Assembly: GCA_023382755.1 (NCBI GenBank)
Contig: JAHDWR010000006.1
Location: 1 to 38,107, forward strand
DNA from: Dehalococcoidia bacterium
Lineage (GTDB): Bacteria > Chloroflexota > Dehalococcoidia > Tepidiformales > Tepidiformaceae
Reading direction: 5' to 3'
Length of the DNA stretch: 38,107 nucleotides
The notes under the pieces were generated by a model that saw nothing but the letters and a program-made list of their open reading frames with translations, had not been told where the DNA came from and did not search any database. The translations under genes and the position numbers were made by a program. Below are positions 1-38,107 of the stretch, piece after piece; within the stretch, counting starts at the first letter, position 1, and each line of letters begins with the position of its first letter.

Positions 1-369
1 CGCCAATCCGGCCATGATCGCGGGCACGCGCCGCAGGGTCGCCGTCCGTACCATGGCCGGGAGCAGCCCCAGTTGCTGCACCATCCCCATCTTCCACTTC
101 CCGGGCGGCGCCCAGAATGCGCCACCCTGGACGCCGTCGGTCGTGTAGATCTCGTCGTTGCGCGCGGTGATCTTCAGCCCCACGGTCATGAAGTCGTGGA
201 TGCGCCGCGCCCGTTTTGAGTCCTGCGCCGCGAACCAGTTCGCGATGGGGTCATCATCGAAGGCTCTCGCCATCACGGCCGTGAGCTGCGCCCCCTCGTT
301 GGCGGTGTACTTGCGCACGTTCACGTGCAGGGGCTCTCGCTCTCGGGTGGACTGCTGTACCTGGGTCAT
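1..369 (-). CDS. GNAT family N-acetyltransferase, C-terminus cut by window edge
   Basis: The first 123 residues of a leftward gene are present and the rest runs off the left edge. The start is the ATG at 369, preceded by an AGGAGGG ribosome site seven bases upstream on the minus strand. The visible part reads like the N-terminal half of acetyl-CoA dependent N-acetyltransferases: a segment MARAFDDDPIANWF followed by a basic helix and then GGAFWAPPGKW, a pattern common in GNAT proteins of high-GC bacteria. The acetyl-CoA binding loop (R/Q-x-x-G-x-G/A) would lie beyond the edge and cannot be checked. The substrate is unknown. It is divergent from the aminotransferase gene that follows. Confidence 0.75.
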   Translation of the reverse strand, partial: MTQVQQSTREREPLHVNVRKYTANEGAQLTAVMARAFDDDPIANWFAAQDSKRARRIHDFMTVGLKITARNDEIYTTDGVQGGAFWAPPGKWKMGMVQQLGLLPAMVRTATLRRVPAIMAGLA

Positions 370-449
370 GTGAACTCCCTCCTATGTCCCGCAGTCATGG
401 TACTCACCCGCGCAAGAGGGTGCGTGAGGCGGCTCGCGCCCGCAGCCGC

Positions 450-455
450 TACGAT
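450..455 (+). promoter_or_regulatory. Candidate -10 box of a leaderless transcript
   Basis: TACGAT ends six bases before the ATG at 462. No Shine-Dalgarno sequence precedes that ATG, so transcription starting on or next to the A of ATG is plausible. One of several such boxes in the window. Confidence 0.4.
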
Positions 456-461
456 CCGCCC

Positions 462-1640
462 ATGCCCACCACTCCCTCCTTCAACCCCCCAACTCGCATC
501 CTCATGGGCCCGGGCCCCAGCGGTGCCCACCCGCGCGTCCTCAAGGCAATGACCGCGCCCATCCTCGGCCACCTCGACCCCGAGTTCCTCCGCATCATGG
601 ATGACTGCAACGAGATGCTTCGCCAGGTGATGCGTACCGCCAACCGGATCACGCTGGCCACGCCCGGGACCGGCACGAGCGGCATGGAAGCGGCAGTGAT
701 GAACCTGGTCGAGCCCGGCGACAAAGTGGTCGTGGGCATCTGCGGCTACTTCGGCGAACGCATCGCCGTCATGGCCGAACGCGCGGGCGGCCAGGTCACC
801 CGCGTGCCGGCGCCGTGGGGTTCGCCCACCGACTTCGCCGGTGTGGAAGCCGCCATCCGGGCCGCCGGAAACGTCAAGGTTCTCGGTATCGTCCACGCAG
901 AGACATCCACCGGCGCACAGACCCCCGTCGAGCCCTTCGCGAAGCTCGCGAAGGAATCCTGCGCGCTCCTCCTGGTCGATTGCGTCACCTCCCTCGGCGG
1001 CGTCCCCGTCACGGTTGATGCGTGGGGCGCCGATGCCGTCTACTCGGGCACCCAGAAGTGCCTGAGCGCGCCTCCCGGCATGGCCCCGCTCACCATGTCG
1101 CCACGCGCCTGGGATGCCATCAAAGCCCGCGAAGTGCCCTGCAACAGTTGGTACCTCGACCTCAGCCTCCTCGAGGCCTACTGGGACGAGCGGCGCGCCT
1201 ACCATCACACCGCGCCAATCTCGATGGTGTACGCGCTTCACGAAGCGCTCGCGCTCGTCCTCGATGAGGGCCTGGAACGCCGCTGGGCACGGCACGAGCG
1301 CAACGGCCGGGCACTCCAGGCCGGCCTCGAAGCCATGGGCCTCGTCCTCCACGCCGATGCCGGTTACCGGCTTCCCGTACTGACCACGGTCCGCATACCC
1401 GAGGGCGTGAATGACGCGGAGGTCCGCGGTGCGCTCCTGGACCGGAACGGCATCGAGATCGGCGGCGGCCTGGGCGATCTCCGCGCGAAGGTGTGGCGCA
1501 TCGGCCTCATGGGCGAAAGCTCCACCCCGGGCAACGTCCTGCTCGTGCTCAACTCCCTCGGCAAGGTTCTCCGCGAACAGGGATTCTCGGCAGACATCCG
1601 CGCCGCTGTCGAGACCGCCGCCGCGAGACTCGGCTCTTAA
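462..1640 (+). CDS. Class V PLP-dependent aminotransferase (alanine/serine-glyoxylate type)
   Basis: A 392-residue fold-type I, class V aminotransferase of the alanine-glyoxylate / serine-glyoxylate / purine-catabolism (PucG) group, which moves an amino group from a small amino acid to glyoxylate. The N-terminus carries the family signature MGPGPSGAHPRVLKAM. The segment ATPGTGTSGMEAA (about 67-79) binds the cofactor phosphate, D173 in LVDCVTSLGG contacts the pyridine nitrogen, and K199 in SGTQKCLSAPPG is the Schiff-base lysine. I chose the ATG at 462 because the family N-terminus begins there; an upstream in-frame ATG at 384 would add 26 arginine-rich residues unlike the family. Family length (about 380-400) fits. 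The exact amino donor cannot be read from sequence. Confidence 0.9.
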   Translation: MPTTPSFNPPTRILMGPGPSGAHPRVLKAMTAPILGHLDPEFLRIMDDCNEMLRQVMRTANRITLATPGTGTSGMEAAVMNLVEPGDKVVVGICGYFGERIAVMAERAGGQVTRVPAPWGSPTDFAGVEAAIRAAGNVKVLGIVHAETSTGAQTPVEPFAKLAKESCALLLVDCVTSLGGVPVTVDAWGADAVYSGTQKCLSAPPGMAPLTMSPRAWDAIKAREVPCNSWYLDLSLLEAYWDERRAYHHTAPISMVYALHEALALVLDEGLERRWARHERNGRALQAGLEAMGLVLHADAGYRLPVLTTVRIPEGVNDAEVRGALLDRNGIEIGGGLGDLRAKVWRIGLMGESSTPGNVLLVLNSLGKVLREQGFSADIRAAVETAAARLGS

Positions 1641-1656
1641 CGTTCGTTCCCTGCAG

Positions 1657-1699
1657 TTGAACCTTTTCGTGATTGTCGATAGAGTTTGTCAACAATCAC
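1657..1699 (+). promoter_or_regulatory. Candidate promoter with inverted repeat before the sulfur module
   Basis: TTGAAC (1657-1662) and TAGAGT (1680-1685) are spaced by 17 bases, a plausible sigma-70-like promoter. An 8-bp inverted repeat, GTGATTGT at 1669-1676 and ACAATCAC at 1692-1699, surrounds the -10 box and could be an operator. The GAGGGGG ribosome site for the transporter follows at 1701-1707. Confidence 0.4.
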
Positions 1700-1712
1700 T
1701 GAGGGGGCGTCA

Positions 1713-2951
1713 ATGCAGGCTGGCGCGACAACTGCCGCGGCCTCACCGCGTTTCCCCGCGAATACCTTCACCATCGCGGGGGCGCTGCTCTTCATCGTCG
1801 TGGCCGCAGTCTTCACGGGTCAGAAGGACTTCGAGCTTGGCGCCTTCTGGCTCGTTGGCATCGCCTTCGGCGTCATCGTCCAGCGCAGCCGCCTCTGCTT
1901 CGCCGGCGCGTTCCGCGACCTCATCATGTCCGGCGATGGCCGCCTCATGCGCGCCATCATCCTCGGGCTTGCGGTCACCACGCTCGGCTTCGGCATGCTC
2001 ATGGCCCGGTTCGTGCCGGACCCGTCGTTCAACGTGCTCCCGCCCGGCGCCCACATCCAGCCAGTGGGGTTCGCCACCGTCGTCGGCGGCGTGATGTTCG
2101 GCATCGGCATGGTCCTTGCCGGGGGCTGCGTCTCGGGGACGCTCTGGCGCATGGGCGAGGGCTACCTCAACTCCTGGGTCGCCATGATCGGTATCCTCTT
2201 TGGCCTCTGGGGAGCCTCGAAGACCTGGAACTGGTGGTACGACAACGACATCAGCAAGCGCGACGCCACCTGGCTGCCGACTGACCTCGGCCTCACTGCC
2301 TCCATTCTTCTCACGCTCGGGCTGTTGGCAGTTGCTTATGTGGCGATCCTCTGGTGGGAACTCCGTTCGCCTCGCCTGCCCGAACCGAAGGCGAAGTCCG
2401 CCCCGCCGGCGTTCACCGTCAGGGACCATCTCGGCAACTCATGGAACCTGGTGTTCGGCGGCCGCGGCTGGAGCTACACGGCCGGCGCGCTGGCACTCGC
2501 CGTGCTCAGTATTGTCGCCTACAACCTCCAGAGCCCCCTCGGCGTAACGGGCGGCCTCGCGCTCTGGGCCGATAACGCGGCCAAAGTGGCCAACGCCGGC
2601 GGCCTGCCGCTCAAAGGCTCGGATCTGCTCGCCGGGTGCTCTTCGGCTGCCGCGGGCGCCGAGTGGCTGACCATTCGCACCACCACCATGACCGGCGTGG
2701 TGATGGGCGCCTTCACCGCCTCGGTCCTGTCCGGTGAGTTCAAGGTGCGGTTCTCCCGCAATGCGGCCCGGTACCCCCAGCTGCTTGCTGGCGGTGCGGC
2801 CATGGGTTACGGCTCCGTCCTCGCGATCGGATGCACCATCGGCGCGTTCTTTTCATCCATCCCCTCGCTCGCGGTTGCGGGATGGCTCTATGCCGCCGCA
2901 CTGGCCGCCGGTGCGTTCATTGGAGTCCAGGTCATCCGCCGCCTGCCCTGA
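1713..2951 (+). CDS. YeeE/YedE family thiosulfate-type sulfur transporter
   Basis: A 412-residue polytopic inner-membrane protein of the YeeE/YedE (TsuA) family, whose characterised member takes up thiosulfate. I see about nine or ten hydrophobic segments and the family's membrane-facing cysteines in typical surroundings: C62 in RLCFAGAFRDL, C139 in LAGGCVSGTLW, C309 in LAGCSSAAAGAEW and C374 in AIGCTIGAFFSS. The start at ATG 1713 is chosen for the GAGGGGG ribosome site just upstream; an in-frame TTG at 1686 has none. A TusA-like carrier and a rhodanese lipoprotein follow on the same strand, so imported or exported reduced sulfur is probably handed to a persulfide relay. Substrate (thiosulfate versus another sulfur compound) is inferred from the family. 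Confidence 0.88.
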   Translation: MQAGATTAAASPRFPANTFTIAGALLFIVVAAVFTGQKDFELGAFWLVGIAFGVIVQRSRLCFAGAFRDLIMSGDGRLMRAIILGLAVTTLGFGMLMARFVPDPSFNVLPPGAHIQPVGFATVVGGVMFGIGMVLAGGCVSGTLWRMGEGYLNSWVAMIGILFGLWGASKTWNWWYDNDISKRDATWLPTDLGLTASILLTLGLLAVAYVAILWWELRSPRLPEPKAKSAPPAFTVRDHLGNSWNLVFGGRGWSYTAGALALAVLSIVAYNLQSPLGVTGGLALWADNAAKVANAGGLPLKGSDLLAGCSSAAAGAEWLTIRTTTMTGVVMGAFTASVLSGEFKVRFSRNAARYPQLLAGGAAMGYGSVLAIGCTIGAFFSSIPSLAVAGWLYAAALAAGAFIGVQVIRRLP

Positions 2952-2987
2952 GGCGGCTTTCAGACAGGGGACGAGGAGGTCCACCAC

Positions 2988-3278
2988 ATGCAAATCGACG
3001 TCCGTGGGGAAATGTGTCCCTACCCGGCCATGAAGGCCAGGGAGGCCCTGAAGAAACTCCCTCCGGGAGACAGCCTGGAGCTGATCACCGACCACGCACC
3101 CGCCCTCTCCACGGTCCCATGGGAGGGTGCAAAGCTGGGGTTCCTCTCGGAAATCGCCAGCAAAGCGCCCGGGGAGTGGGTCATCACCCTCGAAAAGGCC
3201 ACCGCCCCGATCGACCAGAGGCAAGTCCTCACCGCCATCGCAGCCCGCGCTGCCGAGCTCGCGCCCGACGAGACGTAG
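2988..3278 (+). CDS. TusA-like sulfur carrier protein
   Basis: A 96-residue cytoplasmic protein of the SirA/TusA/YeeD family, which carries sulfur as a cysteine persulfide. The hallmark CPxP motif is C10-P-Y-P at the end of the first strand (DVRGEMCPYP), and the following helix AMKAREALKKLPPG is typical. The C-terminus is about 15 residues longer than in E. coli TusA. AGGAGG at 2974-2979 stands eight bases before the ATG. Its place between the YeeE-type transporter and the rhodanese lipoprotein suggests it receives sulfur entering through that transporter, as YeeD is proposed to do with YeeE. Confidence 0.9.
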   Translation: MQIDVRGEMCPYPAMKAREALKKLPPGDSLELITDHAPALSTVPWEGAKLGFLSEIASKAPGEWVITLEKATAPIDQRQVLTAIAARAAELAPDET

Positions 3279-3297
3279 GGCCCACAAGGATCCAACC

Positions 3298-4284
3298 ATG
3301 AAGAAACTCAGTCTGCTTGCACTGCTCGTCGTCGCGGCCTTCGCCACCATCCTGGTGGCTTGCGGCGGCGATGACGACGACGCCCCGGCTGCCACGGCAC
3401 CCACCGCGACCTCTGCGCCCTCCGGGGATAGCACCCCGCAGGTCCAGGCCTCGCCCACCACCGACCCGAACGCTTACGCCCGTCCGCAACTCATTGTCGA
3501 GTCTACCCAGCTTCAGAAAGCCCTGGGCGACCCCAACCTGGTGATCGTCGACCTTCGGAAGAAGGAGTCCTACGACGCAGGCCACATCCCCGGCGCCGTC
3601 TGGTATGACTCCGCCTTCCTGAAGGACCCCGACGAGAAGGTCTACGTCATCCGCGAAGAACTCTTTGCCGAAAAGGTCGGCGCCGTCGGCATCGACAACA
3701 CCAAGACGGTCGTCGCCTACGATGACGGCAACGGCCTGATCGCCACCCGCTTCTGGTGGGTGCTCTGGTACTACGGCCACGAAGGCAGCGTCCTCAACGG
3801 CGGCTTCGCCAGGTGGCAGAAGGACGGCCTGGCGGTCTCGAACGAGGCCCCTGCGGTCACCAAAGCCTCGTTCAAGGCCGCCGTGAACGACGAGGTCATC
3901 TGCGCCCTCGACTACGTCGCCGAAAAGTCCGACAAACCGGACCCTAACGTCGTCATCCTCGATGTGCGCTCGCCCGCCGAGTACACCGGTGCCGATGTCC
4001 GCGCTGCCAAGGGCGGCCACGTCCCGAACGCGGTGAACCTCGACTGGACACGCTCGCTCACGGAAGCACAACCCCAGGTCTGGAAGTCCGCCGCGGACCT
4101 CCGTAAGCAGTTCGAAGAGGCCGGCATAAAGCCCGGTGCTCAGGTCATCACCTACTGCCAGACGGGCGTCCGCGCCGCCCACTCGCTCTTCACCCTGTAC
4201 CTGCTCGGCTACGATGGCCTGAAGAACTTCGATGGCTCGTGGCAGGAGTGGGGCAACAACAAGGACACCAAGGTCGCCCGCTAA
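3298..4284 (+). CDS. Double-rhodanese sulfurtransferase lipoprotein
   Basis: A 328-residue exported sulfurtransferase. Residues 1-21 form a signal peptide ending in the lipobox LVAC, with C22 as the lipid-anchored cysteine, then a disordered Asp/Ala/Thr/Pro linker to about residue 58. Two rhodanese domains follow. Domain 1 (about 65-180) has an aspartate (D142, VVAYDDGNG) where the catalytic cysteine would be, so it should be inactive. Domain 2 (about 198-325) keeps the loop cysteine C287 in ITYCQTGVRAAHS. Such enzymes transfer sulfane sulfur from thiosulfate or 3-mercaptopyruvate to a thiol or cyanide. Outside the membrane it could act on thiosulfate next to the transporter encoded upstream; that partnership is inferred from gene order. 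Confidence 0.9.
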   Translation: MKKLSLLALLVVAAFATILVACGGDDDDAPAATAPTATSAPSGDSTPQVQASPTTDPNAYARPQLIVESTQLQKALGDPNLVIVDLRKKESYDAGHIPGAVWYDSAFLKDPDEKVYVIREELFAEKVGAVGIDNTKTVVAYDDGNGLIATRFWWVLWYYGHEGSVLNGGFARWQKDGLAVSNEAPAVTKASFKAAVNDEVICALDYVAEKSDKPDPNVVILDVRSPAEYTGADVRAAKGGHVPNAVNLDWTRSLTEAQPQVWKSAADLRKQFEEAGIKPGAQVITYCQTGVRAAHSLFTLYLLGYDGLKNFDGSWQEWGNNKDTKVAR

Positions 4285-4314
4285 GGTCCACGCTGGTGGC
4301 GGCCACAATCACGG

Positions 4315-4336
4315 GGGGAGGGCATGCGCCCTCCCC
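4315..4336. terminator. Hairpin between convergent genes, possible bidirectional terminator
   Basis: GGGGAGGGC (4315-4323) and GCCCTCCCC (4328-4336) form a perfect 9-bp stem with loop ATGC, lying between the rhodanese stop and the stop of the leftward hydratase. There is no T tract on either side, so termination would have to be of the non-canonical kind. Confidence 0.45.
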
Positions 4337-4346
4337 TCCCGTCGTC

Positions 4347-5138
4347 CTAGCGGCCCTTCCACTCCGGTTGCCGGTGTTCCAGGAACGCCTTCACGCCTTC
4401 TCCGAAGTCCTCGCTGGCGAACATCCGGTTGAGCGTTTCGGTGCTGTCCTTCACGTGGTCCACAGCGTCGCGCGTCAGCCCCCGATAGAGCAGGCGTTTC
4501 ACTTCGCCGGCAGCCAGCGGCGAACCCCGCGAAACGGAGTGCGCAAACTGCATCGACCGTTCCACCAGCTCCGCGTCCGGGACGACCTCCTGCACGTACC
4601 CGATCTCCCGCGCCCGGGCAGCGCTGATGATCTCACCCGAGTAGAGCAGGTACGCCGCGTTTTGCAGCCCTACGATCCGCGAGAGCAACCACGTCCCCGC
4701 AGCAGTATCTGGTACCAGGCCGCGGTGCACGAACACCCACCCGAACCGCGCCGACTCTGCCGCGATGCGGAAGTCGCACTGCAGGGTGAACTCCACGCCC
4801 AGCCCGACCGCCGCCCCGTTCACCGCGGCAACCGTCGGCTTGGCGATCGATGCGAACGTCCACGGCGCCGGCCGGGCCGGCTCATAGGCGTTGGCGTAGC
4901 TTTCCGCCCGGCCGGTCGAAGGCGGCTGGCTCGAAAGTTGCTGCAGGTCGGTCCCCGCGCTGAACGCCCGCCCAACCCCCGTGAGCACGACCGCCCGCAC
5001 GCGCTCGTCGCTCCCCGCCCGCCGGATCGCATCCTCGATCTCGGCGAGCATCTCGTAGGTGATCGCGTTCATCTTCTCCGGCCGGTTGAACCGCATCACC
5101 CCTATCTGCCCATCAACCGCGTACTCGAAATCCGCCAT
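4347..5138 (-). CDS. Enoyl-CoA hydratase/isomerase family protein 1
   Basis: A 263-residue crotonase-fold protein acting on a CoA thioester in the cytoplasm. The ATG at 5138 has a GGGAGG ribosome site. Oxyanion-hole segments are present (RAFSAGTDL about 57-65 and NGAAVGLGVEF about 107-117). Of the two hydratase glutamates only the first is kept (E116); the second is replaced by F136 (FGWVFVHRGLVPD), while D144 lies in the LVPD segment found in PaaG/isomerase-like members. It is therefore more likely an isomerase or another crotonase activity than a standard hydratase. It diverges from a second crotonase gene across a short region with a perfect palindrome. The substrate is unknown. Confidence 0.88.
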   Translation of the reverse strand: MADFEYAVDGQIGVMRFNRPEKMNAITYEMLAEIEDAIRRAGSDERVRAVVLTGVGRAFSAGTDLQQLSSQPPSTGRAESYANAYEPARPAPWTFASIAKPTVAAVNGAAVGLGVEFTLQCDFRIAAESARFGWVFVHRGLVPDTAAGTWLLSRIVGLQNAAYLLYSGEIISAARAREIGYVQEVVPDAELVERSMQFAHSVSRGSPLAAGEVKRLLYRGLTRDAVDHVKDSTETLNRMFASEDFGEGVKAFLEHRQPEWKGR

Positions 5139-5197
5139 GCGAACCCTCCCGATTTCCGTGGCGCCACAATACCCGTGCCACCAAAGCGGTGCACATG

Positions 5198-5213
5198 GCA
5201 CGGTGCACCGTGC
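5198..5213. promoter_or_regulatory. Perfect 16-bp palindrome, candidate operator in a divergent promoter region
   Basis: GCACGGTGCACCGTGC is identical to its reverse complement, and its half GGTGCAC recurs at 5188-5194. It sits in the 100-bp gap between two divergent crotonase genes, overlapping where the -35 of the leftward promoter (candidate -10 TATTGT at 5166-5171, minus strand) would be. A dimeric regulator could control both genes. The regulator is not identifiable here. Confidence 0.5.
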
Positions 5214-5225
5214 TCGCGGCGACGG

Positions 5226-5231
5226 TAGGCT
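5226..5231 (+). promoter_or_regulatory. Candidate -10 box of a leaderless transcript
   Basis: TAGGCT ends seven bases before the ATG at 5239, which has no Shine-Dalgarno sequence. Confidence 0.35.
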
Positions 5232-5238
5232 ACGTTCC

Positions 5239-6006
5239 ATGCCCATCCGAACCGAACGCCGCGACCGCACATTGCTCATCACGCTCGACCGCCCGGGGGC
5301 GATGAACAGCATCGATCCTGAGATGTACCGCCAGCTCGGCGAAGCATGGGACGAATTCGAGCACGATGAGGCCATGCTTGTCGCGGTCGTCACGGGCGCG
5401 GGCGAAAAGGCCTTTTGTTCGGGGCGCGACCTCGTGAAGAGCGCGCAGGATGTCGCCAACGATTGGAGCCAGCAGCGCGGTGGGGGCCGCCTCACTCCCG
5501 AGGGCATCTGGAAGCCGGTCATCGCCGCCATCAACGGCCACTGCCTCGCTGCTGGCCTGGCCCTGGCGCTTGGCTGCGACCTGCGCATCGCGAGCCCCAA
5601 CGCCACCTTCGGCACCATGGCAGCGAAGCGTGGCATCGTCGCCGGCGGCGGTCAGACGCAGCGTCTCGCCCGCTACATCCCCTTCGGCATCGCAATGGAG
5701 ATGATCCTCTTCGCGGAGCGGATGAGCGCCGAGGACGCGCTCCGCCACGGCCTCGTGAACCGCGTTGTCCCCCACGACGAACTCTTGCCGTTCGCACTTG
5801 ACTGGGCCCAGAAGCTCTGTGAAAACGGCCCTCTCGCCATCCAGGCCATGAAGCGTGCGGCCTACGAAGGCGGCTGGGACATGAACTTCCGCGACGGCAT
5901 GCGCCTCGAGGCGCGTCTCTACGCGGAGATCATGAAGACCGAGGACGCAGCCGAGGGCGGCCGCGCCTTCGCCGAGAAGCGCCCCGCGCGTTTCAAGGGC
6001 CGCTGA
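5239..6006 (+). CDS. Enoyl-CoA hydratase/isomerase family protein 2
   Basis: A 255-residue crotonase-superfamily protein. The fold motifs are clear: KAFCSGRDLV (about 57-66) for the first oxyanion-hole strand and INGHCLAAGLALALGCDLRIA (98-118) for the second. Both positions that hold the hydratase glutamates carry alanine (A108 and A128 by alignment to the CD and FG landmarks), so classical water addition to enoyl-CoA is unlikely. Another crotonase reaction or a non-catalytic role is possible. The CoA transferase gene starts one base after its stop codon, so the two are almost certainly co-transcribed and probably act on the same CoA ester. Confidence 0.88.
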   Translation: MPIRTERRDRTLLITLDRPGAMNSIDPEMYRQLGEAWDEFEHDEAMLVAVVTGAGEKAFCSGRDLVKSAQDVANDWSQQRGGGRLTPEGIWKPVIAAINGHCLAAGLALALGCDLRIASPNATFGTMAAKRGIVAGGGQTQRLARYIPFGIAMEMILFAERMSAEDALRHGLVNRVVPHDELLPFALDWAQKLCENGPLAIQAMKRAAYEGGWDMNFRDGMRLEARLYAEIMKTEDAAEGGRAFAEKRPARFKGR

Positions 6007-6007
6007 C

Positions 6008-7201
6008 ATGAACGGGCCCCTCGATGGCATCCGCGTGCTCGATTTCACCTGGGCGCTCGCCGGCCCATTCGCCACGATGCAACTCGCCGACCTTGGCGCC
6101 GAGGTGGTCAAGGTCGAATACCCCGGGACCCACGAGAAGGAGCGCGGCTTCGGCCCCTACGTCGAAGGCATCTCGACCTTCTTTTTCAGCCCCAACCGCG
6201 GGAAAAAGGGCATCGCCATCGACCTCAAAGCCTCCGAAGGCAAGGACCTCGTCAAGCGACTGGCACGCAGCGCCGATGTGGTTACTGAGAACTTCCGCCC
6301 GGGGACCATGGACCGGCTCGGGCTCGGTTACCAGGCCCTCCGCGAGGAGAATCCCCGGCTCATCTATGCCGCCCTCAGCGGGTTCGGCCAGACCGGCCCC
6401 TACAGCTCCATGGCTGCCGTCGATGCGGTCGCCCAGGCGATGGGCGGCACCATGTCGCTCAACGGCCAGAAAGGCGGTCCCCCGATGCGGGTTGGGGTCA
6501 GCGTGGGCGACATGGTCGCGGGGCTCTACCTCGCCCTCGGTATCGTCGCCGCCCTCCGCGCCCGCGACGTGACCGGCGAGGGCCAGATGATCGATGTTGC
6601 GCTCATGGAAGCCCAGATGGCCCTCTGCGAGAACGCGATCGTGCGCCACTCAGCATTCGACGAGCATCCGACCCGCCAGGGCAGCCGCCACGCGCTCCTC
6701 GCCCCGTTCGGCCCCTTCCCGACGAGCGACGGCTGGATCGTGATCGCCAATGTGAAGGAGTGGGAACTTTTCTGCGCCCTCCTGGGCCGCGATGACATGG
6801 CTCTGGATTCCCGCTTCGCCACCAACCGGGCCCGCCTCGAGAACGTCGACTTCCTCGAGGCGAACCTCTCCGAGGCGCTGGCGGCGAAGACGACCGACGA
6901 ATGGTTCGCCATCCTCGAACCCGCGAACGTCTGTGCCATCGGCAAGGTCAACACCATTGCCGACCTGTTCGACGACCCCCATGTCGCAGCCCGAAACATG
7001 CTGATCGATATCCCGATGCCGTACGGCAAGCCCGGCACGCTGAAGCTCCCTAATTCCCCCCTCCACCTTTCGGGGACGCCCACGGTGGTCGGCCGCCCCA
7101 TGCCCGAACACGGCGGCGACACCAGCGAGGTCCTCGGCAGCTGGGCGGGCATACCTGCCGCAGGCATCGCCGACCTGCGCGCCCGCGGCGTCATCAAGTA
7201 A
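6008..7201 (+). CDS. CaiB/BaiF family III CoA transferase
   Basis: A 397-residue class III CoA transferase, which moves CoA between a carboxylic acid and an acyl-CoA through an aspartyl-CoA intermediate and works as an interlocked dimer. The N-terminal motif LDGIRVLDFTWALAGPFATM, the segment VKVEYPGTHEKE, TENFRPGTMDRLGLGY, and the catalytic aspartate D168 in VSVGDMVAGLY are all in place. Length is normal for the family (about 380-430). It follows the crotonase gene by one base, consistent with activation of a carboxylic acid to its CoA ester followed by crotonase chemistry. The acid is not predictable from sequence. Confidence 0.93.
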   Translation: MNGPLDGIRVLDFTWALAGPFATMQLADLGAEVVKVEYPGTHEKERGFGPYVEGISTFFFSPNRGKKGIAIDLKASEGKDLVKRLARSADVVTENFRPGTMDRLGLGYQALREENPRLIYAALSGFGQTGPYSSMAAVDAVAQAMGGTMSLNGQKGGPPMRVGVSVGDMVAGLYLALGIVAALRARDVTGEGQMIDVALMEAQMALCENAIVRHSAFDEHPTRQGSRHALLAPFGPFPTSDGWIVIANVKEWELFCALLGRDDMALDSRFATNRARLENVDFLEANLSEALAAKTTDEWFAILEPANVCAIGKVNTIADLFDDPHVAARNMLIDIPMPYGKPGTLKLPNSPLHLSGTPTVVGRPMPEHGGDTSEVLGSWAGIPAAGIADLRARGVIK

Positions 7202-7361
7202 GCCGACGGTTCCGCCAGCTTCTTCACACTCGTGCCTGGCGAGCCGCGCTATCATGAAGTCGCCAGTTCCGAGCCCACCGGCCCCCCTGGGGAGTCGCGG
7301 AGCACCGGCCACCAAGGAAAGGGCTTCAGCCACCGCCGATCGCGCGGGACGGAGGAGCCCC

Positions 7362-8135
7362 ATGACCAGCCCCTGGGACCCTGCTCAATACGGACGCTTC
7401 AGCAACGAGCGCACCCAACCCTTCCTCGACCTGCTCGCGATGGTCGCGCCCGTCCCCGGCGGCCGCGTCGTCGACCTCGGCTGCGGGACTGGCGAACTCA
7501 CGCGCCTCTTGCACGATCGCACAGCGGCCGCCGAGACCGTTGGCGTCGACAGCTCCGAGACGATGCTCGCGAACAGCGCGCCGTTTGCCGGCGGCGGCCT
7601 CCGCTTCGAACAGGCGGACATCGAAACGTACAGTCCTGGTATCCGGTTCGACGTGGTTTTCTCAAACGCGGCCTACCAGTGGGTGCCGGGCCATGAGACC
7701 CTCATCCCCGGGCTCACGGCGCTCGTCGCCCCCGGCGGTCAGTTCGCCTTCCAGGTCCCGGCGAATGATGACCACGCCTCCCACGTCGTCGCGCGCGAAG
7801 TTGCGGCCGAAGAGCCGTATCGCACAGCACTCGGGGGCCACGCGCGCACCTGGCCCGTGATGAAGCCCGAGTGGTACGCCGAGACCCTCGATGCCCTCGG
7901 GTTCGTCGACCTCAACGTCCGCATGCAGGTCTACGGCCACCACCTGGAGTCGACGGCTTCGGTGGTGGAGTGGGTGAAGGGCACCTACCTCACCGACTAC
8001 GCGCGTCGCATGCCCGCTGAACTCTACGAGCGGTACCTGGTGCGCTACCGCGAGGCGCTCCTGGCCCGGCTTGGGGAGCGCAGCCCGTTCTTCTACACGT
8101 ACAAGCGCATCCTCGTTCACGCCCGCCGCGCGTAG
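7362..8135 (+). CDS. tam: SAM-dependent methyltransferase, trans-aconitate 2-methyltransferase type
   Basis: A 257-residue class I methyltransferase resembling Tam, which methylates trans-aconitate formed spontaneously from cis-aconitate. The opening WDPAQYGRFSNERTQPFLDLL is characteristic of Tam. Motif I is VVDLGCGTGELT (36-47), the acidic end of strand 2 is VGVDSSETM, and FDVVFSNAAYQWV is motif IV. The ATG at 7362 is chosen for GGAGGAG at 7351-7357; an earlier in-frame ATG at 7254 would add 36 unconserved residues. The 160-base leader after the CoA transferase gene is GC-rich and I recognise no RNA motif in it. The downstream GNAT gene follows closely. Confidence 0.85.
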   Translation: MTSPWDPAQYGRFSNERTQPFLDLLAMVAPVPGGRVVDLGCGTGELTRLLHDRTAAAETVGVDSSETMLANSAPFAGGGLRFEQADIETYSPGIRFDVVFSNAAYQWVPGHETLIPGLTALVAPGGQFAFQVPANDDHASHVVAREVAAEEPYRTALGGHARTWPVMKPEWYAETLDALGFVDLNVRMQVYGHHLESTASVVEWVKGTYLTDYARRMPAELYERYLVRYREALLARLGERSPFFYTYKRILVHARRA

Positions 8136-8138
8136 ACT
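8133..8138 (+). promoter_or_regulatory. Candidate -10 box overlapping the methyltransferase stop codon
   Basis: TAGACT contains the TAG stop of the preceding gene and ends six bases before the GTG start at 8145, which has no ribosome site; it could drive a leaderless transcript. Confidence 0.35.
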
Positions 8139-8144
8139 GGCGCG

Positions 8145-8618
8145 GTGGACGTCACTATCGAGCCCATCCGCTACGAGGACAAGATGATCCTCCGGCGCTT
8201 GATACAGCTCTACCTTCACGACTTCTCGGAGTTCGAGCCCCTTGAACTCAATGAGCACGGCGAGTTTGACTACCGCTACCTCGACCACTACTGGGCCCCC
8301 GACGATGGCGAAGCGCGCCACGCCTTCTTCATCTGGGTGGATGCCAAACGGGCCGGCTTCGCGCTCGTCCGCGTGGTGAACGGCGTGAATGTCTTCGCGG
8401 AGTTTTTCGTGATGCGGTCTTTCCGCGGCGCTGGCGTGGGCAGCGCCGCAGCGAGGGCTGTCCTTGCTCGGCTGCCAGGTAAATGGCTGGTCCACCAGGT
8501 GCCGGCGAACCTTCCTGCACAGGCGTTCTGGCGCCGCGTCATCTCCGAACTCACCCGCGGCAACTACCGTGAGGAAATCGACGCATCTGGCGTGACCCAG
8601 CGATTCGACCTCGCGTGA
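8145..8618 (+). CDS. GNAT family N-acetyltransferase
   Basis: A 157-residue GNAT-fold protein starting with GTG. The N-terminal half (LIQLYLHDFSEFEPLELNE) resembles a group of GNAT proteins seen in Firmicutes and Chloroflexota. The acetyl-CoA pyrophosphate loop is FRGAGVGSAAARAVL (about 94-108), matching R-x-x-G-x-G. EFFVMRSF gives the preceding beta strand. The acceptor substrate is unknown. It is nine bases downstream of the methyltransferase and may be read through from it as well as from its own promoter. Confidence 0.85.
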   Translation: MDVTIEPIRYEDKMILRRLIQLYLHDFSEFEPLELNEHGEFDYRYLDHYWAPDDGEARHAFFIWVDAKRAGFALVRVVNGVNVFAEFFVMRSFRGAGVGSAAARAVLARLPGKWLVHQVPANLPAQAFWRRVISELTRGNYREEIDASGVTQRFDLA

Positions 8619-8638
8619 TGCGCAAAACACCGGGTGCC

Positions 8639-8667
8639 TTGACAGCCCCCTATACTGGTCATACGCG
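8639..8667 (+). promoter_or_regulatory. Candidate promoter for the CBS-domain gene
   Basis: A consensus -35 box TTGACA lies at 8639-8644. The -10 region is less clear: TCATACGC around 8659-8666 is at a fitting distance, while a better-looking TATACT at 8651-8656 is too close to pair with this -35. The AGGAGG ribosome site follows at 8675-8680. Confidence 0.4.
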
Positions 8668-8687
8668 AAGCAGCAGGAGGTGTGGTT

Positions 8688-9125
8688 GTGTACGGATTCG
8701 TCAGTAGCGTGCTCGCCGAAAAAGGCCGCCAGGTCTATACCATCCCTCGCACCGCCACCGTTTCGGAGGCAGTGCGCGAAATGAACGAGAAGGGCGTTGG
8801 CTCCCTCCTTGTCATGGGCGAACGCCGGCCCGCCGGCATCTTCACCGAACGCGACATCCTCCGCCGCGTCGTCGATGTCGACCGCGACCCGGCCCTCACG
8901 CGGGTTGGGGAGGTCATGACTCGCGATATCGCGATTATCGACCCCGCCTGGCACGTGGAGGACGCCATGCGCCTCATGACTGAGCGCCGCCTGCGCCACC
9001 TTCCCGTCGTCGACGGGGATGAGGTGGTCGGCATGATCTCCATCGGCGACCTGCTCCGCTGGGTCACCATCAACCAGGAAGATCACATCCGGGCGATGAC
9101 CGAATACATCAACGGCCGCGCCTGA
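8688..9125 (+). CDS. Two-CBS-domain protein
   Basis: A 145-residue cytoplasmic protein made only of a CBS pair (Bateman module), the kind that senses adenosyl ligands or regulates a partner. CBS1 spans about 8-65 and ends in RPAGIFTERDILRRVV; CBS2 spans about 75-135 and ends in VVGMISIGDLLRWV. The GxxxxxD and T-E-R-D motifs used for nucleotide binding are visible. I chose GTG 8688 because it lies seven bases after AGGAGG; the GTG at 8682 is only one base away from that site. Its C-terminal codons overlap by 17 bases the end of the opposing gene. The target is unknown. Confidence 0.88.
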   Translation: MYGFVSSVLAEKGRQVYTIPRTATVSEAVREMNEKGVGSLLVMGERRPAGIFTERDILRRVVDVDRDPALTRVGEVMTRDIAIIDPAWHVEDAMRLMTERRLRHLPVVDGDEVVGMISIGDLLRWVTINQEDHIRAMTEYINGRA

Positions 9126-9831
9126 ATCGTCTCGCGCTCCAGAATGCCGCCGCCCCGGCTGCCAGCACACCCGCACCAGCCAGCGCCCACACGGTGGCGC
9201 GCCTGTCTCCGTCCGGTTCCAGCGCGGTTGCGGTGCCGGTCTGGTCGTTCCCATCTCCCCCGGGGTGCTCCCCCGGCTGTTTCGCCGTGGTAATCCCGGT
9301 GGGCGGCACCGGGGGACTGTCGCTCTGGCCGACTAGCTCGCGGATGCCGCCGAGCGTCAGGTCGAACACTCCGCCCGGCCTCGCGTACCAGTCGGTGCGC
9401 AACTTCTCATCGTCGCGGTCCGGCGCAGGGAACGCCGCGAGCCCGAGATACCCGACCTGCCACAGTCCATCGACCTCTTCCTCGAGGAACATCACATACC
9501 GTTCGCCCTTCGCGAACCGGTAGCCCTCGCGGAACGGCTCCTCGTAGGGGCTGCAGGCTACCGCGGTGTAGGTGCCGCGGTTGTCGATCCGGAAGGACTC
9601 GCCCCTGGTGCTGCCCTGGAGGTTCTCTTCCACGATAAAGGTCGCTTCGCGCCGCGCCGACTCGCTGATTCGGCCTATGGCGATGACGGGCGACCTTGCC
9701 ACGGCCAGGCCGATGGTCGCGGTTGAAGGCGGGACGATTGAGCAGGCAGAGGCCTGAGACGGCCCTCCTGCCGCGAGCCCGCCGAGTGCGCCACACGCCA
9801 GGAGCAGCAATGCAAAGAGTGCCCGATGCAT
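9109..9831 (-). CDS. Secreted NTR/TIMP-like domain protein with C-terminal membrane anchor
   Basis: A 240-residue exported protein. Residues 1-28 are a signal peptide ending near SQASA, so the mature chain would begin close to C30, as in netrin/TIMP-like domains. The pattern C30-S-I-V-P-P, a strand VIAIGRISES, FIVEENLQGS, C93 and GERYVMFLEEE matches the loose bacterial NTR-like layout. From about 160 the chain is Pro/Gly/Asp rich, then a single hydrophobic span (about 213-232) and a basic tail RRFRRGR form an anchor. The start has GGAGG nine bases upstream. It lies downstream of the third crotonase gene, 55 bases away. The fold is a pattern-based guess. Confidence 0.65.
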   Translation of the reverse strand: MHRALFALLLLACGALGGLAAGGPSQASACSIVPPSTATIGLAVARSPVIAIGRISESARREATFIVEENLQGSTRGESFRIDNRGTYTAVACSPYEEPFREGYRFAKGERYVMFLEEEVDGLWQVGYLGLAAFPAPDRDDEKLRTDWYARPGGVFDLTLGGIRELVGQSDSPPVPPTGITTAKQPGEHPGGDGNDQTGTATALEPDGDRRATVWALAGAGVLAAGAAAFWSARRFRRGR

Positions 9832-9886
9832 CGTTCCAACCTCCAGGTCGCTTCCTATGGAACGACCGGGACGACCCGAAAGTTCC

Positions 9887-10675
9887 CTAGCGCCCCCGGA
9901 AGACTGGCTCGCGCCGCTCGACGAAGCTCAGCGCGCCCTCTTTGTGGTCTTCGGTGGTAAAGAGGTACGCGAGTGAATTCCCAACGTACTCGCCCATCTC
10001 TTGCATGGAAGCATGCGCCGACTTGCGCAGGCCCTCCTTCATGTAGCGCATGGCGATGGGCGGGTTCGCCGCGATCGTCCGCGCGACCTCCATCGCGGCC
10101 GCGAGCAGATCGTCCGGCGCCACGACCCGCGAGACGAGCCCGATCCGTTCCGCTTCCCGTGCGTCGATGACGTCGCCGGTGAACAGCAACTCCGCCGCTT
10201 TCGAGGGCCCTACCACGCGCGGCAACCGCCACAGGCCGCCTATGTCGGCCACCAGCCCACGCTTGATGAACAGCTCGCCGAACTTCGCGTTCTCCGAGGC
10301 GATCCGGATGTCGCAGAACAGGGTGAGGTCCATCCCCCACCCGACCGCGGGCCCGTTGACGGCCGCGATGACCGGCTTATCGCATTCGAGCACCGCGGCC
10401 GCCGCCGGTGTGGGCCGCGGCCGCACGTCCCGAAGGCGCGTGACGATCTCGTCCCGCTGCTCCCCGAGCATGATCTGCTTGACGTCGTCGCCCGAACAGA
10501 ACGCCCGCCCTGCGCCCGTCAGCACCACACAACGCACTTCCGGGTCGCGGTGGGCGTCCCGGAACGCCTGTTCGAGTTCCGCGTACATCTCGCGGTTGAG
10601 GGCGTTCATCACCTCCGGCCGGTTGAGCGTGATCGTCGCAACGTGGTGGTCGAGTTCAGACGTGATGAACTGCAT
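9887..10675 (-). CDS. Enoyl-CoA hydratase/isomerase family protein 3
   Basis: A 262-residue crotonase-family protein. FCSGDDVKQIM (59-69) and NGPAVGWGMDLTLFCD (107-122) give the oxyanion-hole frame. The first hydratase glutamate position holds D116 and the second F136 (FGELFIKRGLVAD), so, as with the other two paralogues, standard hydratase chemistry is doubtful. The ATG at 10675 begins two bases after the stop of the DUF2442 gene, and the start is fixed by the family N-terminus MQFITSELDHHVATITLNRP. It ends a leftward operon that begins with a ThDP-dependent lyase-like enzyme, hinting at a shared acyl-CoA pathway. Confidence 0.88.
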   Translation of the reverse strand: MQFITSELDHHVATITLNRPEVMNALNREMYAELEQAFRDAHRDPEVRCVVLTGAGRAFCSGDDVKQIMLGEQRDEIVTRLRDVRPRPTPAAAAVLECDKPVIAAVNGPAVGWGMDLTLFCDIRIASENAKFGELFIKRGLVADIGGLWRLPRVVGPSKAAELLFTGDVIDAREAERIGLVSRVVAPDDLLAAAMEVARTIAANPPIAMRYMKEGLRKSAHASMQEMGEYVGNSLAYLFTTEDHKEGALSFVERREPVFRGR

Positions 10676-10677
10676 GG

Positions 10678-10956
10678 CTAGTCCCCCGATCCGTGCTCCC
10701 GGCCCCAATTGGTGTTATCGCGGGCACCCGCAAGCAGCCCCGCGACGCTGATGTCCTCATCAAGCTCCGGCCAGTGAATGCCCTCCCCTGGTGCGATGAG
10801 TTCCCATCGGGAGCGCGCCTCCGGCGTGCCCCGCAGCAGTCGCGGGAAGTGCCTCAGGGGCACCCCGACGATCCTGCCGTCCGCAAGCTCCACCCACAGA
10901 CGGTCCTCGTCGCACCAGACGTTGCTCGCCAGGGGTTCAGCGACGGGAATGCTCAT
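10678..10956 (-). CDS. DUF2442 domain protein
   Basis: A 92-residue protein with the DUF2442 pattern: SNVWCDEDRLWVELADGRIVGVPLRHFPRLLRGT followed by WELIAPGEGIHWPELDEDISVAGLLAG. The ATG at 10956 has GGAGG seven bases upstream; a longer start at 10983 lacks support. The start lies inside the tail of the broken DUF4160 gene (20-bp overlap), the usual order for this two-gene pair. The pair is widespread and its function is not established; a toxin-antitoxin role has been suspected from small size, coupling and mobility, which I treat as a hypothesis. (Motif quoted in two parts: SNVWCDEDRLW and GVPLRHFPRLLRG are the clearest.). Confidence 0.8.
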   Translation of the reverse strand: MSIPVAEPLASNVWCDEDRLWVELADGRIVGVPLRHFPRLLRGTPEARSRWELIAPGEGIHWPELDEDISVAGLLAGARDNTNWGREHGSGD

Positions 10957-11182
10957 CCCATGCCCTCCGGAAGTCCTCCGCACGGTCCATGATAATCCTC
11001 ATCGCCTGCTGGAGTTCGCGGGCCGATAGTCCGGAGGCCCGGTCGAGCTCGGGCTCCGGATCGAGCCAGACTTTGCGGTACCGGCGCCACGGGCCACATG
11101 AACGTGGCGCGGCTCCCTTGGGCTCCCCTCGTCAGAGTAGAAGAAGAACCGGTAGCCACGCTCTGAGCGGACGGTTGGGCAT
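10937..11182 (-). pseudogene. Frameshifted DUF4160 gene
   Basis: Reading leftward from ATG 11182, the DUF4160 protein can be recovered only by changing frame twice. After MP the frame must shift near 11175-11177 (one extra base) to give RGYRFFFYSDEG, then EPRHVHVARGAGTAK. Near 11072-11074 (one base missing in an A run) it must shift back to give VWLDPEPELDRASGLSAREL and then DFRRAWDEH, ending at TGA 10939-10937. The pieces match DUF4160 end to end. The two single-base changes could be real decay or sequencing/assembly errors in short runs. Its partner DUF2442 downstream is intact. Confidence 0.8.
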
Positions 11183-11188
11183 CTCGGG

Positions 11189-12835
11189 CTACTTGAACTC
11201 GTAGCCGCCCTTCACTCCGGCGGGCTCGGGGTCCATCAGCACGTTCACGCAGGCTGGCTTGCCGCTGTTGAACGCCCGCTCGATCGCTGCCTTGATCTGC
11301 TCCGGGTGCTCCACGAACTCCCCGTGCCCGCCCAGGCCCTCCACGACCTTGTCGTAGCGCGCGTTGTCTCCGAGCACGGTCGCTGGCGTCCGGCCCGGGC
11401 CGTACTGGGCCTTCTGCCCGACATAAATCTGGTGCCAACAGCGGTCATTCCCGACCACCGAGACGATCGGCATCTTGAACCGCACGAACGTGTCGAAGTC
11501 GAACCCGTTCAGCCCGAAGGTGCCGTCCCCGTTCACCATCAACACCTTCTTGTCCGGCGCGGCCACGCTCGCAGCCATGCAGAAGCCGGTCCCCACGCCC
11601 AGGGTCCCGAACGGGCCCGGGTCCATCCACTGCCCCGGGTTGTTCACGGGCAGAACGCCGGCAGCGAGCGCCACGATGTCGCCGCCGTCCCCGACCACGA
11701 TCGTGTCGTCGTCGACGAACTCCGCGATCTCCTTGCAGAGCCGGAGCGGGTGGATCGGTACGCTATCCGAGTTCATGAACACCTCGCGCTGGGCATCCGC
11801 CTGGCCCTCGAGCCCGCGCAGGTGCTGCATCCATTCAGAGTGGTTGCCCTTGCCGATTTCGCCGGTGAGTTGCAGCAGTGCCTGGCGGATGTTCGCCTCG
11901 ATGCCAATCGCGAAGTCCCTGTTGCGGCCGATGTCACGCGGGTCGATGTCAATCTGGATGATCTTCGCCTCGGGGTTCCAGGCCGGGGGCCGCCCGTACT
12001 TCAGCCGGAAGTCGATCGGCGTCCCCAGGATGACGATGACGTCCGCCTGGGCGAATGCCGGCTTCCGCGAAAGCGAGAAGAAGTTCGGGTTGTCCTGCCG
12101 CAGGGTCCCGCGGCCCATCGCGTTCGTATACACCGGGACGTCCGCCGCTTTGGCGAACTCCGCGAGCTCCTTGTGGGCGCGGTGCCAGAACACGCCGGAC
12201 CCGGCCATGATCATCGGCTTCGCCGCCTTGTTGATCATCTCCGCCGCCTGCTTGATCAGGTTCGGGTCGCCCATGATTTCGCCCGTCGGGCGGTAGGCCG
12301 TTGGCCACTCCACCGAGTCTTCGTCCACCCGCCCGAACAGCACGTCCGAGGGTACCTGGAGGAACGTCGGGCCGAAGCGGCCCGTCATCGCCTCGCGGAA
12401 CGCCATCGCCATGTAGTACGGCAGCCGCCGCGTCTCGTACACCGTCTGCGACCACTTCGTGATCGGCTGCATCACCATGCCCAGCTCGATGTCCTGCAGC
12501 GACCCCATGTCGTACTGGCGCAGCGGCGAGCGGCCGCCGATGACCACCATCGGGCTCGATGCCTGGTACGCATTCGCGACCGCCGTCACGACGTCGGTCA
12601 CGCCCGGCCCGGCCGTCACCACCGCCACCCCCGGCTTGAAGGTGATGCGCGAATACCCGTCCGCCGCGTGCCCGGCGGACTGCTCGTGCCGCGTGTCGAC
12701 GATCCCGATGTCGTTGTTCAGGCAGCCCTCATAGATGTTCTGCACGTGGCCGCCCGAGAGGGTGAAGATGTGGCCGATGCCCTCCTGCTTGATCATGCGC
12801 GCGATGATTTCGCCGCCGTCGATCATGTTTCCCAT
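11189..12835 (-). CDS. Thiamine diphosphate-dependent enzyme (acetolactate synthase / 2-hydroxyacyl-CoA lyase family)
   Basis: A 548-residue three-domain ThDP enzyme (Pyr, middle, PP domains). E51 in DTRHEQSAGHAADGYSR is the glutamate that activates the cofactor. GPGVTDVVTAVANAY follows as in the family. The ThDP/Mg motif is GDGTFGLNG (436-444) with N443-type asparagine and the segment NDRCW after it. The end of domain 2 (VIVILGTPIDFRLKYGR) resembles oxalyl-CoA decarboxylase and 2-hydroxyacyl-CoA lyase more than anabolic acetolactate synthase, and no regulatory subunit gene is adjacent. ATG 12835 is preceded by GAGGGA. It leads an operon ending in a crotonase gene, so C-C cleavage or formation on an acyl-CoA is an attractive but unproven role. 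Confidence 0.88.
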   Translation of the reverse strand: MGNMIDGGEIIARMIKQEGIGHIFTLSGGHVQNIYEGCLNNDIGIVDTRHEQSAGHAADGYSRITFKPGVAVVTAGPGVTDVVTAVANAYQASSPMVVIGGRSPLRQYDMGSLQDIELGMVMQPITKWSQTVYETRRLPYYMAMAFREAMTGRFGPTFLQVPSDVLFGRVDEDSVEWPTAYRPTGEIMGDPNLIKQAAEMINKAAKPMIMAGSGVFWHRAHKELAEFAKAADVPVYTNAMGRGTLRQDNPNFFSLSRKPAFAQADVIVILGTPIDFRLKYGRPPAWNPEAKIIQIDIDPRDIGRNRDFAIGIEANIRQALLQLTGEIGKGNHSEWMQHLRGLEGQADAQREVFMNSDSVPIHPLRLCKEIAEFVDDDTIVVGDGGDIVALAAGVLPVNNPGQWMDPGPFGTLGVGTGFCMAASVAAPDKKVLMVNGDGTFGLNGFDFDTFVRFKMPIVSVVGNDRCWHQIYVGQKAQYGPGRTPATVLGDNARYDKVVEGLGGHGEFVEHPEQIKAAIERAFNSGKPACVNVLMDPEPAGVKGGYEFK

Positions 12836-12874
12836 GGATGGGGTCCCTCGCGATTTCACTGAAAATGTGGGCCG

Positions 12875-12880
12875 AGTATA
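12875..12880 (-). promoter_or_regulatory. Candidate -10 box for the ThDP enzyme operon
   Basis: TATACT on the minus strand, about 40 bases before the ATG at 12835; a transcript from here would have a leader of roughly 33 bases carrying the GAGGGA ribosome site. No good -35 is visible. Confidence 0.4.
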
Positions 12881-12946
12881 GCGGCGGACCGCCCGGGCGT
12901 CCGGGTTCGCTCCGTGGTAGCCTCTGGCAGGAGGATTGGTCATACC

Positions 12947-13231
12947 ATGAGTCATACGAAGCTTGCCATCTCGCTTCCGGACGAAATCTTCGGGCGTCTT
13001 CGGCAGTATGCCGATGAACACGAGTTGCCAAGGAGCACAGTCGTGGCGCGCGCACTCGCGGCGTATTTCGAGAAGCTCGACGCGGCCGAGTTCGTGCGCC
13101 AGATGGATGAAGCGTGGTCTGGGCTCACGGAGGCTGAGATCGAGGATGAACTCGGCCCACTTCGCGTCGCCGGCCGGCAGATGCACCGCCGCCTTGCTGC
13201 CATGGAGCCCCTGCCGTGGGAGACGAACTGA
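12947..13231 (+). CDS. Ribbon-helix-helix antitoxin
   Basis: A 94-residue protein whose first 45 residues form a ribbon-helix-helix DNA-binding unit: strand TKLAISLPDEIF, helix GRLRQYADEHEL, turn PRS, helix TVVARALAAYFEKL. The acidic C-terminal part (WSGLTEAEIEDELG and beyond) would wrap the toxin. The gene overlaps the downstream MazF-type gene by 16 bases, the normal antitoxin-first order. AGGAGG at 12929-12934 is rather far (12 bases) from the ATG. Such antitoxins neutralise the ribonuclease and repress their own promoter. Confidence 0.88.
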   Translation: MSHTKLAISLPDEIFGRLRQYADEHELPRSTVVARALAAYFEKLDAAEFVRQMDEAWSGLTEAEIEDELGPLRVAGRQMHRRLAAMEPLPWETN

Positions 13232-13578
13232 AGCAGGGCGAGCTCTGGTGGATAGACGACTCGGAACCGCGAGGCTCAGAGCCCGGGTACCGGCGCCCGT
13301 GGCTGGTCGTCCAGAACAACCGGACGAACGCCACGGCCATTCGAACCGTGCTGATGTGCCCACTCACAACGAACCTGCGCCTCGCCCGGGCCCCCGGCAA
13401 CGTTCGCCTCGGCGACGGTGAGGCTGGCCTCTCACGCGAAAGCGTCGTGGTTGTCTCAGGTCTAAGCGCCCGCGACCGCACGGACCTGGACGAAAGGATT
13501 GGCCAACTCGGCCGCGCCCGTCTCGCCCAGGTACTGTCCGGTATAGTCCTGCTGCTTGACCCGTCTGAGATGCTGTGA
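13216..13578 (+). CDS. mazF: MazF/PemK-type mRNA interferase toxin
   Basis: A 120-residue toxin of the MazF/PemK family, sequence-specific endoribonucleases that cleave mRNA or tRNA. Family landmarks are GELWWIDD at the N-terminus, YRRPWLVVQNN (the conserved R-P of the active-site strand), VLMCPLTTNLRLA, the loop LSRESVVVVSGLSARDR and the final helix GRARLAQVLSGIVLLL. The start is a GTG inside the antitoxin's last codons, so translation is coupled. The gene ends four bases before the stop of the opposing hydrolase gene. Cleavage specificity cannot be read from the sequence. Confidence 0.92.
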   Translation: MGDELKQGELWWIDDSEPRGSEPGYRRPWLVVQNNRTNATAIRTVLMCPLTTNLRLARAPGNVRLGDGEAGLSRESVVVVSGLSARDRTDLDERIGQLGRARLAQVLSGIVLLLDPSEML

Positions 13579-13582
13579 TGGC

Positions 13583-14302
13583 TTACAGCTTCGCCCGGAG
13601 CCACTCCTCCGCCGCCCGGATGACGTCGGGTCCGATCTCGAAGTGTCCCCCCGGCAGCCACCGAATGTCCTTCTCCCCCGGGATTGCGTCGTAAAGCGCC
13701 TCCGTCCGTTCGCGTGGGATCAGCTCGTCCTGGAGCTTGCCCACGATCCGCACGGCGACCGACCCCAGCCTTGGGACATCGGCCTCGGGACCCTCGATGC
13801 GGCCAACAAGCCCCCCCTCGCCCACCAGGCAGAACGCGGCCGCCTTGAACCGGCCGTCTCGTGCAACTGCGGGGATCCCCAGCATGCTTCCCAGCGAGTA
13901 GCCAACGAACCCGAGCCGGGCCATATCCACCGGCAGGGCCGCCCCAAGCAGGTCCAGCATCGCGGAAACTTCGGCGGCGAATTGCGCCCGGATCGCCGCG
14001 TGGCGCTCCGGCTGCCGGAACAGCGACATCGGGTCGTGGGTTGTGCGCTCGCCGTGCAGTGGTGCATCGAGTCCAACGCAGATCCAGCCGCGCTTTGCCC
14101 AGCCGCGTCCCACCTCGGCGACGAAGTAGTCTTCCTTGCTGCCCATGCCAGGATGCTGGATGAGGACCAGTGGCATCGGGTCGTTGGCACCGGTGGGCAG
14201 GTAGGCGAGGCCGGGTACTGTTTCGCCCGCCGAATCGAAACTGAAGGAGATCTCCCGCAGATCTCCGAGGAGCGCTTCGCGAGTTTGTAATGGTTTTGTC
14301 AT
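13583..14302 (-). CDS. Alpha/beta hydrolase (dienelactone hydrolase-like)
   Basis: A 239-residue cytoplasmic serine hydrolase. The oxyanion-forming strand is VLIQHPGMGSKED (47-58), the nucleophile S136 lies in GFVGYSLGSMLG, and the acid D192 (KLQDELIP) and histidine H220 (LPGGHFEIG) complete a triad in the right order and spacing. DAPLHGER resembles the segment after strand 4 in dienelactone hydrolase and acyl-peptidase-like members. ATG 14302 has GGGAGC just upstream. It is convergent with the toxin gene and divergent from the riboswitch-controlled glycosyltransferase. The substrate is unknown. Confidence 0.85.
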   Translation of the reverse strand: MTKPLQTREALLGDLREISFSFDSAGETVPGLAYLPTGANDPMPLVLIQHPGMGSKEDYFVAEVGRGWAKRGWICVGLDAPLHGERTTHDPMSLFRQPERHAAIRAQFAAEVSAMLDLLGAALPVDMARLGFVGYSLGSMLGIPAVARDGRFKAAAFCLVGEGGLVGRIEGPEADVPRLGSVAVRIVGKLQDELIPRERTEALYDAIPGEKDIRWLPGGHFEIGPDVIRAAEEWLRAKL

Positions 14303-14396
14303 GAGCTCCCTCAATCTACCGCGGGAAAAGGTGACTTGTCCTGCACCTTGACGCTTGGCCCCGGTAGAGGAACGATGCCCCGCAGCGAAGCAGTTC

Positions 14397-14534
14397 GCGA
14401 CGCCTAGCCCGCTTCCGCGGGACGGGGGACCCAGTTTTCGGGGCGAATTCGCCATGGTGACCTCCACGGGAGGCCCACGACGGCGAAACGGCTATCTCCG
14501 GCCGTAGCCCGGCAGCTAACCTCGGCGGCGTGGG
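14397..14534 (+). promoter_or_regulatory. c-di-AMP riboswitch (ydaO/yuaA class)
   Basis: The conserved ydaO/yuaA aptamer segments appear in order: ACGCC at 14400-14404 opening helix P1, ACGGGGGACCCA, TTTTCGGGGCGAATTC around 14434-14450, then CCGGCAGCTAACC around 14509-14521 and CTCGGCGGCGT, whose GGCGT at 14527-14531 closes P1 with ACGCC. The 3' part is almost the family consensus (CAGCTAACCTCG). The class binds cyclic di-AMP and usually turns the downstream gene off. The ATG of the glycosyltransferase lies about 12 bases downstream, so control is probably at translation initiation. CCTC (14539-14542) can pair with GAGG (14548-14551) around that ATG. A possible promoter is TTGACG at 14348-14353. 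Confidence 0.88.
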
Positions 14535-14545
14535 AAGACCTCGAC

Positions 14546-16315
14546 ATGAGGCCTCCTCGAATGGCCCTCCGGGCTCGCGTTTCCCCTCCGGCGCGGTCCC
14601 ACACCCTCCCGCCTCCCGAACTCGCGGTGTATGCACCGTCGGCGATCGGCGAACGAGTGTGGAACCTCATCCCCCTCTCCCTCTCCCTCCTCCTCATCAG
14701 CTTCATCTTCTGGGGGCCCTTCTACGCGCCCGTGCCCTTCGCCATCCTGAGCCTGGCGTTCTTCGTCTACTGGTTTTTCCGTTCGTATTCGGTTGCCATC
14801 GCCTGCGTCTACGGACTCTCCCGCATCAGACGCTGGAAGCAGACTGACTGGGTAGCCCGGTACGCCGCCGGTCACGCCCATCGCCAGGCAGCCGAAGCCT
14901 GGGACTGGCCCCGGCACATGGTCATCATCCCCAACTACAAAGAAAGCGAGTCCGGCCTCAGCCGAACGCTCGACTCGCTCGCGGCCCAGGCCAACGCCAG
15001 CCAGCTCGTCGTGGTCATGGCCATGGAAGCCCGCGAGGCCGGCGCTGCCGAGAAGGCGGCGCGCCTGGTTGCCCGCTACCGGCCCCGCTTCGCCAACATG
15101 TTCGCCACCTTCCACCCCGAAGGGCTCCCCAACGAAACGCCCGGCAAGGGTTCCAACGAGGCATGGGCAGCCCGCGAAGCTTACCTCCACCTGATCGATG
15201 ACGGCGGCCAGGACATCCGTCGCTACACCGTCACAAGTTGCGACGCCGACGCGGTTTTCCATCCGAACCACTTCGAGGCGCTCAACTACCTCTTCCTCAC
15301 CGCGCGCGACCGTTACCGCACTTTCTGGCAGCCCACCATCTTCAACAGCAACAACATCTGGGATATCCCGGCGCCCCTCCGCATCCCCGATGGACTCTCG
15401 GGCATCAACCGCCTCTCGAACCTGCTCCTCCCTGGCAGCGTGAAGTTCCCGACCAGCTGCTACTCCCTCAGCTGGCAGATGCTCAACGAAGTCGACTACT
15501 GGGACGAAGAAGTCATCCCCGAGGACTGGCACCTGTTCCTCAAGTGCTCCTATTCCCTTGGCGACCGCGTGCATGTCGAGTCGTTGTTCCTTCCACTTGG
15601 CAACGACTGTGTCCTCACCGATGGCTACTGGAAGACGTTGAAGGCCCACTACGCCCAGAGCGTCCGCCATGCCTGGGGCGCCAGCGACATCCCCTACGCC
15701 TGGCGCGGTGCCTTCAACCTCGGGTCACCCCTCCGATGGCCGCGTAAGCTCCTCCTGGCGGCGGCCGTAACCAAGGTCCATGTGCTCTGGGCCGCCCAGT
15801 GGTACATCGTCACGCTCGGCCTGCTCCTGCCATCGAAGATGGCGGGCAGCATGGGCGCCCCTCTGCCACGGTGGTGGACCCACCGCTACCCCGTCCCCGG
15901 GCCCGGGTGGCACCCGGAAAAGCTCATCGACGTTTCGAGCTGGGACAACTTCGACCGTACCGGCCTGGTCGAGCCCACGATGTGGCTCAACCTCCCGGGC
16001 GTGCTGATCGCCCTGTGTATCTTCCCGCTCCTCACCATGATCGGCCTCGAGCTCATCCAGCGAGGCAAGCGCCCGGCCTACGTCTCGCGGTGGACATACG
16101 TCACCGGCCTCTTGATGTGGCCCCTCATGGCCGTCATCACCTTCTTCTTCGCGAGCCTCCCCGCGCTCCACGCGCAGTGGAAACTCGCCAGCGGCCGGGG
16201 CCTCGTGTATCGCGTCGCCGAAAAAGGCAGCCGCAGCGCGCCGGTCGTCCCGCAGATTACCGCCGGCCACGGTGTCGAGGCGGAGGCCATGGGAATCGCG
16301 GGCGGAGGGCAGTAA
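14546..16315 (+). CDS. Membrane-bound family 2 glycosyltransferase
   Basis: A 589-residue inner-membrane glycosyltransferase. Two hydrophobic spans (about 40-60 and 62-80) precede a GT2 catalytic domain: HMVIIPNYKES, the nucleotide-sugar/metal DxD-type motif SCDADAVFHP (D233, D235), the acceptor-side IPEDWH (E326, D327) and QSVRHAWGAS in the place of the processive QxxRW. Three or four further membrane spans follow between about 415 and 545. It looks like a polymer- or long-chain-forming enzyme of the envelope. ATG 14546 or ATG 14561 could be the start; the first lies nearest the riboswitch. The upstream c-di-AMP riboswitch implies that it responds to cell-envelope or osmotic status. Confidence 0.85.
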   Translation: MRPPRMALRARVSPPARSHTLPPPELAVYAPSAIGERVWNLIPLSLSLLLISFIFWGPFYAPVPFAILSLAFFVYWFFRSYSVAIACVYGLSRIRRWKQTDWVARYAAGHAHRQAAEAWDWPRHMVIIPNYKESESGLSRTLDSLAAQANASQLVVVMAMEAREAGAAEKAARLVARYRPRFANMFATFHPEGLPNETPGKGSNEAWAAREAYLHLIDDGGQDIRRYTVTSCDADAVFHPNHFEALNYLFLTARDRYRTFWQPTIFNSNNIWDIPAPLRIPDGLSGINRLSNLLLPGSVKFPTSCYSLSWQMLNEVDYWDEEVIPEDWHLFLKCSYSLGDRVHVESLFLPLGNDCVLTDGYWKTLKAHYAQSVRHAWGASDIPYAWRGAFNLGSPLRWPRKLLLAAAVTKVHVLWAAQWYIVTLGLLLPSKMAGSMGAPLPRWWTHRYPVPGPGWHPEKLIDVSSWDNFDRTGLVEPTMWLNLPGVLIALCIFPLLTMIGLELIQRGKRPAYVSRWTYVTGLLMWPLMAVITFFFASLPALHAQWKLASGRGLVYRVAEKGSRSAPVVPQITAGHGVEAEAMGIAGGGQ

Positions 16316-16327
16316 CGCGCCCCGTCG

Positions 16328-17392
16328 TCAGCGCGCCTGGTCCGGGTCCGCATCTTCAGCCGCCAGGGCCTGTACCTGCTCCACCCGCACCCGGACCTCC
16401 TGCCCCTCGCTCACTCCGGCCGGAGGCGTCTGGAGCGGGAACTCGAGGCGGCCAGCAGCCGAATCGATCACCAGCCGCGTCAGCCCGCCCAGGAACACAC
16501 GGGCCACAACCACACCGCGGACAACGTTCGGGCCTTCGGCCTCGACCACCGACGAGCCCTCGGACCGCAGGAGGAGCCGGACCGGCCCTTGAGCGCCGCC
16601 GCACGGCCCGAACACCCCCGCCGCCGTCTCAACCATCCCGCGCCCATCCCGGACGCCGGCGACGAGGTTCTCCATGCCGAGGAACCGCGCCACAAACTCG
16701 GTTCGCGGATCGCCGTGGACCTCCGCCGGGTCCCCCACGCGCACGACGCGCCCCTCCCGCATGATGGCGAGCTCGTCCGCCACGGCGAATGCTTCAAATT
16801 GGTCGTGTGTGACATAAATAGCCGGGATCGCCAGCCGGCGCAGGATCCCCCGGAGTTCAACCACCAGGTGCTCGCGCAGCCCCCGATCGAGCGACCCGAG
16901 CGGTTCGTCGAGCATCAGGAGCCGCGGTTCCGGCGCCAGGGCCCGCGCGAGTGCGACCCGCTGCCGCTCGCCGCCCGAGAGTCCGTCGAGTTCCCGCCCG
17001 CCGAACCCACCGAGCCCCACCGTCTCCAACAGCTCGTCCACGCGCCGCGTGCGACGTTCGCCGCCCCATCCAAGCCGGCGCAAGCCGAAATCGACGTTCC
17101 GCTCGACATTCATGTGTGGGAAGAGGGCGTGATCCTGGAACATGAGTCCAAACCCCCGCCGATGCGGTGGGATGCCCACCACGTCCACACCGTCGAACAC
17201 AACCTGTCCGGCGCTCGGCCGTTCAAGCCCCGCGATCACCCGCAGCAGCGTCGTCTTTCCGCATCCGCTCGGGCCCAAAAGAGCGACCGTCTTTCCGGGC
17301 CTTACCACCAGGCTCGCGCTCCGCAGGATGTGGGCCTCCCCGGCGCGAAACTCCACGTTGCGCACTTCAAGTCCGTCAGCCACGGCGCCCAT
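16328..17392 (-). CDS. thiQ: Thiamine ABC importer ATP-binding protein
   Basis: A 354-residue ATPase of an importer. Walker A is GPSGCGKT (40-47), the signature LSGGERQR (138-145), Walker B LLMLDEP (158-164) and the switch histidine lies in YVTHDQFEA. About 120 C-terminal residues form a TOBE-like regulatory domain, absent from the short E. coli ThiQ and more like FbpC/PotA-type subunits. It begins 20 bases after the permease stop. I name it thiQ because the binding protein resembles ThiB and the operon starts with a TPP riboswitch; the ATPase alone could equally belong to an iron or polyamine system. Confidence 0.88.
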   Translation of the reverse strand: MGAVADGLEVRNVEFRAGEAHILRSASLVVRPGKTVALLGPSGCGKTTLLRVIAGLERPSAGQVVFDGVDVVGIPPHRRGFGLMFQDHALFPHMNVERNVDFGLRRLGWGGERRTRRVDELLETVGLGGFGGRELDGLSGGERQRVALARALAPEPRLLMLDEPLGSLDRGLREHLVVELRGILRRLAIPAIYVTHDQFEAFAVADELAIMREGRVVRVGDPAEVHGDPRTEFVARFLGMENLVAGVRDGRGMVETAAGVFGPCGGAQGPVRLLLRSEGSSVVEAEGPNVVRGVVVARVFLGGLTRLVIDSAAGRLEFPLQTPPAGVSEGQEVRVRVEQVQALAAEDADPDQAR

Positions 17393-17412
17393 CCCATCCC
17401 GGCTCGTGCACG

Positions 17413-19050
17413 CTAGAACCCTCCGTACTCACGGTAGCGCAGCCGGTCGATGAGGAAGAACCCGGCGGCCGTCACCGCCATCAGGATGGTCGCCATCGCC
17501 AGGGCCTGGCCATAGTTCACCGCTCCCGGCTGGCCCAGGTACCGGAAGATCGCGAGCGGGATGGTTGGGTATTCGGGCCGCGCAATCAGCAGCGTCGCCC
17601 CGAATTCCCCCATCGAGATCGCGAACGCGAACACGCCGCCAGCCAGCATCGACCGCCATGTCAGCGGCAGGTCGATGGCGATGAACGCCCGCAGCGGGTT
17701 CGCTCCCAGCATCGCCGCCGCCTCCCGCAGCCGCGGGTCCAGCGACCTCAGCTGCGCCGCGACCGCCCGGGCGACAAACGGCATCGCCACGAGCGAATGC
17801 GCGATGACCACCATCGCCGGGCTCCCGCGAAGGTCCAGCGGCGGCCGGTTGAGCGTGATCAAGAACCCCAGCCCCAGTGTCACCGCCGAAACGCCCAGCG
17901 GCAGCTGGACTACCGCTTCCGCAAGCGAGGATCGCAGCCGCACCGCGCCATGGGCCGCCAGCGTGCCGAGCGGCACCGCGATCAGCATCGTCAGCAGGCC
18001 AAAGCTCACCGAGTTCCGCACTGCCGTGATCGGCGCCACGAACAGCACCTGCTGCCGGGCGTTGTCGTCCAGCTGCCGATAGTACTCCAGCGTGTAGCCC
18101 GCGCTGCCGTGCACCGATCGCTCGGCCAGCGCCGCCAGCGGCACGATAGTCACCACCGCGATGGTGCTCACGATCGCTCCAACCGCGATGCCCCGTCTCC
18201 GCGTCCACGGCAGTGCCCGGCGCCGCGTGGCGCCAGGCTGCGCCGTCTGTCGTTGCAGGGCCGCATTGACCCACATCGCCGCGAACGTCGCGACCAGCTG
18301 CACGGCCGCCAGGGTCGCCGCCACCGGAAGCCGGAAGAGGAACAGCGTCTCACGGTAGATCTCGGTCTCCAGCGTGGCGTACTGCGGACCGCCAAGGATG
18401 AGCACCACGCCAAAGCTCGTAAAGCAGAAAAGGAATACCAGCGAGGCAGCGGCCAGGATCGGCGTGCGGAGCAGCGGCAGAGTCACGCGCAGGAACGTCG
18501 TCGTCTTTCCCGCCCCGAGCATCGCCGCCGCGTCCTCCAGCCGGGTGTCGAGCCGCGCCCACGACACGGAGACGATGCGTGCCGCGAGCGCGACGTTGTA
18601 GAACACGTGGGCGATCAGGATCGCCCAGATCGTGTTCAGCAGCCGGACTGGCGGTTCGTCCAGGCCGAAGACGGAACGGAGCGCATCGTTCACCACGCCC
18701 TGCGGCCCCAGGAGCGCCGTAAACGCCACCGCAACGACGATCGTGGGCAGCACGAATGGCACGGTGATGAGCGCTTCGAGCGCCGCCTTCCCCCGGAATT
18801 CGTAACAGGCGAGCACGTACGCGACGGGCAGCGCCAGCACGAGCGTCAGTACGGCCGAGACGGTTGCCTGCCACGCCGTGAACCACGCCCGCTCAACGAA
18901 GTACGTGTCTTCGGTCAGCGGGCCCAAGCCCCCTTCCCGGGCGAACGACTCCCGCAGGATCCCCTGGAGCGGATAGGCAAGGAACACCGCGAGAAAGAGC
19001 AGCGCCGGCGCGAGCAGCGCCAGCGCCGTCCGCCGTTCCCGCAAGGCCAC
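17413..19050 (-). CDS. thiP: Thiamine ABC importer permease, two fused membrane domains
   Basis: A permease of about 545 residues with two tandem binding-protein-dependent transport domains, as in ThiP and FbpB, so one polypeptide supplies the whole channel. About twelve membrane spans are visible. Each half has an EAA coupling loop: LEDAAAMLGAGKTTTFLRV in the first and LREAAAMLGANPLRAFIAI in the second. GTG at 19050 lies two bases after the stop of the binding-protein gene and gives the expected N-terminus (ALRERRTALALLAPALL); GTG codons at 19077 and 19089 are also in frame and would overlap the previous gene. It is part of the riboswitch-controlled operon. Confidence 0.9.
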   Translation of the reverse strand: MALRERRTALALLAPALLFLAVFLAYPLQGILRESFAREGGLGPLTEDTYFVERAWFTAWQATVSAVLTLVLALPVAYVLACYEFRGKAALEALITVPFVLPTIVVAVAFTALLGPQGVVNDALRSVFGLDEPPVRLLNTIWAILIAHVFYNVALAARIVSVSWARLDTRLEDAAAMLGAGKTTTFLRVTLPLLRTPILAAASLVFLFCFTSFGVVLILGGPQYATLETEIYRETLFLFRLPVAATLAAVQLVATFAAMWVNAALQRQTAQPGATRRRALPWTRRRGIAVGAIVSTIAVVTIVPLAALAERSVHGSAGYTLEYYRQLDDNARQQVLFVAPITAVRNSVSFGLLTMLIAVPLGTLAAHGAVRLRSSLAEAVVQLPLGVSAVTLGLGFLITLNRPPLDLRGSPAMVVIAHSLVAMPFVARAVAAQLRSLDPRLREAAAMLGANPLRAFIAIDLPLTWRSMLAGGVFAFAISMGEFGATLLIARPEYPTIPLAIFRYLGQPGAVNYGQALAMATILMAVTAAGFFLIDRLRYREYGGF

Positions 19051-19052
19051 GC

Positions 19053-20099
19053 TCAGCGGAGCACCGCCTTCGTCCACTCGTCGATCCACTTCTGCCGGTT
19101 CGCCGCGATGTCGGCCGCGCTCACTTCCGCCACCGGCACCGTCACCTCGGAGAACTTCTGGAATGCCTCGGGCACCGCGGCGTCCTCGTTCACCGGGAAG
19201 ACAGCCATCTGCCCCGGAATGTCTTCCTGCACCGGCACGCTCAACAGGAAGTCGATGAACTTCCGGGCGAGGTCCCGCTGCTTCGTGCCTTTCAGGATGC
19301 CCGCGTACTCAATCTGCCGGAACACGCCTCCCGGCGGCAGGATGTTGGCCGTGGGAGCGTCCTCCCGGGGCGGGTCGGCGAACAGCTGCTCGAATGCCGG
19401 GCTGGTGGCATAGCTCAGGACGATCGGCTGCTCCCCGCCCTGCAGCGAGAAGTTCGTGTAGTACGCCGTCTCCCAGCCGTCGACCACCACCAGGCCGTTC
19501 GCGCGCATGTCGCTCCACCAGTCCAGGTAGCCGTCCTCGCCGAAGTACGCCACCGTCGCGACAAGAAACGCCAGCCCGGGCGAGGATGAGGCCGGGTTTT
19601 CAACCACCGTCATCCCGCGGTACTTGGCCGTCGTGAGGTCTTCGAGGCTCTTCGGCGGCTCGATCCCCTTCGCATTCAGCGCTGCGATGTCGTAGTTGAA
19701 GTTCACATATCCGTAGTCGATTGGCGTGACGAACCCCTCACCCTCCCCGCGGAACTGCGCGGGTACCTTCTCCAGCAGAGGGGACTCGTACTTCTCGAAC
19801 ACGCCCGCGTCGAGCGCTCGCGAAAGGAATGTGTTGTCGACGCCGAAGGCGACATCACCTTCCGGGCGATCCTTGGTCAGCACAAGGCTGGTCGTCATCG
19901 ACCCGGCGTCGCCCTTGGGAAGCAGCTTCACTGTGGCGTTGTGCTCCTCTTCGAACTGCCGGATCAGGTCTTCGCTCAGGTTGAAAGAATCATGCGTGAC
20001 CACGGTGATGGTCTTTTCGCCCTCGTCACCGCCGCATGCGGAGGCGAGGAGGCTTATGGCTGCGATGAGCCCGATGAGGATGGGGATGCGGATACGCAC
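19053..20099 (-). CDS. thiB: Thiamine-binding lipoprotein of ABC importer
   Basis: A 348-residue exported solute-binding protein. The signal peptide ends in the lipobox ASAC with C22 lipidated. The mature part follows the ThiB/TbpA pattern: ITVVTHDSFNLSEDLI, an aromatic-rich binding cleft, GDVAFGVDNTFLSRALDAG, IDYGYVNFNYDI, and WETAYYTNFSLQGGE. GTG 20099 is chosen because the signal peptide starts there and GGAAGGA precedes it by seven bases; an earlier start at 20150 would lie inside the terminator region. With the TPP riboswitch and terminator in its leader, thiamine or thiamine phosphate uptake is the best-supported role. Confidence 0.92.
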   Translation of the reverse strand: MRIRIPILIGLIAAISLLASACGGDEGEKTITVVTHDSFNLSEDLIRQFEEEHNATVKLLPKGDAGSMTTSLVLTKDRPEGDVAFGVDNTFLSRALDAGVFEKYESPLLEKVPAQFRGEGEGFVTPIDYGYVNFNYDIAALNAKGIEPPKSLEDLTTAKYRGMTVVENPASSSPGLAFLVATVAYFGEDGYLDWWSDMRANGLVVVDGWETAYYTNFSLQGGEQPIVLSYATSPAFEQLFADPPREDAPTANILPPGGVFRQIEYAGILKGTKQRDLARKFIDFLLSVPVQEDIPGQMAVFPVNEDAAVPEAFQKFSEVTVPVAEVSAADIAANRQKWIDEWTKAVLR

Positions 20100-20148
20100 C
20101 AGACTGTCCTTCCGCCGCCGGGTTCTCCAGGGGCGCCTCCCGGGCAAC

Positions 20149-20176
20149 AAAAAGGAGCCCGGAAAGCCCGGACTCC
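20149..20176 (-). terminator. Intrinsic terminator, expression platform of the TPP riboswitch
   Basis: On the minus strand GGAGTCCGG and CCGGGCTCC form a 9-bp stem with one G-T wobble and loop GCTTT, followed directly by five T residues. It lies between the aptamer and the thiB start, where it would stop transcription when thiamine diphosphate is bound. Confidence 0.88.
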
Positions 20177-20200
20177 TCGCATCAAGTGCTCGGCATCCGA

Positions 20201-20278
20201 ATCGCTTTCCTCCGCACGTATGAACGTGGTCAGGTTCAAGGGGTCTGATCTCAGCCCGGCGAGGGCACCCCCAGCGAT
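20201..20278 (-). promoter_or_regulatory. TPP (THI-element) riboswitch
   Basis: Read on the minus strand the element starts with ATCGCT and ends with AGCGAT, closing helix P1. Inside are the hallmark segments GGGGGTGCCC, GGGCTGAGATCAGACCC (the CUGAGA core), CCTTGAACCTGACC and the pyrophosphate-binding arm ending GTGCGGAGGAAAG. This is a nearly consensus thiamine diphosphate aptamer. It lies upstream of the three-gene thiamine importer and of a strong terminator, so high TPP should end transcription early. This assigns the operon's substrate better than the protein sequences alone. Confidence 0.96.
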
Positions 20279-20307
20279 CCCGAACAGCTATGAAATTGTC
20301 GCGCTCT

Positions 20308-20337
20308 ACGCTACACCCGCTCCCCCCGCGCCCGCAA
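20308..20337 (-). promoter_or_regulatory. Candidate promoter of the thiamine importer operon
   Basis: On the minus strand TTGCGG (20332-20337) and TAGCGT (20308-20313) are spaced by 18 bases, placing a start about 20 bases before the riboswitch. The boxes are only partial matches. Confidence 0.3.
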
Positions 20338-20461
20338 TGGCACCATCCACCATTACGTCACGCGACTTACACGTGTATCCACCCCTCCTCGACCCTCACC
20401 GCCCCTGCCATCGTCGATAATCCCCGCGAACGCTCACGCGTACCTCACTGGTCCGGAGAGC

Positions 20462-21343
20462 ATGAACACAGTCCTGCTGCGGTGGCTTCGTGTTCGAACA
20501 GCCTGGCCCGCCGGCGAAAGCGGCCGGGTAGCCGTCATGCGCCGCGCGGCGCTCGCGCTCGCCGCCATCCTCCTGCTGGCCGAGCTGGTCGTCGCCGTCA
20601 GGTATTCAGGCAACATCGGCATCCTCATGATCGTCGCCACCGGCGGCCTTGGGGCGTTCCTCTACCGGGGCCTCACGTCGCTCTCCAGCGGCTCCACCAG
20701 CGATGACGACGTCCTGCGGGCCCCGCTTGTCGATGCCGAGACCCGCCTCCCCACGCGCCAGCACCTGATAGACACGCTCTCCCGCGATATCGCCCGTTCC
20801 CAGCGCTACTCCCACGCCCTCACCCTCGCAATCGTCCGGATCAACCAGTTCGACGAGCTCAAGGGATCCTGGGGCGCAGGCACCGCGAACCAGGCCGTCC
20901 ATCACGTGGCCGAGACCCTTCGCCGCGTCACCCGCGCAAGCGATTTTCTCGCCCGCCTCGATGAGGCGCGGTTCGCTGTCATCCTCCTCCAGTGCAGCGG
21001 CCGCCAGGCAGCCCTCTTCGGCGATCGCCTCACGCTGGCCGTCAGTAACCGGCCCCTGAAGTCGACTGCGAAAGTCAAAGTCCCCCATTACGTCGGCGTC
21101 GAGGTGAGCGCGCTTGAGTACGACGTCTCTCGCTACCGGGGTCCGCTCGAGTTCCTGAGCCTCGCTGGTGGAGATGTCGTCACCGAACGGCCCCGCTCCG
21201 CGCCCGGTCACCGTGCCGCCATGGCAGCGGACCCCCGCAACCTCCGCGAGCAGCTCGTGCGCGACTACTACCCCAACGGCGAGGCCAAGGATTTCGCCGA
21301 TGCCTACCGCGAAGCCCGCAACCGTAACCGGCACGTGGGCTGA
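20462..21343 (+). CDS. Membrane protein with degenerate GGDEF domain
   Basis: A 293-residue protein with two hydrophobic spans (about 26-47 and 51-68) and a cytoplasmic domain related to diguanylate cyclases. The GGDEF-domain opening DAETRLPTRQHLIDTLSRDI and the segment LAIVRINQFDEL are recognisable, but the active-site loop reads ARLDEARFAVIL (164-175), so GGDEF has become DEARF. Cyclic-di-GMP synthesis is therefore very unlikely; nucleotide binding or a scaffold role remains possible. About 70 polar C-terminal residues have no recognised domain. GGAGAG lies very near the ATG at 20462, so the ATG at 20537, which would shorten the N-terminus by 25 residues, is an alternative start. Confidence 0.72.
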   Translation: MNTVLLRWLRVRTAWPAGESGRVAVMRRAALALAAILLLAELVVAVRYSGNIGILMIVATGGLGAFLYRGLTSLSSGSTSDDDVLRAPLVDAETRLPTRQHLIDTLSRDIARSQRYSHALTLAIVRINQFDELKGSWGAGTANQAVHHVAETLRRVTRASDFLARLDEARFAVILLQCSGRQAALFGDRLTLAVSNRPLKSTAKVKVPHYVGVEVSALEYDVSRYRGPLEFLSLAGGDVVTERPRSAPGHRAAMAADPRNLREQLVRDYYPNGEAKDFADAYREARNRNRHVG

Positions 21344-21352
21344 CCCGCCCGC

Positions 21353-22243
21353 CTACGGGTTCGGGCGCCCCAGGAGCCGGTTCTTCGCAGTCCGCAGCGC
21401 ATAGGACACTGCGTGGATGCCCAGCCGACCGAGGATCGCGATCCCGGTGAGCACGTCGAGACCGAGGTTTCCGCGCATGTGCCGCCGGTAGTACCGCCAC
21501 ATCCCGCGGTGGTGGGCTGCCATCGCCCGGTATACCGCGTGCCGCGAACTCCCCCCCACCCGGTGACGCACGCTCGCCAATGGGTAGTAAACCACCGCGA
21601 GCCCCGCGTCCCGCACCCGCCGGCAGTAGTCAACGTCTTCGATGCTGAAGAAGTATCCCTCGTCCAGCGTCCCGGCGGCGTCGATCGCACGCTGATGAAT
21701 CAGCATGAACGCACCGGAGACCCAGTCCACCTCGCGCACCTCGTCGTGGCCCCAGCCGGTCATGAGGTAGCGGCTCGACCAACGGTTCCCCGGGAACAGC
21801 TTTGTTGTCAGCGAATGCCGGTTGAAGAAGGCGTTCAAATGCGAAGGGAAGGCCCGCGCACTCGGCTGCAACGACCCGTCCTCGTTCACGATCCGCCCGC
21901 CCATGACGCCGATCCCGGGGTGTTCGTCGAGGTACCTCGCCGCCTCCGTGATATTTCCGTCGAGCAACACGCTGTCCGGGTTCAACAGGCAGATGACCTG
22001 CTCTCCCGCCAGCGCTGCCAATCCCATGTTTACGGCCGTGGCAAACCCGACGTTCCGCTGGTTCTCGATAATGCTCACCACGGGGAATGCCTGGCGGATG
22101 GCCTCCGCCGTGCCGTCTCGCGAGTCGTTATCCACCACCACGGTCTGCGGCAACGCGGCGGGCGCGTGGTTCGCGACCGACTCCAGGCACGTCAGCGCCA
22201 GGTCGCGGCAGTGGAACGTGACAATCACGATGCCAGGTATCAC
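21353..22243 (-). CDS. Family 2 glycosyltransferase, rhamnosyltransferase-like
   Basis: A 296-residue GT2 of the WbbL/GumC-like rhamnosyltransferase group that adds a sugar to a lipid-linked or cell-wall glycan. The nucleotide-binding strand ends in VVVDNDSRDGT (36-46), ENQRNVGFATAVN follows, and LLNPDSVL (N88-P-D90) takes the DxD place. WVSGAFMLIHQRA, EGYFFSIEDVDYCRR and the C-terminal HRVGGSS are typical of this group. The start is GTG 22243, overlapping the stop of the upstream GT4 gene by four bases (GTGA), so the two are translationally coupled. The nearby RmlA- and RmlB-like genes point to a deoxyhexose donor such as dTDP-rhamnose. Confidence 0.88.
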   Translation of the reverse strand: MIPGIVIVTFHCRDLALTCLESVANHAPAALPQTVVVDNDSRDGTAEAIRQAFPVVSIIENQRNVGFATAVNMGLAALAGEQVICLLNPDSVLLDGNITEAARYLDEHPGIGVMGGRIVNEDGSLQPSARAFPSHLNAFFNRHSLTTKLFPGNRWSSRYLMTGWGHDEVREVDWVSGAFMLIHQRAIDAAGTLDEGYFFSIEDVDYCRRVRDAGLAVVYYPLASVRHRVGGSSRHAVYRAMAAHHRGMWRYYRRHMRGNLGLDVLTGIAILGRLGIHAVSYALRTAKNRLLGRPNP

Positions 22244-23340
22244 GGGACCAGCTCCCGGTAGACGGCGAGCGTCTCCCCGGCAACCCGTTCCCAGGAGTAC
22301 GTCGCCGCCAACCGTGAGGACATCGCGGACACTTCGGCGCGCCGGGCCGGGCTGCCGAGGAGTTCGCGGGCAGCCCGCGCGATGGCGGCGGGATCGCGGG
22401 GTGGTACGAACAGCGCCGCGCCAGCCAGCACCTCGTCCATCGCCGGCACCTGCGTCGCGATGACCGGCGTCCCGCACGCCATGGCCTCGATCGGCGGCAG
22501 CCCAAACCCTTCGAACAGCGAGGGGAACACGAGAGCTTCCGCCCCGGTGAGCAGCGCCGCCAGGTCATCGTCAGGCACGTATCCGAGGAACTTCACCGCC
22601 CCGGCCACGCCAGCGCGCAGCGCCTCGGCGGCGAGCGCGTTGGAGAGGCTGCCCGGGTTGCCCGCCAGCGCCAGGACAACTCCCGGGTGGCGCTCCCGCA
22701 CCAGCGGCAGGGCCCGAATGGCGTCAACGGCGCGCTTGCCCGGCTCGGCGGTACCCAGGCACAGCAGGTACGGCTGCTCCAGATCGAGGCTCTTCCGCAG
22801 GGCGCTAACCTCGTCGGCCCGGGCCGGGTGCAAGCCCGCGCGCGGTGCCTCCGGTATCACGCGGATGCGGTGCGGCGCCAGGCCCAGGTACCGCACGGCA
22901 TCGGTCGCCACGGCCCGCGATGGCACGATGACCCGCTCGGCCCAGCGCGTGGTGCGCGCGATGGCGCGGTAGTACTGGCGATGCCCGAACCCGTACCGCC
23001 GGGGCAGCCGGAAGAACGTCAGGTCGTGGATGGTCGCCACCCGGGGAGCCGGCAGTGTGCGTGGTGTGTAGAAGTGCGTGCCGTGGTACACGTCGGCATC
23101 GGCCCGTTCGACAGCCTCGCCGAGTGCTCGAAGCTCCCACGCGAACCGCTGCCCGGGCCCGCCGGCGGGCACCGCCACATGCCCGCAGCCGCCGAGCGGC
23201 CGCGGCGAGGCCGCCACAACATCCACCCCCGCGTGGGCCGCCAGCGCCGCCGCCAGTTCCAGCGTGTACACACCCGCCCCGGCTGGCCGCTCCGGGAGCG
23301 ACGACGCGTTCAAGAAGACCCGGATTGGCGGCACATGCAT
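22240..23340 (-). CDS. Family 4 glycosyltransferase
   Basis: A 366-residue GT-B fold retaining glycosyltransferase. The N-terminal acceptor domain opens with VFLNASSLPERPAGAGVYTLEL. In the C-terminal donor domain the linker LCLGTAEPGKRAVDAIRAL is followed by FLGYVPDDDLAALLTGAEAL and the E-x7-E motif FEGFGLPPIEAMACG with E277 and E285. It probably transfers a mannosyl, glucosyl or rhamnosyl residue during surface glycan assembly. ATG 23340 has no ribosome site; TAGGAT seven bases upstream suggests a leaderless message. It is divergent from the rmlA-like gene and coupled to the GT2 gene downstream. Confidence 0.9.
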   Translation of the reverse strand: MHVPPIRVFLNASSLPERPAGAGVYTLELAAALAAHAGVDVVAASPRPLGGCGHVAVPAGGPGQRFAWELRALGEAVERADADVYHGTHFYTPRTLPAPRVATIHDLTFFRLPRRYGFGHRQYYRAIARTTRWAERVIVPSRAVATDAVRYLGLAPHRIRVIPEAPRAGLHPARADEVSALRKSLDLEQPYLLCLGTAEPGKRAVDAIRALPLVRERHPGVVLALAGNPGSLSNALAAEALRAGVAGAVKFLGYVPDDDLAALLTGAEALVFPSLFEGFGLPPIEAMACGTPVIATQVPAMDEVLAGAALFVPPRDPAAIARAARELLGSPARRAEVSAMSSRLAATYSWERVAGETLAVYRELVP

Positions 23341-23347
23341 TCGGGCG

Positions 23348-23353
23348 ATCCTA
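23348..23353 (-). promoter_or_regulatory. Candidate -10 box of a leaderless transcript
   Basis: TAGGAT on the minus strand ends seven bases before the ATG at 23340 of the GT4 gene. It is back to back with the TATAAT box serving the divergent rmlA-like gene. Confidence 0.4.
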
Positions 23354-23367
23354 GAGAAGCTGCGACC

Positions 23368-23373
23368 TATAAT
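23368..23373 (+). promoter_or_regulatory. Consensus -10 box eight bases from a start codon
   Basis: TATAAT matches the sigma-70 -10 consensus exactly and ends eight bases before the ATG at 23382. There is no room for a Shine-Dalgarno sequence after the expected transcription start. No good -35 box is present. Confidence 0.5.
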
Positions 23374-23381
23374 CCCGCCTC

Positions 23382-24440
23382 ATGAAGGGCATCGTGCTCG
23401 CCGGAGGGGTTGGCAGCCGCCTCCGCCCGTTTACCTACTCCGGCGCGAAGCAGCTCGTGCCGGTCGCGAACACGCCGGTCCTCCACTTCCCGGTCCGCCA
23501 GCTGGTCGAGGCCGGGATTACCGAGATCGCGCTTGTCGTCGGCGAGACCGAATCCCAGATCCGCGCGGCCATGGGCGATGGCACCACGTTCGGCGCCCGC
23601 TTCACCTACGTGCGCCAGCCGGCGCCCCTCGGCATCGCCCACGCCGCCGGCATGTGCCGTGATTTCGTTGGCGGCGACAGTTTCGTCCTCTACCTGGGCG
23701 ATAACGTCCTCATCGGGGGCGTCACAGGGTTTGTGCAGGCATTTCGCCAGTCTGGCGCCGCCGCCTCGGTCGTGTTGAAGGAAGTCGCCGACCCTCGCGC
23801 CTTCGGCGTTGCTGTCATCCAAGGCGAACGCCTGGTGGGCGTCGTCGAGAAGCCCGCAGAACCGCCCTCGAACCTGGCCGTCATCGGCGTCTATGCATTC
23901 CGGCCACCGGTGTTCGACGTCATCGCCCACCAATCCCCGAGCGCTCGCGGCGAGCTCGAAATCGCTGACGCGATCAACGGCCTCCTCGACCGGGGCCTCC
24001 GCGTCGATACCTCCGTGACCACCGAGCACTGGATCGACACGGGAAAGATGGAGGACATCCTGGCTGCGAACCGCACCGTGCTCGATACCTTCGCCGCTCA
24101 CATCGACCCTTCGGCCACGGTCTCTGCAAGCACCGTCGAAGGGATGGTCAGGGTCGGTCCCGGCGCGTTGCTCGATGCGTGCACGGTCCGAGGCCCGGTC
24201 GTCATCGGTGCCGGTGCCCGCCTCTCCCGCTGCGCCATCGGCCCCTATACCGCGATCGGCGACGGCTGCGAGATAACGGACAGTACCCTCGCCAACACAA
24301 TCCTCATGGAGCAGTCCGTGGTCCGGTCCTCGCCCGGCGTCCGCGACTCGATGATTGGCCGCTTCGCGCTGGTCGCCGGCGCTCCCGCGGGCGCTTGTCT
24401 CACACTCGGCGACCACTCCCGCTTCGAGGCTGGCGGGTGA
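23382..24440 (+). CDS. rmlA: Glucose-1-phosphate thymidylyltransferase, long form
   Basis: A 352-residue sugar-1-phosphate nucleotidylyltransferase making dTDP-glucose (or a related activated sugar) from glucose-1-phosphate and dTTP. The N-terminal signature is LAGGVGSRLRPFTYSGAKQL with K23 at the triphosphate, YLGDNVLIGG carries the metal aspartate, VGVVEKPAEPPSNLAVIGVY and HWIDTGKMEDIL follow. After about residue 245 there is a left-handed beta-helix with hexapeptide-like repeats, as in the long archaeal/Actinobacterial RmlA-like proteins, so the short RmlA tail is replaced. The next gene starts within its stop codon (GTGA). Another nucleotide specificity is possible. Confidence 0.87.
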   Translation: MKGIVLAGGVGSRLRPFTYSGAKQLVPVANTPVLHFPVRQLVEAGITEIALVVGETESQIRAAMGDGTTFGARFTYVRQPAPLGIAHAAGMCRDFVGGDSFVLYLGDNVLIGGVTGFVQAFRQSGAAASVVLKEVADPRAFGVAVIQGERLVGVVEKPAEPPSNLAVIGVYAFRPPVFDVIAHQSPSARGELEIADAINGLLDRGLRVDTSVTTEHWIDTGKMEDILAANRTVLDTFAAHIDPSATVSASTVEGMVRVGPGALLDACTVRGPVVIGAGARLSRCAIGPYTAIGDGCEITDSTLANTILMEQSVVRSSPGVRDSMIGRFALVAGAPAGACLTLGDHSRFEAGG

Positions 24441-25447
24441 AAGCGCTCGTCACGGGAGGGTGCGGCTTCATTGGCAGCCATGTCGTCCGTGGGCTTCTTG
24501 CCGATGGCTGGCAGGTGACCAACCTCGACAAGCTCACCTACGCGTCGAACCCGGCCAACCTCGGCCACGATGCCGCGCACCCCGCGCTCACCATGGTCCA
24601 GGGCGACATCTGCGACTCGGCCCTCGTCCGCCAACTCTCCGAGGGGGTGGATATCGTCCTCAATTTCGCCGCCGAAACCCACGTCGACCGCTCCCTTCTC
24701 GATCCTGGCGTGTTCGTCCGCACCGATGTCGAAGGTGTCGTGTCTCTCTTGGAAGCGGTCAGGGATCGCCCCGGCGTCGTTCTGGTCCATATGTCGACGG
24801 ACGAAGTCTTCGGCTCGCTCCCGGCCCCCACCGAGGCAACCGAGGACTCCCCGTTTGCACCCAGTTCTCCGTACTCAGCCAGCAAGGCCGCGGCCGAGCT
24901 CATGATCCGTGCCTACTCCGAGACCTACGCGATGCCGGCCACAGTCATCCGCTGCTGCAACGTCTATGGCCCCAACCAGCACCTGGAGAAGTTCATCCCG
25001 CTCTTCACCACCCGGGCGATGGCCGGCGAGCTCATGCCGCTCTACGGCGACGGGCTTCAGGAACGCGAGTGGCTCTTCGTCGCGGACCTCGTCGAGGCCG
25101 TCCGGGTGGTCATTCGCCAGATCTCCGCGGGGCCTGGAGTCCAGGCGGTCCACGTTGGCTCGGGCGAACGCGTCGCGAACATCCACGTCGCCCGCCAGAT
25201 CTGCGCCCTCACCGAGCGGCCCCTCGACCTCGTCCGCCCGGTAAAGGACCGCCCGGGCCACGACCGCCGCTACGCACTCGATTCATCGCGGCTGCGCACG
25301 ATGGGCTGGTCACCGCGGGTCCGGTTCGAAGAAGGCCTCGCCGCCACGGTGCGCTGGTACGCCGAGAACGCCGAAACCTGGGCCCCGGCGGCCGGCGAAG
25401 ACTTCGGCGGCTACTTCGCCCGCCAGTACGGCGAACGCCTGGCCTGA
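24437..25447 (+). CDS. rmlB: dTDP-glucose 4,6-dehydratase-like NAD-dependent enzyme
   Basis: A 336-residue short-chain dehydrogenase/reductase of the extended type. The NAD motif is GGCGFIGSH (7-15). STDEVFG gives the dehydratase triad members T121, D122 and E123, and the tyrosine-lysine pair is Y146-x3-K150 (PYSASK). LDKLTYASNPANL and AAETHVDRSL are typical of RmlB. It converts dTDP-glucose to the 4-keto-6-deoxy sugar, the branch point for rhamnose and other deoxyhexoses. It starts with GTG overlapping the rmlA stop by four bases. The genes for epimerase and reductase (rmlC, rmlD) are not in the window. It ends two bases from the opposing moeA stop. Confidence 0.92.
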   Translation: MKALVTGGCGFIGSHVVRGLLADGWQVTNLDKLTYASNPANLGHDAAHPALTMVQGDICDSALVRQLSEGVDIVLNFAAETHVDRSLLDPGVFVRTDVEGVVSLLEAVRDRPGVVLVHMSTDEVFGSLPAPTEATEDSPFAPSSPYSASKAAAELMIRAYSETYAMPATVIRCCNVYGPNQHLEKFIPLFTTRAMAGELMPLYGDGLQEREWLFVADLVEAVRVVIRQISAGPGVQAVHVGSGERVANIHVARQICALTERPLDLVRPVKDRPGHDRRYALDSSRLRTMGWSPRVRFEEGLAATVRWYAENAETWAPAAGEDFGGYFARQYGERLA

Positions 25448-25449
25448 CG

Positions 25450-26733
25450 CTACGGCGCGTGTTCCCAGTCGAGCATCATCACGTCGATCTCGTCGCCAGG
25501 GTTCGCCGCCGGCAGGTCCTCAGGGATCACGGTAAGCCCGTTCGCTGCGCTCATGCTCGTGAGGATGCCCGATCCCTGCGGGCCCGTCAGGTCCGCGTAC
25601 CAGCGCCCGTCCTCACCGCGGGTGACGATGCAGCGGGCGAAGAATCGGCGCCCGTCCGCGTTCACCACGCGGTCGCGGGTGATCGCCCGGACGATGGGCC
25701 GCTCCCAATCGCTTCGCCCGAGCATCCTGAAGATCGCGGGCCGCCCGAACAGTTCGAACGACACCATCGAGCTGACCGGGTTTCCGGGCAGGCCAAGGTG
25801 CCCCACGCGCCGGCCATCGGGCGCCGTGAATGCCCCAAACGCCAGGGGCTTCCCCGGCTTCATCCGCACGGTCCAGAAATCGATGGCTCCTTCGCGCGCC
25901 AGCACATCCTTCACCACGTCGAAGTCGCCCCGGGATACGCCGGCGCTCGTGACCAGCATGTCCGCGTCCAGCCCTTCGTGGATCTTGCGCGTCAAGTCTT
26001 CAACCGTGTCCTTCGCGATACCGAGCAGCCGGGGGACGCCTCCGTACTTCTTCACCATGGCCGCGACGCTATGAGCGTTCGAGTCGTAGATCCGGCCCGG
26101 GAGCAGCGGCTGCCCGGGCTCCGTGATCTCATCGCCTGTCGACAGGATGGCGACCACAGGACGGCGGTAGACCGGCACCTCGCTCAGCCCAAGGCTGGCC
26201 AGCACGCCAACCTCCGAAGGCCGCAGCACCCGGCCCGCCGCGATCACGGGCGTGCCCTCCCGCACGTCCTCGGCCCGGAAGCGGATGTTCGCGTGGACGT
26301 CCGCCGCCTTCAGGATGCGGACGGTCGCCCCTTTCCGCGGTGCCTGGTTTGGGCCGCGCAGGGGCTCGTCGGTCTCCTCGAACGGTACCACCGCGTCGGC
26401 TCCTGGCGGCATCGGTGCCCCGGTCATGATGCGCACTGCTTCCCCCGGACCGATCAGCGTGTCATGCACGTACCCGGCCGCCAGGTCGGCCACCACCCGC
26501 AGCTCCACCGGCACCGATTCCGAGGCGCCCGCGGTATCGGCCGCGCGGACCGCATACCCGTCCATTGCGGTGTTATCCAGCGGCGGCACATCGAACGGGG
26601 CGACGATGTCTTCGGCCAGTACCTGGCCCAGCCCATCGAGCAACGGCTTTCGTTCCACCGGCAGGCGGTCGAAGAACGTCAGGATGCGTTGGCGGGCCTC
26701 GTCAACGCTGAGCATCCCGGAGGCAGTGGCCAT
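25450..26733 (-). CDS. moeA: Molybdopterin molybdenumtransferase
   Basis: A 427-residue MoeA, which inserts molybdate into adenylylated molybdopterin to complete molybdenum cofactor. The domain order is normal: N-terminal PLLDGLGQVLAEDIVAP and DNTAMDGYAVR, GEAVRIMTGAPMPPGADAVV, central VVAILSTGDEI, SAGVSRGDFDVVKDVL, and LPGNPVSSMVSFELF, followed by the C-terminal beta-barrel domain. ATG 26733 has GAGGG about eight bases upstream. The only other gene between it and the NHL protein is a stand-alone RAM-domain protein on the same strand. No other Moco gene is present here, so its molybdoenzyme clients are elsewhere. Confidence 0.95.
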   Translation of the reverse strand: MATASGMLSVDEARQRILTFFDRLPVERKPLLDGLGQVLAEDIVAPFDVPPLDNTAMDGYAVRAADTAGASESVPVELRVVADLAAGYVHDTLIGPGEAVRIMTGAPMPPGADAVVPFEETDEPLRGPNQAPRKGATVRILKAADVHANIRFRAEDVREGTPVIAAGRVLRPSEVGVLASLGLSEVPVYRRPVVAILSTGDEITEPGQPLLPGRIYDSNAHSVAAMVKKYGGVPRLLGIAKDTVEDLTRKIHEGLDADMLVTSAGVSRGDFDVVKDVLAREGAIDFWTVRMKPGKPLAFGAFTAPDGRRVGHLGLPGNPVSSMVSFELFGRPAIFRMLGRSDWERPIVRAITRDRVVNADGRRFFARCIVTRGEDGRWYADLTGPQGSGILTSMSAANGLTVIPEDLPAANPGDEIDVMMLDWEHAP

Positions 26734-26830
26734 CTGATTGCCCTCATTTCCGGCGTCGCCGGGGCGGTCGGTGCTCCCGGCGAGTGCCCGTGGTTCTCGT
26801 GGTCCCATCAGCGTACAGGGCCAAACGGCC

Positions 26831-26856
26831 GCAGGGCACCCGGCCGGGTGCCCTGC
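26831..26856. terminator. Perfect 26-bp palindrome downstream of the RAM-domain gene
   Basis: The whole stretch equals its own reverse complement; each arm begins GCAGGGCACCCGG. It can form a 11-12 bp stem with a minimal loop. A smaller hairpin GGCCAAACGGCC (26819-26830) follows on the minus strand side. It lies 25 bases after the stop of the RAM-domain gene and about 100 bases before moeA. Terminator without a T tract, or a protein site, are both possible. Confidence 0.45.
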
Positions 26857-26881
26857 GCTCAGGAACAATACAAGCCTTCGG

Positions 26882-27133
26882 TCAGGCCAGGCGGACAGCC
26901 AGACAGGTCGTGGTGCGCTGCACGCCCGACACCTTTTGCACGGCCTCGGTGATGGCGTTGCCCAGGCGGTCCAGGTCGTCCGCTTCGAGCTGCACGATGA
27001 CGTCGTACGGCCCCGTCACGGTATCTACGACCACCACCCGCGCACCGGGGTACGTAAAGTCCTGGATGGCCGCACTCACAGCCTTCGCCTTGCCAACATC
27101 GGTTTCGATCAGGACGTAGCCGCGCACGGCCAT
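26882..27133 (-). CDS. Stand-alone Lrp/AsnC ligand-binding (RAM) domain protein
   Basis: An 83-residue protein corresponding to just the C-terminal RAM domain of Lrp/AsnC regulators: RGYVLIETDVGKAKAVSAAI, the strand ARVVVVDTVTGPYDVIVQLEA, and GNAITEAVQKVSGVQRTTTCLAV. It has no helix-turn-helix. Such stand-alone RAM proteins bind amino acids or join other subunits and occur in Actinobacteria, Chloroflexota and archaea. ATG 27133 is preceded by GGAGGGG, with a candidate -10 TATGAT at 27166-27171 (minus strand). The ligand is not predictable. Confidence 0.88.
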   Translation of the reverse strand: MAVRGYVLIETDVGKAKAVSAAIQDFTYPGARVVVVDTVTGPYDVIVQLEADDLDRLGNAITEAVQKVSGVQRTTTCLAVRLA

Positions 27134-27202
27134 GGGGCTTCCCCTCCAAGGTAAAGTACAGCGCCATCATAGCGCATCGCGCAAGGCTATCCCCCGCGCC
27201 GC

Positions 27203-29275
27203 TCAACCCCCTGCCGGCGGCAACTCGAACGACACGTGCATTTCCGATAGCGACGACGCAGGCGTGACTTCCACCGGCGTATTGAGTTCGAAAATGCCGA
27301 TGAAGCACAGGGCTTCCGCGCCGGTCCGGCAGTAATACGCGGAAACAGTCGCGGTCAGGACGGCCTGGCCCTCGGCCAACACCACGGGTACCGGGAACGA
27401 GACCTCAGTCTCATCCGAGGACCACGTCACCGACTGCTCCCCCAGCTCTACGACCGAATCGTTGGACGCGGCCAGGTCAACACGCGATGGCGCCGAGCCG
27501 TTCAGGTGAAAGTCCGCTGGTGAGGAAATGGTCACGCGCAGGTTGGTCGCCCCGGGGGCCACACGCTGCGGCGGCAGGTCGACCCTCGTGACGCGCCCCG
27601 GGGTCGCCGCGGCGATCGCCGACAGGTTGGTCAACGTCAGTGTCGAAACCGACCCGTTGCCCGGGTCGTACACCCGCACCAGGTGGTTGTTTGTGTCCGC
27701 GATGTACAGCAACCCGCCCGCCGCTGCGAGCCCGCCCGGCTCGTCCAACTTCACCGTCCCCGCCACACCGTCCGACCAGCCGCGCTCCGAACCAGCCGCC
27801 GTGCCGACTTCCCGGGAGGTCGGCTCGTATACCCGGATGCGGTGGTTGTACGTGTCCGCGATGTAGACCGCTTCGTTCAGCAGCGCGACACCCTGAGGAT
27901 GCTGCAGTTGGGCCTGTTTTCCCAGACCATCGCGGTCGCCGTAGTCGAACAGCCCCGTGCCGACCAGTGTCTCCACATTCCCATCGCCTCCGGCGGGCAC
28001 ACGGCGGAGCGCGCTCGATTCGGGGTCGACCCAGTACAGGGTCTCCCCGTCGGTCGCGAGGCCGGAGGGCTGTGCCAGCGTTGCCATGGTCAGCCGGGGG
28101 CCGTCGTCGATGCCTTCGCGGCTGGTGCCGGCAAAAACGGAGATACGCCCGGTTAGCAGGTCCAGCGACCAGATCTGGTGGATTCCCGCCATCGATACGA
28201 AGAGCCGCCCGCCCGTGACCGCCACATCCCACGGCGAAGCCATCGCGGTCTCGCGTGCGGAGGCCTCTCCCACGGGCAGCCGCTGCAGCTGCACACCGGT
28301 CCCGGCGATGGTGCTCGTTTCGCCCGAAGCGAGGTCGATCGCGCGGACTGCATGGTTGCGGGTGTCGGCTACATACAGCGTGCGCCGGTCCGCCGAGAGC
28401 GCGAGCCCGTGCGGTTGCCGGAACGCCGCTTCCCCGGGCGCGCCGTCGGCGAAGCCCTCCTTTCCGGCCCCGAACGATCGCACCAGCGAGCCGTCGAGGG
28501 TTGCTTCCAGCACGCGGTTGTGGCCGGAGTCGGCGATGTACAGCCGGTTGGTCACCTGGTCTGCGAGCACGTTCCCCGGGTACGACAGCACGGCCGTGGC
28601 CGGAGCGGCGGCGAGCGAGATGGGCAGCGGACTCGGTTCCAGTAGCCCCTTTTCGCCGAACTCGGCAACCAGCGATTCCAGGATCGGCTGGAAGAGCGGA
28701 TACACGCCCTCCCCGGCGTGGCCACCCACCAGGTTGCCGGCCGGGTCGATAAGCACCAGCGTCGGCCACGCGCTCGCCCCGAAAGTGCGCCAGACCACGA
28801 AGTCGGGATCGTTGATCACCGGATGCTCAATCCCGAACCGCCGGACCGCTTCCAAAATGCTCTCGTCATCATGCTCGGTCGCGTACTTGCCCGAGTGCAC
28901 TCCGATGACCAGGAGGTTGTCCCCGAACTCGGCCTCCAGCCGCTTCAGGTCCGGGATGATGTGCTGGCAGTTGATGCACCCAAGCGTCCAAAAATCGAGC
29001 AGCACAACGCGGCCCTTCAATTCCTCCAGCGTTAGCGGCCGCTCGACGTTGAACCACGCCACATCTCCGGGGATCGGTGGTGCTGGCTCGCTCCCCGCCC
29101 AGGATCGTCTCGATTCGGGTGTATCCGGCAAGTCAGTCCCTCCGGCCGGTTCTGTCGGCGATCCGTTCCCGCTGCACGCGGCGGCTATGAACATCACTAC
29201 CATCAGGACACATGCGCCCATGATACGGAGCACGGGCGCTGACGTGGGCCGCCGGAATGCGAACATCACCGGCAT
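27203..29275 (-). CDS. NHLRC2-like lipoprotein: thioredoxin-like domain plus NHL beta-propeller
   Basis: A 690-residue exported protein. A signal peptide with lipobox AAAC (C34) anchors it. Residues about 65-205 form a thioredoxin/AhpC-like domain with the motif GCINC (C100-x2-C103), VIGVHSGKY and ASAWPTLVLIDPAG. Residues about 225-555 contain NHL repeats (LYIADSGHNRVLE, LYVADTRNHAVRAI, VYIADTYNHRIRVYE, LYIADTNNHLVRVYD), a six-blade propeller. A beta-rich C-terminal domain ends the chain. The same three-part order and the CINC motif are found in NHLRC2 proteins. ATG 29275 has GGGAG upstream. Role probably thiol-disulfide or stress related, unproven. Confidence 0.87.
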   Translation of the reverse strand: MPVMFAFRRPTSAPVLRIMGACVLMVVMFIAAACSGNGSPTEPAGGTDLPDTPESRRSWAGSEPAPPIPGDVAWFNVERPLTLEELKGRVVLLDFWTLGCINCQHIIPDLKRLEAEFGDNLLVIGVHSGKYATEHDDESILEAVRRFGIEHPVINDPDFVVWRTFGASAWPTLVLIDPAGNLVGGHAGEGVYPLFQPILESLVAEFGEKGLLEPSPLPISLAAAPATAVLSYPGNVLADQVTNRLYIADSGHNRVLEATLDGSLVRSFGAGKEGFADGAPGEAAFRQPHGLALSADRRTLYVADTRNHAVRAIDLASGETSTIAGTGVQLQRLPVGEASARETAMASPWDVAVTGGRLFVSMAGIHQIWSLDLLTGRISVFAGTSREGIDDGPRLTMATLAQPSGLATDGETLYWVDPESSALRRVPAGGDGNVETLVGTGLFDYGDRDGLGKQAQLQHPQGVALLNEAVYIADTYNHRIRVYEPTSREVGTAAGSERGWSDGVAGTVKLDEPGGLAAAGGLLYIADTNNHLVRVYDPGNGSVSTLTLTNLSAIAAATPGRVTRVDLPPQRVAPGATNLRVTISSPADFHLNGSAPSRVDLAASNDSVVELGEQSVTWSSDETEVSFPVPVVLAEGQAVLTATVSAYYCRTGAEALCFIGIFELNTPVEVTPASSLSEMHVSFELPPAGG

Positions 29276-29352
29276 CGTAGCTCCCGCAGTGAAACGCTCC
29301 CGTAAGGCAACCTGGCGATGCCGCCTGAACGGACGCTAAGCGCCCCAGACCG

Positions 29353-29358
29353 TATACT
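29353..29358 (+). promoter_or_regulatory. Candidate -10 box for the pheST operon
   Basis: TATACT ends ten bases before the ATG at 29369, so any leader would be only a few bases long. No T-box or attenuator leader is present in the 93-bp gap to the divergent NHL gene. Confidence 0.45.
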
Positions 29359-29368
29359 TCGAGGTTCC

Positions 29369-30427
29369 ATGCCTGATCTAGATCCGCAACTCGAGGGCCT
29401 GCGCACCGAGGCGCTGGCGGCGCTCGCCTCGGCTTCCGACGAAGCCGCGCTTGAACAGTGGCGCATCACCTACTTTGGCCGCCAGGATGGCCGCGTTTCC
29501 GCCCTCCTGCGATCGATCAAGGACGTACCTCCCGGTGAGCGTGCCGCCTTTGGCGCTGGCGCGAACGCCGTCAAAGCCGAGCTCGAAAGCGCCTTCGAGA
29601 GCCGCCAGGACGACCTCAAGGCGGCGGCGCTCAGGACGCTCACCACCGCCGCAGCCCTGGATGTCACGCTCCCTGGCCGCCCCCAGCCCCTCGGGCGGCT
29701 TCACCCGGTCACCCGGACCATGCGCGACTGCCTCGCCGCCTTCAAGGAAATGGGCTTCCGCGTCGCCGAGGGCCCCGAAGTGGAGTGGGCTCGCTACAAC
29801 TTCGATGCCGCCCGCATCCCCGAAGACCACCCCGCCCGCGACATGTGGGACACCATCTGGGTCAACACCCTCATCGATGGCCAGCGCAACATGCTCCTCC
29901 GCACCCATACGACCCCGAACCAGGTGCGCGTCATGGAGCGCACGCCCGAGCCTCCGGTCCGCGTCGTCGTTCCCGGCAAGTGCTACCGCCAGGAGGCGAC
30001 CGACGCCACCCACGAGTGGATGCTCACCCAGATCGAGGGCCTCGCCGTCGACGAGGGCGTCCGCATGACCGACCTCAAGGGCGTCCTCTACGGCTGGGCC
30101 CGCAAGATGTTCGGCGCCGACCGCAAGATCATCTTCCACCACAGCTACTTCCCCTTCGTCGAGCCTGGTGTCGAAATGGCGATCGACTGCTTTATCTGCC
30201 GCGGCAGCGGCAGCCAGTGCCATACCTGCCACGGGACCGGCTGGATCGAGATCCTTGGCGCCGGCATGGTCCACCCCGAAATCATCGAGAACGCCGGCTA
30301 CGACTCCTCGAAGGTCACCGGGTTTGCCTTCGGCCTGGGCGTGGAGCGCGTCGCGCTCCTCCGCTGGGGCATCGAAGACATCCGCAACTTCTACGCGAAC
30401 GACCTGCGCTTCTTGAGCCAGTTCTAG
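29369..30427 (+). CDS. pheS: Phenylalanyl-tRNA synthetase alpha subunit
   Basis: A 352-residue class II aminoacyl-tRNA synthetase subunit that, with PheT, charges tRNA-Phe. Residues 1-85 form the tRNA-contacting coiled coil. The core begins at LGRLHPVTRTMRDC; motif 2 contains CYRQEATDATHEW with R207; motif 3 is GFAFGLGVERVALLRWGI near the end. A four-cysteine knuckle, C274, C277, C284 and C287 (CFICRGSGSQCHTC), just before GWIEILGAGMV, probably binds zinc; this insertion is known in a subset of bacterial PheS. ATG 29369 is chosen over an in-frame start at 29318 because the family N-terminus begins there. Confidence 0.96.
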   Translation: MPDLDPQLEGLRTEALAALASASDEAALEQWRITYFGRQDGRVSALLRSIKDVPPGERAAFGAGANAVKAELESAFESRQDDLKAAALRTLTTAAALDVTLPGRPQPLGRLHPVTRTMRDCLAAFKEMGFRVAEGPEVEWARYNFDAARIPEDHPARDMWDTIWVNTLIDGQRNMLLRTHTTPNQVRVMERTPEPPVRVVVPGKCYRQEATDATHEWMLTQIEGLAVDEGVRMTDLKGVLYGWARKMFGADRKIIFHHSYFPFVEPGVEMAIDCFICRGSGSQCHTCHGTGWIEILGAGMVHPEIIENAGYDSSKVTGFAFGLGVERVALLRWGIEDIRNFYANDLRFLSQF

Positions 30428-30434
30428 GGAGCTG

Positions 30435-30455
30435 CCAGTCGCCAGTCGTTAGTCG
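30435..30455 (+). repeat. Left array of 7-bp repeats
   Basis: Three head-to-tail heptamers CCAGTCG, CCAGTCG and TTAGTCG start seven bases after the pheS stop codon. The same unit, reversed, lies at the far end of the four-helix-bundle gene. Confidence 0.8.
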
Positions 30456-30486
30456 TTGGCACTGACCTGGCCGCCCAGAAAGAGTT

Positions 30487-30858
30487 ATGAAACGTTTTCA
30501 GGACTACAAGGTATTCCGGGACTCTCACAGCCTGAACCTCCGTGTCTACGACGCGACCGGCAGGTTTCCGCGGCATGAGCTGTTCGGGCTTACTTCCCAG
30601 ATGCGACGGGCCGCGAGCTCCATCCCCATGAATATCGCAGAAGGTTCTGTGAAGTCCGAACGTGAGTTCAGGCAGTCTCTTCGTATCGGGCTTGGCTCCG
30701 CTGCCGAGCTTGAATATCAGTTACTGATGGCCAGAGACCTCGGGTACATGGATGAGTCCGAACACTCTGACTTGTCCGGCGCGGTGATTGAGATACGCAA
30801 GATGCTCACAGCCTTCATTCGAACCATCGACCGCGCCATCGAGTCGGCTGGGGACTAA
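30487..30858 (+). CDS. Four-helix-bundle protein (S23 / 23S rRNA intervening-sequence protein family)
   Basis: A 123-residue all-helical protein of the PF05635 type, the family named after open reading frames inside 23S rRNA intervening sequences and related in fold to the Avd protein of diversity-generating retroelements. Typical landmarks are FQDYKVFRDSHSLNLRVYDA, FGLTSQMRRAASSIPMNIAEG (residues about 37-57), FRQSLRIGLGSAAELEYQL and a C-terminal RKMLTAFIRTI helix. The stop codon lies in the right heptamer array. It has only a weak AAAGAG ribosome site. Its lower GC content and its position splitting pheS from pheT mark it as an insertion. Function of the free-standing members is unknown. 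Confidence 0.9.
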   Translation: MKRFQDYKVFRDSHSLNLRVYDATGRFPRHELFGLTSQMRRAASSIPMNIAEGSVKSEREFRQSLRIGLGSAAELEYQLLMARDLGYMDESEHSDLSGAVIEIRKMLTAFIRTIDRAIESAGD

Positions 30859-30873
30859 TGACTAATGACTAAC
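30853..30873 (-). repeat. Right array of 7-bp repeats, inverted relative to the left array
   Basis: Three heptamers GACTAAT, GACTAAT, GACTAAC on the plus strand, which read GTTAGTC, ATTAGTC, ATTAGTC on the minus strand and so match the left array unit. The first contains the TAA stop of the four-helix-bundle gene. Confidence 0.8.
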
Positions 30874-30890
30874 GACAGGCTGGAGGCACC

Positions 30891-33311
30891 ATGAAACTCT
30901 CCCTCAACTGGCTCCGCGAATTCGTCGACGTCGATCTGCCCGTGCCCGAACTCGCCCGCCTGCTCATCGACGCCACCGCCGAGGTCGAAAGCTGGGAGAC
31001 CATCGGCGCCCAGTGGGAGCCGGACAAGGTACGCGTCGCTCGCGTACTCTCCGTCGAACCGCACCCCAACGCCGACCGGCTCCGCCTGGTCACGGTCGAC
31101 GCGGGAAGCGGCCTCCAACAGGTCGTTTGCGGCGCCCCGAACGTTGCTTCCGGCCAGAAGGTCGCCTTCGCCACCGAGGGCGCACGTCTTCGCGACGGCC
31201 ACACCGGTGAGCCGGCAGTCCTGAAGCTCCGGCCGATCCGCGGCGTCGAGTCCGCCGGCATGGTCCTCAGCGAAAAGGAACTCGGCCTCAGCGATGAGCA
31301 CGAGGGCATCCTCGTCCTCCCGGACGACGCACCCGTCGGCCGCCCCCTTGTCGAAGTGCTTGGCGACGTCGTTTTCGACATTTCCACATGGGCGAACCGC
31401 GCCGACCTGCTCGGCGTGCTCGGTTTCGGCCGCGAGACTGCCGCCCTCACCGGCAAGGTGCTCCGCGAGCCCGATCGCACCTACTCCGAGTCCACCCGCA
31501 ACACCGAAGATCTGGTATCGGTCACCATCGAAGCGCCCGACCTCTGCCGCCGCTTCACCGCCTCGGTCATCGAAGGGGTCACCATCGGTCCCTCGCCACG
31601 ATGGATGCAGGAGCGCCTGCAAAAGGCGGGCATGCGGCCCATCAACAACGTCGTCGACATTACGAACTACGTCATGCTCGAGACTGGCCAGCCGCTCCAC
31701 GCCTTCGACTACGACCTCGTTCGCGGCAAGCAGATCGTCGCCCGGCGGGCTGTGCCCGGCGAAAAGCTCGTCACCCTCGATGGCGTCGAGCGCGAGTTCG
31801 ACGGCGAAATGCTCCTGATTTGCGATGGCGGCGGCCCGGTTGGCATCGCCGGCATCATGGGCGGCGGCAACAGCGAAGTGAGCGACTCCACGAAGAACGT
31901 CCTCCTGGAAGTCGCCAACTTCCGCCCCGGGTCGATCCGCCGCACATCCACCCGCCTCAAGCTGCGCACCGAGGCCTCGCTACGGTTCGAAAAGGGCATT
32001 GGCCCGGAGATGGCCGAGTACGCCCAGCGCCGCGCGCTCCACCTCTTCGAGCAGCTCACCGGCGGAAAGGTCGCCACCGGCCTGGTCGATGTCTACCCCG
32101 GCAAACAACCGCGCCGCACGATCCTCGTCGAGGCCGACCGCATCGCCCGCGTCCTGGGCATCGAAGTCCCGGTCGAAGATGTCCGCCGCATCCTCACGGA
32201 CCTCGGCTTCGTCTGCCATTTCACGCCGCCCGGCCGCTACAGCGTCCAGCCCCCGGACTGGCGCCCCGACGTGGAAATCGCCGATGACGTGATCGAGGAC
32301 ATCGGCCGCATCCACGGCTACGACAAGCTCCCCGCGACCATGCTCCGCGGGATGCTGCCAGAACCCGAGCCGAACCCGCTCATGGACTTGCGCGAGGACG
32401 TGCGCGACCTCGCCGTCGCCGCCGGCTTCCAGGAAGTCATCACCTACACGCTCACCGAGAAGGCGAAAATCGAGCGCGTCGTTTCCCCGTCCGACGTGGT
32501 CCGCACGAACCCGCTCGATGTGGTGAACCCGGTCGCCGCTCAGCACTCGTACCTGCGGACGACGCTCCGTGCTTCGGTGCTCGATACCTACGCCGCAAAC
32601 CGTCGCCACGCGGAAACCGGGCTGCGGCTCTTCGAAATCGGTTTCGAATACCTCCCCACCGAGGCGGATCTTCCCCACGAGCGGCCCGTGCTCTGTGCCA
32701 TCCTTGGTGGCCCGCGCGAGACCCGCTGGGGTCGCCCCGGTCCCGAGCGCCTCGACTTCTTCGACGCGAAGGGCGCCGTGGAGGCGATCTTCGACCACCT
32801 GGGTATTGGTGTGACCTTTGCCCCTCGCGTGGAATTCGGCCTGCTCGAAGGGCACACCGCCGAAGTCCGCGCGGGCAGGGAGACGCTCGGCCTGGTCGCC
32901 CAGGTCCACCCGGAGACCGCGGCCGCCTTCGACATCGATGAGCCCGTCTTTGTGGTCGAACTCTGGCTCGAAGACATGGCCCGCCACCTGCCCGAGCGCC
33001 CGGAGTACTTCCCACCCTCGAAGTTCCCCGAGGTGCGCCAGGACCTGGCCCTGATCCTCGATGGCGCGCTGCCCGCCGGCCGTGTCCTCGAAATCGTCCG
33101 CTCCCACCGCAGCAGCGGTGTCCGGATCCGGGCCGACGTATTCGATGAGTACCGGGGGCCGGGTGTCCCCGAGGGAAAGAAGTCGCTCGCCCTCCGCCTT
33201 CGCTTCCAGGCCGAAGACCGGACGCTGACGGATAGCGATGTGGCGAAGATCCAGCAGGGGCTGGTGGTACGCCTTGGCAAGGAGATCGGCGCGGTGGTGC
33301 GCGGCGGCTAA
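30891..33311 (+). CDS. pheT: Phenylalanyl-tRNA synthetase beta subunit
   Basis: An 806-residue PheT with the full domain set: N-terminal domain MKLSLNWLREFVDVDLP, OB-fold tRNA-binding domain (about 40-150, VEPHPNADRLRLVTVD), B3/B4 editing domain (about 205-370, RPINNVVDITNYVMLETGQP), B5 domain (about 405-480), the catalytic-like core (DVRDLAVAAGFQEVITYTL) and the C-terminal ferredoxin-fold anticodon-binding domain (about 714-806, FPEVRQDLALILDG). GGAGG at 30882-30886 precedes the ATG. The normal pheS-pheT adjacency is interrupted by the four-helix-bundle cassette, so cotranscription should still occur but direct translational coupling is lost. It ends 11 bases from the stop of the opposing gene. 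Confidence 0.97.
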   Translation: MKLSLNWLREFVDVDLPVPELARLLIDATAEVESWETIGAQWEPDKVRVARVLSVEPHPNADRLRLVTVDAGSGLQQVVCGAPNVASGQKVAFATEGARLRDGHTGEPAVLKLRPIRGVESAGMVLSEKELGLSDEHEGILVLPDDAPVGRPLVEVLGDVVFDISTWANRADLLGVLGFGRETAALTGKVLREPDRTYSESTRNTEDLVSVTIEAPDLCRRFTASVIEGVTIGPSPRWMQERLQKAGMRPINNVVDITNYVMLETGQPLHAFDYDLVRGKQIVARRAVPGEKLVTLDGVEREFDGEMLLICDGGGPVGIAGIMGGGNSEVSDSTKNVLLEVANFRPGSIRRTSTRLKLRTEASLRFEKGIGPEMAEYAQRRALHLFEQLTGGKVATGLVDVYPGKQPRRTILVEADRIARVLGIEVPVEDVRRILTDLGFVCHFTPPGRYSVQPPDWRPDVEIADDVIEDIGRIHGYDKLPATMLRGMLPEPEPNPLMDLREDVRDLAVAAGFQEVITYTLTEKAKIERVVSPSDVVRTNPLDVVNPVAAQHSYLRTTLRASVLDTYAANRRHAETGLRLFEIGFEYLPTEADLPHERPVLCAILGGPRETRWGRPGPERLDFFDAKGAVEAIFDHLGIGVTFAPRVEFGLLEGHTAEVRAGRETLGLVAQVHPETAAAFDIDEPVFVVELWLEDMARHLPERPEYFPPSKFPEVRQDLALILDGALPAGRVLEIVRSHRSSGVRIRADVFDEYRGPGVPEGKKSLALRLRFQAEDRTLTDSDVAKIQQGLVVRLGKEIGAVVRGG

Positions 33312-33322
33312 CCCGGCCTGGA

Positions 33323-34402
33323 CTACGCCCGCTCTTCGGCCTGCGGGTGACGTCCGCGCAGGCTCAGTACCCGGGCGGAATTCCACATCGATGTCCCGTA
33401 TCCCAGCACCAGGATCAGGAAGACCGCGAAGATCAGCACACCCGCACCAACCACCGCCGAACCGAAGCTCTTGTACCACGCGTGCGCCAACAGAGCGGCA
33501 ACGCAAAACACCGCGGTGAGCACGTACGTCGCCAGCGTTACCTGCAACGGCGCCAGGCCCAATATTCGCTCGATCCTGTCGTGAAAGTGGTCGTGGTCGG
33601 CCTTCATCGGATGCTTCCCATCGAGGAAGCGCCGGAGGAAGGCGACACCGGTGTCGAGCACTGGCAGCCCAAGTGCGACCAGCGGTATGTAGAGCGGCAC
33701 GCGCCCCGTCGAGTCCAGCGCTCCGCCAACGCTGAGCCCGGCGATCGCGAACCCCAGCAGGTACGCTCCAGAGTCCCCCAGGAACCGGCTCGCACGGGTC
33801 AAATTGAACGGAAGGAACCCGAGTGAGGCGCCCGCCAGCGCGGCGAAGAGCATCGCGATCAGGTCATGGCCGAGGTCCCAGGCAACGTACGACATCGTCC
33901 CGGCCACCAGGGCGCCCGCACCGGCCGCCACCCCGTCTCGCCCGTCGATCAGGTTGATCGCGTTCGTCACCAGCACAATCCAGAGCACGGTGACGACCGG
34001 GTCGAGCAGCCCCAGTTCGACCGTCCCGCCCCCGGGGAGCGTCATCTCTCCCACGTGGAACCCGCTGATGTAGAGCACCACCGCCGCGCCTATGTGCGTG
34101 CCCATCTTGATCCGCCAATCGACATCGCGGAAGTCGTCCCGCGCCCCGACGGCGCACACAGCCGCCCCCGTGCCGGCCAGGGCGAGGAATGCACCGAAAT
34201 CGTCGCTGATGAAGTCGCGCGCCTGGCCGGAGAACAGGGCCATGACGAACGGGGCGGCCACGAACGCCGCAAGGATACTCAGGCCGCCGATCTTCGGGAT
34301 GAGCTCACCGCGTCGCCCGGCCTTCGTCGGCAGCCGCAGGAGCGCCGTCAGCGGAAATGCGACGATGAAGGCCACCACTGCTGTCCCGAGTTCGAGGCCC
34401 AA
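33323..34402 (-). CDS. WecA/TagO-type polyprenyl-phosphate sugar-1-phosphate transferase
   Basis: A 359-residue integral membrane enzyme of the MraY/WecA/TagO family, which attaches a GlcNAc-1-phosphate-type group to undecaprenyl phosphate and so starts a cell-surface glycan. About ten or eleven membrane spans are visible. Family motifs are PKIGGLSIL, GARDDFRDVDWRIK (D89-D90), NAINLIDGRDG (147-157, with arginine where leucine is usual), FLGDSGAYLLGF and the histidine motif ADHDHFHDR. The start is uncertain: TTG 34402 follows AGGG and suits a -10 box TACGAT at 34438-34443; TTG 34435 would add 11 residues. It may supply the lipid-linked primer for the glycosyltransferases encoded earlier in the window. 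Confidence 0.9.
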   Translation of the reverse strand: MGLELGTAVVAFIVAFPLTALLRLPTKAGRRGELIPKIGGLSILAAFVAAPFVMALFSGQARDFISDDFGAFLALAGTGAAVCAVGARDDFRDVDWRIKMGTHIGAAVVLYISGFHVGEMTLPGGGTVELGLLDPVVTVLWIVLVTNAINLIDGRDGVAAGAGALVAGTMSYVAWDLGHDLIAMLFAALAGASLGFLPFNLTRASRFLGDSGAYLLGFAIAGLSVGGALDSTGRVPLYIPLVALGLPVLDTGVAFLRRFLDGKHPMKADHDHFHDRIERILGLAPLQVTLATYVLTAVFCVAALLAHAWYKSFGSAVVGAGVLIFAVFLILVLGYGTSMWNSARVLSLRGRHPQAEERA

Positions 34403-34437
34403 GGAGTGCGCCCTGCGGCAATTGCGCCGTGGCAAGC

Positions 34438-34443
34438 ATCGTA
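34438..34443 (-). promoter_or_regulatory. Candidate -10 box for the WecA/TagO-like gene
   Basis: TACGAT on the minus strand. A transcript beginning about seven bases further on would carry a leader of about 28 bases to the TTG at 34402. Confidence 0.3.
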
Positions 34444-34462
34444 CGCGCTTTGCCGCCCCCGG

Positions 34463-35161
34463 TCAGCCCGATGCCGCCAGCTTCCCGCGGACGCTCAACT
34501 CGCCGTCGTGCATCTCGATAATCCGGTCGGCCAGTTCTGCCATCGCCATGTCGTGCGTGACCATGAGACCCAGCTTGCCCCGGCCCTTCACTTCATGGAT
34601 CAGCGACTCCACCACTTGGCGGCCACGGGCCGAGTCCAGGCTGGCCGTCGGCTCGTCCACGAGCACCAGTTCAGGGTCGTTCATCAGTGCCCGTCCGATG
34701 GCCACCCGCTGGCGCTCGCCGCCGCTCAGCTCCGTGGCGACGGCATTCGCCCGCTTCGTCAGGCCGAGTTCCTCCAGCAATTGATCGGCGCGCTGGCGCG
34801 CAGCCCGGCTGTTCGCCCCGGTGATCCGGCTCATGACCAGCAGATTCTCCCGGGCCGTGAGGAATGGCAGCAGGTTGTTCGCCTGGAACACGTACCCCAC
34901 CGACTCTCGCCGGTATGCGGCCTGCTGGCCCCGGTTCAACCCCGCGATGTCCTTGCCGTTGACTTCTATCGCACCCGAAGTCGGCGTGAGGAGCCCTCCC
35001 ACCATCGCCAGCAGCGTCGTCTTCCCCGATCCGCTGGGGCCGACCACCGCCACGAATTCGCCAGGCTCCGTCGAAAAGCTGGCATGTTTGACCGCCAGCA
35101 CGGCCCGCTCGCCGTGCCCGTAGGTCTTCGAAAGGTCGCGGACACTCAGCGTGACGCTCAT
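34463..35161 (-). CDS. ABC transporter ATP-binding protein (MacB/LolD/DevA group)
   Basis: A 232-residue ATPase. Walker A is GPSGSGKT (41-48), the Q loop lies in VFQANNLLPFLT, the signature is LSGGERQR, Walker B LVLVDEP and the switch histidine LMVTHDMAMA. The pattern YRRESVGYVFQANNLLP places it in the MacB/LolD/DevA group that pairs with FtsX-like permeases and works on lipids, lipoproteins or peptides from the membrane side. AAGGAG precedes ATG 35161 by six bases and the permease stop is only nine bases upstream. It is the last gene of a TetR-permease-ATPase operon, so it is probably under local repression. Confidence 0.93.
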   Translation of the reverse strand: MSVTLSVRDLSKTYGHGERAVLAVKHASFSTEPGEFVAVVGPSGSGKTTLLAMVGGLLTPTSGAIEVNGKDIAGLNRGQQAAYRRESVGYVFQANNLLPFLTARENLLVMSRITGANSRAARQRADQLLEELGLTKRANAVATELSGGERQRVAIGRALMNDPELVLVDEPTASLDSARGRQVVESLIHEVKGRGKLGLMVTHDMAMAELADRIIEMHDGELSVRGKLAASG

Positions 35162-35170
35162 GGGTGCTCC

Positions 35171-36274
35171 TTACTGCTGCTGGCCAAGCGCGATGATGGG
35201 GTCAACCTTCGCGACTTGCCTGCCCGAGAACATGGCGCCCACCAGTGCCATCAGCACCAGCAACACCGATGTCGTGAGGAACGTCCCGTTGGTGAAGGCG
35301 ATCGGCACCGGGTTCGGTGCCTGCTGGATCAGCCGGTTCGTCAGCCATGTCAACGGGATCGCCACCGCCACCCCAACCACGCTGATGCACAGGACCTGGA
35401 CCATCACCTGCCGGAACAGGAAGAACGAACTCGCGCCCACCGCCTTCAGCATGCCGATCTGTCCGATCTTCTGCAGTGTCAGTACGTAGAAAAACACGCC
35501 GATGACCAGCCCCCCGATCAGGTAGCCAAACGCGCGCAGCGCCTGGACCGTCGACTGTTGCCCCGAGACGCCCTCGATGTTCGCGAACGCCGTCGACTTG
35601 GAGACGGCCTCCCAGCCATCCCCGCTCTTTCCCGCCAGGCCATCGCCCTTGAGCAGCATGATCGAGGCGACCGGCGTCTGCCCGTCCGTCGTCCCGTATT
35701 TCAGCTCCCGCCAGGTGCTCCGCAGGAGGTACACCGAGGGCTGGAAGAAGAACGCCCCTTCGCCGGTTGCGCCGACGATGCGGAAGTCCCGCTCCACCAG
35801 CCGGACGGAAATGGTCACCGTGTCCCCCACTTCCAGGCCCGAGTAGCGCAGGAAGCTCCGGTCTACCAGGAGCCCGTCGGTGTCGGCCACCGTCAGAGCT
35901 TCGCCGTCGACGACTTTCGGTTCAGCGATGCTTCCGGGGTCGAACCCCAGGAAAGCCGCGGATTCGACCTCGCCATCTTCCTTACGGTAGTTGGCGGCCA
36001 TGTAGCCGAGCGGGGCAGCTACCTCCGCGCCCGATTCGCCCGTGATCCGGTCGACCTGCTCCTGGCTCAGTTCCGAGCGGATCACGCTCAGGCCCGCCCG
36101 GCCCGAATATGCAACCGCGTCGGCATCGAAGTTGCGCAGGGCGCTCCCCGCCTGTTCGTTCAGGCCCACACCCAGCCCGTTGATCATCAATACCAGGTAG
36201 CTGATGAGCGTGACGATGAGCGCAATCAGCGCGAACTGGAACTTGCGGCGGCGGATCTCCAGCAAACCGATCAT
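35171..36274 (-). CDS. FtsX/MacB-like ABC transporter permease (DevC-type)
   Basis: A 367-residue permease with one N-terminal membrane span (about 14-36), an extracytoplasmic domain of about 200 residues, and three C-terminal spans (about 250-270, 296-318 and 330-352), the MacB/FtsX/DevC layout. LQKIGQIGMLKAVGASSFFLFRQ is the coupling segment before the middle spans, and the chain ends VDPIIALGQQQ as these permeases do. The extracytoplasmic domain has ATGEGAFFFQPSVYLL and related strands. The start ATG overlaps the TetR stop (ATGA), giving tight coupling. Such pairs export glycolipids, peptides or drugs, or regulate envelope enzymes; no periplasmic adaptor is encoded here. Confidence 0.9.
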   Translation of the reverse strand: MIGLLEIRRRKFQFALIALIVTLISYLVLMINGLGVGLNEQAGSALRNFDADAVAYSGRAGLSVIRSELSQEQVDRITGESGAEVAAPLGYMAANYRKEDGEVESAAFLGFDPGSIAEPKVVDGEALTVADTDGLLVDRSFLRYSGLEVGDTVTISVRLVERDFRIVGATGEGAFFFQPSVYLLRSTWRELKYGTTDGQTPVASIMLLKGDGLAGKSGDGWEAVSKSTAFANIEGVSGQQSTVQALRAFGYLIGGLVIGVFFYVLTLQKIGQIGMLKAVGASSFFLFRQVMVQVLCISVVGVAVAIPLTWLTNRLIQQAPNPVPIAFTNGTFLTTSVLLVLMALVGAMFSGRQVAKVDPIIALGQQQ

Positions 36275-36888
36275 CGTTCGCCTCCCTGCCCCCCAACCGG
36301 GGCCAGGCCCTCGATCAGGATCTTCAAGTACATCGCAACCGACTCCTCGGGCCCGAGCGGGAACCGCTCGGGCATCATCTCGCAGAGCATCCCGTGCGCG
36401 AAGATGGTCGCGATGAGCGCCTGCGCCGCCACCACCGGGTCCACATCCGGGCGGATGAGCCCCCGCTGCCGGGCCGCGGCCAGGTAGCGCTCCACTTCAT
36501 CCGAGACGTAACGGCTGGTACCGGTCAGCCGGTCGTCCAGGGCCGGGTGATGGCCCCACTCGCCCATGCTCGTGCGGACCGCCTGGTTGGCTGTGACGAA
36601 ACCGAACAGCGTGGCTCTCAGGAACCCCGCAAGCTCGCCCCTGATGTCATCCGGCGTCTCTGGCAGGGGCGTCCCCCGCAGCATCGCGATCGAAGCTGCC
36701 ACCTGGCGGTCTACTGCCGCCGCCAGCAGTTCTTCCTTGCTCGCGAAATGCCGGAACAGGGTCACCTCGTTCACCCCCGCCCGCGCCGCAATCTTCCGCG
36801 TTGTCGCCCCGCGAAAACCCTCCTCCGCGAACACCGCGCTCGCGGCGGAGAGGAGCCTGTCGTGCACGCTGTCCACGTCATCCAGCAT
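36271..36888 (-). CDS. TetR family transcriptional regulator
   Basis: A 205-residue one-component regulator. The N-terminal helix-turn-helix is complete: DRLLSAASAVFAEEGFRGATTRKIAARAGVNEVTLFRHFASKEELL (about 9-54), with the TetR-typical T-x-R-x-I-A-x-x-A-G-V. The remaining all-helical part is the ligand pocket and dimer interface. ATG 36888 follows shortly after an inverted repeat that may be its operator. Its stop overlaps the permease start, so repressor, permease and ATPase form one transcript and the exporter is probably self-regulated by an unknown inducer. Confidence 0.93.
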   Translation of the reverse strand: MLDDVDSVHDRLLSAASAVFAEEGFRGATTRKIAARAGVNEVTLFRHFASKEELLAAAVDRQVAASIAMLRGTPLPETPDDIRGELAGFLRATLFGFVTANQAVRTSMGEWGHHPALDDRLTGTSRYVSDEVERYLAAARQRGLIRPDVDPVVAAQALIATIFAHGMLCEMMPERFPLGPEESVAMYLKILIEGLAPVGGQGGER

Positions 36889-36892
36889 ACCA

Positions 36893-36910
36893 TGCAAGTG
36901 CTTGCTTGCA
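36893..36910. promoter_or_regulatory. Inverted repeat, candidate TetR operator
   Basis: TGCAAG and CTTGCA flank a six-base centre TGCTTG; the overlapping GCAAG-TG-CTTGC is also symmetric. It lies four bases upstream of the TetR start codon and between the two divergent genes, the usual place for a TetR autoregulatory site. Confidence 0.5.
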
Positions 36911-36933
36911 ATGACGCGGCAGCCGTCCCCCGG

Positions 36934-36939
36934 TACCAT
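36934..36939 (+). promoter_or_regulatory. Candidate -10 box of a leaderless transcript
   Basis: TACCAT ends eight bases before the GTG at 36948, which has no clear ribosome site. Confidence 0.35.
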
Positions 36940-36947
36940 CGACGCGA

Positions 36948-37454
36948 GTGCTCGAAGACCCCTCAGTCCAGCTCCGCACCGGCCATGATGTCCCCAGGGC
37001 AAGCCTTGTGCTTGCCGCCGGCGAGGCCCACAACCCCCGCACCGAAGTCTGGATGGGTGGCGCGCGCAGCCACATCGGCGAACACGTCAGCGAAACCCTG
37101 GTCAGCGCCTCGTGGCTCGTCGATTGCGCTGGCGACATGCCACCCGCCCACCGCACCGCCGCCGGGCTCTGGGTTGCCTGCGTCTTCGCCGACCACGATG
37201 GCCCCCTTCCCCCGTCGCTCCGCCTGGACGATGTCGTTTCGGATGCGGCCCGCGCCGCCCGTGGCGAACACCCGCACGCGCCACAGCGCATCTACGTCAT
37301 GTGTACCCACGGCATGAACCGCAGCGGGCTCGTGACCGGGCTCATCCTCCGCTCCCTCGGCGTCGATGGCCCCGGCGCGGTCGAGCGCATCCGCCTCGCC
37401 CGGCCCGGAGCGCTCTCGAACCTCCACTTCCGCGACATGCTCCTCTATTCCTGA
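36948..37454 (+). CDS. CX5R dual-specificity-type phosphatase
   Basis: A 168-residue phosphatase of the cysteine-dependent PTP/DSP fold. The active-site loop is [17 protein letters not shown], with nucleophile C119 and phosphate-binding R125 followed by S126. A general acid could be an aspartate in [10 protein letters not shown] (about 79-88), where DSPs have their acid loop. The loop CTHGxNR(S/T)G is closest, to my knowledge, to the RNA 5'-triphosphatase domain of capping enzymes and to DUSP11/PIR1, rather than to ordinary HCxAGxxRS protein phosphatases. The GTG start lacks a ribosome site. It diverges from the TetR gene and its last ten bases overlap the end of trmD. Confidence 0.8.
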
Positions 37455-38107
37455 GTCCCGTCACCGCGCAGCAGGTCGGGCCGCCGCTCCTCTGTCCGTT
37501 GCAGCCGCTGTTCCTTCTTCCACTTCTCGATCTTCGCGTGGTGCCCGCTGAGCAGCACCTCCGGCACCTCCCACCCCCGGTACTCGGCCGGACGCGTGTA
37601 CTGTGGGTGCTCCAGGAGCCCGCCCGCGAACGACTCTTCCTCCGGCGAGACTTCGTCGCCCAGCGCCCCGGGAATATGCCGCGCCACGGCGTCGATCAGG
37701 ACCATCGCCGGCAGCTCCCCGCCGGTCAGGATGTAGTCGCCGATGGAGACCTCGCGGTCCACGCAGTGCTCCACGAACCGCTCATCCACGCCCTCGTACC
37801 GTCCGCAGACCAGCACAAGACGCTCGTTTTGCGCCAGTTCCCGCACCAGCCGGTCGCTCAGTACCTCGCCCTGCGGCGTGAGATACACGACCAGCCCGGG
37901 CGGCCCATCCTGCTCCTGCACGGACTGGAGCGCCCGGTCGAGCACGTCCACGCGCATCACCATCCCCTGCCCGCCGCCGAACGGGTAGTCGTCCACCGAC
38001 CTGTGCCGGTCGATCGCGTGCTCGCGGATGTCGTGGATCTGGAGGTCGAGGAGCCCGTCCTCGCGCGCCCGCTTGATGATCGAGACATCGAGCGGCCCAC
38101 GGAAGGC
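37445..38107 (-). CDS. trmD: tRNA (guanine37-N1)-methyltransferase, N-terminus cut by window edge
   Basis: 221 codons of TrmD, lacking about the first 13 residues, which lie beyond the right edge. TrmD methylates G37 of tRNAs carrying Pro, Leu and Arg anticodons and prevents frameshifting. Visible landmarks are the [20 protein letters not shown] segment, [19 protein letters not shown], the trefoil-knot SAM site [13 protein letters not shown] and [21 protein letters not shown], and the C-terminal [11 protein letters not shown] and [13 protein letters not shown]. The stop is TAG at 37447-37445, overlapping the convergent phosphatase gene by ten bases. In many bacteria rpsP and rimM lie upstream, which would be to the right of this window. 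Confidence 0.96.

Follow-up and report, generated by a model that had tools for sequence, protein, structure and literature searches.

The question raised by this locus is whether an RNA resembling c-di-AMP riboswitches controls the gene that it precedes, which encodes a membrane glycosyltransferase of family 2 (GT2), and, if so, in which direction. The messenger c-di-AMP signals turgor and osmotic stress. The locus lies within a 38,107-nucleotide stretch of DNA from a Dehalococcoidia bacterium, analyzed as a whole and referred to here as the window. Our main reading, to which we assign a probability of about 0.8, is that a ydaO-class leader (14391-14560) turns off translation of a lone membrane GT2 gene (14561-16315), which would thereby be a member of an osmotic regulon.

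A cmscan search matched the leader to RF00379 (ydaO/yuaA, c-di-AMP) over the full model (positions 1 to 134) with 63.6 bits and an E value of 1.2e-12, the gathering cutoff of the family being 38 bits. The downstream gene matched PF13632 (42 bits against a cutoff of 27). A preliminary description, made from the sequence alone, had placed a c-di-AMP riboswitch directly before a membrane GT2 gene, and both parts of that claim are borne out by these matches. The elements of the aptamer and its target are as follows.

14391-14541, plus strand: c-di-AMP riboswitch aptamer (ydaO/yuaA, RF00379), structured core at 14401-14530
14401-14404, plus strand: P1 5' strand, CGCC (CM alignment)
14423-14427, plus strand: core helix 5' strand, CGGGG (CM alignment); platform CCUCG at 14539-14543 is a possible alternative partner (constrained folds)
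14444, plus strand: C pairing with G14507, a compensatory C-G replacing the usual U-A and adjoining the conserved GGG/CCC helix
14520-14524, plus strand: core helix 3' strand, CCUCG (CM alignment), preceded by a near-invariant CAGCUAA
14527-14530, plus strand: P1 3' strand, GGCG (CM alignment)
14561-16315, plus strand: membrane glycosyltransferase family 2, 584 amino acids (PF13632), start conserved in orthologues

The pairing of this RNA with this gene is conserved, as the preliminary description had anticipated. Among 41 genomes, the aptamer precedes the GT2 gene in all 17 that have a GT2 orthologue (identity of 44% or more), the present genome among them, and the closest GT2 relatives are from Dehalococcoidia, including Tepidiforma flava and other Tepidiforma. 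Homologous GT2 loci numbered 79, 56 of them Chloroflexota-like; of the latter, the RNA is present at 53 and missing at one (L117), and two come without upstream sequence. The aptamer is thus found before GT2 at 53 of the 54 Chloroflexota loci with upstream DNA, down to approximately 40% protein identity, a count that takes in two loci (L126 and L128) in which the switch is located farther upstream, at approximately 2.3 kb, in front of a GT-C (PMT_2) gene with GT2 following it in the same gene run. The sole exception, L117, has a GT-C neighbor upstream. None of the 23 more distant GT2 homologues, nearly all from Patescibacteria, has the aptamer.

The region between P1 and the gene contains two further elements.

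14532-14557, plus strand: platform hairpin hiding the Shine-Dalgarno (SD) sequence, with 14532-14535 paired to 14554-14557, 14537 to 14552, and 14539-14542 to 14548-14551; -9.8 kcal/mol, z of -1.8
14548-14551, plus strand: SD sequence GAGG, 9 nt before the ATG at 14561 (sequence and orthologue comparison)

The GT2 gene starts at this ATG (MALRAR...), and its orthologues have a conserved ATG 46 to 52 nt past the CAGCUAACC motif. The start had previously been put at the ATG at 14546, which falls within the platform-hairpin loop and is without counterpart among orthologues; since these conserve the ATG at 14561 instead, 14546 was ruled out. It had also been proposed that GAGG could pair with CCUC on either side. 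Pairing with CCUC at 14539-14542 stands and is the conserved one; for 14552-14555, no conserved counterpart was noticed. Across orthologues, the segment between P1 and the ATG typically reads GGAAGA-CCUC-loop-GAGG-UCUUC and covers the SD sequence. Compared with shuffled sequences, the hairpin has a mean z of -2.1 over 25 close orthologue leaders, which are related and therefore nonindependent, and its arms covary, GAAGA/UCUUC being replaced by GAAGU/ACUUC and CCUC/GAGG by CCC/GGG. In four Tepidiforma leaders (L078, L079, L081, and L083), a simple hairpin does not outperform shuffled sequences. These leaders lack a strong SD hairpin, and a CCGC downstream is instead available to pair with the 3' strand of P1.

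In the distant clade (approximately 40% identity), the same site usually has a strong stem followed by a U-run, i.e., an intrinsic terminator. A terminator search of the leader at 14391-14560 found none, and transcription termination was rejected as the platform in the window. That the same aptamer is followed by a ribosome-binding-site hairpin in near relatives and a terminator in distant ones indicates that the link between aptamer and gene has outlived a change in platform type. Both platform types fit an OFF switch. In the mechanism that we propose, high c-di-AMP would close the aptamer through P1 and the core helix, and the adjoining hairpin would then pair CCUC (14539-14542) with the SD sequence, hiding the ribosome site of the ATG at 14561. 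At low c-di-AMP, the aptamer would open, the CGGGG strand may pair with CCUCG of the platform in preference to its own partner, and the freed SD sequence would allow GT2 synthesis to rise. The distant Chloroflexota relatives would regulate the same gene with the same aptamer by way of their terminator.

The aptamer is real and not a chance match. That the RF00379 assignment is accidental or a misannotation could be argued from its middling score, but in view of the E value and the covariation described next the probability is negligible, and conservation already refutes it. A more substantial possibility is that the GT2-linked aptamers form a variant class for another ligand. Near-clade GT2 aptamers score 48 to 80 bits, compared with 70 to 105 for most other switches in the same genomes, and a single extra base before CCCG is frequent among them. 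The contact positions used here are provisional, being those of a published list (PMC7288161) transferred to a sequence to which it is taken to apply. At reported ligand contacts, the near-clade GT2 aptamers without exception carry C in place of the U of the class, and at a contact position close by most carry U or A. However, in all 39 of the near-clade GT2 aptamers the usually U-A position is C-G, the base after GGGG always being C (usually U in the class) and that before CCCG always G (usually A). The pair C14444-G14507 occupies this position, at which pairing is kept in 139 of 140 scored aptamers (U-A in 88, C-G in 51, and one C/A mismatch). The change from U to C is thus compensated by one from A to G opposite, as expected of a base pair and not of a change in specificity, and the second contact position varies in ordinary members, too. 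This U-A/C-G covariation supports the aptamer structure, as found in a near-clade alignment in which invariant columns are present, and weakens the idea of another ligand. Because the decisive substitution is compensated within a base pair, we mostly reject an altered-ligand class and consider it very unlikely; c-di-AMP is the predicted ligand of the GT2-leader aptamer.

The direction of control could also be the reverse, with c-di-AMP binding freeing the SD sequence and GT2 synthesis rising. Thermodynamic (not cotranscriptional) folding of the window leader without constraints hides the SD sequence to 98% in the absence of ligand and does not predict an open free state. In constrained folds of the same kind, enforcing the closed aptamer did not hide the SD sequence further, and with the aptamer helices enforced the CCUC pairing became less exclusive, as an ON switch would have it. 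Forced pairing of CGGGG (14423-14427) with CCUCG (14539-14543) lies 5 kcal/mol above the minimum free energy and frees the SD sequence only partly. On the other hand, the ydaO switches described so far are OFF switches (PMC9960051, PMC11481543, PMC9337991), and the terminator of the distant relatives, directly 3' of P1, has the layout of known OFF members. We therefore regard an ON switch as improbable and infer that c-di-AMP turns GT2 translation off.

The preliminary description had also pointed to the need for a diadenylate cyclase, and a gene for one is present. It is the only one in the genome and of the CdaA type, with 143.8 bits for PF02457 and 215 bits for TIGR00159 (cutoff, 188.8). 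A PgpH-like 7TM-HD protein is also encoded, and the only DHH protein found in the genome reads as RecJ. The cyclase (L038:1402-2238, minus strand) has an intact RHRA motif, and its DGA motif reads DMA. DMA likewise replaces DGA in all eight same-family cyclases compared (the set of L038 and L216-L228), while DGA is kept in all five out-of-family cyclases compared; RHRA is intact in every cyclase of both groups. Cyclases were detected in 25 of 29 switch-bearing genomes versus 1 of 12 without a switch. In the genome itself (3.6 Mb, 380 contigs), eight RF00379 RNAs exceed the cutoff and a ninth match is weak; all but one of 24 same-family relatives have 2 to 11 such RNAs, and in a sample of 301 genomes from the phylum, 50 had at least one.

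We read 68 other switch loci for their targets, naming families by profile match so that the functions given are predictions. Trehalose-phosphate synthase OtsA lies behind a switch at four loci (L172, L184, L211, and L213), a KamA-family radical SAM enzyme resembling lysine aminomutases at three (L179, L188, and L204), GlgE at two (L064 and L198), and an MrpA-like antiporter subunit at one (L214). Transporters of the MFS (eight loci) and SulP (five loci) families recur. So do two small zinc-ribbon-like proteins, one at 12 loci and the other at 11, the latter often with a LuxR-type response regulator behind it, as well as a cytidylate-kinase-linked protein and a 170-amino-acid protein (9 loci each). 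Within the family, a genome may carry as many as 11 c-di-AMP switches (L060-L067, L155-L214), many before short zinc-ribbon-like proteins. The predicted trehalose, GlgE, beta-lysine-type, and transporter targets suggest that the switches serve adaptation to osmotic stress, a regulon in which GT2 would be controlled together with trehalose, maltosyl-glucan, beta-lysine-type, and transport genes.

What the GT2 enzyme makes is a separate matter. Sixteen GT2 orthologues share an invariant DxD (D228/D230), E321-D322, and QxxRHAW at 366-372 (Q366, R369, and W372), the last a variant of the QxxRW motif. The structure model has moderate confidence (pLDDT of 71), with helices at 28-93, 393-430, and 478-543. 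Foldseek matched it to archaeal mannosyltransferase, hyaluronan synthase, and cellulose synthase, with E values down to 2e-7, although query-normalized TM-scores of the PDB matches were low, below or near 0.4. No sequence relative of GT2 was found among PDB structures, in PHROGs, or on plasmids. In the near clade, the gene stands alone, the switch being its only widely conserved neighbor, so the glycan could not be named from widely shared neighboring genes. Elsewhere in the window, a TPP riboswitch (RF00059, 66.9 bits; 20190-20282, minus strand) precedes an ABC importer run (16328-20150, minus strand) of binding protein, permease, and ATPase, probably a thiamine-type transporter.

In Patescibacteria, where it lacks the switch, and in a few Chloroflexota, GT2 adjoins a GT-C gene, an adjacency that favors an envelope glycan. 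Together with fold and motifs, this makes an envelope or surface glycan, or a lipid-linked one, the likely product. The switch could act as described and the enzyme nevertheless add single sugars to a lipid carrier or make a glycosylated compatible solute. Compatible-solute genes are well represented in the regulon, the first Foldseek match is a nonprocessive archaeal mannosyltransferase with mannosylglycerate synthase lower among the matches, and the PMT-like GT-C neighbor of distant relatives would use lipid-linked sugars. These points make such a product quite possible, although we lean against it given the flanking transmembrane helices and the D, D, ED, and QxxRHAW motifs, which resemble those of processive GT2 enzymes such as hyaluronan and cellulose synthases.

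BcsA cellulose synthase is activated by c-di-GMP at the protein level, through PilZ. If our reading of an OFF switch before GT2 is right, a cyclic dinucleotide would here, too, control a processive-type membrane GT2, but by c-di-AMP at the RNA level. That c-di-AMP controls a surface polysaccharide through RNA in Chloroflexota, as a counterpart of c-di-GMP and cellulose and as an arm of a regulon for trehalose, maltosyl-glucan, and beta-lysine-type solutes, is a broader proposal that we hold only tentatively and consider somewhat doubtful.

Like other RF00379 members, the leader has an aptamer over the cutoff, a terminator or ribosome-binding-site hairpin directly after P1 (across its relatives), and a cyclase in the genome. 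It departs from the usual members in its membrane GT2 target, its occurrence in Chloroflexota, its lower score, the compensated core pair, and the one-base insertion. Published targets of c-di-AMP switches are K+, osmolyte, and amino acid transport and cell wall genes (PMC7266159, PMC9960051, PMC10117811). The literature searched, with primary lists of ydaO targets outside its scope, contained no GT2 target and no c-di-AMP in Dehalococcoidia, and GT2 is apparently an unreported target of a known riboswitch class. The c-di-AMP regulon is thereby extended to a conserved membrane GT2 in a Chloroflexota lineage, which offers a clue to the function of an unstudied GT2 family that Patescibacteria also have and is tractable in that complete genomes and named strains are available for members of Tepidiforma.

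The closest parallel in platform is the nlpC c-di-AMP riboswitch of Corynebacterium glutamicum, an OFF switch that has no canonical terminator and reportedly acts at the level of translation, with an SD-complementary element proposed (PMC9960051). There, the target is a cell wall peptidase in an operon, whereas here a single GT2 gene follows an adjacent, conserved SD-hiding hairpin. In Dehalobacter, a tandem Na+/c-di-AMP switch precedes a lysine-2,3-aminomutase gene and acts through a transcription terminator; in the published model, bases of the aptamer core pair with the platform stem at its left shoulder (PMC9337991). The terminator, the tandem Na+ aptamer, and the lack of a GT2 target set that system apart from the present one; what the two have in common is the proposed pairing between aptamer core and platform and a KamA-family target, found behind switches in the present lineage as well.
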